Below, piece by piece: positions 1-64,000 of a stretch of DNA of 64,000 nt. Source of the stretch: Branchiostoma lanceolatum (lineage: Eukaryota; Chordata; Leptocardii; Amphioxiformes; Branchiostomatidae); assembly GCF_035083965.1 (NCBI RefSeq), contig NC_089723.1, positions 39,005,193 through 39,069,192 of the forward strand, read 5' to 3'. Each line of letters starts with the position of its first letter. Position 1 is the stretch's first letter. The notes beneath the pieces are model-generated. The model had not been told where the DNA came from, did not search any database, and was given only the letters and a program-made list of their open reading frames with translations. The position numbers and the translations under genes are program-made.

Positions 1-135
1 GTTATGGCCACTTTTGATGCAGCATATGTGTACCCACACATTGCCAGAACATGTGTTATTGTGCTGCTATACCTTACGTGATATTTCTGACGCAATTTGT
101 AATGATATAAATATGTAACTGCTCAGAAAACTCAG

Positions 136-3100
136 GAGGAGACGGACCCGTGATCATTGAGCCGACAGCAGACCCTAGAAGCATTGTTGGGATGCGCACG
201 ATCGGCCCCGTGTTGGACACTATGGAGCAGGGAGGAGGGCTGACACTGGACCAGTGTGACCTCACCAGGAGCCAGCTGACACCTGCAGAGCGGGTCCGGG
301 ACATGGTGAAGATGGTAGAAAATCGTTACCAGCTGGGAGCCGCGGTGGAGATGTGCTGCCCGGAGTTTGTGGATCTCTTCTTGAGAGAGAAACGAGGTAC
401 GCCGTCAACTAGTCTTCTCATGTCTGTGAGACTATAACTGGGTAATATTCATTGAACCGCTTCTTCAACAATGTCCATAATCCGTTAACGTTATTTGAAA
501 AGGTGAATCGCTATATTTATAACAGTGTAGATCAAATTGTGCTATGTATTACACAGAAGAAACCCTGCAAATATATCATGAATAAACAAAGGTTCAAACA
601 AACAAAGTAAATCCATTCATGATTAAGAATATTATTCCTCAACTTCTTGCAGGAAAAGAGCTTGTCATCCTCCACACAGGCGACTACACCGACAAGTTCG
701 TCCTCCCTCTCCAGACAGCCGCTTTAGACGCAGGTGTGCCTTGCCACACGGAGACCATCACGTCTGCTGACTCCATCACGGAGAAAACAGTGGAACACCT
801 GCTCAACACGAACAACAGAATGGCTATTCTAGTCATCACGCCAGACGCCCTAGATCAGAAGCACTGGTCACACCTCGACTACGAGTTCCCAGTTCGGAAC
901 GAGAAGCTGCTGCTGCCCATCCTTCTGTACCCGATGCAAGATAAGAACAAAGAGCGGATGGTCCGGGTGCTCCAGCAGCGGTCTCCCGTTCTTGCCAACA
1001 TGGAGCGTGTGGAGATCCAAATGGAGGGGAGGGAAGTGTCAGAAACGAAGCTACAGGAAATCATTCAGAAGGTATCTATGACTTATTCACGCCAACCAAA
1101 TGCCTTACTTTCTTCATGAATTGACTCCTATGTGAGTGTTTCAAGGTTTCTAACGTATTTCCCCCAATCTTTTCCAGGTCATGACCGATGTAGAAAGGGG
1201 TGAGTTTCAAGCATCGACATACTACTTGAATTTTTTTCAATGATTATAATTTTGAAATGAATTTCAAACATGAACAGTAATTAGATCGTTGTAAGAAGGA
1301 CAGATAGAAATTCAATTTTCAAACGGACAGGAAACACACTGTGCCCAACATTCGCCACTTATCTTACCTGTCATCCTCTGTAGATTTTCGGCTAGTACTG
1401 GAAAGCATCTTCAGTAGGCTGGACGAGACAGATGTAAGACTACTTCTGCGGGCGTGGTCAGCGCGTACTAGTCAAGACGATATTCCAGAGATCAAGACTC
1501 CACAAGACCTGAAGAGGGCAATGGAGAAGACTGGGTGTTTCAGAACTGGTGGGTACTGGCTTCTCTCTTACACAGCGTTGTAAAATGGCACGTATAGTGC
1601 ATGTCTAAAACCAGGCTTCAGGTTGAAGCGTTCTCGAATTTAAGAAGCCAATTCACAATTACATCCCCCACTTACGGTCGACTCCGTGTCTAACCTTCCT
1701 ACAAAACGTGGAATGGTTTCCAGGTTGAAGGTTTATAAGAATGATCAGCGGTTTTACAATATTATCAAATGAACGTCTTTCGTTCCTTAGGTGACCTTGG
1801 AGTGCTGGAGAAGGACATGATGGCGGCTGGGATCAGCTTTCCTCTTATCATGCGAGACATTCCAGGTTGGTTTGACGTTTATCAGAGTAGCGTTAGGATG
1901 TGTCACAAAAAGAATGAATGTTTACCTTATCTGAGATAAAACAATGGCAGCTTTGAACAAAAATATTAGCGAGACCAATGGAAAAGATCAAAACATCGAT
2001 GGAACTGTTGCAATTTTGTAGACCGAGATTCTTGCATGGAACATGGCGTCATCTGAACGACCATTGTTCACTTTGATTGCAACGCGCGATCAGCAGCTGT
2101 CTTTCTATGTTCTTGAAAGCACCCGGTAGACTCTGTCCACATTGTCATTTCTTCATGATAATTACCTTGACCATTTAAACATTTTTAAACCTAAAAAAAG
2201 TAGTAGTTGACTATAACAGTGGATCAGCAAATGTTGATATAAACATTTTCTTAGGAGTTCCAGACGAGTTCCAGTACCCGAGGACAAGAGAGGCTTCAGT
2301 AGGACCAGCGGGCGGAGAAGTGGAGATTCCCGGTTTTGTCAAGCTTGTTGTACCACCAGGTGCCCTTCAGCAAGAAACGATGATTACCGTCTCAACCGTG
2401 GACGTTCCCGGCATATTGAGGGGTCCTGAAGGCGTCAACTGGATCTCCGGCTACCCCTGGTCCCTGGGTAAGGACGCATGTCCACGGGAGCTACTGGATC
2501 AGGTGCTGTTCTCCCCCGCTGTTGATGTCAACCTACACGGTGCACAGCTGAGTGGACCCGTAGAGCTAGAGACGTGGCGGCCTTCTGGTTCTGAAGGGAT
2601 GGGGTGTCTTCTACTAAAGCATCACGACGGAGAAGGCTGGACAGATATCACAGCTTCGACCATACACCATATACATCCGGACAGAATATCCATTTCCCTT
2701 CAGACCTTCAGTCCTCTGGATATTGTGTGGGCTCCAGTAGACTTGGCAATCAGAGCAGGAAAGTGGATGGTGGATGCGCTGTGTTCAAGAACTTTGAATT
2801 GTTCGTTTGCAGCGTACGTCGAGCCCGACGTAGAGGACGCGGAATTCCACGTTGTCTGCAGAGACCAGAGTGTAGAAACAGAGGAGTATCTCCAGAACTT
2901 CTGCAGATGTGGAAAGAACGATGCAAGATTCGATCTTTATCATGGAGATAAAATACATGTTGCTGTTGATGTTCATGGAGGCCAAACGAAGACCGAGGCT
3001 ATGGAACTACGGGCCACACACTGCTGTGATGGAAATGGTCAAAACGTTCAAATGCTGTTGGATAGGCCCCGTGGAAAGCGCCTTAAAGGTGAAGTAGTCG

Positions 3101-6047
3101 TCAGGACAACTCAGGAGAGAACTGTATGTCAGTTCGTTTTCAAGGAGGTAAGGTTTAACCCCGCACCTCCCCCCCCCAAAAAACCCCAAACGTAGCCTTT
3201 ACCGACTTCCGGGCGTGTGTTATTATTTTGGCGAAGGCTAGATTTCGCTTAATAGTTGCTTCATTATAACACAATTTTTACTCACCATTCGTTATCATTT
3301 TTATAGAATAAGTTAAACATTCTGTGTGTTTCCTGTTTCAGAGAGGCAATGCTATACCTAGTGAGTACATTTCGTTCTACTTAAACGATAGAATTAAAAA
3401 GCTAGCTCTTCTAGTTTTTACCTGAAATTCTCTGATATAGTTCAGAGACAGGTCTTTTAAGATATTTGCCATTGTAAATTGCCAAAGAGTGTAGTGTGAT
3501 TTGATTTGCCGTTTTGGGTGATAAGTACAAAGAGTTGATTACTTACCTATCATATCGTTACATAAATACCATGTCATGGTTGAGTTTAATCTATTACAAG
3601 ATCAACTAGTGTGAACAAGTTTGTTACATTTTCAGACCAACAGGATAAGCGTTATTTTTGTTGCCAAGGCCAACGAATTCTAATATCTCACTTGCTAGTG
3701 TTACGTTACGTTACGTAACGGGGGGTGCCCAAATATCGGACGTTTTTTTACGCGCTGGAACTCACGGCGCTCCATATTGCTGGTTGCCAGAGAATGGTCA
3801 TGTTTTAATGAATGAATTTTGAACACATTCATCTAAAGACCATACTTGGACAAAAAATGTATTCATACTGTTCATGGGCCCTTCATGCTCCGCGTTACAT
3901 GCGGAAGACGCTGTGAGACATTTTCACGAATGTACCTTCTGATTTAGTGCTACGCCAGATGTGCCTAACTTCCTACGCTTTGGTAATTTTGCTCTCTTCG
4001 GAAGTTAGTGATGAAGTTAGGGAAATGTAAATTAGGCTTGAAGTCTGCTATATTCTAGCTTTCTTTTGACCGGAAAATTTTGACTGTGTGCACTTCTCAC
4101 GTCATGTGAGAAGGGCTATATCTAGCGCATCCCAGTTCATGTTTCCACGGGAAATAGGCTACTACGCGGCCCGACGTACGTATTGAATACGGCCCGACTT
4201 ACGAAATCATTACGAATAAACGACACCGCTGACATCAACAATACTCCGTCTACTTATTGGGAAATATCTTCGCCATCTCTGTATTCAGTTTCCTTTTCAT
4301 AGACGGTACCAATCACATGTTAGAGCGTAAGAAAACTGTGCGTTGAATCGTTTCGCCACGATCGCGGCCCCCAAAAATGGCGGGAAAACAACGTCGTCAG
4401 ACGACAGCAATGTTTACGTTGTTTTTCTTTGGTCGGTTTTCTTCTCAACAAACACTTAAAGACCCAAATTTTTAGTGTTTTATGAAGTTATTTTTCTTAT
4501 GTGTATGATAGCTGTGTGACTTATGTATCTGCTTGGCACAGGTCGTATATTTAGGTGCCGGGCCGTCTAGCTACGCAGTGACCCTCTACTTAGCGCTACC
4601 ATCATTATTGTCAAAATACTACTTTTCGACAAAACAAGAAATGAATATGTACACATATGTTTTGAATGTAAATGACAATCATGTGCATGAACTTGGGTTA
4701 TTTACCTTCCTTATCAGCTTAGTTATTGGACACAAACACGGCGTACTTATGCAAAATAAGATCAGTAAAAAATCCGTGCGATGTTAGGGCGCGTCGATGT
4801 TCGGGCGCCCCCCGTTATATTCTTACTTCATGTCATGCTTTACGACAACGATTCCCCACATCATAGTACTGTAACATTATCTGTATCAGGTGCATCGGTG
4901 CGTCCCGCCGCGGCAGAAGACATCGACAGTGGCGTTTTGGTGTCAGAAGGTGCTGATGGAGAATCTCATCAAGGGCCCACGTTAGAGTTAGGTACAGGAT
5001 ATTTGTACTGCTTTTTGCTTTTAGTCAGGAATGAGACATAATCTTTAAAACAAACTGTCCGCTTTATTATGAGAGAAGCAGGACCGGGATAAATGGAGAG
5101 AATTGGTCCCGTGCATCCTCGCCACTAGTAGATGATGATGATCTTAAAACAACAACAAATATCTTGGGGTTCACGGCCAATTTTCTAATGTCAGTATTAC
5201 ATAGTCATTACGCACAAAGACGCCTCAGGCGATTGACGCACTGACGAGCAACGTCGAAGGCTAGGAAAACCTATACTTATGCTTACATCCGTTACTGCTC
5301 AGTTGCCATTGAGCGCATTCACTAAAATAACTAATGACTAGATGCTGCGATGTAAAAGAAATCACCAAAGTCTTGCAGTGGTCATGGTAGCATAAATAAA
5401 GTGAGCCCGATAAAGAAATCTATTGGAAGGAAGCTTCTTACGTGTTTTTTTGGTACCCTTTTGCTTTTTCTTTATACGTACGGTAAGGTGGCAACATCAT
5501 GTCAAAATTTCGAAAAAGATTTGTCTCTTGCCCACCACTCTCTCCAGGGCCGGTAAAGAAGACAAAATGTCCTCACCAAGACGATGGAGCAGGGCCAAGT
5601 GGCGTGAACACACACTCAGGTGCAAAAGGTACTAAAAATATCTACCCTATTCTTGATAATTCACATATAAATTGATTGTTGAAAATCACATATATTTGAC
5701 GTACAAACTTCAAAGGGAGATTTTTGTCGCTAATTGTATTTCAATATTACCCTAAGTTGTAATGACATTGATTTATGTTTGTTCCAGTTGACGTGCAAGA
5801 GGAACACTTTGATGACGTAATCAAAGAAGCCAGTGCCAGGTGGGACGACCTGGCCCGGAAGTTGGGGTTCAACAAGAACACAATCGACGTGATCCGAGAC
5901 TTGAAGCCGGACCAGGACAGCAGGTGCAGGGAAATGCTGGAGAGGTGGAGTAACAGGGAGGGACGGGAAGCTACTCTACAGGCTCTGCAGCAGGCACTCA
6001 TCGACATTGGTGAAACTCGGACAGCACAGAACCTAGGAGGATTGTAG
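136..6047 (+). CDS. CARD/TIR/DED/ZU5/UPA/death-domain protein (5' end missing)
   Basis: Ten exons join in consistent phase: 136-396, 653-1071, 1178-1199, 1384-1548, 1791-1865, 2255-3147, 3342-3360, 4890-4991, 5548-5628, 5788-6047 (TAG). They encode 765 aa, and upstream exon(s) lie outside because exon 136 starts in phase 1. Domains, in window residues: about 20-87 a CARD-like helical fold; 88-227 a TIR/SEFIR-like domain (ILHTGDYTDKF start, ITEKTVEHLL, ILVITPDAL, HWSHLDYEF, LLLPILL); 235-315 a DED (DFRLVLESIF, EIKTPQDLKRAME); about 325-430 a ZU5 (GGEVEIPG, LVVPPGAL, FSPAVDVNLHG); about 435-612 a UPA-like beta region; 613-680 low-complexity linker from three small exons; 680-765 a classic death domain (WDDLARKLGF, CREMLERW). 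ZU5-UPA-DD is the core known from UNC5, PIDD and ankyrins. The added CARD, TIR and DED point to an innate-immune or cell-death scaffold in the cytosol. The domain calls are by eye; the CARD and UPA calls are the weakest. Confidence 0.82.
3718..4815. mobile_element. 1.1-kb non-autonomous DNA transposon with TA duplication
   Basis: The ends are inverted repeats: ACGGGGGGTGCCC at 3718 and its near-complement GGGCGCCCCCCGT ending at 4815. TA flanks both sides (3716-3717, 4816-4817). It lies in the intron between the 19-nt exon (3342-3360) and the exon at 4890 of the death-fold gene, ending 74 bp before the latter's acceptor. No transposase ORF is present. A shortened, inverted copy lies at 33191-33854. 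TA duplication and G-rich ends fit a Tc1/mariner-like or other TA-targeting MITE. Confidence 0.8.
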
Positions 6048-7290
6048 TCCTTGTTATTTCGTAAGACAAGATAAAGGTGATCTCCTTTTTATCTAGTACT
6101 TCTGCTCATCTACTCTAATGCAATTAGTTTCACAACTTTAAAATCAACTTGCCAAATGAAATGAAAGGAGGCCGACAGCATACCAAGTTCATCTTACATC
6201 ATATTGTATCTGAGAGGGATGTTAGTAGCTTAACCTCTCTTTCAAGTCTTTGCAATGATTACACGTGTTCTGATTCGCTTTTATTTTAAAGACGTCATGA
6301 TCTGATCAGCAGAGAAAGCTTGTCTTCTACTGACGTATGGTGTGAACAACAATGGGTTCCCTTTCGACATTTTGGTTGAAAAAATATTTGGTTGCATGAT
6401 GGTTAATTCAGCAAATCTCTACTATGTAGATCAGGTTTCTATAAGACTAATCTATTGTACATACTTGAAAATAACATCAATTTGTGACAGCAATTGACTT
6501 CCTGTTATTCTTATGATAAGCAGGTTTAGATTTATCGTCTCTGACAGCGTCAGATGTTTAAGACAGCATCCGTTATATTTGAACAGCAACTGTGAATTAG
6601 TATCTAAGAACAGGTGGAACTAGTATGTAAACGTCATATGTAAATGAGTACTTTAATAGATTGTCATTGAACGTTGAACTTCTTTCTTTAAATCTGAGCT
6701 ATTTTGAACCTTTTGAACTGTTTTTTCTACGCAGTACCATGTCCTAGTCTGTACTAGACTGAACGACATTGGAAGTAGCAGCGTGTCTAAAATCTAGACA
6801 TTTTAGTGTCTCTAACGTTACTTGCATGTTGGGTCTTGTTTGTGTGTTCGAGTAGTTTTACATGTACATGTACATGTATGCAGAAACCTGAGATGTGTGT
6901 CCGGGTGAAATTGATATGGCATATCAAGGCAGGGTAATCACCGTTCCTATGTTATTGGGTCTTTGTGGTCGAAACTGCAGGCATAATGAGTATAGAAAAT
7001 GTACTATTTGGGTTAGGAGTACAAATAGTACGAAAATATTTTTTTAAGAATAAGAATGAGAATAAGATGGTATTTTTGTAATTGCTTGTCATAAATGTAA
7101 ATCCAATTGACATCAGACCTGCAACTAAAATTTTCATGTCACGTATCTCAGATTTGCAACTATATGCACCTATTCAACGAAGGAATTAATATCAGATAGC
7201 ATGCAGGTCAGACGGGTAATTGTCAGCCGTTGGTTAAATAAGCGCGGTTTACTCCTGGACCAAATGTCAACTTCAAGGATAGACATTGAA
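5999..7290 (+). repeat. 3' flank of the DD gene, source/partner of a recent duplication
   Basis: From the last about 48 bp of the DD exon (5999) through 7137 this DNA is almost identical to 11799-12937. The homology then continues, more diverged, from 7155-7280 to 26305-26400 on the far side of the 13-kb element. It contains no supported gene, only 3' UTR and intergenic DNA. Matching short ORFs in both copies (6343 and 12143 regions) are shadows of this repeat. Confidence 0.85.
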
Positions 7291-7620
7291 ATTCATTGAG
7301 ATACAAAAGATGAATGTGTGTGCAAATTTAGTCTTAGCTGTCATCATAGATGTTAATGCTATTTATCATATTGTGTTCAAAATGAGGCATTTCAGCTTTA
7401 TACTTATAGAATTTATAACTTCAGCCATTATAGCGTTACCAAAGTCGGAGTAACAAACATCTTGTCTAGTCAAACCGTTCGAATTTTAGTAATACGAGAG
7501 ATAAGATATAACAATCACACCATGTGAGTAATGTGCATTTCTCTCAGAAATAAAAGAAGCTTTGACCAAATACATTTGACGTCTTTATTGTGGAAGTTAA
7601 TCAAGGTCTATCAAAAAAAG
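7291..7620. other. Intergenic, nothing recognised
   Basis: AT-rich sequence with no splice-consistent exon, RNA gene or clear repeat. Confidence 0.5.
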
Positions 7621-7626
7621 TTAAAA

Positions 7627-8668
7627 CAAGAGTTCCACGACCTCATATCTCCATGAACAATTCTATTCATGCAAATGACTTACACATTTGCATAATATAT
7701 GCTTGGTCATGAACACCTTTATCTAACTTACACATGTTGCAATATTGACAGTCCTATAATTTTCCAATGAGATGAATTATGGTGTTTTTGCATTAATTAT
7801 GCAAATTAGGAATTTATCTGCATAATTGGCATCTGTTGATGCTCCACTTTCCATAAACTACAATTGTTACATGTATTTGAGTCTGATGATGGAAAACACT
7901 GCAAATATAGATTTTCCTAATTATCTATGCAAATTAAGTCACAATTGGCATAATTTGCACTTCATTACGTATATCTCTGTCTAAGCTACCTGCATACTAA
8001 GTATCATATTGACAGTCCTATAATTTTCCAATTAGATGAGATATTGTGTTTTGCATTAATTATGCAAATTAGGAATTTATTTGCATAATTGGTATCTGTT
8101 GATGATCCACTTTCAATAAACTACATAAGTTACATATATTTGAGTCTGATTATGGAAAACACTGCAAATATAGATTTTCCTCATTAGCTATGCAAATTAA
8201 GTCTTAACATAATTTGCACTTCATTGTGTACATCTCTGTCTAAGCTACATGTATACTAATAGTAGGTACAAAGTAAATATCATGGAAATCCGTCGTTCCT
8301 TTGTTCAGTTATTATCCTTAGAAGATTTTCACGATAACGCCCCTGCAGTTCCAGAGCAAGCTGCCAGGAGGTCCAAACCCACACCACGTCTTTATTTTAC
8401 CACAAGCTATCTGCCAGCAAAAAATCAAGACCATAGCACGTCCAGGTCAAGGATGCTGCAGTACCAAGGTCACATACCAGGGGGCCCAAAATCGACCTTG
8501 AATTTTGGCTTCATAGCACCTGCCCACATACCAAATATCATCGTAATCCATCAAGAGGTTCTTGAGTTATGCTGACTACAGTAGTCCGGAAACACAAACA
8601 GACAAACAGGCAAACAGACAGACACACAAACACACCCAAAACAATATCTCCATTTTCATGGAGATAAA
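7627..8668. repeat. AT-rich interspersed repeat with internal tandem duplication
   Basis: The block starts near CATATCTCCATGAAC and ends near ATTTTCATGGAGATA, a short inverted match. Within it a unit of about 265 bp occurs twice in tandem (about 7740-8005 and 8008-8255), sharing ATTGACAGTCCTATAATTTT and TTATGCAAATTAGGAATTTA. The 3' third (8400-8660) resembles 31440-31765 and part of 37010-37100, with shared AGCACGTCCAGG/AGCTCGTCCAGG and TGCAGTACCAAGGTCAC-type words and an AC/AGAC-rich tail. No coding capacity is seen. Confidence 0.65.
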
Positions 8669-10285
8669 AATTAACAATGGTTCCAAGTAGGTTTCAAGCT
8701 TTGCAGCATTTTATGACTTGATACCAACAAATGATCGTCATGAAACAATTTTCATTACGAAGGATAATCTAAAAGGTGTTGATCGTAATCTAAGAAGACA
8801 TTGTGTATTTTCAGCAACCGACAAGAAATCATTTGGCTACAACAAACGCCAGTATTTCTTAAAACCTGCTGTCATATAAAGAAAGGTTCATTATTTATAA
8901 CGTTAAGTAATAATGAAGAAGGCCTTGAAAGGACCTTCTGAAATATCATTTGCAACGTCACGGCCGACGACATACCAACTGACCATGCAACGGTGCCCAA
9001 TATCTACTTCTGATTAGTTCTTCTTTATATCTCCCTAGCTAAGCAATTGTAGGATTGCTTATGTCATTGAGCTCTTTCCATATATGCACATAGAATCCAA
9101 CCATACTTGTTGGTACAGATACAAACATTTGTTTCTGTGCCAACAAATTAGCCAGTATTAACCATGCGGTCCGAAACGTGATTAATGAAGACATTCACCG
9201 AAACATCGACTAAAAATAGACACACTTGGTTGTGTCAAGGAAAACATCCTTGGTTGTGTACTAAGAACTTTTTTTATCAACTATTCACAGATGTATATGA
9301 TTATGCTAATTGCTTATACGTCTCCGAGATAGATATAAATTCCATGAAGGGGGCTTCTTGGAAGCCGTCGCTGTGACAAGGTAAACTCACCTGACGTGAC
9401 AAAAACACGCAGGTGTAGTGTTACCTATTTATACCTGTCGCGTGACCTTTACACCCTGCACTGACGTCAACAAAAGTCAAGGGTTATCTGAGTAGCCAGG
9501 TAACAACCTGGGGCCAGCAGGAAGGGGCGGGCACGACTGGCCCTACGACGACTGAAGTCAACTTCAAGTCCCGGCCACAAAAACATCCCTTTCTTGAAGA
9601 AACAGTGTATATGTAGAACCACTTGGGAAGAACTTGGGTAAGGCAGTCGTATTGGTCTAGCCTCTGATAACATGAAGAAGCTAAGGTACATGTAGTAGCC
9701 GTTTTTGTTGAGGGGGGTGGGGGCTGGTAAACAAAGCACCGGTTTATGCGCACACACAGGGCTAACGTAGCGCTTCTAAACATTGGCTTCAATAGGATCC
9801 TAGAGCCCTGGGCAGTGCAAATTCTTGCTACACAGACTAGGCCCCTTCTTTGGTTGTTGTGGTGTTTTGCAAAACGTTAACTTATGCAAAGTGCTTACTG
9901 TTTAGAACCTTAACTGGCTGAATGTGTAGACTGAGTAAACAGCGTTCCTTGTGGTTTTAGCAAACATTCTAACGATGTTACTGTAAATTATGCGTTGTAG
10001 ATTACATTGTCCATGAAGGAAAGGGAACCTCACAAAATATCAGAGACCGTCAGGAGGGCATGTGCCACTGTAGTACCTTTACCGTTCAGCCATGCGCAAT
10101 TTGTGTAAGCCTTGAGAGCCTGAACGGTCATTTAGGTTACCACACATTATGCCTTTGTATAAATTCCTGTTATCTACATTCTGTGAAATTGATGTATTGT
10201 TCTGATTTCATCATCTGCCTTAGGTATTCCCAATGCCTGGTGACGCACCTATTCCGTAACACATCCGAATTGAGCTCTGTACAAC
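8669..10285. other. Intergenic upstream of the CARD-DD gene
   Basis: No exon with homology is seen. The stretch just before 10286 would hold the promoter of the CARD-DD gene, but I cannot identify a TATA box. Confidence 0.4.
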
Positions 10286-11578
10286 ATGGCTGGTAAGATT
10301 ACGAACTATTATTGACATCTTCTTAGTTTCACCATTGGTGTGTTGTTGGTTTATACCACCCCTAACTTTACAGACTGGACTGCCAAAGAAGAACTTTACC
10401 CTTACCGCAAGAATGGTAATACGTCACTCGAAGATGTTAACATCATTTGACGAAGATATCAATATTTAGGTCGCGGAACTCTAGACTCTAACTGACATGA
10501 TTTTTGGAATGATAGCGAACGAACAGAACAGAAAAGGACAAGTTGAAGAGTATGTTGTGCATGGTTGACCTTTTAAATAGTGTTCAACCATTCGCAACTT
10601 TTGTCCATTGTAAGTTGAGTTTATGGCTAGATTAGTTTAACATTCATTAACAGTGCAATGTTAACACTTCCTTTTACTCCCACAAAATCCGTAGAAACTA
10701 TAGAAGACTTGATTAGAAACAACTACACCCTTCTCACGAAGAGACTGCAAGTTGAAAAACTGATTCCGCACTTCATCGAGAGGCGATTTCTAGATTTTCC
10801 CGACAAGCAGATCGTCATGAGCAAAACAACCACGCCAGGCAAGGCCGAGGCTCTGCTGGAGCTCCTGGCTCAGAAGGGCTCTTGTAAGACCGAGGAGTTT
10901 GTGGAGATTTTGAAGAAAGCGGACCACCGGCATGTTGCAGATGAACTGAAAACAACGAGCACGCGAAATGAGACTACGAAAGGTAAGACCATGTTGATGT
11001 GATTATATGGATGACATCGGCGCACATTCGTCCGTTTAAAATAAGTTTTAATGCTGTAAATCGTACAAAGCAGCTGCGAAATGAGAAAATAAAATCTGTA
11101 AATTGCAACAAAATATTTGGAAGACGGATACTAATGTCTTGGAATAGGAAGAAGAAGATGTAAAAGAACAAAAATGAAGAATCTATTATTCGGTATACCA
11201 TACTCTGTGTGTTCTAGTTTTGTTCTTCCTTCCTTACCACGTAAATTTCATAATGAAGGTAACTTTTTTTTGCCAGAGTCGCAATGACATTGATTTATGT
11301 TTGTTCCAGTTGTCGCTGACGTGCAGGAGGAACACTTTGATGACGTAATAATCAAAGAAGCCAGTGCCAGGTGGGACGACCTGGCCCGGAAGTTGGGGTT
11401 CAACAAGAACACAATCGACGTGATCCGAGACTTTAAGCCGGACCAGGACAGCAGGTGCAGGGAAATGCTGGAGAGGTGGAGAAACGGGGAGGGAAGGAAA
11501 GCTACTCTACGTGTCCTGAAGCAGGCACTCATCGACATTGGTGAAACTCGGACAGCAGAGAACCTAGGAGGATTGTAG
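10286..11578 (+). CDS. CARD-death domain adaptor (CRADD/RAIDD-like architecture)
   Basis: Complete five-exon model, phases all consistent: 10286-10292, 10374-10415, 10516-10549, 10654-10982, 11310-11578 (TAG), giving 226 aa. The ATG sits in CAACATGG, and the first exon holds only seven coding bases. Residues about 43-127 form a CARD (TIEDLIRNNYTLLTKRL, LIPHFIERRFL, AEALLELLAQKG, EFVEILKKADHRHVADEL). Residues about 142-226 form a DD (WDDLARKLGF, IDVIRDFKPD, CREMLERW, LKQALIDIGETRTA). Human CRADD has the same order and similar length (199 aa) and links a death-receptor or PIDD DD to a caspase CARD; that role is inferred here. The DD exon is a near copy of 5788-6047 with one extra isoleucine codon. 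The neighbouring ZU5-DD protein is a plausible partner. Confidence 0.88.
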
Positions 11579-11798
11579 TCCTTGTTATTTCGTAAGAAAA
11601 GAAGAAAAGGTTGATTTAGTGACCTACTTTTTAACTAGTAGTTCTGCTACAATAATACAATTAGTTTCACAACTTTAAAATTACGTCACCAAATGAAATT
11701 AAAGGAAGCCGATAACTTATCAAGTTCATCTAACATTATATTGTATCTGAGAGGGGTGTTAGTAGCTTCACCTCTCTTTGCAATAATTACACATGTTC
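11579..11798 (+). repeat. Older diverged copy of the DD-gene 3' flank
   Basis: This segment is a diverged version of 6048-6270, sharing TCCTTGTTATTTCGTAAGA and ATATTGTATCTGAGAGGG. It breaks at ACATGTTCT, where a second, nearly identical copy of the DD exon tail begins. It therefore belongs to an earlier duplication layer than the DNA that follows. Confidence 0.75.
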
Positions 11799-12937
11799 TC
11801 ATCGACATTGGTGAAACTCGGACAGCACAGATCCTACAAGGATTGTAGTCCTTGTTATTTCGTAAGACAAGATAAAGGTGATCTCCTTTTTATCTAGTAC
11901 TTCTGCTCATCTACTCTAATGCAATTAGTTTCACAACTTTAAAATCAACTTGCCAAATGAAATGAAAGGAGGCCGACAGCATACCAAGTTCATCTTACAT
12001 CATATTGTATCTGAGAGGGATGTTAGTAGCTTAACCTCTCTTTCAAGTCTTTGCAATGATTACACGTGTTCTGATTCGCTTTTATTTTAAAGACGTCATG
12101 ATCTGATCAGCAGAGAAAGCTTGTCTTCTACTGACGTATGGTGTGAACAACAATGGGTTCCCTTTCGACATTTTGGTTGAAAAAATATTTGGTTGCATGA
12201 TGGTTAATTCAGCAAATCTTTACTATGTAGATCAGGTTTCTATAAGACTAATCTATTGTACATACTTGAAAATAACATCAATTTGTGACAGCAATTGCCT
12301 TCCTGTTATTCTTATGATAAGCAGGTTTAGATTTATCGTCTCTGACAGCGTCAGATGTTTAAGACAGCATCCGTTATATTTGAACAGCAACTGTGAATTA
12401 GTATCTAAGAACAGGTGGAACTAGTATGTAAACGTCATATGTAAATGAGTACTTTAATAGATTGTCATTGAACGTTGAACTTCTTTCTTTAAATCTGAGC
12501 TATTTTGAACCCTTTGAACTGTTTTTTCTACGCAGTACCATGTCCTAGTCTGTACTAGACTGAACGACATTGGAAGTAGCAGCGTGTCTAAAATCTAGAC
12601 ATTTTAGTGTCTCTAACGTGACTTGCATGTTAGGTCTTGTTTGTGTGTTCTAGTAGTTGTTTATGTATGCAGAGACCTGAGATGTGTGTCCGGGTGAAAT
12701 TGATATGGCATATCAAGGCAGGGTAATCACCGTTCCTATGTTATTGTGTCTTTGTGGTCGAAACTGCAGTCAAAATGAGTATAGAAAATGTACTGTTTGG
12801 GTCAGGAGTACAAATAGTACGAAAATCTATTTTAAGAAATGAAATAAGATGGTATTTTGTAATTGCTTGTCATAAATGTAAATCTAAGTGACATCAGACC
12901 TGTGACTGCAATTTTCATGTCACATGTCTCAGATTTG
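11799..12937 (+). repeat. Recent duplicate of DD exon tail plus 3' flank
   Basis: The start, CATCGACATTGGTGAAACTC, is the tail of a DD exon (to 11847 including a TAG) without the rest of the exon, so it is a DD-tail pseudo-fragment. The rest matches 6048-7137 with only scattered substitutions and a few small deletions. The match ends at CTCAGATTTG next to the 13-kb element. Confidence 0.85.
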
Positions 12938-13257
12938 AAAGGTGCTAGTCGCATAGAAGAGGGCCTGCATGGGGGAGTAGTGATTACGAATTACGCAACG
13001 TTTTCGCCGCCGATTACGAATTACGCTAAATTCTCACAGCTGATTACGAATTACGAGGCTTCCCAACAGGCTTCAAGACTTAACACGACGAACTTTCACC
13101 TCACATCTGAAATGGGCGGCCACATTTGAGCCCGATAAACACCACAGCTTGCTTATGAATGAAGAACTTTTATGGTGGAAATTTCTATTTTCGTGTATTT
13201 AGAAATGACAATGTGACGTTATAGAGGGACCTGTGCTATCACATACATGTTTAGTTT

Positions 13258-13682
13258 ACACTACTAGGTGCATAAATGTGAAAATTATGTGAATTTTCGG
13301 CAAAATTCCAAGAAAATGTGACATTATGTGAATCCAATCAAAAATATGTGAAACACAAAATGTGATTTTTTTTCAAAATGTGAATCGCGAAATGTTATTA
13401 TATGTGAAAAAATGTGACCCTTTGAAAAATGTGAAACCATTATGTGAAATCGCACAACCCTAAAACATGACCAAAAAAATGTGAATGTGAAATGTGAAAA
13501 AATGTGAAGAAATGTGAAGCGATTTTCCTCCGAAAACTGCAAGGAGTCAAATGTGAAATTATGTGAAATTCAAATCACATTTTTTCACATAATCGTGAGA
13601 ATGTTATTTTATGTGAAAACGTTTCACATAATTTCACATTTGCCGGTGCCCTAGCTGATAATGTGATTTTATGTGAAACAAA
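13258..13682. repeat. Left inverted arm of dense ATGTGAAA motifs
   Basis: Dozens of variants of AATGTGAAA occur in both orientations at irregular spacing. The outer part, ACTACTAGGTGCATAAATGT, is the inverse of 25320-25350, so the two blocks face each other inside the large element. Confidence 0.8.
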
Positions 13683-13689
13683 ATGTCCA

Positions 13690-14479
13690 CCATACTTTTA
13701 TTTCGCGCTCCACAAGACGAAACAAAAATATATGCATTTACCGCCATTTCTCAGGAAATAATGCATCACCTTTCAAACTTTTCATCTCCAGCATCTACCG
13801 ACGCTCTTGTAAATGCAATCAGAAGTAATCTCTGGTATGTTTACATTTTAAACTCATTATCAAGTATGTGCGAAGTGAGCTCGTGGCTGGATGACGTACA
13901 GATTTCCGCTGTTGTTTGGCTTCTTAGCCCAGTGGGGCGCGGCCGGGCGTGATTGTAGCCCATGTAGGGAAGCCGGCTGTGTCAAAGGTCAAGTAGGGGC
14001 GCCAGCAAAACATATAAAAATTATATTCTTTATTGAGATGCTTGTATTCTCGGTATTTTCTTGCTGAAATATAAAGGAAACAACATTTTTTCATTGTTAA
14101 AAAATGGTCTAAAGCTGATTCTTTTTTGTAACAAAATGTAATATGATCATTGTTAACGCGATATTTGCGTTACTGTGCGGTCAATCTGCAGCGATCGAGC
14201 GGGAAAATAAACATTTTGCTTTGTTGAATTTTGATAGCCAAACTTGTCTTTTGGGTGCATTTTGAGGCAAGAGAGGCCCATTTTTAAGGCAATGATGGAC
14301 AAGAGAGTCGGGTGAGTTGAGGAAGGACGGTATGGCCTGAAAACAAAATGTTTTAGCGGCCCCCGTCGGAAGTCCAACGTAAAAACAAGGTAAAAACAAA
14401 CACATCGTGTCCACTCAAAATCGCCACGAGGGCATCCTACTGGCCCTGTCGCAAACTGTTGTAGCCAAAAACTAGGTTC
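13690..14479. other. Element interior, no gene recognised
   Basis: Reading frames here are short and lack family features. They overlap repeat sequence also found near 58400. Confidence 0.5.
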
Positions 14480-14761
14480 TACCAGGCTCCGCTGATCGCT
14501 GGGAAAATAGTAGAAATCGGCCAAATAGAGTGAATAGTGTGCCAAGGCTAGTCCGCTATGCAGTAAGTTCAATCGGCCACAACGATACACGGGGAACAAT
14601 TGAACTCCGACCACGTAAAACTACTACCGGGTGCCAAATATTACCCCGGGGCGGCAAACCCTTTCGTCCCGAAGACGTCCCGGCCAAACAACGGTAGACC
14701 GGATGTCAGGTCAATGGCTTCCTTGTGTAGGGTATTCAAATGGAACGAGCCTGAGGAATCA

Positions 14762-17700
14762 TACTAGAATCCTGCATATCGTCTGGTGTTTTAACAAACT
14801 TCTTACAGTGACCTTAACTTGAATACAGGAACAAGTACCCTCGGAGTCCAGACACCGTAATCGGCGCGCCACCGAGCACCGCATGCGCGCCGAAGCTCTC
14901 CCGGCCTACCCTCCCGCTCGAAGACCGACCCCGCCCCACTCTCCGCTGTAAACCCAAGCTCCGAAATTTCTGTTTAGAAGTCTTTTTTTTCAGATCCTCC
15001 ACAAAATACCCGTTATTCAAAATGTGTTTACTAGAATGGTGTATATCATGTCACATTAGAATATGGATTTTCAGGGGTGTTGGAGGTTCTCCGGTTTAGA
15101 TATCAACGCGGAAGTATTAATTTTCCATTAAAAGACCGCCCGACAGACATTTTCATAACGTGTATGAAATGAGCGCTATACATGTTTTTGCGCGGATCTA
15201 AATTAATAAACGCTCTACAAGTCAACCACAGGCTTTGCTCTTATACTAGAATCCTGGATATCATGTAACGTTACAACAAAATTTCACCACTTCCAATAGT
15301 GTCCCTAACACCAGAAAACAACACGGAATTATCAACTTTTCCATACGAGATGATTTACAATTGTGCGTTAGCGCGTGCACCCCGACTCTTTTAACTTTGC
15401 TGTCAATCTTCTATCTAAAAGCCTTTTTTTTAATCCCATAAAGACACCCGTTACTCAAAATGAATAACTAGGATGCTGTATATCTTGCCATGATACAATA
15501 TGTATTTCTAGAGGTCTATAAGGTTCTCAGGTTTAGAAAATAACACGGAACTTTCAATTTTGCTCAAGACTGCCCAACAGACGTTTGACATAACGTATAT
15601 GGAATCCCCGCTGTATACCTTTCTCCCCTGATGTAAATTGTAGACGTTCCACAAGTTGTCTGTAGCTTATATAATATCAAACTAGAATCCTGAAAATCAT
15701 GTAACGTAACAACAAGACTTTATCACTTCTCACAGTGTCCCTAACACCAGCAAACACTACGGAATTATCAACTTTCAAAACGAGACGATTAACAATAGTT
15801 TGTCAGCGAGTGCATCCAAACTCTTTTAACCGCTCTGTGTAACTTTCTATTTAGAAGTCTTTTTTTCAAATCCTCCACAAAATATCCGTTATTCATAATG
15901 TGTTTACTAGAATGGTGTATATCTTGTTACATTAGAATATGGATTTTCAGGGGTGTTAGAGGTTCTCCAGTTTTAAAATTAACACGGAACTATCAATTTT
16001 CCATTAAAAGACCGCCCGACAGACCTGTTTCATAACGTGTATGCAATCAGCGCTGTACATATTTTTGCGCGGATGTAAATTAAAAAACGCTCTACAAGTC
16101 AACCACGGGCTTTGCTCTTATACTAGAATACTGGATATCATGTAACGTTACAACAAGATTTCACCACTTCCAATAGTGTCCCTATCACCAGAAAACAACA
16201 CGGAATTATCAACTTTTCCATACGAGAAGATTAACAATAGTTTGTCAGTGAGTGCATCCCAACTGTTTTAACCGCTCTGTGTAACTTTCTATTTAGAAGT
16301 CTTTTTTTCAACTCCTCCACAACATACCTGTTATTCAAAATGTGTTTACTAGAATGGTGTATATCTTGTTACATTAGAATGTGGATTTTCAATGGTGTTG
16401 GAGGTTCTCCGGTATAGAAATCAACACGGCACTATCAATTTTCCATTAAAAGACCGCCCGACAGACATTTTACATAACGTGTATGCAATCAGCGATGTAC
16501 ATATTTCTGCGCGGATGTAAATTGTAAAGCGCTCTAAAGTCAACCACAGGCTATGATCTTATACTAGAATTCTGGATATCATGTAACGTTACAACAAAAT
16601 TTCACCACTTCCAATAGTGTCCCTAACACCAGAAAACAACACGGAACTATCAACTTTTCAATACGAGACGATTTACAATAGTGTGTCAGTGCGTCCACCA
16701 AAACTCTTTTAACTGCGCTGTGAATCTTCTATCTAGAAGCCTTTTTTTAATCCTGCAAAAACACCCGTTAGTTAAAATGAATAACTAGGATGCTGTATAT
16801 CTTGCCATGATACAGTATTTGTTTCTAGCGTTTTAAAAGGTTCTCAGGTTTAGAAAACAACACGGAACTATTGATTTTCCAATAAAAGACATTTTTCATA
16901 AGATGTGTGAAGTACGCGCCGATATATCTCTGCCCAGATATAAACTGTAAAACGCTATACAGGTCAACCGCAATCTATGATCTCAAACTAGAATCCTAGA
17001 TATCGTGTTACGTTCTAACATATCTTTCTCACTTCCTACAGTGTTCCTTACACCAGAAAACAACACGGAATCATCAAATTTTTAATGCGAGACGATTTAC
17101 AATAGTGTTTCAGTGGGTGCATCCATTCCCTGTTAACTGCGCTATTTACCTTTCAATTCAGAAGGCTTGTTTTCCAATCCCCCACGGAACACCCGTAAGC
17201 CAAAACGAAATACTAGGATGCTGCCTATCTTGTCATATTATAACGAGATTTTGGGGGTGTCGATGGTTTTCAGGTTTAAAAAACAACACGGAACTATTAC
17301 TTTTCCAATACAAGACATCCCAACAACAGACGTTTGACATGACGTGTATGGAATCCGCGCTGTATAGATTTTTCCCCTGATGTAAATTGTAGACGTTCTA
17401 CAAGTGGTCCGTAGCTTATATAATATCATACTAGTATCCTGGATTATCATGTAACGTTACATCAAGACTTTATCACTTCTTACAGTTTCCCTAACACCAG
17501 AAAACAACACGGAATTATCAACTTTCAATACGAGAAGATTAACTATAGTTTGTCAGCGAGTGCATCCCAACTGTTTTAACCCCTCTGTGTATCTTTCTAT
17601 TTTGAAGTCTTTTTTTTGATCCTCCACAAAATACCCTTTATTCAAAATATGTTTACTAGAATGGTGTATATCTTGTTACATTAGAACATGGATTTTCAGG

Positions 17701-20690
17701 GGTGTTGGAGGTTCTCTGGTTTAGGAATTAACACGGAACTATCAATTTTCCATTAAAAGACCGCCCGATAGACCTGTTTCATAACGTGTATGTAATCAGT
17801 GCTGTACATATTTCTGCACGCTCTACAAGTCAACCGCGGACTTTGCTTTTATACTAGAATCCTGGATATCATGTAACGTTACAACAAAATTTCACCACTT
17901 CCAATAGTGTCCCTAACACCAGAAAACAACACGGAATTATCAACTTTTCAATACGAGACGATTTACAATAGTCTGTCAGTGCGTGCACTCAAACTCTTTT
18001 AACTGTGCTGTGAATCTTCTATCAAGAAGCCTTTTTTTAATCCTATAAAGACACCCGTTACTCAAAATGAATAACTAGGATGCTGTATGTCTTGCCATGG
18101 TACAATTTATATTTCTACCTGTCAACAAGGTTCTCAAGTTTAGAAAACAACACGGAACTTTCACTTTTCCATTAAAAGACCGCCCTACAGACCTGTTTCA
18201 TAACGTATATGTAATCAGTGCTGTACATATTTTTGCGCGGATGTAAATTGTAAAGCGCTCTACAAGTCAACCACAGGCTATGATATTATACTAGAATCCT
18301 GCATATCATGTAACGTTACAACAAGATTTCACCACTTCCAATAGTGTCCCTAACACCAGAAAACAACACGGAATTATCAACTTTTCAATACGAGACGATT
18401 TACAATAGTCTGTCAGTGCGTGCACCCAAACTCTTTAACTGTGCTGTCAATTTTTCTATCTAGAAGCCCTTTTTTTTATCCTATAAAGACACCCGTTACT
18501 CAAAATGAATTGCTAGGATGCTGTATGTCTTGCCATGGTATAATTCATATTTCTACCTGTCTACAAGGTTCTCAAGTTTAGAAAACAACACGGAACTTAC
18601 AATTTCCAATTCAAGACTGCCCAACAGACGTTTGACATGACAGGTCTGATATCAGCGCTGTATACCTTTGTCCCCTGATGTAATTTGTAGACGTTCTACA
18701 AGTGGTCTGTAGCTTACATAATACCATACTAGAATCTTGGATATCATGTAACGTTACAACAAAATTTCACCACTTCCAATAGTGTCCCTAACACCAGAAA
18801 ACAACACGGAATTATCAACTTTTCAATACGAGACGATTTACAATAGTCTGTCAGTGCGTGCACTCAAACTCTTTTAACTTTGCTTTCAATCTTCTATCTA
18901 GAAGCCATTTTTTTAATCCTATAAAGACACCCGTTACTCAAAATGAATAACTAGGATGCTGTATGTCTTGCCATGGTACAATTTATATTTCTACCTGTCT
19001 ACAAGGTTCTTAAGTTTAGAAAACAACACGGAACTTCCAATTTTCCGTTAAAAGACCGCCCGACAGACCTGTTTCATATCGTGTATGAAATGAGCGCTGT
19101 ACATATTTTTGCGTGGATCTAAATTAAAAAACTCTCTACAAGTCAACCGCAGGCTTTGCTCTTATACTAGAATCTTTGATATCATGTTACGTTACAACAA
19201 GATTTCACCACTTCCAATAGTGTCCCTAACACCAGAAAACAACACGGAATTATCAACTTTTCAATACGAGACGATTTACAATAGTCTGTCAGTGCGTGCA
19301 CTCAAACTCTTTTAACTGTGCTGTCAATTTTTCTATCTAGAAGCCTTTTTTTAATCCTATAAAGACACCCGTTACTCAAAAGGAATAACTAGAATGCTGT
19401 ATGTCTTGCCATGGTATAATTCATATTTCTACCTGTCTACAAGGTTTTTAAGTTTAGAAAACAACACGGAACTTTCAATTTCCAATACAAGACTGCCCAA
19501 CAGACGTTTGACATGACAGGTATGAGATCAGTGCTGTATACTTTTCTCCCCTGATGTAATTTGTAGACGTTCTACAAGTGGTCTGTAGCTTACATAATAC
19601 CATTATCGGATACTAGAATCTTGGATATCATGTTACGTTACAACAAGACTTTATCACTTCCTACATTATTCCTAACGCCAAAAAACAACACGGAATTATC
19701 AACTTTTCAATACGAGACGATTTACAATAGTATGTCAGTGCATGCATCCAAACTATTTAACTGCGCTTTGATCTTACAAAAACACCAGTTACTCAAGATG
19801 GATAACTAGGATGCTGTATATCTTGCCATGATACAGTATATGTTTCTAGCGTTTTAAAAGGTTCTCAGGTTGAGAAAACAACACGGAACTAAAAGACCGC
19901 CCGACAGACATTTTTCATAAGGTGTATGAAGTAAGCGCCGATATATCTCTGCCCGGATGTAAACTGTAAAACGCTATACAAGTCAATCGCAAGCTATGAT
20001 CTCATACTAGAATCCTAGATATCTTGTGACGTTACAGCAAATCTTTCTCACTTCCTACAGTGTTCCTTACACCAGAAAACAACACGAAATTATCAACTTT
20101 TCAATACGAGACGATTTACAACAGTGTGTCAGTGGGTGTATCCATTCTCTTTTAACTGCGCTATTTAACTTTCAATTCAGAAGCCTTGTTTTCCAATCTC
20201 CCACGGAACACTCGTTAGTCAAAACGAAATACTAGGATGCTGCCTATCCTGTCATATTATAACATGATTTAGGGGTGTCGATGGTTCTCAGATTTAGAAA
20301 ACAGCACGGAACTTCTAATTTTCCCAATACAAGAGTGCCCGACAGACGTTTGGCATGATGTGTATGAAATCTGCGCTGTACATATTTCTGCCCGGATGCA
20401 AATTATGAAACGCGTTACAAGTCGTCCAAGGCTTATTTGATATCATACTTTAATCTTACATGTCTTGTAACGTTACAACAAGTTTTTCTCAATTCCTACA
20501 TTGTCCCTTAAATCAGAAAACAACATGGAATCATCAACTTTTCAATACGAGACGATTTAGTAAATGTGTATCAGGGCGTGCACCCAAACTATTTTAAGTG
20601 CGTTGTTTAACTTTAACTTTTTAGAAGTATTTTACAAATCCTCCACAAAACACCCGTTACTTGAAATTAATTACTAGGATGTCAGAAACA
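14762..20690 (+). repeat. Satellite array, about 13 units of about 435 bp
   Basis: ACACCAGAAAACAACACGGA recurs about every 390-450 bp (near 15308, 16190, 16630, 17050, 17493, 17925, 18355, 18790, 19230, 20070, 20510). Each unit is built of two related halves of about 217 bp: one with ACACGGAATTATCAACTTTT and CGAGACGATTTACAATAG, the other with ACACGGAACTATCAATTTTC and AAAGACCGCCCGACAGAC. Units differ by point changes and small indels, so the array is not freshly homogenised. Short ORFs inside are not conserved between units. Confidence 0.9.
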
Positions 20691-20736
20691 AGACTTGTCG
20701 GTTCTGGATTAGGACTGTTTCAGACAAATCACCACC

Positions 20737-21074
20737 ATTGTCACCACCGGCCTTACTTTATTTTTTTTTATAGTGCATTTTTATCGTGTTTAATCCCGTG
20801 TTGACCCTAATTGTCATATAAACGACTGCTAGTACTCTCCAATCAGAGGAGGGGTTTCGGCTGGTTTTAGATGAAAGTCCGACAAAAACGCCTAAAAACA
20901 CGTCAAAAACCAGCCGAAACCCCTCCTCTGCTTGGAGAGTAATAAACAACGCCTTGTCATTCTGAGCCCAGCTTTCGCCGATCACAGCGCGATATCACCA
21001 CCATTGTCACCACCGGCCTTACTTGTTGCATATTTTATCGTGTTAAATCCCGTGTTGACCCTAATTGTCATATC
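20737..21074 (+). repeat. 258-bp-offset direct duplication flanking a MITE
   Basis: CACCACCATTGTCACCACCG through TGTTGACCCTAATTGTCATA occurs at 20737-20822 and again at 20995-21074. The palindromic MITE at 20832-20941 lies between the copies. A related pair, CCCAGCTTTCGC(C/A)GATCACAG, occurs near 20968 and 21115. Confidence 0.75.
20832..20941. mobile_element. Short palindromic MULE-type MITE
   Basis: The arms TACTCTCCAATCAGAGGAGG and CCTCCTCTGCTTGGAGAGTA enclose AAACCAGCCGAAACCCC-type inner arms. The ends match the family at 23076, 26509 and 57501, and the interior (GTCCGACAAAAACGCC) matches the 26509 copy. No clear 9-bp flanking duplication is left here. Confidence 0.7.
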
Positions 21075-21156
21075 AACAACACCTTGGCCAGACTTGTCAA
21101 CTTATCATTCTAAGCCCAGCTTTCGCAGATCACAGCGCGACAGACCTCGAAGCAGT

Positions 21157-21723
21157 ATGGACGGATTGCATACGGCTTCTGAAGCGAATACGGAGACAAG
21201 CAGTCAGGGTTCTGGGAACAACGCATCTCCGGATTTCGAGACAAGGCAAGCTGATAATCCACTGATTCTACGAGCGGCCGTTCCCAGATGCCGTGATACT
21301 GACAAGCTATTTGAAAAACTGGAGAGGATTTTTCGCCAGGAAGAGGAGGCTAATTGTGTTGTTAGCACTGCTGTGGAGTTTCGAGTGAACACAATGCAGA
21401 CTAAATGCCTGATTCAACTGGAGCTGAGAAAGAATAACGGCCACGGATATTACATTTGCCCTTGGCCTTCATGTCGGTACGGGAGAAGAAGGAGGCATCA
21501 GGTTGCGGATCATGTCCGTAAGGTACATTTCGGGCCAAACTTTTGTTCAGAATGTGGCCACATCACCAAGTCACTGCCAGCTATGCAGCGCCATTGCAAA
21601 CGAACAGGACATAACAATCGAGCACAGCAACCGCTGTTTTACATATACCAGGTTGCTGCTGTCAGAAGATACTGCAGAGAAGTGTGTAACGAATTCTTTG
21701 TTCCCTTTTCTGAAGTAGAGTAG
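21157..21723 (+). CDS. Two-zinc-finger protein inside the large element
   Basis: A 188-aa intronless ORF starts at ATGG (21157) and ends in TAG. Residues 101-124 form a C-x4-C-x12-H-x4-H finger and 130-152 a C-x2-C-x12-H-x5-H finger, a C2H2-like pair. The N-terminal part is serine/threonine-rich, then helical and charged (DKLFEKLERIF, QEEEAN). An open frame of this length between satellite and MITE DNA suggests a real or recently active gene, perhaps element-encoded or captured. I recognise no specific family. Upstream in-frame codons exist to 20932 but run through repeat DNA, so the ATG at 21157 is preferred. Confidence 0.5.
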   Translation: MDGLHTASEANTETSSQGSGNNASPDFETRQADNPLILRAAVPRCRDTDKLFEKLERIFRQEEEANCVVSTAVEFRVNTMQTKCLIQLELRKNNGHGYYICPWPSCRYGRRRRHQVADHVRKVHFGPNFCSECGHITKSLPAMQRHCKRTGHNNRAQQPLFYIYQVAAVRRYCREVCNEFFVPFSEVE

Positions 21724-23067
21724 CGTTTTGCCCTTTATAAACTAAGAGATGTAAAGATAATTTAGTTCAATACAACTTAGTTTCATCAAGCCTTGTTATT
21801 TCACAAGAACAATTTCACAACAGCTGGGCTATTAGCGCATTATGTAAATGAATACGACATGGATTATTTCCAAGCAGATGCGGGGTCCCGCCCAGTTTCA
21901 ATCTTTTACGCGTGATTTTAGTTATGATTTTTAACACCACTACTCCCCACAATAAACGGAGAGAGTAAGAGGTGAAGAAATATCAACTAAGATATGATTG
22001 GTGTGTCACAAAATCACGCGGAAAACGAGGAGACGGTGCCAGAGCCAGCATCTGCTTGGATATGTCCGACAATCGACAAATTCTAGTTGTATTGCCATTG
22101 TCTTTGTAGTTTTAATTTATAGCTTTTTTTCTTCACAAATGTAGCTTTTGGGCATGGTTTTAGTAGCATTAAAAGTACTTATTTGTATCTAATTCAGTGG
22201 TAATCAAATAACAGGGAAGGGCGATATAGGCAAAAATAGCGAATACGTAAATGACGTGCACAGACAGTATTGTAAAAAAACACAATGTTTTTTCTTTATG
22301 TGTCTGAGACAGTGGCACATCCCTGCTTCGGCACATGGGAATTGTATCTGTGAAAGGTCTAACATGTATATTTCTAGCATTTCACACCTTCGCGAAAAAG
22401 TAACAATTATTTGAATATCAAAGAGTCGTTTACTCAAGCGGTGCTTACATGAGCCCTTTCAATACAATAAAGCCGCATATGTACAAGGAACAGAAATTGG
22501 AAATTTTACAAAATAAATGAATGTCAGCGTACGACAAAGAGTTTCAATTGTGTGCTTGCAAATTGGGAAAATACACTAGTGCGATCCTTGTATTTGTAGT
22601 CGATCGTAATCATGTTTTCTTCAAAAACCTAATGCATTTGAATAAAATATGAGATGAAAATGAACATATCGCACTGCCTGTTTTGTTGGTTACAAGATTA
22701 GTGAGGGTGAATTGATTAAAAGCATTGTTTCAACCGAGTAAGAATATTCTCAAAAATATAGCTGCTTGAACAACGGGCTATAGGCTTTGGTATTTATGTT
22801 GAAGACCCGCCGCGGTACATCAACTACATGTTTTCGCTCACATGCTCTCGACGGTTTCTCCTGTCGTCCTTTGCGCTTAAGTACCTCTTACTTTCGGGGC
22901 TCTCTGTTCGGCTCGGACGAACCCTGTTCGGCTTCGCCGAACCCGCCGCTCGTACCTTCGGCATCACTTCGGGTTTCGCTCGGAAGCACGATAATACCTT
23001 TGCCTACCGATATAGGAATGCGCTGAGGGGCCGCGTTACGGTGTACGGCCTACGATTCCGGTAGCAT
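21724..23067. other. No gene recognised
   Basis: The stretch is AT-rich to about 22780. Then about 280 bp of GC-rich sequence contains CTGTTCGGCTTCGCCGAACC and other CG-dense words. This GC-rich patch is unlike its surroundings and is unexplained. Confidence 0.4.
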
Positions 23068-23075
23068 GGAGTCCA

Positions 23076-23185
23076 TATTCTCCAAGCAGAGGCTTTGATC
23101 GAGAGGGGTAGTTTTGTCCGGAGAGGGACGTTAAAAATCCCGGGCAAAACTACCCCTCTCGATCGAAGCCTCTGCTTGGAGAATA
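23076..23185. mobile_element. Palindromic MULE-type MITE with 9-bp TSD
   Basis: The ends are TATTCTCCAAGCAGAGG and CCTCTGCTTGGAGAATA. The flanks TGGAGTCCA and TGGACTCCA form a 9-bp duplication with one mismatch. The inner arms CGAGAGGGGTAGTTTTG pair with CAAAACTACCCCTCTCG. A right-half copy of the same element lies at about 23539-23606. Confidence 0.8.
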
Positions 23186-23538
23186 TGGACTCCAGACTTT
23201 TTAGCTTTTTAGCTACTTGCCAAGAACAAGGAGGCAAAAAGGACTACCCTTGGCATACCATTCACTTTATTTGACGCCACTTATCTATTTGCCCAATTTT
23301 GCATTTCATAGGAGAAAAATCCTCGCTTCTGCTTTGTAATTGTAGCTCGCCGGGTTACATTTTTGCGCAAGGGTGCTAAACAGTACTTAAGTAATTATCG
23401 GAAAGCGAAAACTACTTTATACAATATCTTTTCCCCGATGGCTACGGATACTTATCATGAAAATGACCCCGCCGCCGGGAAGGCGCCCTTTGTTATTGTT
23501 TGATGCCGCCGGGCGGTAATCTCAAAGTGACTTTTAGA

Positions 23539-23606
23539 TCTTTAGACGTTAAAAATCCTGGACAAAACTACCCCTCTCGATCGAAGCCTCTGCTTGGAGA
23601 ATATGG
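23539..23606. repeat. Truncated right half of the 23076 MITE
   Basis: AAAACTACCCCTCTCGATCG to GCTTGGAGAATATGGAC repeats the right half and right flank of the 23076 copy. The duplicated stretch also carries CTACCCTTGGCATACCATTC, found at 23246 and 23647, so a local segmental duplication is likely. Confidence 0.7.
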
Positions 23607-24744
23607 ACCCCAGCCTTTTTAGATTTAGTCTGCTACCAGCCAAGGACTACCCTTGGCATACCATTCACTTTATTTTACCCTTTTTACTACTATTTTCCCA
23701 GCGATCAGCGGAGCCTGGTATAGGCTATCAAAAAGGCGGCAGCGGAGCTTGGGGAAAGGACTCACTTGAAAGCTAAGATAGCTGGACTCCAGGCTATGAT
23801 GGGGGGGGGGGGGGGTCTGGGGTCGGCGTGGTTGTGCAATGTTTTCACGTTACTGTCACCTTCAGCTCTTTGAGCAAACATTTTCTTCAAATCTAGATAC
23901 ATGTCGTTTGCATTATCTTCACTGAGCAATTTCAGTAACAGTCTAGGAATTCTTTGTTTACATTAAAGTGCATCAGAACAAGGTGAAGGATGAGCTTGAT
24001 ATCCATTGGTGCAGACAACGATCCCCTAACAATGGGTCAGTAATGGGAATGTTTGACAAGGTCGTTCATTTTTTGTCCGTCGGGGGACTTGGTGACTCAT
24101 TAATTCGGTTTTCCAAACAACTGTCAGAGTTTGAAACATCTACTTAATGTCGGGCATAGCGCTCACAAAAAATATTTTGTACAGACTGCCTTTATAAACT
24201 GGGCCGACGAGTTTCAAAAAGATCAGGAACGTCTTGACTCTCACATGAAGGCGAGGGGCTGGGCGTTGCTGTCAAAGTGTGAATGGGGCGTGGCATTAGG
24301 TGCTTTCACTTGTAAATTAGTTAATCAACAACTAAACAGCGGTACGCGTGGGGAGAGGAGGAGTTTTTCACACCTTCTGTCAATTGTTGTCTGAATGCTA
24401 AATGATAGTCAAGTCACAGCGCAAAGCGTTGGTTATTATAACTTATATCGTTTGCAACGCATATTTTGCGAGCATATCTCAAAAATGTTTAGCTTAATCA
24501 ACGAAGAAAAGTGACGGGGGGGGGGGAAGCCACCTTCTAGCTCGCTTACAATGTTACCGTTCAATGATGGTGAATTACCATGCTTTGAAAGAAAGACTTC
24601 AAGTGTAAACGTGGGGCGCCTTATGGTAGCGGAAGTGTGTATTTAAATACAGTATAGACGTCACATATAAACGTCGGGAAAAAATCAAAACACTTACCTT
24701 TTACATATTCTGTTAATTCAAATGTCTTCAAATCTTGTGTAAGG

Positions 24745-25350
24745 CAATTCACATTAATTTCACATGTAAAAAATGTGAATTTAATGTGATTCGCATATCA
24801 CATTTTTTCACATTTCGCTTTTTTTTAACATCACATAAATTTCACATTTCTCCGCTTGCTAGCTGTTTTCACATCTTTTAACATTTTGCAGCAGACCGCG
24901 TTTCACATAACTTCCACATGAAGTCACATTTTATAAAATGTGATTTGATATAACATTATTTCACATTTTCACCGAGAGCACGTTTCACATAAAATCACAT
25001 AAATATAGGCGGCGGAAAAATGCACTGGTAGTCACATAACTTCACATAATGCATTAACAGCAAACTTCACATTTAGATAACATATTTTCACATTTGAAAA
25101 TGTGATTTTTCTAGACCTTTCAGGGTGAATGTGAAATAATGTGACTCAAAATAATAACATTTTTTCACATTTTAGTGTCGCTCTTCAGAAATGTGACCTG
25201 AATGTTATTTTATGTTATAATCTGTCAACTTATGTGAAAAAATGTGATGCTGTTGGACCTCACAATTTTTAACATTATATCACATTTTATCACATTTTCT
25301 TCAAATTTTGCCAAAAATTCACATAATTTTCACATTTATGCACCTAGTAG
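24745..25350. repeat. Right inverted arm of TTTCACAT motifs
   Basis: This is the mirror of 13258-13682: dense TTTCACAT/ATGTGAAA variants ending in TTTATGCACCTAGTAGTGTT. It is the inner right arm of the 13-kb element. Confidence 0.8.
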
Positions 25351-26499
25351 TGTTTAGGCATAACTCAACTCCAACGTATTTGAAGGAAATACGGTCTCAT
25401 TGCACAATGTCATGGCTCTGCCAATGACAACATGGTATCCTGACGTGCGCTTTTGTAAAAGACACTAATTTTGTGCGGCAACGTTCAGCCAAATTGATAT
25501 AACAATTAACAAATGCACTGAAAGTGTCTGTAATTGATAGCTGGTCACGTCAATTACCTACCAAACCAATTACCTCACCCCATTCCTACCCCACCTCGAC
25601 ACGTATATGTATTTTTCCACCCGTTTGTTTGAACATAACGTGTGGCAACTGAAAAGCAGAAGTAGCATTCAGTGTGAGAAAGCCTATCAGAAAGCGTGGA
25701 CAACTATTCTGGTCTTCCGTGATTTAGCAGCAATGGCAGCACATGTATATACATGTCGCAATGCGAACATTCTTCAGAGATCTAGAATTTGTACAGTAAA
25801 TGTATTCCCACCTGTGAGGCATAAGTCGGACGACAATGTTAAAGATATCTTAGCGATGAACCGCCGCGGTATTACTCTTGCATGAAATGAAGCAGAACTT
25901 GTCTGGTCGCTCTGGAGCTTATTGTGAGTCACCTCTGACATGGGGGTGACACGCGGACATGATAATGGGTGGAGCTTGCTTGTGGGGTTGGAAAATTTTG
26001 AAATCAGCCCACGCCTTACTAGCAATTTATGGATTACGCTTTGCGTTGCATAAAGGTAACTGTTACGGTTTACGTAGAAATAAAGCGACCAATAACGCGT
26101 CACGACTTATGTACTGATTACGAATTACGTTGGTTTTGGGCGACTGCCTACGGATCACGAAGACGAAAAAGGCTGAATTACGCCTTACGAAAAAGGGCAT
26201 GCAGGCCCTCATAGAATAAAGATGAATCTGAATACATGCATGTTCTCACTTGTTTTCAGCGTATGTCATCGCAACACCCTCAGCGTTTCGGTCGCACGTT
26301 CTGATCTATTTATATGTAACCATTCAACGACGGCAGTAATATCAGATAGCAGGTCAGACGGGTCAGCCGTTACTTCAATAGGGGTTGTTTACACATGGAC
26401 CAAATGCCAACTTCAAAAATATTTGAAAATTGTGTCTAATCTATACGGCCTTTCCAAAGCCCGAGTTTACTCAGTCAAACTACGCCAGTCTGACCAACT

Positions 26500-26769
26500 G
26501 GTTTGTTGTATTCTCCAAGCAGAGGTTCGGCTTTTGACGTGATTTTAGGTGTTTTGTCGGGCTTTCTATTTTGTCGCGTTTTTTTAAATGTTGCATTGAA
26601 GCTTCCGTCTGCCTGCAGAGGCTCGGGTTGGCGACATCTAGGTGGTTATATTCTCACCTCATTGGCGACACAAAGAAAACGGGACAAAATAGAAAGCCCG
26701 ACAAAAACGCCTAATGTCACGTCAAAAACCAGCCGGAGCCGAACCTCTGCTTGGAGAGTAGGTTTGTTG
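26500..26769. mobile_element. 250-bp MULE-type MITE with exact 9-bp TSD
   Basis: GGTTTGTTG precedes TATTCTCCAAGCAGAGG and follows CCTCTGCTTGGAGAGTA, an exact 9-bp duplication. The long arms (TTTTGTCGGGCTTTCTATTT and its complement) enclose a unique centre. The 9-bp duplication is the hallmark of Mutator-like elements. Confidence 0.85.
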
Positions 26770-28036
26770 CTTTCCCCGATCCTTCTTTTAGGTCACTGGT
26801 CTATAATCGACGGGGACGCAGCCGTATGCCTTCCGCCTTTCCCTGCATGTAAAGTATATGTTAGGGTGCCCTATGCTCTGGGCACGTGTCCAAACTATAC
26901 TGCAACTTTGTCCTTTTCACAATTGATAAGAAGCTGGGAAGTGGATCAACCAAGGTTATGATAAGTCACTTGATTTCTCTGTTCGGTAAAGCAGTCCTTG
27001 GTGTGGCGAAGCAAGTGATTCTGCAGGCATTGGTCACTGCAGTACCCCACAAATCCGCATCTAAATGGCAACAGGAAAACTCTTGAATACAATATAGAGA
27101 AAAAAAAACCCATGGCTACACCAGATGGCTAGCGAACGTAAAATCGTGTGATAACCAAAGAACACGTGGCAGCCGGTGATAGCTTGACTTACTTAATGAC
27201 TCATGGCGGATGCCAGTCCGACGGTCAAGTATTTAATCACAAGAGTGTTGGTTCTTCTTACTATTTCTACAGGACTCGGCACCGTACGGGAATATTGAGT
27301 AAACAAGGGACAGTAGCTGGCAGATTTTTGCTAACATGGTGATGTTATGGATAGACCAGATGTGCCTGAGTTCTGGCAGTGCAAGGATAGACTTTGAAAT
27401 CCTTTGACCTCTTTTACTGATCTGCAATCTTCCTTTAAAAAAAAAGAAAGAAGAAAAATAAAGGCTTTGACTTGACGTATAAGAAGGCAAGGTACGTAAA
27501 CTCACTGACTTGCTCTCGCTGCGACACTGACTTGCTCTCGCAATATTCCGTAAAAAAAAAGAAAAAAAGAAAAATGAAGGCATTCGATGAAAAATAAAGG
27601 CTTTGACTTGAATTGAATTGGAAGAAGGCAAGGTAAGTGAACTCACTGACTTGCTCTCGCCATGTCTTGTAATTTTGTCTGACGGGCCCAATATCTGCTC
27701 TTGTCAAGACTCGCCTCCGTGTCATGCCTCCTGCTTGTGGAATCCAGGTTGGTGTGCTGGCGGCTGGTAAACTTTTATCGAGTGTTGAACATGTGCCAGG
27801 ACTCTGGAATGTGACGAACACTATCCCACATGTTACCTGGCATGCTACCAGCATGTTGCGCGCGCTGATACCTAGGTTACCACGTCCATATCTGGCAAGC
27901 ATATCACAACACGTTTCCCACGGAAGCTTTGGGACTTTAGGTGAACCTCTTCGCCAGTCTAATTGTCGGTTTGTCTGCATGGATCAGTGCGTTGTTCTCC
28001 CAATTTCTGTTAGAAGTTTAAAAGTTGCTGTTCAAA
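26770..28036. other. Upstream region of the MYND gene with a tandem duplication
   Basis: ATAAAGGCTTTGACTTGA with GAAGGCAAGGTA and ACTCACTGACTTGCTCTCGC occurs twice (about 27440-27520 and 27590-27660), with poly-A-rich stretches between. The stretch 27670-28020 has long frames on both strands but no recognisable domain. It most likely holds the promoter and 5' UTR of the gene starting at 28037. Confidence 0.45.
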
Positions 28037-31000
28037 ATGGCGTCTGCCTTTTCAAGTTCTGCAACGGCAGAGGGGGAATCAACAGCACGAGTGACAACTC
28101 CAAGCGGCAAAGTTTCATCCGACCAATGCTCAGCATCTCCCGACCAAGACGGCCCACTACAACACGATGACGAGAAGGATGACTGTATGTGCCCAGACTG
28201 CATTGAGAACATCTGCGGAGTTTCGGAAATGTTGATCAAAGCCTTTCTGTCCAACACACATGATGTCACAGCAAAGTCACGGGGACGTTTGAATGTCCAC
28301 CAAAAAGAACAAAGAAAAGAAGACGCTAGAGGGAAAGTAGCGGGAGAAGATGAAGGTCAAAATCATACAGGGAGCGGACAGGTTCTGAAGACGTGCCCGG
28401 AAGATGAAAGTGACGATAGTGAGGATGACAGCGACTGCAGTGATGACACAGACAGTGAAGAGTGCGGCATACTGTTCCTCCCAACCAAGTACCAAGCCAA
28501 GCTGTTCATGTCTTTCTCCGAAGGGATACTCCGGAGTCTTCTGACTCAACTTCTCAACGTTACCGTAAGTTCCAAACGCGACCCGAGGCCATGTCTTTAT
28601 CCTAAAGGGTTTCCAAAGCTAGACAACGTCGACATCGGTGAGCTGATCTACCTCATGACGTACTACGAGCCCGCGGCGATCAAGGTAGCGGAGCTTACCC
28701 CCGATATTCTACCTTCAGTCGAAGTCTTACTGTTGGAGGCAACGGGAGCGGAAATCAGGGCCAAGGCCCTCAGTGGAGAAGGCCACGCCATGATGTGTCA
28801 AGTCTGTGTAAACGAATCTGAGGAAGGTGCCGCCATTGGTAAATCGTGTTTAGAATCAGTGGAAGGTGCCGCTATTGGTGAATCATCGGATGAAGAGTAC
28901 GACGAACTGTGCTACTACAGTCTGCTTCTCCTGTGCGTAAAGAACGCTGTCATGACGATCATCCCGGAGAAACTGGCGTTCCTAGTTCAGCAGAAGGATC
29001 GGATGACGCAGTCCTTGATCGGCCTGATGCACAGCGGTCTCCTCCCGACCATGTGGACGGCTGTGATGATCTGCTTGTACGTCGCAGAGATGGGAGGCGA
29101 GCGCTGTGCCGGGATACTCAGGAACCAGGGTCCGCTGGCGGCTGCGGAGAAACTACTGCTGATTACAGGTGACTTTAAAGCTTCATATCGGATTTCTTTA
29201 ATCTCCAAGCAGATGTTTTGGAAGCAAAATCGTAATTGTCAGCCACGATCTGCAGGGCCGTGCGGCAGATTGTGGCCGGCAGTTACGATTTTGCCCTCGA
29301 AAGATCTGCTAGGAGGTGGGGATTTCATGCTTTGCAGTACATTGGAATATACTGGCAGAAAATATTTCTGATGTCCTGTGATGAGGGAAGCATAGATCCA
29401 TAGTAGATCAGTGTGAACATTTCTTCCTTTCGAGTTCAAGTGTGTGAAGTTGACATGCCTTGTTTGAACTGCATTCCAACTGTCTGGCTGGGGAATGTAT
29501 TAAGCGTCCTTTTTCTCGCTACATGGGTCTTGTCTACGAGAATTGGTGCACCAAACTATTAATGTCTGCAAGGTAGTTTGATACTGAATCTATAAAGCTA
29601 GGTGTTCTACATCTATTAATCTTTGCAATATGTAACGTTGTAAAGTTATAATGTCTAATTAAGATTTCTAATTAGCTTTATATACAAAGCGTGTGTGAAA
29701 GTTTCAGCGCTGCAGAAAATAGGCATACCAAAAAATCTTATACAAAGTCATACTCAAAGCTTAGTTGGGGAATTTATGATGACATAGACGTATGATAGAT
29801 ATTCCATAAAAAGTATATTGAATGTGTTATTTCATCACACATTCACAGAAGCCTGGAAACAGTGCGCGTTCACTCTGTGTTTGCGGAAGCACACAGATCT
29901 ACTGGTGAAGGCGCTACGACAGCCAGGGTCTGTGGACTTCTTTCAGCAGAAGTCACGCGAGGACAGGTTTGTTTGTTTGCTTGGCATAACCGGTAAACCA
30001 CCTTAAGGCGTAACATAAAAGCTTTGTGCAGTATCAAAGTACAAGCTGCACAAAACCGGACTGTAAGATTTGAGCTCAGTACGTACTGACACCGGGATGA
30101 CCCCCTACTCTTTCAATTAGTGTAGTGGGCTTTATAACATGCTCAAGGTGTGGCTCTCCTCAAACACGGAACCACGTAAAGTCCCATATACGAAAACGTC
30201 CCTAGCCATATCTATGTACCCATTTTCACCTAAGTCGTGTAAGGAATTAGGTGTAAAGTGCATTTCCCAAAGGCACAACGTTGGGGCCTGCTAGGGATTC
30301 AAACCCAGAACCTTTAGATCCTAAGTTCACAACCCTGACCACAGGACCATCTTGCCTCCACCAGGTTACTGCTGAGACACGGACACCAGGAGTGCCTCAT
30401 GACGGAGGCACTGGATGACGTCACCGACGTCTGCCCATCCTGGCCAATCACGTGCTCCTCAGCTCGATGCTGGAGGAGTGAGGAGGCGGGACGGCCTTTC
30501 AGGGGATGTGAGAGGTCGGTATAACTGATGAACGCTCGTAATTTATGGACAGCTATAACTGACCTTTTGCCTGTATGTTTCTAATTCCATACCGGCATCT
30601 GTTACTGAGTTTGTATCTTTTTTTTAATGTCATACCTGGGCCGCGAAATCGTTTGATACGGGTGTTCCGGACCGTGTGATAATTTTCCGCGCGTGTCACA
30701 CGGGGTTCTAAGTTGTATCACACGGGCTTCCATAGAATATTTAGAATGCATGTCGAGCGCGCCGGTTGCGCCGCCGTCGAAAATTCGAATACCGGATTCG
30801 GAGGTTAGAATCAATGTTGTTACAGTTTTTTGTTCGATGACACAAAACTCGATCAACTTCTGTCGCATTCCGCATCCGTGTGTTTTCTCGGGTGGGTATG
30901 ATATAAATAAAATACAACACGGTGTATTCCGCATCACCCTCGGTCCCATCCCTCCCGCGTGTACTACGGCCGTAGGGCGATCCTACCCGCGGTTGGGCTG

Positions 31001-31366
31001 GTACCTCTGGTGATACGGAATACTCCGCGTTGTATTCTATGTGTACGACTCTTATTCCATTTTTTTGAGTTCGCGGGCCATCTGGTAAAGCAACGTTTCT
31101 TTCTCTGCGTTGATTGATAGATTCTTGAAAGAGTTTTCCCAGTTTGTTTCGGATTCAAGATAGCGTTATTGGTTTGTCACAGTTAAGGACTGAATTACAA
31201 CCATTTGCAAGGTATGTTTGAGGCTGATTGTTGACATCTGTTGCCCCTTAGATGCGGATTTGCCCGGTACTGCAGTGACGAATGCATGCAGAATCACTTA
31301 CCTCGCCACGCCAAGGACTGCTTTACCAGAGAGGACCTCATGGCGGCGATCCAACAACACGAGTAA
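28037..31366 (+). CDS. MYND-type zinc-finger protein, 504 aa
   Basis: Four exons in consistent phase: 28037-29168, 29849-29966, 30365-30514, 31252-31366 (TAA). The start is ATGG in AAAATGG. The N-terminal part has a CMCPDC motif and a strongly acidic run (DESDDSEDDSDCSDDTDSEE, about residues 120-140). A helical middle follows, with a short internal repeat (EGAAIGKS/EGAAIGES). The C-terminus, formed across the last splice, holds a MYND finger at about residues 450-492, with GCERCGFARYC, SDECMQNHLPRHAKDC. MYND fingers usually bind proline-rich peptides in transcriptional or chromatin regulators. The rest of the protein is unfamiliar to me, so no ortholog is named. Introns carry a MITE, a SINE and a hairpin element. 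Confidence 0.8.
29199..29319. mobile_element. Palindromic MULE-type MITE in a MYND-gene intron
   Basis: The left end TAATCTCCAAGCAGATG and right end GATCTGCTAGGAGG pair with the inner arms AAAATCGTAATTGTC and CAGTTACGATTTT. The flanks GGATTTCTT and GGATTTCAT (29190-29198, 29320-29328) form a 9-bp duplication with one mismatch. The end resembles the CTCCAAGCAGAGG family. Confidence 0.7.
29990..30362 (-). repeat. tRNA-derived SINE, reverse orientation
   Basis: On the minus strand the head has a box-A-like GATGGTCCTGTGGTCAGGG and a box-B-like GGTTTGAATCC, followed by a body. The same body (GTAAACCACCT..GGCGTAACA, ACAAGCTGCA, TTGGCTCTCCTCAAACA-type words) recurs at 57480-57960, also reversed. 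It lies in the intron before the exon at 30365, and its head ends next to that acceptor. Confidence 0.7.
30912..31042. mobile_element. Hairpin MITE in the last MYND-gene intron
   Basis: TACAACACGGTGTATTCCGC near 30912 pairs with CGGAATACTCCGCGTTGTA near 31040, and ATCACCCTCGG pairs with TCTGGTGAT. Further CACACGG/CCGTGTG words upstream (30670-30730) suggest a larger element. Confidence 0.55.
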
Positions 31367-31439
31367 CAAGCTGTTACAAGTGTTAGGGGCCATATCTACG
31401 CCACTTCTTCCTTAATACATCAAAAGATACAGTATCAGA

Positions 31440-31640
31440 TGATCTGCCACCCGTTGAAGAAAAAAACAAAAAACATAGCTCGTCCAGGACAAAAGATACA
31501 AAAACTGGAAGTTATGCTGCAGTACGAAGGTCACACACTATTTAGGGGCCCTTGACCTTCGTTTTCCTTAGTCCTACCTACATGCAAAACATCGTCATAA
31601 TCTATCCAACGGTTCTTACGTTATGATGCCTCCGGAAATG

Positions 31641-31732
<92 letters not shown>

Positions 31733-31765
31733 ACATAGACATGCCTCAAGTTTTCACGGAGGTAA
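31440..31765 (+). repeat. Interspersed repeat with an (AC)n tail
   Basis: The segment is related to 8400-8660 (CATAGCTCGTCCAGG, ATGCTGCAGTACGAAGGTCA, CATCGTCATAATC). A pure AC dinucleotide run of about 85 bp occupies 31644-31730. Confidence 0.75.
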
Positions 31766-31766
31766 C

Positions 31767-33190
31767 TAATACTCGGCACTGCGACTGAAGACAGAAGATT
31801 TGTAGATCTACAGTGGATGTCACTCGGAGACGGAATACGGATGCCCAGACTTGTCATGATGTACAAAATGACTAATAAAATGGCGGACGCACAGACTATA
31901 TATGTATCGAATACCAGGGAAATTTTAAAACTTTACGCGACCCTCTATAACTTCCTAAGTAACCCTGGTGCTCAACCAATGAATGTTCGATCATAACATA
32001 TAGAATATCATTGTTTTAAGGACATCAAGTATGCGTTCCAATGAACATTTAATGCATTACATTTAATAAAGCATTTACGGAGATAGGAATTTTTGTGTTA
32101 CATTTTAATATCTTAACTGGTGGTATTTTCTAACCATATTGACTACATATTAATCAGCACCTTGGGCGTCTCCAAAATTCAGGATTGGTTTCAATGCATT
32201 GTATTACGACACCATGCGGTGTTCATATGTACTGCAGCCTTTTCACTCAAAGACACTACTACTCCGAAAACCTTGAAAAGAGGCCAGAAACAAATGATTT
32301 TACAGTCGGAAAGTAATACCAACGCTGGCATGGGGCATGGTGCCCCTCACCTTCCTCCTGTTAAAAAAAAGAGACTTTTCTAAGAGCCTTCGAAACGTTA
32401 TTACTGCGAAAATGATTTGATAGCCAAACCACTCAGGAGTCCTCATGTCGCGGATTAATACCAACGCCGTCACATCCCGCGCATTTGTTTCTGGCGAGGG
32501 AGGAGTCCTGTTAAGTTCGATCTCGAGAGTTCCACTGTGTAGGTGTTTTCCGTCTCATTTTGCGAGACATCGACCCCAGGAGTAGTAATTCAAGACGCTG
32601 TTTTGTCTGGAATAACTTACAGGTGTGTATGAAGTCTACGATGTTGTTTATTCGACAAAAAAAGGTTCGAACTCTCGCCAGAAGGAACTTCAACATGGCG
32701 TCTCACTTGTTTGTGCGCCTCTGACTTCCTGAACTGTTAATCATGCTGCACATATGATTTTTATGACTTTTTTATTTCTCTTTTTATTTCCCTGATGAGA
32801 GTCTGTCGAAATTCATTCCGTAACAAGAAAAGGAGTAAGTTATGTAGATGTGGACTTGTACATTCAACATTGCCCCCCTCCCCCAAAGTTGGGGGTTGAT
32901 GACACAGGACGGGTGGTGGGGTGGGGTTGAAGCGTTAGAAGTCTCTACCTGACCCCCATGCTGTTACAAAATTCTGGCGAGAACCCCGATAAGGGATCAT
33001 AAGGGACTCTTAATGAGTCATATCAATTGGCCTGCAGGCTACTAGTATTTTTTCATATTATTTCATTCTTCTTATTTTTCATTGAAGTCAGGAGTCAAGG
33101 GTCAAACAGGAAACAAAAATTTGTTCCACCCTGACCACTGTAGGAAGTCCAGCATGTTCCCCCGAAGAATTTTAAAATTCACAACCACTC
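31767..33190. other. Intergenic, no gene recognised
   Basis: Short frames only. The 32120 frame ends in a basic PPVKKKRLF tail, but without splice or domain support I do not call it. G-rich and C-rich tracts occur at 32870-32930 and 33190-33225. Confidence 0.4.
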
Positions 33191-33854
33191 ACGGGGGGTT
33201 GGGGGGGTTGGGGGGTGTGCCCCAAGATGCCACGCGCCCTAACATGGCATAGATTTATTACTGATCTTATTTTGCATAAGCATGCCGTGTTTGTGACCAG
33301 TGACTACGCTGATAAGGAAGGTTAATAAGTCAAGTTCATGCACATAGCTGTCATTTTCATTTAAAACATGTGTACATATTCATTTCTTGTTTCGTCAAAA
33401 CATGTATTTTGACAATAATGGTGGTAGCGCTGAGTACAGGGTCACTGCGTAGCTAGACGGCCTGGTGCCTAAATATACGACCTGTGCCAAGCAGATACAC
33501 ATCTATCATACACATAAGAAATATCACTTCATAAGACATTTGAAAATGTGGGTCTTTAAGTGTTTGTTGAAAAGAAAACCGACCAAAGAAAACAGAAAAA
33601 AGTTAGGCACACTATCTGGCTTAGCACTAAATCAGAACGAACATTCTCGAAAACATCTAACAGCATTTTCCGCTTTTTACATCAGATCATGAAGGGCTCA
33701 TGAACAACATGAATGCATTTCTTATCCAAGTATGGTCTTCAGATGACTATGTTCAAAATTCATTCATTAAAACCTGACCACTCTCTGGCAACCAGCGTTG
33801 GAGTGCCGTGAGTTCGAGCGCGTAAAAAAAGTGACATCTTAGGGCACCCTCCGT
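33191..33854. mobile_element. Inverted, internally deleted copy of the 3718 transposon
   Basis: GCCTGGTGCCTAAATATACG and ACCTGTGCCAAGCAGATACA are complements of 4540-4560. The copy ends in GGGCACCCTCCGTTA and starts ACGGGGGGTTGGGGGG. About 440 bp of the interior is missing. TA remains on the right flank only. Confidence 0.8.
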
Positions 33855-33944
33855 TAAGCCACTAATTTCCTGCATTCTGAGGGATATATTTTGTGACGTA
33901 GAGTTTTCCCTCTGTCACATCCTCATTTAAAAAGTTGAAACACA

Positions 33945-34316
33945 GGCATAGGAGTCCAGATCACAGCATAGGAGTCCAGATCACAGCATAGGAGTCCAGA
34001 TCACAGCATAGTGGTCCAGATCACAGCATAGGGGTCCAGATCACAGCATAGGGGTCCAGATCACAGCATAGAGGGTCCAGATCACAGCATAGAGGTCCAG
34101 ATCACAGCATAGGGGTCCAGATCACAGCATAGGGGTCCAGATCACAGCATAGAGGTCCAGATCACAGCATAGTGGTCCAGATCACAGCATAGAGGTCCAG
34201 ATCACAGCATAGGGGTCCAGATCACAGCATAGGGGTCCAGATCACAGCATAGAGGTCCAGATCACAGCATAGTGGTCCAGATCACAGCATAGGGGTCCAG
34301 ATCACAGCATAGGGGT
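33945..34316 (+). repeat. 20-bp minisatellite, about 18-19 units
   Basis: The unit GCATAGGGGTCCAGATCACA repeats head to tail with variation in AGG/AGT/GGG/GAGG at one site. It ends about 50 bp before the acceptor of the zinc-finger coding exon, inside the presumed upstream intron. Confidence 0.95.
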
Positions 34317-34383
34317 CTTGAACTATGCTGGTGAGAACACTGCTTAATATGCTTGCCTGTTCATTACAGACTTAAGTGTTACC

Positions 34384-35484
34384 ATGGCAAGAAATGGCTC
34401 AGATGACGTCGAAAGTAGTTTGGAAGGGAAGTTTGCTGGCAGACTTAAAACAACGAAACGCTTTCAGTGTGGGGAGTGCAGCAAGCAGTTCAGTAAGCTG
34501 AGTGCTCTGAAGACTCACACACGAATTCACACTGGTGAGAAGCCCTACAGGTGTGAGGAATGTAGCAGACTGTTCAGTCAGCTGGGTGGTCTGAAGATAC
34601 ACATGCAGACTCACACAGGTGAGAAACCCTACAGGTGTGAGGAGTGCAGCAAGCAGTTCAGTCAGATGGGTGCTCTAAAGACACACATGCGGACTCACAC
34701 AGGGGAGAAACCCTACAGGTGTGAGGAGTGCAACAAGCAGTTCAGTCAGCTGGGTTATATGAAGATTCACATGCGAACTCACACTGGGGAAAAACCCTAC
34801 AGATGTAAACAATGCAGCAGGCGGTTCACCACCCAGGGTCATCTAAAGACCCACATTCGGACTCACACAGGTGAGAAACTTTTCAAGTGTGAGGAGTGTA
34901 GCAAGCAGTTCTGTCAGCAGGGTTATTTGAAGACTCACATGCGGACTCACACTGGGGAAAAATGCTATAGGTGTGAGGAGTGTGGCAGGCAGTTCAACAC
35001 CCAGAGTAATCTGAAGTCACACATGCGGTCTCACACGGGGGAGAAACCCTACAGGTGTGAGGAGTGCAGCAGGCAGTTCAGTGAGCTGAGTAGCTTGAAA
35101 AAACACATGCTGACTCACACTGGAGAAAAACCCTACAGTTGTGAGGAGTGCAGCAGGCAGTTCAGTCAGGTGGGTCATCTGAAAAAACACTTGCGGACTC
35201 ACACTGGGGAGAAACCCTACCAGTGTGACGAATGTAGCAAGCAGTTCAGTCACATGTCTGTTTTGAAAAATCACATGCGGTCTCACACTGGGGAGAAACC
35301 CTACAGGTGTGAGGAGTGCGGCAGGCAGTTCAGTCGACTGCATGCTCTGAAGATTCACATGCGGATTCACACAGGTGAGAAACCCTACAGGTGTGAAGAA
35401 TGCAGCAGGCAGTTCCACACCAAGGGTAATCTGAAGTCACATATGCGGACTCACACAGGGCAAAAGAGTGTGGCAAGCACCTGA
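34384..35484 (+). CDS. C2H2 zinc-finger protein with 12 tandem fingers
   Basis: The 366-aa frame starts at ACCATGG (34384), 14 bp after a TTCATTACAG acceptor (exon from 34370), so 5' UTR exon(s) probably lie upstream. Twelve C-x2-C-x12-H-x3-H fingers run from about residue 29 to 360 with TGEKPY linkers, beginning [10 protein letters not shown] and ending [10 protein letters not shown]. There is no KRAB, BTB or SCAN domain; about 27 acidic/basic residues precede the first finger. Such arrays bind DNA and usually act as nuclear transcriptional regulators. Finger contact positions vary ([32 protein letters not shown]), so the target would be a long composite site. Near-identical finger backbones suggest internal duplication. 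Confidence 0.93.
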
Positions 35485-37384
35485 GACATGAAAACACAAA
35501 TACGGAACAAAAGAAGCAACTACAACAAGACACTTGTACCATATAAAAGCTGTCACCAATGTTAGCGTGTAGTAATGAGATATTCTTGGGATAAATGCTG
35601 CAATATTTCAGACAGGGTTGAATGGCCTAGTACTAGTAGCTATATGGATGTTTTGTTAAGAGTGCAACAGACTGTTTAGTCAGCTAGAAGGCCTAAATTG
35701 TAGCCTGTGTTACACAATCTCTTGCGGTGAGGGGCTGATTGGGCCTCCTGCCCTAGGGCTCGCAGCTTAATATAGTCAAGCTAGCCTACATTTTATGTAA
35801 TGAGTTTTTTTTTTGCAGACTGGCCCAGGAGAGAGACCTTTTCATTGACATTCATTAGTTTTTGCTCTGTAACGTTTCTTGATGTTTAGATTTGTATGCA
35901 TAAACCATCAAGTTGTGATGATCTTTTTGTCATTTCATAATGCCACGCCAATTTAATTTGTTGCTTCTCCGAATAGCCTGTTCTGTTTTTCCCATTTTGA
36001 AAATGAAAAGAATTTGGTCACTATTCCCATTCACACATTTTAACTCCCAATTTTACAATTTGTTCAGTTGTAAAACTCAATAGCCAACAAAATAGATTCT
36101 AAAGGCCTGCACATACCTAATAAGTGTGTTCATATTGATATTTATACTTTTGAAAGTTATACTTTTTCATTTATCAAAACTATTTCTCAATATCAATCCA
36201 TATATTACATGGCAAAAAGTAATTTTTGTCACTGAAATACATGTACTACATGTAGATCAAAAAAGGGGTGCATTGCATAAAATCAGCCATACAAATCTGA
36301 AATTTGAATAATCCTCTTATTCTTTGTTATGTAAATCCTTATCTTCACCCCAGACTATTTACTAAAGAATTTATTAATTATTTTACCGCCCTGTCACTCC
36401 AATATTTTCTGAGAAAATCTGAGAAGCAACCAATTAGATTTGTGTGGCCTAATGAGCTATGTTTAAAATGTGACGGCTATTTGTTTTACCATGCATGACC
36501 TGTGTACTACTAACTTTTTCAGACTTTTTGTACATTTTTTCAGACTTTTTGTAAATTTGTTGAATTCATTTGAACCATTTAGGTTCCAATTCATATATTG
36601 TAACAATATTGCTCAAACTGAAGTTTGTAGTTTAATCAGACTTAGAGTTTAGATATGTTTTAACAAGAGGTGGCAATGTCATGTGTGACATGGGTTAAAA
36701 ATAGTATCATCCAAGATATTCTTAGAATGTCACAATCAACTAACATATTCCATATTAACAATAAACGTTAGTTCTGAAGTCTTCTGTTTTGCAATCTAGT
36801 TGATGTAGGTAGAGAAATTTTTCCCATGGTTTTCAAGTTATTTACCTGTTTGTCAAAAGTAAAGTTACTAGTCTGATATGCATTTGTCTTTATTTCTTTT
36901 CATCACCTAACAAGACTCAGGGGTAATTGGGGATATAGTATAGGTCTGTTAACTCAGTGTGTTAAAATAGCAGAAAATATGATATTCAGACAAATCAGAG
37001 CAACCATTCTGCTGCAGTACCAAGGAAAGCCGCTAGAGGGGCCGAAATCACCAGGTTTCTTCAGGACGTCAATACTCAAACAACATAATATAGAACCTCC
37101 TTCGTTATTCAGACTAACCACTATTGTGACAACTTGGTAACGATACTAGTGAGTTGCTACTATTCTCAAGGTGCCCTTTGCAATGGATGGAGACAAGGAG
37201 GTTTAAAATAGGAGATGACAGAAGAGACTTGGGAGCTATAATGGGTTTGGATGCCAGACTAGATCGCTCGCGAGTTAGGCAAAACCCTGCAGAAAGTTGT
37301 GGAGGAAGAACTGAAGTACATTTGACATTTAGTACTTATGTCAAACGATAATTGTGTTAACTGTGTACGCACCCTTCCTCCCAT
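35485..37384. other. 3' UTR of the zinc-finger gene and AT-rich intergenic DNA
   Basis: An AATAAA occurs in AACAATAAACG (about 36760). A fragment at 37010-37100 (CTGCTGCAGTACCAAGG) resembles the 8400/31440 repeat. No other gene is seen. Confidence 0.45.
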
Positions 37385-38332
37385 AGGTGATCATGACCTA
37401 GTGTTTATTGAGACAGATTTGCGGCCTCATAAACAAATTGTGACAAATTTCGTGATGAAATGGAAGATTTCAAAACTGAATTCCGAGAATTGGTAGAAAG
37501 TGATGCCAGTGCAGACGAACTATACAACCAATTCACACTTAAACTATCCAGCTGTGTTGATAAATATGTACCCAGTAAAATGTCAAGCAGCAAAAAGTAC
37601 CTTCCATTCATAACTCCCGAACTCAAGCGAATGATGAGAAAAAGAGATCGGTATTACAGAAAAACAATAGGACAAAACACAACTGCAAGAAAAGACAAAC
37701 TTAACCAGTTCAAAAAAGAAATAAACAAGAAGATGAAAGAGTGCTACTGGAAATACATAGAGGAGGTAGTACTTGACATCGATATAGCTGACCACGAACA
37801 AAGTAACTCTGCTACTTCATCCAAACAAGGTACCAACAAATTTTGGAGTCTCCTGAAAAGCATGAAATCAGAAAGAGTCGGTGTCCCAAACCTCAAAAAT
37901 GAAGGCACACTCATTTCGGACAACAAGGCCAAAGCGGACCTGCTGAACCAACAATTCCAATCCGTCTTCACAACTGAGCCCTTAGAAGACTCTCTTCCTG
38001 ACATGGGGCCTAGCCCACACACCCCAATGATGGACATTAAGATAGATGCAACCGGAATAAATAAGTTATTAGACAACTTAAACCCCCACAAGGCATGTGG
38101 CCCAGGTCATGTCCATGCATGTGTACTCAAAGAACTCAGAGGCTAATATATATAGCGCGGGTTTACAAAAAAGGAAACCGCCTTGACCCAGCAAACTACC
38201 GGCCAATTTCACTAACATGCATATGCTCCAAAATCATGGAGCACATAATAGCTACGTTGATGAAGGTTAGACATCCAGGTAATAAGATACGCCAAAAATA
38301 ATTACTCAAGCAACTGGATAAGATTTTGAAAC

Positions 38333-38376
38333 AGTCAGACGTTTCAGACAGTATCCACTGTCTTTCGTCAGTGACT
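38333..38376 (-). ncRNA. Hammerhead-ribozyme-like motif, left arm
   Basis: Inverse copy of 39028-39071 with the same core and stem pattern, in the left LTR-like arm of the Penelope-like insertion. Confidence 0.45.
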
Positions 38377-39027
38377 AACGATAGGACTGAGAACACCAGC
38401 TTTATACCAAAACTCTGAATGGATATGTTAATGAGGTAAAGACAATTTGGGATGTCTTGAAGTAGTCTTCAAAAAGAAGATTAATTCAAGACAAAGTTAT
38501 GCCAATAGTTCAATTAGCTACTGTTGTTTTAGTACAGTAACTAAATGTTGCTTGTCCGGGGGTGGGGGGTGGTGGGCAGAAAGAAAGGTACAAGGAACAT
38601 TGCAGAAAGAGCGCTAACCGCTACTCCTCTGCCATTTACCACCATCTAAAACACAACCAGGGACACTCATTCAATTTCGAATCCACGGACATCCTAGATC
38701 GTGAAGAACGCTGGTTCGAACGGGGAATTAGAGAAGCAATATATTATATGAGAGGATGTACAACCCCGCCCTCAACAGGAAAGGCGGTCTACGCGTTCAA
38801 CTTTCAGGCACCTGGGATAATGCACTGCCCACCACCCCCCACCCCCGGACAAGCAACATTTAGTTACTGTACTGAAACAACAGTAGCTAATTGAACTATT
38901 GGCATAACTTTGTCTTGAATTAATCTTCTTTTTGAAGACTACTTCAAGACATCCCAAATTGTCTTTACCTCATTAACATATCCATTCAGAGTTTTGGTAT
39001 AAAGCTGGTGTTCTCAGTCCTATCGTT

Positions 39028-39071
39028 AGTCACTGACGAAAGACAGTGGATACTGTCTGAAACGTCTGACT
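39028..39071 (+). ncRNA. Hammerhead-ribozyme-like motif, right arm
   Basis: The order fits a minimal type I hammerhead: AGTCA (stem I 5'), CTGACGA core, an extra A, AGACAG/CTGTCT (stem II, loop TGGATA), GAAAC, GTC (cleavage site), TGACT (stem I 3'). Stem III is only the palindromic ACGT, as reported for Penelope-like hammerheads. The one unpaired A after the core departs from consensus, so activity is uncertain. Confidence 0.5.
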
Positions 39072-40538
39072 GTTTCAAAATCTTATCCAGTTGCTTGAGT
39101 AATTATTTTTGGCACATAATAGCTAGTTCTATGATGACTCACTTTGTCGACTCAAACAACATCTTGCATGACCTCCAGCATGGGTTTAGACATAGCAGGT
39201 CATGTGAATCTCAACTCTTATCCCTCACTGACGATCTGGCTCATAACAGAGAAAAAGGAATCCAGACTGATCTCATAATCATGGACTTCGCCAAAGCCTT
39301 CGATAAAGTTCCACATCTCAGACTGATACATAAACTTCAGTTTTTTGGCATTACAGGTAAAACTCTAGTCTGGACTCAAAATTTCCTGCAGGGCCGTTCG
39401 CAAACCGTAGTGTTGGATGGAGAGTGCTCCGATTCTGTACCCGTAACCTCTGGTGTTCCCCAGGGTTCGGTCTTCGGGCCAATCCTGTTTCTCGCATACA
39501 TCGACGACTTGCCACAACATGCTGCACATGCAAAAGTTCGGCTCTTCGCCGATGACTGCATCTTGCAGATGAGTGTGAAAGAAAAGGCTGACTGTGAAAA
39601 ACTCCAGAGTGACATAAACGAAATCTGTAGCTGGGAGAAAAAGTGGTTGATGGCATTCAACCCGTCAAAATGTGAGGTGATGTCAGTCCCGGCTTCCAGA
39701 AATCCAATAATATTCCCCTATACCCTCCATGATCATCCTCTGGCAAAGGTAAGTTGTACCAAATATCTTGGCCTTCACATTTCCTCAAAATTGACCTGGG
39801 GCAATCACGTCGAAGCAACAACTTCGAAGGCAAACAGAACCATAGGGATGTTGAGACGCTGCCTGAGAATCTCCAGCACAGCGGCCAAGGAGAGAGCCTA
39901 CATGGCTCTTGTAAGACCTGTCATTGAGTATGGCTGTTGTGTTTGGGATCCCCACACCAGGGAACAGGTGAGGAGTGTTGAGATGGTTCAGCGCAGAGCA
40001 GCCCGATACGTGAGTAATGATTACAGACGCACCAGTTCAGTCACTGCTATGCTGCGAAACTTGGGCTGGCAAACGCTAGAACTGCGCCGAAAGATTGCCC
40101 GCCAAGTCACCCTGTATAAGATCATCCATGGTACTGTTTATGTTCCACACACGACCATGATTGCCCCGGTGGTTCGATGCTCCCGCCGCACCAATCACTC
40201 CCAAACATTGCAGGCCATCGCGGGCAGGAACAACTACTATAGGCTCTCGTTCTTCCCTCGGACCATCAAAGAGTGTAACGAACTTGAGCCTGGTGTGGCG
40301 GAGGCGGGGTCCCTCTCCCAGTTCAAAACCGAACTCAGTTCAAATACATGTATTACTAACTCACTAAATTTACTTGTCCTGTCCTTTGCACACACAAATT
40401 CAGTTGTTTATGTTCCTTAGTGCCTCTCCTTTATTTTCCCTTCGTTTTACTTGTTCCGGACACTTGTGTTGTATCTAACCCATGCGCAACTGCTGATAAT
40501 CTCAGATATGAGGCTAAGCAGTATAGAAGAAGAAGAAG

Positions 40539-40741
40539 TAGCCTCCGTTGCAGGCTCTGACGCGGCTTTTTTGGGGGGCAAAATAATATGTTTTGCAGCC
40601 AGCCCGTAACCATCACCCAACCCTGTAACTAATAGCCTAGGCGGCTATTAGTTACAGGGTTGGGTGATGGTTACGGGCTGGCTGCAAAACATATTATTTT
40701 GCCCCCCAAAAAAGCCGCGTCAGAGCCTGCAACGGAGGCTA
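40539..40741. mobile_element. Perfect palindromic MITE, 97-bp identical arms
   Basis: The stretch 40541-40637 is exactly complementary to 40643-40739 with a 5-nt spacer. Ends TAGCCTCCGTTGCAGGC / GCCTGCAACGGAGGCTA. It is inserted in the GAA tail of the LINE; AAGAAGAAG on both sides is compatible with a 9-bp duplication but ambiguous in a microsatellite. No mismatch between arms implies a very young insertion or ongoing correction. Confidence 0.9.
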
Positions 40742-40956
40742 AAGAAGAAGTACCAATTTCATGTGATTGGTAAACTCCTTGGGTGAACTAACAAAATTGA
40801 ATCAATTCGAGGAAGCTAAATGGAAACAAATTGATTTGATTGGTAAAAATCAAGAGAAAAAGTCGAACCAACAAATATCTAGTGATTCGAGGAGGCCGAA
40901 CACAAACGCAAACTTAACAGAGGAGTAAAATGGAATAAAAAAAGAATTGCAAAACA

Positions 40957-41029
40957 TGATTCCGCCCGGGATCGAACCGGGGACCTTCTGCGTGTTAGGC
41001 AGATGTGATAACCGCTACACCACGGAATC
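40957..41029 (-). tRNA. trnV-AAC: tRNA-Val (anticodon AAC)
   Basis: On the minus strand the acceptor arms GATTCCG and CGGAATC pair fully. The D arm is GTGGTGTAGCGGTTATCAC, the anticodon arm CTGCCTAACACGCAG (loop CTAACAC, anticodon AAC), and the T arm CCCGGTTCGATCCCGGG. Length 73 with discriminator A. There is no intron. It lies about 350 bp upstream of the PDIA3 start, divergently transcribed. Confidence 0.95.
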
Positions 41030-41277
41030 AGATGACGGAAACTAAGTTACAACGGTGTTTAATTGTATTTTTTCCAACTCTACAAGCTACACACCTTTCG
41101 AAGTACCTGTATATATATTTGTGTCTGCCTATATCTTATATGAAGCAAAAAGTACTTCCAGAATTGTGTGCCAGGCTTTAAAAATGTTTTCAATGTTCCA
41201 AAATGGAGGAAATCCTGTTGTGGGGACGAGAGTGAACGAGAGGCGGACACCTCACGCCCACGTGACCGGACTCCTGA

Positions 41278-41296
41278 CCAATGAGCGCGCGCCACA
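41278..41296 (+). promoter_or_regulatory. ERSE-like ER-stress element of PDIA3
   Basis: CCAAT, then exactly nine bases, then CCACA. The consensus is CCAAT-N9-CCACG, bound by NF-Y plus ATF6/XBP1. The site is about 85 bp upstream of the ATG, next to CCACGTGACC (41258) and ACACGTCACG (41310). One base departs from consensus. Confidence 0.65.
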
Positions 41297-41380
41297 CGCC
41301 AGGGCTGTACACGTCACGCGCAGGTGGCGCCCCTCCTCACTTCCTTATCCTCACCACACAAGAAACACACGGGTCTCAAG

Positions 41381-44300
41381 ATGTTCCAGTGGGTGTCTTT
41401 ACTGGCCGTCTTCGCCTTGGCGCTAGTGAACGCCGACGACGTCCTGGATTTCTCGGGAGCCAGCTTCGCAGACGATATCGCCGAGCACGACGTCGCTTTA
41501 GTGGAGTTCTTCGCGCCCTGGTGAGTTAGGTTAGCCCCGCATGCACGCACGGCTGCCTCACGGCACGGTCCTGGACACCGGCTAATTTGGTTAATTGAGA
41601 TTTTTTAGTTAATGAGACACCTGTATTTCTGTGTGTAATCGTGCAGAATGTGCATAGATACCTCAGGATTTCTCTTGGTCAGTATTGAAATGTTTTGCCT
41701 ATGCAACGGATGAAACATGAATACAGTAGCAAGGTGTGTGTGGGGAGGGGGGCGTGAAGTGAAAGGAAAAAAAAGTATAGATCAATTTGACACAAAACGA
41801 TATCTTCATACAGTTATCACCACTGCCTAGCCCTATCGTCTATTAGCTGCCTTAATTTTTCTTTACCCAAAATTTACCAAGCATGACGTCATGGCGATGT
41901 TATCTCAAAAACTGCAAAATCTGTAGAACAGGAAGTAACCCTATCTGTTACCTTTTGCCTTTTTGGTCTTTTATAAACTTTGCTGATCCGGTTTGTTGGT
42001 ATTCTTTCTTCTGAATGCAGCCTCCATGCATCCTGTATATAAAAGTTTGTACTGAGTACAGCTTGACAATGACAACTTAATGTATCTCTGGTAATTAAAG
42101 TAATTAAAACAAACTGTTATTATTTGATAGCCCGTTGAGATTCCTTTCAAAGTATGAAGCTTAGATTCTTTTGTTTTGGTATCAAATGGACCACCAGTGG
42201 ACAGTACAAGAAATGTTTTCAGTTACGTGTTCTTATTCTTTTATCAAGAGTTTTTTTAATCAATAAACCATTTTCTCTCTCTCTTCTGATTTGAAAATCA
42301 ATGCAGTGGTTGATGTGCTCAAGAATTCATATTTTCTCAGAACTATCATAGAGTGGAACTCGTTGCTACCACAGTAGGGGCATCCTCATTAATTAGATAG
42401 TTTTCAATCCCCTTGTAGATGTGACAGGTGGCCAGTGTGTGATATAACCAGCTGCTGCTGTGCAGCCTGTGCCGCGTGCCTGCGAGGCTGGAGTGCTGCG
42501 CTAAAAGGATGAGAATAAATACCCAACCTTTGTTCCCATCCCCAGGTGTGGCCACTGTAAGAGGCTTGCTCCTGAGTACGAGGCTGCTGCTAAGATTCTG
42601 AAGGACAACGACCCCCCTGTGTCCTTGGTCAAGGTGAGGTTTTCATCTTGATCTGTATAAGAAATATTGCAGCAACTAGAGTATACAACCTTAGATTTTG
42701 GTTACCAGAAATCTCAGACGGAGCCCTAAAGATTTTCTGATGTTCACCCCTTTTTCACGACAGCAGAGCCACCAAAGTCACCTAACGTTTTAAAAGTTTA
42801 CAGAAAAGAACAGTTTCTTTTGTTTTTCGTGTTTTGTTGTCTTAACATTTTGTATGTTTTGTTGTCTAAATCATACATTTACATCATGCATCATATTCCA
42901 ATCAGAAGATTGAGGGTCGCACAAATCTAATTTGGCCGCTCTGTGATTGCTGTCTCGTGAAAAGGGGCATAACCAAGTTAATTCTTTTCCTAGTGTGCGT
43001 GGTTAGCGGCCCTGCTTCTGGGACTAGAAGCCGCGAGTTCAATCCCGGCTGTGACATGCATGCTACCGGAAAGGGTCGTAGTCCTTTAATAGGACTGGAC
43101 TTTAAGCCGTAGTCCAATGACCATTGTGCTTGTCAAAAAGAGCTACAGGAATTTCCCTGGTACAATAATGAAACCGTAAATACTGTACATAGCGTCTGTC
43201 TTCTGGATTGAGATCACTTTCCTTTTTTTCCTTCTATTTCATTGACTATTTGTAGGTTGACTGCACCTCTGAGTCTGGTGGTAAGGACACCTGCAGTAAG
43301 TACGGGGTGAGCGGCTACCCCACGCTGAAGATCTTCCGCGGAGGAGAATTCTCCCAGGAGTACAATGGACCAAGGGAACAGAGTAGGTATCTGTTTTAGA
43401 GGGTGTTAAGGCAGAATTTTTAATCCATTTGTCTTTCTTGTTCCTTGTCTCCCTTAATTTCTATTACTAAGATTCGATACCTGCTGTAAGTGCTAATAGT
43501 TGAGGTGAGGTATGGAGGAGGGAACAACAATAGTCACTGCAAACTGGAAGGCAAAAGGGAAACGACTTAAGGCACCCAATACTACACTTAGAAACAGAGT
43601 GCTTGAAGTTGGGAAAAACTGGGATTCCAAACAATGGGGGAGATGGAAGTAGCAGCACGAAACCAAAAGTTCTATAGGAACACTGTTTACAGACAGATAC
43701 AATATCAGTTGTGGGAGGATCTAAGGCCTAACTCTAATGATTCAGAATGCGTTTTTGTAGGTTTCATGTTTTTTCTTGGCTTGCAGATGGCATCGTGAGC
43801 TTCATGCGGAAGCAGGTCGGCCCCAGCGCTAAACCGGTGCTGGACAAGGAGACCATGGAGAAGTTCATCGGAAACTTCGAGGCCAGCGTCGTCGGTAAGA
43901 GTCTTACTGTAGGACGCATGACAGTTCCGCTGTGTTCTCACTAATGTCTTGAAGGAACGCTGCTTTCTTGAAAAGTTCATTGTACTGTGTCAGGCTTGAG
44001 TCTTCAGGGCTTAAAACTCATTTTTTAAGGAGTTCATTGGAAACTTCGAGGCCAGCGTCGTCGGTAAGACGCATAAAAGTTCTCACTAACGCCTCCAGGG
44101 AACGCTGCTTTCTTGAAAAGTTCATTGTGCTGTGTCAGATTTGAGTCTTCAGGACAAGTAATACAACAAGGGCGTTTTTACTTTTTCTGACGAATAAAAC
44201 AGTGCTTACTTGCGAAAAACTTGAAACTAGCTACTGTACTTGAAAAAGAATCATGCTTCACCTCAATTGAGGATGACTGCTTCAGTTGTTTTTTCTGACA

Positions 44301-47300
44301 CTGGAACGTCAAGAATATGCTGTATGCTAGTGTACGATAGCACCTTTATGTACAGATCCCTACACAAATATCTAGGTGCACCCACAGTCAAACAGTAGGT
44401 GCACAGCTCCAATGTTGGGTGCACAAAAGTGCATATGCACCCAGTATTTTGAGCCCTGTTCTTACACCATTTTTTGCTTTGCAGGTTTCTTTGCTGAAGA
44501 CAGCGACCTGAAGAAGGCTTTCCTGAAGGCGGCGGACAGTAACCGTGACGACTACAGGTTTGCCTACACCGAGGCCAGGGACGTCATCGACAAGTACGGC
44601 TACCAGGACGAGTAAGTACTGTTTTCTATATTTCTTACATTCGTGATGGGGGTGTCCCTGTGGTGTAGTGGTCTGCGCCTTCTGCCTCTCACCACATCTG
44701 GTTCAGATTACTTGGACCAGAAGGACTGGGGTTCAAGCCCCAGGTAGGACACCTCTGGACAAGAGGCGCATTGAGTTATACCAAAGACTTTATAAAAATG
44801 GTACATACTTCTGAAACAGTATGGAAGTTAAACACATACACTTCACTGCCAGTGGACAAGCCCCCTGCTACAGTGATTGCACCACAGTGTGGTCCAGGGC
44901 TATAAAACGGAGATGGGCACCGCCCTATACATCAATAATGGTGTGATTTCAAAGTAGGAGGGAAATCTGATGCACAGTCTTTGTCTGTCAAGCTGACGAG
45001 GACTGCTCTGTCATCCATCATTAGGCCAAGGGTGGGTTGAGTAGTACAGTAGTCACTCGACGGAAATGCAGCTTTTGGTCATGATAGCTGTCACAGCAAT
45101 TGTCCTTCTTTTCTGGACTGGTAACTCAATCAAGTTCTCAACTTTTTTTGTCACTAAGAAATGTTAGTTTTCCGAATAAATTTTAAATGACCGATGTTTC
45201 TTTCCCACCCCAGCGCTGTTGTGCTGTTCTACCCTCCTCGTCTGCACAACAAGTTTGAGGAGAAGCAGCTGGTGTACGAGGGAAAGGCCTCCGAAAACAA
45301 GATCAAGACATGGCTCAAGGACAACAGGTAATTTCAAAAGTTTTTTATGCTTTTGCTTTAAGAGCTGGGAATCACAAGAACTTACTGGCAGGCATATGCC
45401 GAAAATAGAGCTCTCTGGAGGACACTGTCTACAGCCAGTATGCATAAACAATGAGGGATGTGTTTGATTGATTGGTTGATTGTTAACAATGAATAAAGAC
45501 ATATAAATAAAAACTCTACAACTGGATAAATATTCGGAGATTTATTTCCGGACGTTTCGAGTGACATCCATCACTCTTCTTCAGCGTCACTAAAGTGAAC
45601 TAGCAGAACTAACCAGTACTTATATACAATGACTAGAAAAAACGGTTTTTACATGGCAAATCACACAGTCATGCGTAAGCGACATTGTAATGTAAAATAG
45701 GTTAGGAAGGTTCCTTTGGTAAGACAACACATTGTAATGTAAAAAAATTAGGAAGGTTCCTATGGTAAGATAACACCATAGGAAAAGTTATTGTCTAACC
45801 TTCACAAACGTAATGAATAAAGACATTCATTGCACATTTTTGCCACACCGGGCTACACACAGGTCATAACAAAATTTGCAAACCATCTTGAAAGTTAATA
45901 GATACAAAAGAAACTAACTAACTTAAATAGATTCAACTTCTCATCATTTTTTAGTTATTATAGAAATTTAAAAAAAAACAGTATGTATTTCAATGGGAGT
46001 TTTGTCTACTTGCATTAAGACTATTAATTTTTCTACATAATTTAAGTGTATAGAACATGGAAATATGGTTTCTACAATCCTATACAGTATACCACTTGCT
46101 AGTTTTAGCCCTTGTCTATTCATGAAAATCTCAATTGGCTTGATAGCCACTTTTGTATGTAAACTGGTTTATTATTACACATCATACATACACAATAAAA
46201 TACACTTATGTATTTTGTAGCCCGAGGGCTAGATTGCAGTGTACTGTATGCAACAAGGCTTGTAGTTTTCATTGAGGTCATGGGGGAAGAGGTAAGGGTC
46301 AGATGAAATATAAAAAAGGTACAGTTTAGATTTGAAAATTAACAGTTGGAATGTTCTGTTGTTCTCCCCAGTCTGGGACTGTGTGGCCACATGACTGACA
46401 ACAACGCAGACAAGTTCGGGAAACCCCTGGTGGTGGCTTACTACGATGTGGACTACGTCAAAAACGCCAAAGGTGAGGATGGAACACTTCTGTTTGTCGC
46501 TAGGTGCTGTCTTCATTGTTGTTGGAAAATGAAGTGTTAAATGTAGGAAAAGTGATTTTTGTGTTTCTGATTATTGGCCTGAAAAAGATAAGATTCTCGT
46601 TTTTCACTCAAAATGATCAAAACTGCAACATGAAAGGAAATGTAATACAATGCTAAACTTTCTTCCAACACTAAGGTATTCACGGATCGAATTTTCGACG
46701 ACCACTGTCGCCTTCTTCAGGATCAATAATGACCAATCACTGCCGAACGTAAACTCGCGAGAGTTACGGACACGTGACTCTATAGACACGTGTCACTGCG
46801 GATACGTGACGTCAGCAATTGGTCAAACGTGCCAATTACTACCAACACAGATGAGCTTTCATTATAATCTATGAAGGGAAATGATTCTACAATGTTTTCA
46901 TCACTCAGGCGTCAAATTGAAAAGTTTATGTCTCCTACCTGCAAGTCGACCCCTCAAGAAAAAAAAATAGGGTTGGCAGCTTTTTGCCAGGGTCGGTCGG
47001 GTGACTGGATACACAAGTTTTTTTCCTAGGCCCTACCTATCCTCTGCAAATTGCACTACATTCATATTTTCTTTTCTTCCATACATATAATCCTGTTCTT
47101 TCTTTTTCAGGAAGCAACTACTGGAGAAACAGGTAAGATTTTTTCTGTTTAGATTGTTTGCTTGAAACCACTCTTTCATGTTAAACTTGTGCATCTGAAA
47201 TTACTGGTATTTGAATTCTGACTGAAGAAAGTTGCTAACTGTACAAAGAAATCCAGGACTCTGCATAATCAAGCAAGATCTTGATCCTTGTATGTGTCAG

Positions 47301-50300
47301 GGTAGAGATCCCAATCTGGTAGAATTGCAGAATCTAACGGTAGAGATCCTAACTTTTTGTGTGCATGTGATTGTGAATTCATGTGACACTAGATTAATGA
47401 ATGAACTTATTATGACAAGTTGAAACTCGGGACTTATAAATGGGAGACCACCCCCTAACACATCCTTAGCATCGAGACTCTGACTGCGATCTCAATCAGA
47501 TCACAATCTGTAACCTGACATTCTCATGAATTCCTTTGTACTAAATTTTGTTTAACACGTCTTCAGGGCATTGTAGACAGCCAAAAAGCTAAAGGAGGAG
47601 GGGAAGGAGGTGTATCTGCTGTACAAAACTTATGGCACTTACTCCTTGCCCCAAGAGCTATGTAACACTCAAAAATCACGACCGCAGTATGTACACATGA
47701 ATTCCTTTAGACTCTAATCTTTTATGAATGTCTTCAGGGTACTGAAGGTGGCCACAAAGCTGAAGGAGGAGGGTAAGGAGGCGTACTTCGCCATCGCAAG
47801 CCGATCAGACTTCTACAGTCAGCTGTCCGAGTTCGGCCTGGACTCCAGCAGCTCAGACAAGCCGGTCGTGGCCGCCAGGGACAAGAGTGACGACAAGTTC
47901 ATCATGAAGGACGAATTCAGGTAAGTCCTTGGAATGTAGATGTTCTGAATCCCTTATTATTTTTCTGGGTGAGGTATATATTTTTAAAAATCGTGAGTCA
48001 TGTATTATTTCGTTGTATAGATTTATGTCATTTGTTAATAATTTCAAGTGTCAAGAAGAAACCATCGCACGAAATAGGAACAAGTTAAGTAGTCATTATA
48101 GACAATGAGGTGAACTTCAAAATGTATTCAAATACTAGCATGTGTGTGTGTGTGTGTGTGTACTCTTATGTTAGCATATTATACAGTTGTGTTAATGTTC
48201 TTTTATTCCGTTGAATAAAGATTTGAAAAAAAAAATGTTCTGAATCAAAGTTGAATTGCAATTGCCAACACCAAAATTGAACTCATCAAAATTTTCGACT
48301 GATCAGCTCCAGTCTTTGTCAAATTGCATTTGGGAGATGGCGGGCTCCAAAACTGTAGACTTGCAATTTACTTGAATGAAAGCATACCCAAGCTTCTATG
48401 GCTTGGGTATTTGAAGACAGTTTCGTTCCAAATTGCTTGTGAAATTTCTGCCAACGTGGAATATTTCAGATACATAGTAACAGAAAAAAGCATGTTCATC
48501 CCGGACTCTTGGCCTTGATAAGAAATGCCGCTTACTTTTTTCTCTCCAGCGTTGACAACCTTGAGAAGTTTGTTCGAGACTTCCTGGACGGGAAAGTCAA
48601 GAGGTACCTGAAGTCTGAACCTGTTCCAGAAGATAACGATGGACCAGTCAAGGTAAGAAACAACACATGTGCTTCTCTCACTTGTGCTTCTCTCACCTGT
48701 GGATATCTCACCTGTGTTTTCTCACTATCTTATGGTAAGGAACATTGATGGATAATTAAAGGAGAATTCCACTCAGTAAGCGGGTATTTTTTTCTGATAA
48801 ATTATGCTTTTCTAAAAACAAATACGCCCGAGTTTTGACTGAATTACCTCTTAGGACTTTTCGACAGTAATCCTTTTCAAATCCATGTAATCCCCCACAG
48901 ACCCGCTCTTTCTACTCTGTTGTATACGCATGCGCACTAGTCCAAACACGGAACAGACGACAAAACTGTCATGGCCGCCACAGACTCGGATGAGTTGGGT
49001 CCTAATGATATCAGGCCATTTGCCTTTAAGCCTGAACATGATTCAGGACAATTAGAGAATGGCGATTGGAAAGAAGACCCTGCCGGAGCCTCCGCTGGAG
49101 CTGGGACCGCCACAAAAGCAGAAGCGGCATAGGACGGCCGCGGTGACCAGACGGAGGGTTCGCGGCTAGATCCTGGGGAGCTACACGAGGAATTCCATCC
49201 CCTCTGTCTCATGAGGTCTGCACTCAGACTGCACTTATACGGTGACATAACCTTGGAATACAAGATGTCAGAGTGCCATTAAACAATAGGTAAATGTTGT
49301 TACTTTGTTTCTGTCCGTTTTATTTTGCATATCTACAACATCGACCTGTGTGTCAGGCAAGGACTCATGATAAGCTCACGAAAACGCGAGGCGGACTTTG
49401 CGACGTTCTTACCTGGGGTGCTGGCTGCATAGTAGTCGTACCACTGTATAACCCGATATATTACGTACCGAGAAGTTTTGAATAAGCTTTCTTGATGCAT
49501 CTTGTGTGAAGAAATGGACAGTAATTTTGTAATTACTTGCATTACTAAGGGTGAAAAGTCGGAAAATGTTACACAGTGTGGGAGGGGGGCTGTCAGTGCA
49601 ATACCAAGATCTGAAAATTATCAGACTAAACAAAAATGGCCAGATATTGTCTACATATTCACATAGATGTGTAGTAAGGATAAGGAAAATATTGTGCACA
49701 TATTCAAATAGATGTGTAGTAAGGATAAGGGAAATATTATTTGGATAAATAAATCATAAAAAAAGACAACATTCTCGTCCTTCTGCAGAGTACTTGTATT
49801 AATCTTGATACAAGAAAAAACATGTAACATTACAATTTACATGCATTTTTTGTTTCTCCCAGGATCTTACGATACTGACAATTCACATGCTGGGTTCACA
49901 AACGACGCCTAGGAAGAACAGTGTGCCGTGTGGTTCTATTCTGTGTGGTCAGCAGGATAAGGCAGGCCTATCCATCTGAAGATGGGACATACATAGGTTT
50001 TCTTGAGGCAGATAAGTAGGTCACTAGGTGAGAAGAGCATGTAGGTTTAGATATCATGGCCAAAATTGTATTTACAGAATTAGGACATTTTGCTGCTAAG
50101 ATGTTTCGCCATCACCTGTCCAGTTGGTCTATAAATCAGTTTGTATTCTTCTAACTCAATACTGTAAGTATTAGAATTAGGGTGAGGGTTTAGCTGGTAA
50201 GTCAAAGAACAAACTTGATAACAGTCTTACATGTACACAGGGGTTTCCAAACTTCTAACACTGCATAACAGGTGTGTTTCAACCAAATATAAAAAACTGT

Positions 50301-53300
50301 CTAGTACCTGTATGTATTCATTTTTATATATTCATGGTTTATAGTTAAATTTATATGGCAGGCCGAATGGAAACCTTAGCTATTGTCCAAGTATCATTAT
50401 TTCTACATTCCTTTGAACTAGTTGTACAGCAAGGAAGACATATACATGTATATTACAAGGATATACAATTATATTTCTGAATAATTTCTAAAAATGGCTT
50501 GTGTTTACATTTGAGACAGTATTGTTGGACACACATAAACTTGTGGTGGTTGTAAAATGGAATATTTACTTCTGAGATATGTAGGCAGGACATTTATTAA
50601 TAAAATGCTCCAATGGATATACAATTGGCAACTTGTCCTCATCAATCTAATAAACAATACTAAGTATCTACCAGGACCTATATCATGTAAACTACTGTTG
50701 ACATGTTCATGTTACATGTTCAAGCATCAATATGTATAGTCTAGTATTTGCACATTTTATGTGTCTATAGCAGAGACAGCACCAGAATTTTCAAAACATT
50801 TCAAAACATAAACTACATATACATGTAGTTTAGTCATGTAAGGCATGTATGCTGAAAAAAAAAAAACAGTACAAAAATGAGGAAAAAATTAAATTGACTA
50901 CAGAATGATTGAGCATATAAAGGGGCTGGCTTATGGTCTTCAAAACTTGTTTGGTACTGCGCAATAGCTGCCTGTTTGTCTGGCCTGGGAATGTGGGCAA
51001 TGTTAGGGGGGTAAGTCTGGCTTTGGGAGCACCTGGTCCCCCCAGTACTCATTGGACTCCCGGCGCCTGTGCACGACAGCCTCCAACAGCATTCTTCTGA
51101 AAGTGTAGTCCTTCTCGTAGATGTTCTTCACCACATCATCCCTTTGCCTTTTGCTGTAGCCCAGAAGCCACTTTAGATCACCTGCAGAGAGAATGTATTC
51201 TGAAGTCAACTACATCTTTGTGATTCGTAGAGTTAATTCATTGATACAGAGGTGCCAAAATAATGCTAAGCCGGCAATTTTCCTTCACATTAAAAAGAAA
51301 AATCATGAAGATGTACGATTGTACACTACTTGTATTATACAGCTTGACATTTTGTCCAAAAACAAAGAACATTATTATATTACTTGTTTAGTTAGCCATA
51401 GAATTTCAAAGTCACTCTAAGAAAAGGTTTATAATTCATTGTTTACTATTCTATGCTATGCATACAAAAATATTTCTGTACACTTACATCTTTAGGTTAC
51501 TGGTTAGGTGCACCGGTACCAGTGCAGTAATTATCCAAACAATGAATGTCAGGCCCTGCTAGTATCATACACTTTTTTTCCCTCTTTTTTACCATAAGAA
51601 GTAATCTTATCAATGACACACAATATGACAGCCGAGCCCTAGATAAAATTCAATGTTGTCATTGCAAGAAGTAAGTGTCCATAGATGATAACAAGCTAGA
51701 GATGTTACATCATTTTCTACATTATATAAATTACACTAAAAAAAACACTACCTTTTGTCTTGGGCGTTTCCCTGGGCTTTTCCTTGGATTTTCTTTCCTT
51801 GGCGTCCTTACCATTTCTATCAAAAAAACAAAATGACAGTAATGTATTTACTGAAAATATACGCATCAATCATGAAATCATTAAGACAGACATTCTGCGT
51901 CATATAGATATAGATAGATACATAGTTTATGTAATCAGAGTACAAATGGAAGTCATATGTTGACCTGAAATAAGCCAGATCAAATGAATCATGGCGGTGT
52001 CTGTTAGTGTGGCCAACCTCAGACACAATTTCTCACAAACTCTATAACTATAAGCTTGAAAGCTTATAGAGTTTGCGAGAAATTGTGTCAAGCTATATGA
52101 TTGTTAAAACAATCATAAAGCTTGACTATCATATATCCTGGAATGTACACAAAAATTTTGAAGTCTAATACAGAGATTCGAGTACTTGAGAAGTTAAGTA
52201 AGGAGTTGAATTTAGACCAGACCAAATGTCAATAACAAAAACAATGGAGTCCATGACAAATCAGCACGTCTGCTTGCATAGCCCATTTCTGGCCCTAATT
52301 TCTCGCTAACGGTTGATGTGCCTAGCTAACAGAAGCAGTCGGGTGACTATCATATATCCAGGAATGTACAGAAAAAGTTTGAAGTCGCAAAGGTCTTGGA
52401 ATCCAGAGATCTTGGCACTTTATTGTGGAGTTGTAGGTCACCATTATGTAAACATCCAGGCAAAATGCATATGGCGTCGATTAGAAATGAGCCATCTTCT
52501 GGCCCGAATTTCTCGCCATCGGTTGACTCTATAAGCTAACGAAAGCAGTCGAATGACTATCATATATTCAGGAATGTACGCAAAAAGTTTGAAGTCGCTC
52601 ACATCTTGGAATACAGATATTTTGACACTTTAGAGTGGAGTTGAATGTAGGTCACCATTATGGCAGGCGAAATGGCGTCGATGATAACTGAACCATCTTC
52701 TTGCCGAATTTCTCGCTACCGGTTGTGCCGATAAGCTAACCAAAAATAGCCGAGTGACTATCACATATTCAGGAATGTACACACAAAGTCTGAAGTCGCT
52801 GGTGTTTGGGAGGACAGAGATCTGGGCACTATAGTGAGGAGCTTTTTGTAGGTCCCATACCCAGGCAAAATGGCGGCGATGATAACTGAGCCATCTTCTG
52901 GCCCGAATTTCTCGCTAACGGTTAATCTCATACGCTAACGAAAATAGCCGAGTGACTATCATATATTCAGGAATGTACACACAAATTCTGAAGTCGCTGG
53001 TGTTATGGAGGACAGAGATTTTGGCACTATAGTGAGGAGCCTTTTGTAGGTTCCATACCCAGGTAAAATGGCGGCGATGATAACTGAGCCATCTTCTGGC
53101 CCGAATTTCTAGCTAACAGTTCATTTGATACGCTAACAAAAATAGCCGAGTGACTATCATATATTCAGGAATGTACACAACAAGTTTGAAGTGTATCGGC
53201 TCTTGGAATACAGAGTTTTTGGCATTCTTAAAAATACCTTTTTGCTATCTAAAATGGCTACTTGTATGCGTGTAGAAAATACTACAGAAGGACAACAACA

Positions 53301-56282
53301 ACAACAACAACATAAAATCAAAAAGCGCTGGCCAGGCAGTTCTGATAACGATTGTACACACACATTTGGTCTACTCAAAAATGTATTCCTGAACTTCATA
53401 GCATCGTCATCTATACCAGTACCAACCTGTTTTCTCATCGGGGTCCATGCTGGCATGCCCTCCCTCCATGCTGGCAAGCCCTCCCCTCGGTACCGCACCG
53501 CGCATTGAATTCTGGGATTGTTGGATGGATCCTTCGGGGGTTTCATGCCTTGATCACTATCATGTAGCGCCTTGCGTTCAGGCTCCCACTCATGGTAAAT
53601 TTTACAAGACAAACTAGATCCAAGGATAACAATTCATTCTCAGAGGAATGACAATTCCCGCTTACAGAGTGGAATACTCCTTTAAGTTCTTTATACACAA
53701 CCAATACATAACCACCTGCTGATGTTTTGGTGACCATTTGTCATCTGCCTCAGGGTAAAACTGACTGGTTCCACTTTGCACTTCAGCTAGGTGTCGCTGC
53801 TGCAGTGTAAAGAATGCAGTCCCAAACGTGACAGAGTTTATATCCCCCTCTAAAAGAACCTGTAAAAGAACCCAGCACAGTTATCAAGAAGAGTAGGGTG
53901 TGCTTGGCTAAAAACGCGAGCCATGGCGAAGCCGCATTGCACTAGTACTACCTACTTGAAAAAGCATTATGCTTCACCTCTGTGTAGGGTGACTGCTTTA
54001 CCTTCTTTTTCATCTTCCATAGCAGGGATTGGGGAAGCATCATAATGTTTTTTGTTTTTTCTAGACTGTCGTGGCGGAGAACTTCGATGAGATTGTGATG
54101 GATGAGAACAGAGACGTCCTGATCGAATTCTACGCCCCGTGGTGCGGACACTGCAAGAACCTGGCGCCCAAATGGGACGAGCTCGGAGAAAAGGTACGGT
54201 AGAGTTTGTTTATTCATGAGATGCTTCACTGAACTTCACCTTGAACCAAACAGCATTGTTACAGACAGGGGACCAAATAATGTAATGGGCATAAATTTCC
54301 ACCTTTTCAGCTCTGGAAAAATGAAACTTATTACATTATTTGGTCCCTTGCCCATTTCAGAACTTGTATCTTGCTTAGGAAGAGTCTCTCCTTCCAGAAT
54401 TTGGCCATTTCATGATTTCACAAATAAAAGCAGAGACTGGCACCGTTACAATGGACAGTTGGTCAGATAAACATACTGTAATAATTGCTATAACTTTAAG
54501 AAAACTAATCAACACTATCAAATGCAGATACATGATAAGTACTAATTAGATTAACTGGATATTTTGCCTTCTCAATGTTGATTATCAAAGTTGTATAAAG
54601 TAGAGTGGACTCATTCCTCAAGGTAACCGACATCTTTCACACTGCAGTCATCCCTTAGTAAGACATGAGGAGCCGCGTAGTTCCTGTTTAGAACTTTTAT
54701 TCGGCCTGTCACGACGGGTTTTGCTGTGTCGGCGTCTCCAAGTGTACAGACTAAGATTAATATCAGAAGTTGAGTATAGTTTGTTCTGCATGTACTTCAG
54801 CTTATTGGTGTTATATTTGTTGTTCCAGTTGAAGGATACAGACAGCATCGTCATCGCTAAGATGGACGCTACAGCCAACGACACACCGGGCGCCTTCAAA
54901 GTGACAGGGTGAGTCTGTTTGTTTGTACCTCACTTATTCATCACCATCTTTCAGTTACATTACACCCCATTTCCACTGGAGGCTGTTAAGGGACCGGATA
55001 TTTGACAGACTGCTCAAAAGAAATTTCATATTTAAAGAGCGATTATTTTAAAAATTCTTTATATTTTGATTTCTTTACAAATCATACTTTACCACTATGC
55101 ATCATATTCCAGTTATAAAATCAAGGGTCACACAGATCTAATTTTAAGCACTCAGCGATAATCGTGTGGTGAAAAGGGCCTTGAGTAAATCATTAAATGA
55201 TAGGTGTCTTGACAAGTGCTGTAGTTCTGTTTTGTATCCGAATACAGTACATTATTCTTTGTGACACCATCATAAGATGATTACATTAAAGTGCTTTGTT
55301 TGTTTTGTTTGTGCCTTTATTTAAACTCGATATTTATCTCTATCAGCCACTTGTGTCTCACTATTCCTTTTGTCCACTCTCTTCGCAGGTTCCCAACGAT
55401 ATTCTGGGCACCAGCAGGTGGCAAAGATAATCCAGAAAAATACAATGTGAGTAATTTTACCTCAGCTATTTTCAGTTCACTTTGATGATTAGTTGTGACT
55501 CAGTTTGTCTCTACCAGACAATTTTTTCTTCCCTCCAAGATGTCTGGTAGAGAATAACACACGTAAACATCTTGATGATAAACATCTAGACAATGATTTA
55601 AACCTCCTTGGTCTTACACAGTCACGTCACTGTGAAGAGCCATCTAGCAGATGCCTCAAACATTGCAGGAGCAGTGACCATACTGCTCATACTACTATAC
55701 ACCTGTTGATATCAGACTTGGTCACTAAAGGTCTTCTTTCATGTATTACTCAAGTGGGTACCCTAAAAGAGTACCAACCCAAAAAGTGAAAGCTTTTTTA
55801 CAAGATGTAGGGTAAATCTGCTCAACATAGAATGAATGATATGAATGCATTTGCTGTAGTTTCATTAGATCTAGGAACATTTATTCACTATCTTTACTTG
55901 GTAACTGATTTCCAAGGTAGCCCTTTTAACATTGCCTTATGAATGAAACCTTGATGCAGACTGTGTTACTTCCGAAAATATCAGGTTAGGTTGGTATAAC
56001 TCAGTATATTGGAGTTTCCTTTTTTCACAACCAGTAAATCCTCACCTACTGACGTTACTTATAGCGGCGAGAAGCAGTACTCGTCAGAAGCTCTGAAAAA
56101 GGTGTCTGACAGACACCAAAACGTCAGCAGGTGAGGATTTACTGTTTGGGAAACAAGAAAACTCCAGTATCCAGACTTTGTTACTGATTGTTGCCTTTAT
56201 TTTCCTGCAGGGTGGGCGAGAAGTTGACGACTTCATGTCCTTCCTTAAGAGGAAAGCCACACACGCGAAGGACGAGCTTTGA
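41381..56282 (+). CDS. PDIA3: Protein disulfide-isomerase A3 (ERp57), complete
   Basis: Fourteen exons in consistent phase: 41381-41520, 42546-42633, 43256-43382, 43787-43894, 44485-44611, 45214-45327, 46372-46472, 47111-47132, 47738-47920, 48550-48652, 54065-54193, 54829-54908, 55389-55446, 56211-56282 (TGA). The product is 483 aa (human 505). It starts with a signal peptide ([18 protein letters not shown]), then thioredoxin domain a with CGHC at 48-51, domains b and b', domain a' with CGHC at 398-401, and ends in KDEL for ER retention (vertebrate PDIA3 ends QEDL). Cis-proline sites GYPT and GFPT are present. It oxidises and isomerises disulfides of glycoproteins handed over by calnexin/calreticulin. 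An ERSE-like site upstream fits unfolded-protein-response control. Introns hold SINEs, a LINE tail, Penelope-type remnants, tandem repeats and antisense exons. Confidence 0.96.
42330..42530 (+). repeat. LINE 3' tail in PDIA3 intron 1
   Basis: The frame RTIIEWNSL (AGAACTATCATAGAGTGGAA) matches the C-terminal motif of CR1/L2-type ORF2. A short 3' UTR with GTGTGATATAACCAGCTGCT follows, ending just before the exon 2 acceptor. Confidence 0.55.
42985..43200 (+). repeat. tRNA-derived SINE in PDIA3 intron 2
   Basis: The head has box-A-like GTGCGTGGTTAGCGGCC and box-B-like GAGTTCAATCCCGG with pairing T-arm flanks (GCCGCGAGTTC..). A body containing AGGACTGGACTTTAAGCCGT follows. There is no tRNA fold throughout, so it is a SINE rather than a tRNA gene. 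Confidence 0.6.
43858..44160 (+). repeat. Tandem duplication of exon 4 end and donor
   Basis: AAACTTCGAGGCCAGCGTCG plus GTCGGTAAGA and about 100 bp of downstream intron (GGAACGCTGCTTTCTTGAAA) recur at 44030-44160. The second copy has a donor site but no acceptor, so it cannot be an exon. Confidence 0.85.
44655..44950 (+). repeat. tRNA-like SINE in PDIA3 intron 5
   Basis: The head runs from GTGTCCC to GGACAC, with box A TGGTGTAGTGG, a perfect T arm CTGGGGTTCAAGCCCCAG, and an enlarged anticodon region. The body has CACTGCCAGTGGACAAG and AAAACGGAGATGGGCACCGC. Confidence 0.6.
45500..45620 (-). repeat. Penelope-type LTR fragment with hammerhead-like core
   Basis: The minus strand reads CTGAAGA, A, GAGTGA (loop TGGATG) TCACTC, GAAAC, GTC: the same layout as at 39028, including the extra A. 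No GIY-YIG or RT frame is nearby. A shorter, weaker version occurs at 46690-46735 (minus). Confidence 0.5.
47567..47640 (+). pseudogene. Decayed tandem copy of PDIA3 exon 9 start
   Basis: CTTCAGGGCATTGTAGACAG followed by CTAAAGGAGGAGGGGAAGGA matches exon 9 at 47738 (GGTACTGAAGGTGGCC.. CTGAAGGAGGAGGGTAAGGA). The upstream intron (ATGAATTCCTTT..) is duplicated too, at an offset of about 170 bp. The copy has an in-frame stop and lacks the exon 9 3' part. Confidence 0.75.
48754..49290 (+). other. Intronic segment with a small ORF, element-like edge
   Basis: The segment starts with AAAGGAGAATTCCACTC and GTAAGCGGG, found inverted at 53657-53685. The ATG at 48971 opens a 53-aa frame beginning [19 protein letters not shown] and ending in TAG. 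I do not recognise it; it may be a gene fragment carried by a repeat. Confidence 0.3.
51003..53859 (-). CDS. Antisense exons of an unidentified gene nested in PDIA3 intron 10
   Basis: On the minus strand: exon 53859-53716 (48 codons, [17 protein letters not shown] to [10 protein letters not shown], phase 0 both ends); possible exon about 53591-53431 ([32 protein letters not shown] then a GTTGGT donor); exon 51816-51752 (lysine-rich, [20 protein letters not shown]); last exon 51181-51003 ([34 protein letters not shown]) with a stop. The last two join in phase with good splice sites. The join from the second to the third exon is not in phase, so an exon is missing or one edge is wrong. The first exon also lies upstream and is not found. 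No family is recognised; short tryptophan/proline motifs leave it open. Confidence 0.45.
52022..52089. repeat. Imperfect hairpin
   Basis: GACACAATTTCTC and CAAACTCTATA are mirrored by TATAGAGTTTG and GAGAAATTGTGTC around an inner TAAGCTTGAAAGCTTA. A second small hairpin, ATGATTGTTAAAACAATCAT, follows. Confidence 0.7.
52125..53200 (+). repeat. Tandem array of about 205-bp units
   Basis: Five to six units share TGACTATCATATATTCAGGA, ATGTACACAAA, TTTGAAGTCGC, GCCATCTTCTGGCCCGAATT and TCTCGCTAACGG. Units near the 3' end are more alike. The array lies in PDIA3 intron 10 and also within the intron of the antisense gene. Confidence 0.85.
56035..56150 (+). repeat. Penelope-type hairpin remnant in PDIA3 intron 13
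   Basis: CAGTAAATCCTCACC and GGTGAGGATTTACTG enclose CTGAAAAAGGTGTC TGA CAGACACC AAAACGTC, a degenerate form of the hammerhead-like motif. An acceptor-like TATAG and donor-like AGCAGGTGAGG flank it, but it is not a coding exon. Confidence 0.55.
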
Positions 56283-56929
56283 GTCGACACAAACAGCAGA
56301 AAAAATAGAAAACAAACTCCACGTAGTCATTACAGTGCAGATAGCTTTATTATGTATATGTCAGCAGATGCAGAGACATGAAAAAGAAAAACTATTGTGG
56401 TCTTCGTAACATCACCCCGCTGTAGCAGTATGTAACATTTTTGTGTTTTATGTCGCACGTGACTCCCAATCTGTAGTCTTACACCGCTACAACGTGTACA
56501 TGTACTTGTAGCTAGCTGAAAATGCGACATTTTGTGTATTGCAATCTCTATAAAGCCTAGCACTAGGCTAGATTATTTGATTATGCTTAGATCTTCAAAT
56601 CTTCTCTGTAGATATCTTTCTTATAAAACAAAAAGGGGATGGGCAGTCATAATCACAAGCATGTATAACACAAGAAGCAAAAAGCACCCTCTAAGATCAC
56701 CTAAATTTCTTAAAGATTTGTAGTGTGTAAGACTTTCAGAAGCAGCTAGCTATGGAATGTCAACTTTGTAAGAAAAGTAGGTACAAAAAGAGAGTAAGTC
56801 TGAGAAATCTGTTTTCAGGTATAACTTACTGTATCTCACTTTGTGTTACACATTGTGTGTCTGAGGTCTTCATTCCTACTAAAACAAAAGCCTTGAAACA
56901 TTCCGAGTAAAGGTGGGAACATGAAGCAC

Positions 56930-57100
56930 AAGATAAAAGTTACTCAAACAACTGGATGGATTTTGAAAATTGTCAGATGTTTCAGGTACATTGTAGCTAC
57001 CACTACCTTTCGTCAGTGTCTGTAGTAGTGGAGGCTATTTGAAATGTCTGACCATTTTCAAAATCTTCCCAGTTGCTTGAGTAGCTGTTATCTTGTGTTT
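56930..57100. repeat. Inverted pair of Penelope-type LTR ends
   Basis: ACTCAAACAACTGGATGG..ATTTTGAAAATTGTCAGATG is mirrored by TGTCTGACCATTTTCAAAAT..GTTGCTTGAGT. The minus strand carries CTGACGAAAGGTAG..CCTGAAACATCTGAC. The sequence closely matches the arms at 38292 and 39090, so it is the same family with its interior lost. Confidence 0.7.
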
Positions 57101-57479
57101 TTTTACTACCTGGATGGCTAACCTTCATCAACATACAAAATGATGTATCAGTTGTGAGGATTCATGTTTTTGTTTTGTTATATCATTTGTAGCTAAAGCA
57201 ACAAGCCAACAACTACATGTTATATCTTCTCAATTCAATAATAATTCTATGCCACTCCACACAATAAGACCATTTTGTGAGTCCAAAGGCTTGTCTGAGT
57301 CTGACTGCAGCTTTTTCCATTGGTGGGACCATCGTTAATGTGATGTGAGATTTTCGGACATTACAATCATGATTATGAAACGGAAACATTTCATGTTCAA
57401 CTCACACTACCAAGTGTTCACATGATGACAATAAATTGTGGTGAGCCTTACCTTTGTTGACTAGTTCATTTTTGTGTTT

Positions 57480-57960
57480 GCATCCCGGGACCGGTAAACC
57501 TATTCTCCAAGCAGAGGTTTCGGTCGAGTAGGGTAGGAGTGTCCGGGATTTTTCACGTCGCTCCCCGAACACTCCTACCCTACTCGACCGAAATCGCTGC
57601 TTGGAGAATAAGGTAAACCACCTCATGGCGTAACACACCGGGTTAGTACTGAAGAGTACAAGCTGCATATCTGGACAGATTTATTTGATCCACTCACACC
57701 AGGAAGGACCCCTGCTATTTTCAGTAAGTGCGGTGAGATCTTAAATCTGCTTGAGGTTTGGCTCTCCTCAAACATGGGACCTCCATTTATCATCCTATCT
57801 GTGGGACATCCCTAGCTGAAGCTAGGTACTCACACCTGATCTGCTGACTTTAGTGAGAAAATTGGTGCAAAGTGCCTTTCCCAGGGGCACGACATGGGTA
57901 CCTGCCAGGGATTTGAACTCAGTACATCATCGGATGCCAGTCTAGCAAGCTTGGATCACC
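57480..57960 (-). repeat. SINE (same family as 29990) split by a MITE
   Basis: The body words GTAAACCACCTCATGGCGTA, AGTACAAGCTGCA and GGCTCTCCTCAAACA match the 30000-30360 copy. GGTAAACC occurs on both sides of the MITE at 57501-57610, showing that the MITE inserted later. Confidence 0.75.
57501..57610. mobile_element. Palindromic MULE-type MITE with 8-9-bp TSD
   Basis: TATTCTCCAAGCAGAGG.. ..GCTGCTTGGAGAATA with inner arms CGAGTAGGGTAGGAGTGT / ACACTCCTACCCTACTCG. The flanks CGGTAAACC and AGGTAAACC match at eight of nine positions. Confidence 0.85.
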
Positions 57961-59511
57961 TCTACATATTTGTTTATTATCATTGTTTATTTGCACATAA
58001 AGAAACGTGTACATTTTTGCTGGAAACATTAAAGAAAAATATGCAGGGAAGGGTTTTTCGAGGGTTTCACCTTAACTGCGACTGATTGCATATTGTTATG
58101 ATAATTTCTGATTATTTAATAATGTATACAGAAGTAAATAAGATCAAACAACAAAAAAGGTAATCATTACAGATAGGTAACTTGCTAAAGAAATAATGCA
58201 ATCAAATGGCACCAAATTTTACAGAAGTGAAAGAAAATCAAATTGCACATATATGTCATTTATTTGATCCAATTCTGCGCAGTATTGTTTATAAAATAAG
58301 ATATATCACTCATTGCTGTCCTGCCTTTGCATTAGATACAGTTTGTATGTTCATGGATCAATGAAACAAAAGAAGTGAGACATGGCAAAGGTGTAGGCTC
58401 TACCAGCCTCCGCGGGTCGCTGGGAAAATAGTAGAAATCGGCCCAAATAGAGTCAACTGTATGAAGGGAGTCGGCTACGGAGAGAGGGTCAAATATTGCT
58501 GCGAATGTTACCCTCCATGGCCAAAGTCCCCCGGCAAATGTTCTCCCTATAGCCGGCGCGGTTAGTGTGGTAGAGACTAGCAATGGTGAGTGAGAAACCA
58601 TTTGGCATAAATCTAATGACAACTCTATGAAGTTGGATTCTTAATGTTCTTATTCAGCTCTTTGGTTGAAACCATACCTGGCTCCTGCATGATTGATAAG
58701 AGATTACAAATCCATCCAAAGTTAGAGCATATTCGAAGATATTGTACCCTATGTTGTCTGTTGTCAACATGCAATAGCCCTTGGGCATGAATTTGCAATA
58801 AACTTAACGTTATTAATAAATGAGAGTAAATATAACGTTAACGTTGAATGTGTCTTTGCGAAGGTGGTATGGCACATTCATTTATATGCAAGGCAGTACT
58901 AGTAACGTTATTTCAAGAAATCTGAAACGATATCAAAAGGAAAATCGCAGGTCATCAGTCCGAGAAGCTTCGGCGCACGGGCGTGAGGCTGTCACTTCAT
59001 AACTATTCCGCTAGGAGACGCTGGTGAGTCGTTGACAGGATCATGCCACCGCACCGCGATAATCGGTAATTATAAAAGTTGTAAAATAATGCCAACTTCA
59101 GAGACGATCATTGACATCGCCCGATGCTATGAAGCGCCACTCTGCGAGGTATGGATGCAGAACCGCTGCGTTATAACGCGAACAGAGGCTGTCTTCAAGC
59201 TGAGGTGTTGATGTTTTTCTTTCGGGACATTCCTTCCTGGGTGACCTCCCTTGACCCGATGGGCGTGGTCATGATCGCAACGAAACTTAAAAACACCTTT
59301 AGTCACATTCAGGTCATCTATATTCTTAAATACAGACATGTATGTAATAAACGAATAAATTGTATATAATGTTTTTATTCTATGTATATCAATATGGTAA
59401 AATGTTACTTTTATGCAAATTTCTGATCGATTGGGACAGATTTGTGATTTATAGTTGGATGCCTTCACTGGTGCATGACGGGAGGCCACAGCTGGGTCAT
59501 TTCCAGGCAAG
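57961..59511. other. Intergenic with a repeat end at 58397
   Basis: TCTACCAGCCTCCGCGGGTC and CGCTGGGAAAATAGTAGAAA (58397-58450) match the inverted ends at 14480 and 23720. The rest is AT-rich, and I see no gene. Confidence 0.45.
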
Positions 59512-59555
59512 ATGGCTGACGGGGACAGGAATCGCGAGATAGCGTCGAATTTCAG
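59512..59555 (+). CDS. Possible first coding exon of an unknown gene
   Basis: CAAGATGGC starts a 14-codon frame (MADGDRNREIASNF) followed directly by AG|GTAAAA. Its upstream context is relatively CG-rich. No following exon is recognised, so this could be chance. Confidence 0.25.
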
Positions 59556-60517
59556 GTAAAATTCTCCCTTATTTCTCTCACAGAGTGCCAAAAACTCTCA
59601 CGAAGTACTGCATTACATACTACTCTACCTGTTGTGTGTGTTATATTCGCTGTTTTTGCTCAGAATCGTCCGTTTCAAGCCGCATAGCTGGAGGGTATCA
59701 TGTTGCAAATAGTTGCAAAGATTCATTGTTTTGAAAGTAGTAAACTTTGGTCGCCACCGCTCACTTTCAGGCCTCAAAGTCTGCCCGAACGACTCTGTCC
59801 TGGTTCCTACGTCCCTTACCAGCTGTATGTGAGACTTGTTATGTCAAAACGAGCCTCATGTAGTCCAAGTTTTGCTGTTTGTTGCCGAGAGTTCGACTCG
59901 CGAGGGAAACTCCGCAGCATTGTTCTAATTAATGTTACATGAATATTTATAGGTTAGCAGATCTGTATCTCTCTCGGCTGCAGCTGTCAAAAGCATCCCC
60001 GATTTTTACCCGAGAGGGCTCTATAAATTATGAATGATGTCGTGGAGTGGTGTTGGAGAAGTTTACTGGTGGTAACTGGTGCGAGAGTCCGTGTGAAAGA
60101 GTGCGTGTGTGTCGGCAACGCGAGTTTGAAGACAAGGCTGCAGAAATCTGTTCACCTCCGTAGTTAACCCGGGCTCAGAGTTCAGCTCTGCCGGTGTCGG
60201 ATGGCAGACCGGGCTGCAAACTTGTTAGAACTCTTTCAAAACCAAGTGTACCTCATGCCTTCTGAAATGTGTCAGGAAGATTTGCTGTTGCTCATTTTGT
60301 GTGTGCGGTCCCGCAAAAATTATACCAAAACCAGTCTCGTCACATAACGAGAGCTCGGTTACTGAGCTGCAAACTTCGTTCTACTGCTTCAAAACCAAAT
60401 CCAAGTGTACCTCATGCCTTCTGAAAATGTGATTAGAAGATTTGCTGTTACTCTTTTTGTGTGTACAGTCCTATACTTTATTTGGAAAACCAGTCATATG
60501 AGGGCTCAGTGCCGGTA
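59556..60517 (+). other. Mostly unexplained, with a direct duplication
   Basis: GTGTACCTCATGCCTTCTGA and GAAGATTTGCTGTT recur at 60248-60290 and 60408-60450. A 45-aa frame from ATG 60201 (MADRAANLLELF..) covers the first copy only; I do not call it. Confidence 0.4.
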
Positions 60518-60625
60518 TCAGGACAACTCGGCCCCTGGGACAACTCGGCCCCTAGTCAATCAGGACAACTCGGCCCCTAGGCCGGGACAACTCGGCCCCT
60601 AGGTCGGGACAACTCGGCACCTTAC
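60518..60625 (+). repeat. Short tandem repeat of GGACAACTCGGCCCCT
   Basis: Five imperfect units with spacers of 0-10 bp. Confidence 0.85.
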
Positions 60626-61264
60626 TTACTGAGCACAAAATATGTGTATGTTTGAAGAAGATTGGTAATGATATCGATCTATATATATAGCTAGAACCCT
60701 CACTACTATAAATTTAACTTTTTTTCTTGCTCGGCAGGAATTCCAGTATAGCGCCGGCGTACTCTAGGGGTGCGCCAGCGGGGCCAATCGGGGCCAATCG
60801 CCATGTCGCCCGCCGAGTCCGCCCGAGTCGCCCCGCTAGTCTAAAGCGATACTAAAGACTACTGGCTTACATTGCAATTTGAAACTACATGACATTAAAC
60901 TACAAGCATTTAGTTAACTACTTGGTCTTTGTGAACATGATTTGTCTCTAAAGATCTCTAAATAAAGCTCGGTCACAAATCTCATGTGCGGTCCGGTTCG
61001 TAGGCAAACAAAAAATCCAATACACCGGTGTCCAACGTGCGTTAATGACTATGTAATCATCAGACATTTTCCCTCTATGTGCTTTCCTGCCAACTACTGC
61101 CCATATGCCAGTGTAGAAGCGATAATGTGCAACGATTTGGCTAACTTTCTCTTCGGCGGGTAGCGTTCACTAGGAACAAAATGGCGGATCAAGCTATACC
61201 GTCATCCTTTGCGCGGCAGTTTTTTGCTACGGTTCCATCAAGTTCCAAAAGTGAAAACTATATA

Positions 61265-61990
61265 CTGTCGACAGCGAACTACACTTTATCATAGTTTCAT
61301 ACTATTTGAATGCCAAATGTATGAAATCTGGTCAGACGTATGACATTTGGTGCATCGCATCTCCTATTAAATCAGTGATCTCCAGCTATATCGTTGACAG
61401 CGAACTACACTTTTATCATACTATTCGAATGCCCTACGTATGAAATTTGGTGCGTCACACCTCCTATTAAATCGTTGACAGCGAACTACACTTTTATCAT
61501 ACTATTCGAATGCCATACGTATGAAATTTGGTGCGTCACATCTCCTATTAAACCAGTGATCTCCAGCTATATCGTTGACAGCGAACTACACTTTTATCAT
61601 ACTATTCGAATGCCCTACGTATGAAATTTGGTGCGTCACATCTCCTATCAAACCAGTGATCTCCAGCTATATCGTTGACAGCGAACTACACTTTTATCAT
61701 ACTATTCGAATGCCCTACGTATGAAATTTGGTGCGTCACACCTCCTATTAAATCGTTGACAGCGAACTACACTTTTATCATACTATTCGAATGCCATACG
61801 TATGAAATTTGGTGCGTCACATCTCCTATTAAACCAGTGATCTCCAGCTATATCGTTGACAGCGAACTACACTTTTATCATACTATTCGAATGCCCTACG
61901 TATGAAATTTGGTGCGTCACATCTCCTATTAAACCAGTGATCTCCAGCTATATCGTTGACAGCGAACTACACTTTTATCATACTATTCGA
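61265..61990 (+). repeat. Higher-order tandem repeat, 281-bp period
   Basis: The basic unit starts GTTGACAGCGAACTACACTT and includes TACGTATGAAATTTGGTGCG. Long (about 100 bp) and short (about 80 bp) forms alternate. The block 61394-61624 is repeated at 61675-61905 with identical translation. The spurious ORFs here come from this repeat. Confidence 0.9.
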
Positions 61991-62294
61991 ATACTATGCA
62001 ATACAGCGGAAAAGCAGGTTAATATGTAAATGAACTAGATTTTGCACGTTTTGTGTTTATCGTTGTATACTAATGATGGAAATGTAACAAAATTACGGAA
62101 ATGTGTTGAAAATAAGTAACAAATAAGTTACAAATGTTAATATGAATGTAGATTTTTCAAATTATTACTAACATTTATTTGAAGTTTTTGCCCACAAGAT
62201 TCTACAATACGACTCTTTGACGTATGAAAGTGTACAAGCCATACAAATGCAACGTGATTTTCAAGCCGATTAACACCTTGACACCTTTCCATAG

Positions 62295-62580
62295 CGCGTC
62301 TGCAATCAAGTTGATTTTCAATACATCACGGCTTGGTCACGGTCGTTGTTGAAAGAGGTGTTACCGCCGCTCGCGAACTACTGGCGCGTCAGCAATCAAC
62401 TTGATTTTCGAAAGAGACGGTCTTTTTGGTGCTTTTTAGCCGTCTAACACCTTTTCAATAAATCACGGCTTGGTCGCGGTTGCTTGTGAAAGAGGTGTTA
62501 CCGCCGCTCGCGTGGTACCAGCGCGTCAGCAATCAACATGATTTTCAATAGAGACCGCATTTCTTTGTCATCTGAAACAG
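62295..62580 (+). repeat. Direct repeats in the promoter of the MULE-like gene
   Basis: GAAAGAGGTGTTACCGCCGC, ATCACGGCTTGGTC and GCGCGTC(A/T)GCAATCAA each occur two or three times over about 280 bp. They could be subterminal repeats of a transposon or regulatory sites. Confidence 0.7.
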
Positions 62581-62596
62581 ACAACTTCGAAAGGGG

Positions 62597-62605
62597 GTAT
62601 ATAAG
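62597..62605 (+). promoter_or_regulatory. TATA box
   Basis: GGGTATATAAG sits about 50 bp before the ATG at 62651. A start about 25-30 bp downstream (near TTCAGTTC) would place the ATG at 62618 at or before the transcript start, which favours 62651 as the start codon. Confidence 0.6.
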
Positions 62606-62650
62606 AAAGTCAGTGCAATGTCCGTTCAGTTCATAGTACTAGTAACAGCC

Positions 62651-64000
62651 ATGGCGACCGTCTATCCATGTGTTGTGTGCAAGACCAACGTGAGACCAAA
62701 ACAGGAGGCCCTGCAGTGTGACAACTGCAACAGGTGGCAGCACCGGACTTGTCAAAAAGGTAAGGTCTTCCATAATATTATTATATTATGCCATAATTTC
62801 CACAAAGCCCCCGACATCGGAAGGTTAACGTTGCTGGGGTTTTCAATTGAACTTTTGATTGAATTGGATTGACATGTAGTGTTTTTTTTGTTTCTGACAG
62901 ACTTTCAAGGAAAGGGTCATCATCTAACATCAAACTTTATGTTCTGTTTCAGAAATCACCCAAAAGGTCTACTGGCAGGTGGTGCACGAGAAGGTAGTGC
63001 TGGAGTCCTGGCATTGTAAGGACTGCACCACCCCATCAGAACCAATGCAGGTGGACGAGCCCAGTATCCTACTCAGCCCACCTTCTGGCGAGAGCACCCG
63101 CGTGTCCGACCAGCTGGACGGAAGCTACCGTACCGAGGACTTGAGCGCTCCGTACGGTCCGCCCCCTGACCGTGAGGATGAGCTGCAGGAGGAGGATGGA
63201 AGCTACCGTACCGAGGACTTGAGCGCCCCGTACGGTCCGCCCCCTGACCGTGAGGATGAGCTGCAGGAGGATGAGGATAGCCTACCTGACTTCAGCCACG
63301 ACAGCATCGCCCCGGTGGTCGAGATACAGGAGCGGTCCTGCCAGCATCCGGCGGATGAAATGATGGAAACCGACCCGGACACAACCCAGACCCACCGGAT
63401 GACCTACACCATTGTGGCGGAGTCGTCACAGAGAGGGGGAGACATGCTTTTCAGTAGCATTGGGTACAGCTACACAGAAAAGAAGAGGGAAGGAGGGAAA
63501 GTCTACTGGCGGTGCAGTAAGCGGTACAAGAAAAACGTAGACTGTCGGGCCACCATGATCCAGTCTGGAGAGACATTTGAACCTGGGCGACATGACCATA
63601 ACCACACCCCGGAGCTGGGCACCACACTCAAGGCCCAAGTTGGCGTCGAAATCAGGAGTAAGGCACCCCAACAGATTTTCGACGTGGCGTCCAACTTAGT
63701 GGACGACGTCCTGTTGGAGGCAGGAGATCGGCCGGGAATGCCCAGCCAGGCAGCCCTCCTTCGGCGGGTCAACCGGGCAAAGGCGAAGATGCGTCCTGCG
63801 GAGCCGCAGGATCTGGATTTCGAGCTGGCCGACGAGTACACCCCAGACGACTTTCTAATTGGGGACATTGAGGTGCTGTGGGGGAGGAATCAGGAGAAGG
63901 CAAGGCACCTGATCTTCGCTACCCCGTACCAGCTGAAATTACTGTCGGAAGCGCGGCGCCTGTATTTGGACGGGACCTTTAAGGTCGTGAGGGAGCCGTT
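62651..64000 (+). CDS. PHD finger-FLYWCH-MULE transposase-like protein (3' end missing)
   Basis: Exons 62651-62759 and 62953->64000 join in phase 1. The start ATGGCG in GCCATGG is a strong Kozak site. Residues 7-61 form a C4HC3 PHD-like finger (C7, C10, C23, C26, H31, C34, C58, C61) split by the intron. An exact 26-aa duplication follows ([20 protein letters not shown], units 63117-63194 and 63195-63272). About residues 200-262 form a FLYWCH finger ([28 protein letters not shown]). The end, [10 protein letters not shown], is the start of a MULE transposase core with its first aspartate. It may be an autonomous Mutator-like transposase or a domesticated one; the catalytic rest is outside the window. 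Confidence 0.85.

What the first reader, a model, noticed from the sequence alone, without database searches (positions are those of the whole stretch)
136..6047. A six-module death-fold scaffold: CARD-like, TIR-like, DED, ZU5, UPA, DD
Splice phases link all modules into one frame. UNC5 and PIDD carry ZU5-(UPA)-DD, but adding a TIR-like domain, a DED and a CARD-like fold in one chain would let a single protein nucleate several homotypic assemblies. I know of no named animal protein with this order. It could be a TIR-input, caspase/DED-output immune hub.
Basis: partly seen in the sequence, partly recalled or inferred. Interest (0 to 1): 0.88.

Follow-up and report, generated by a model that had tools for sequence, protein, structure and literature searches.

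The report
Amphioxus GTPase-TIR-death-domain scaffold gene
A stretch of amphioxus DNA encodes the back half of a large signalling protein that chains several immunity and cell-death domains behind a GTPase switch; it belongs to an amphioxus family whose front and back ends seem to be swapped freely, and it may cut itself to release its output end.

Summary
The chain is real, in one frame and not chance, but it is the 3' part of a larger gene. Ten GT-AG exons give 764 aa. The public Branchiostoma lanceolatum model P0024 (1409 aa) is the same gene and continues upstream into a ROC-COR GTPase module. The first exon starts at 127, not 136. Death is certain. ZU5-UPA and TIR are sub-threshold by sequence but supported by fold: the window's own TIR exon folds at pLDDT 82 and its first 19 Foldseek rows are TIR. 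DED is likely; the CARD part is a weak, truncated likeness. The six-module order recurs in P0001, P0023 and P0028; in P0025, P0026, P0027 and P0029 a GT4 glycosyltransferase replaces the last DD. Introns bounding modules are phase 1, as in exon shuffling. The ZU5/UPA border has the F|S motif of PIDD/NLRP1/CARD8: Ser or Cys in 29 of 29 readable rows. A CARD-DD gene with a copied DD exon lies 4 kb downstream. Best reading: a GTPase-gated, probably self-cutting death-fold platform. ROC-COR-TIR proteins are known elsewhere, so this is a new variant.

The parts
127..396 (+). first exon in the window: CARD-like module (phase 1-1); upstream ROC-COR exons lie outside the window
   Evidence: acceptor at 127 from homologue joins; Pfam CARD 0.041 as a piece; 13-member profile puts an MBP-ASC chain first at 0.0089
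653..1071 (+). TIR exon
   Evidence: AlphaFold2 of 655-1071 with 8 homologues pLDDT 82.1, pTM 0.80; first 19 Foldseek rows and first 17 VIA rows are TIR; no Pfam match of its own
1178..1199 (+). micro-exon closing the TIR cassette (VMTDVER)
   Evidence: matches VMTDEER in P0005, P0016, P0025
1384..1548 (+). DED-like module, first exon
   Evidence: Pfam DED 3.9e-3 as a piece; 7 of 12 members match, best 1.5e-6, below cutoff
1791..1865 (+). DED-like module, second exon
   Evidence: same frame and homologues as above
2255..3147 (+). ZU5 (2255-2712) and UPA (2713-3147) exon
2707..2712 (+). Phe465-Ser466, predicted self-cleavage bond at the end of ZU5
   Evidence: F in 28 of 29 and S or C in 29 of 29 readable rows; motif of CARD8/NLRP1/PIDD
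2620..2625 (+). His436-His437, candidate helper histidine 29-30 residues before Ser466
   Evidence: His at the first position in 28 of 29 readable rows
3342..3360 (+). micro-exon after UPA
   Evidence: present in P0024
4890..4991 (+). linker exon
   Evidence: present in P0024
5548..5628 (+). linker exon, skipped in P0024
   Evidence: similar linker text in paralogues
5788..6047 (+). death domain and stop
10286..11578 (+). neighbouring CARD-DD gene (exons 10286-10292, 10695-10982, 11310-11578; 187 aa), possible partner
   Evidence: Pfam CARD 2.5e-10 and Death 3.2e-17, both above cutoff; frame and splice sites checked

Best explanation
The window holds the 3' part of a Branchiostoma lanceolatum ROCO-type gene whose protein runs ROC-COR, CARD-like, TIR, DED-like, ZU5, UPA, DD. 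SHOWN: exon chain and frame, predicted TIR fold, death domain, ZU5-UPA likeness, ROC-COR in the public model of the same gene, conserved cleavage-site motif, phase-1 cassettes. INFERRED: the ROC-COR GTPase, with variable N-terminal parts in paralogues, is the input switch that gathers several chains. The CARD-like, TIR and DED-like domains then form a clustered homotypic platform. ZU5 cuts itself from UPA at F465|S466, as in PIDD, NLRP1 and CARD8, and the halves stay together until the N-terminal half is lost or rearranged; the freed UPA-DD recruits DD partners, for example the CARD-DD protein encoded 4 kb downstream or a caspase with a DED-DD prodomain. In paralogues the releasable tail carries a GT4 glycosyltransferase instead of a DD.
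For: One frame across ten exons. P0024 is the same gene with COR-A 8.6e-11 (above cutoff) and partial Roc 7.1e-6 (26.7 bits, cutoff 27) upstream. ROC-COR lies before the CARD-like module in 17 of 18 P proteins that have that module. TIR fold. ZU5-UPA-DD fold. Cleavage motif: F 28 of 29, S 19 plus C 10 of 29, His 28 of 29, compared with CARD8/NLRP1/PIDD in PMC3210808 (passages). Same core with DD or GT4 tails. CARD-DD neighbour. Amphioxus Caspase-1/2 has a DED and a DD prodomain (PMC3196919, passages).
Against: No transcript or protein data. P0024 lacks the P-loop, as do 5 of 17 paralogues with ROC-COR plus CARD-like, so GTP binding is not shown for this gene. Cleavage, GTP switching and DD pairing are untested. 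10 of 29 paralogues have Cys, not Ser, at the site. CARD-like, DED-like and TIR stay below Pfam cutoffs. The P0001 model is poor overall (mean pLDDT 59) and its ankyrin match is piecewise (rmsd 20 A, TM-score 0.16-0.21). The neighbour's closest solved relatives are RIPK1, NRADD, FADD and NOD1, not CRADD.
Confidence: 0.6

Rival explanations
1. Passive adaptor: a ROCO scaffold that only holds homotypic domains together; ZU5-UPA is structural, as in UNC5 and ankyrin, and is not cut.
For: The nearest fold matches are ankyrin ZU5-UPA-DD, which are not known to me to be cut (recalled); 10 of 29 rows have Cys at the site.
Against: UNC5b has Leu where the cutting proteins have Phe (PMC3210808, passage), whereas 28 of 29 rows here keep Phe and 29 of 29 keep Ser or Cys next to it.
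Confidence: 0.2
2. TIR effector: clustering by ROC-COR or DD switches on a NADase in the TIR, and the death-fold parts only drive assembly.
For: The nearest TIR folds are bacterial ones, among them an NAD-consuming TIR, 8g83; the Glu in W..YEF is kept in 8 of 9 aligned members and in 12 of 12 that fit a pattern, out of 20 TIR sequences.
Against: HMMER puts the neighbouring variable position (D, A, E, T, S), not that Glu, against the bacterial Glu; which register is right is open, and residues 75-77 have pLDDT under 50. P0020 has Lys there. That this bacterial Glu is catalytic is recalled.
Confidence: 0.12
3. Two neighbouring genes read as one: a ROC-COR-CARD-TIR gene and a DED-ZU5-UPA-DD gene.
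For: Models that begin at or near the DED exist (P0002, P0004, P0005); P0024 and P0001 read the TIR-DED join differently from the paralogues.
Against: P0005 begins inside the TIR's last helix and runs through the micro-exon text into the DED; nine P models (P0001, P0016, P0023-P0029) carry TIR followed by DED, P0024 being this gene itself.
Confidence: 0.05

Closest known systems
Animal ROC-COR-TIR proteins: sea anemone Novel Gene 1 and Novel Gene 3, Aplysia ROCO TLR/MyD88-like (PMC5094078 section 11; PMC9334734 passages)
   Same: ROC-COR with a TIR_2-type TIR in one chain; NG3 also has Death
   Different: as described there with LRR, kinase, SH3, EF-hand, MBT or Armadillo parts; no ZU5-UPA, DED or CARD named
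PIDD1, NLRP1, CARD8 (self-cutting ZU5-UPA or FIIND)
   Same: ZU5-UPA followed by a death-fold tail; F|S motif at the end of ZU5 (PMC3210808 passages)
   Different: inputs differ: LRR or NACHT there (recalled), ROC-COR-CARD-TIR-DED here; cutting not shown here
UNC5 and ankyrin ZU5-UPA-DD
   Same: ZU5-UPA-DD order; best fold match ankyrin-B 4d8o
   Different: no TIR or DED; UNC5b has Leu at the Phe position
DAPK1 (ROCO family)
   Same: ROC-COR followed by a death domain (recalled)
   Different: kinase front; no TIR, DED or ZU5-UPA (recalled)
Bacterial AP-GTPase (ROC)-COR conflict systems with TIR or GT4 effectors (PMC8195603 section 15)
   Same: ROC-COR hub with TIR and, in paralogues, GT4 in the effector position
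   Different: bacterial ones carry N-terminal LRR and one variable effector; no death-fold chain or ZU5-UPA described there

Membership tests
ROCO (ROC-COR) proteins | COR domain after Roc | tested here: met
   P0024 COR-A 8.6e-11 above cutoff, Roc 7.1e-6 at 26.7 bits against cutoff 27; lies outside the window, known only from the public model
ROCO (ROC-COR) proteins | P-loop for GTP binding | tested here: inconclusive
   pattern absent from P0024, present in 12 of 17 paralogues with ROC-COR plus CARD-like; the P0024 start may be misread and the DNA is outside the window
TIR domain | TIR fold | tested here: met
TIR domain | Pfam TIR or TIR_2 above cutoff | tested here: not met
   window exon no match; TIR_2 in 2 of 9 members, best 8.8e-4, below cutoff, while an unrelated family (Retro_M) matched 3 of 9 at best 0.02; 2 of 10 further members, 0.006 and 0.045
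NAD-cleaving TIR | catalytic glutamate | tested here: inconclusive
   two possible registers
Death effector domain | Pfam DED above cutoff | tested here: not met
   best 1.5e-6 among 12 pieces, 31.0 bits in whole P0003 against cutoff 35.9
Death effector domain | DED fold | tested here: inconclusive
   helices at block pLDDT 64-83 over residues 201-270 of P0001; not covered by the fold lists
CARD | complete six-helix CARD above cutoff | tested here: not met
   only profile positions 14-60 of 85 match; best 21.0 bits against 23.9; fold at pLDDT under 50 in most of residues 1-69
Death domain | Pfam Death above cutoff and fold | tested here: met
Self-cutting ZU5-UPA (PIDD, NLRP1, CARD8) | ZU5 followed by UPA | tested here: met
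   fold matches of P0001; Pfam ZU5 19.5 bits against cutoff 21, so below it
Self-cutting ZU5-UPA (PIDD, NLRP1, CARD8) | Phe-Ser at the end of ZU5 | tested here: met
   F465-S466; F 28 of 29, S 19 and C 10 of 29 readable rows out of 34
Self-cutting ZU5-UPA (PIDD, NLRP1, CARD8) | self-cleavage of the protein | not testable with these tools
   needs expression and a Ser466 mutant

The most novel reading that the evidence does not exclude
Amphioxus evolved its own class of intracellular immune receptors: gated by a ROC-COR GTPase, with exchangeable N-terminal sensors, a fixed CARD-TIR-DED platform, and a self-cutting ZU5|UPA border that arms an exchangeable C-terminal output, either a death domain or a bacterial-type GT4 glycosyltransferase. 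It would be an animal counterpart of bacterial ROC-COR conflict systems that works by the NLRP1/PIDD release principle.
Probability: 0.3. Interest if true: 0.85.

Novelty: new variant of a known kind. Interest (0 to 1): 0.62.

Why it matters
It joins three separately known ideas (ROCO-TIR immune proteins, PIDD/NLRP1-type self-cutting, domain-shuffled amphioxus immunity) in one gene family, gives the shuffling a genomic basis in phase-1 cassettes, and makes a sharp bench prediction: one residue should control release of a death-domain tail here and of a glycosyltransferase tail in paralogues.

Tried and rejected
Rejected: the 136 start (homologue joins show 127). Weak or empty results: the window's TIR exon matches no Pfam family; a TIR profile against PDB sequences gives a bacterial TIR first, but only at 0.25; the DED-like profile against PDB sequences gives only unrelated rows; the CARD-like profile first put an unrelated chain (0.12) above an ASC chain (0.69) with 8 members, and the ASC chain first at 0.0089 with 13 members. 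The VIA list for the full-length P0001 model barely tests the CARD-like and DED-like parts, so nothing is concluded from their absence there. No whole genome is held. The FIIND-class paralogues (P0018, P0019, P0022) seem to have F-G, not F-S, at the matching end; this was read by eye and not aligned, and if right, self-cutting is not general to the TIR-bearing family. Homologue searches score only candidates that share exact words, about 8000 of them, so 'all hits are Branchiostoma' (21, 9 and 35 hits) is a statement about those searches. The brown-algal ROCO paper (PMC11378527, abstract and outline) was looked at and not used.

Full report
WHAT IS THERE. The window is amphioxus DNA, most likely Branchiostoma lanceolatum: the B. 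lanceolatum protein P0024 aligns with the window's spliced model in 787 columns, of which 736 are identical; the 51 others are the first residue, the TIR-DED join and one linker exon. Ten exons with GT-AG borders join into one frame of 764 aa ending at the stop at 6045-6047. Corrected, the first exon starts at 127 with a split codon, because homologues read ENSGGDGPV across the join. The window therefore cuts the gene and its 5' part lies upstream.

WHAT LIES UPSTREAM. P0024 (1409 aa) continues into COR-A (8.6e-11, above cutoff) and part of Roc (7.1e-6, 26.7 bits against 27), the core of ROCO proteins. Its first residues look like a misread start and the P-loop pattern is missing; 12 of 17 P proteins that have ROC-COR and the CARD-like module show that pattern.

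THE FAMILY. Three homologue searches returned 21, 9 and 35 proteins, all named as Branchiostoma, 44 ids in all. Mapped with profiles built here: CARD-like, TIR, DED, ZU5, UPA, DD in that order in P0001, P0023, P0024 (this gene) and P0028; the same with a GT4 glycosyltransferase instead of the DD in P0025, P0026, P0027 and P0029. A second class has DD-FIIND where this one has DED-ZU5 (P0017, P0018, P0022, P0038-P0040, and P0019 without the CARD-like part). ROC-COR precedes the CARD-like module in 17 of 18 proteins that have it; the exception, P0001, starts at that module. N-termini vary: ankyrin repeats in P0016, a DED in P0023, and by the Pfam accessions listed (names recalled) TPR in P0025 and P0028, SH2/SH3 in P0026, RING in P0027. 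All introns between modules are phase 1; the two phase-0 introns fall inside the TIR and the ZU5-UPA cassettes. That is the classical condition for exon shuffling (recalled) and explains the mosaic.

HOW IT MAY WORK. The end of ZU5 reads TF|SP. Of 34 alignment rows 29 cover the site (this gene is there twice, as the window and as P0024): before the bond Phe 28, Leu 1; after it Ser 19, Cys 10; a His 30 residues before the Ser in the window's numbering is kept in 28. CARD8 and NLRP1 cut themselves at SF/S with help of conserved Glu and His residues, PIDD at HF/S, and UNC5b has Leu for the Phe (PMC3210808, passages). I infer that this ZU5 cuts itself and that UPA-DD, or UPA-GT4 in paralogues, is the releasable tail. 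[quoted passage not shown] Possible partners: a CARD-DD gene 4 kb downstream (187 aa), whose DD exon and 3' flank are copies of this gene's last exon (5755-6274 to 11277-11802 at 86%, 5997-7159 to 11798-12940 at 96%), and an amphioxus Caspase-1/2 with a DED and a DD prodomain (PMC3196919, passages). CARD-DD is the domain order of CRADD/RAIDD, which PIDD recruits (recalled); by sequence the neighbour's nearest solved relatives are RIPK1, NRADD, FADD and NOD1, and no CRADD chain appears at E up to 1, so the likeness is of order only.

NOVELTY. ROC-COR with TIR_2, sometimes with Death, is published for sea anemones, with related combinations listed for oyster, Trichoplax, a centipede and sea urchin (PMC5094078, section 11), and for Aplysia (PMC9334734, passages). 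GT4 and ROC-COR systems with TIR or GT4 effectors are published for bacteria (PMC8195603, section 15). TIR shuffling in amphioxus was described in 2008 (PMC2575513, passages); Death and TIR (PF13676) are over-represented among dispensable genes of two amphioxus species (PMC12373286, passages). In ten library searches (one search aimed at self-cleavage) no listed title or abstract start describes the order ROC-COR, CARD, TIR, DED, ZU5, UPA. Several lists were cut, the library holds open PMC papers only, and supplementary tables were not open to me. Hence: new variant of a known kind. Interest 0.62: the architecture and its swap of tails would surprise a specialist, but each part has a precedent and the mechanism is inferred.

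Noticed in passing
10286-11578: A compact three-exon CARD-DD gene (187 aa) whose DD exon is 87.5% identical at protein level to the scaffold's last exon; P0002 joins a similar CARD and a DD to DED-ZU5-UPA.
   Followed up: partly
5755-7159 and 11277-12940: Segmental copy of the scaffold's last exon and 3' flank, in two blocks of different age (86% and 96% identity).
   Followed up: partly
3716-4813 and 33212-33856: Repeat shared in inverted orientation between the long intron of the scaffold and a site 29 kb away, 83-86% identity, probably a mobile element.
   Followed up: no
34348-35484: Array of about 12 C2H2 zinc fingers in one open reading frame.
   Followed up: no
38936-40420: Reverse transcriptase open reading frame (RVT_1 1.2e-28), a retroelement.
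   Followed up: no
62928-63998: Open frame running off the window with a FLYWCH zinc finger (1.1e-10).
   Followed up: no
P0038-P0042 (proteins): Related amphioxus ROC-COR-CARD-like-TIR proteins end in a GT4 glycosyltransferase; P0041 and P0042 carry GT4 at both ends.
   Followed up: partly
28022-29371: 449-residue open frame rich in acidic residues without any Pfam match at 1e-3.
   Followed up: no
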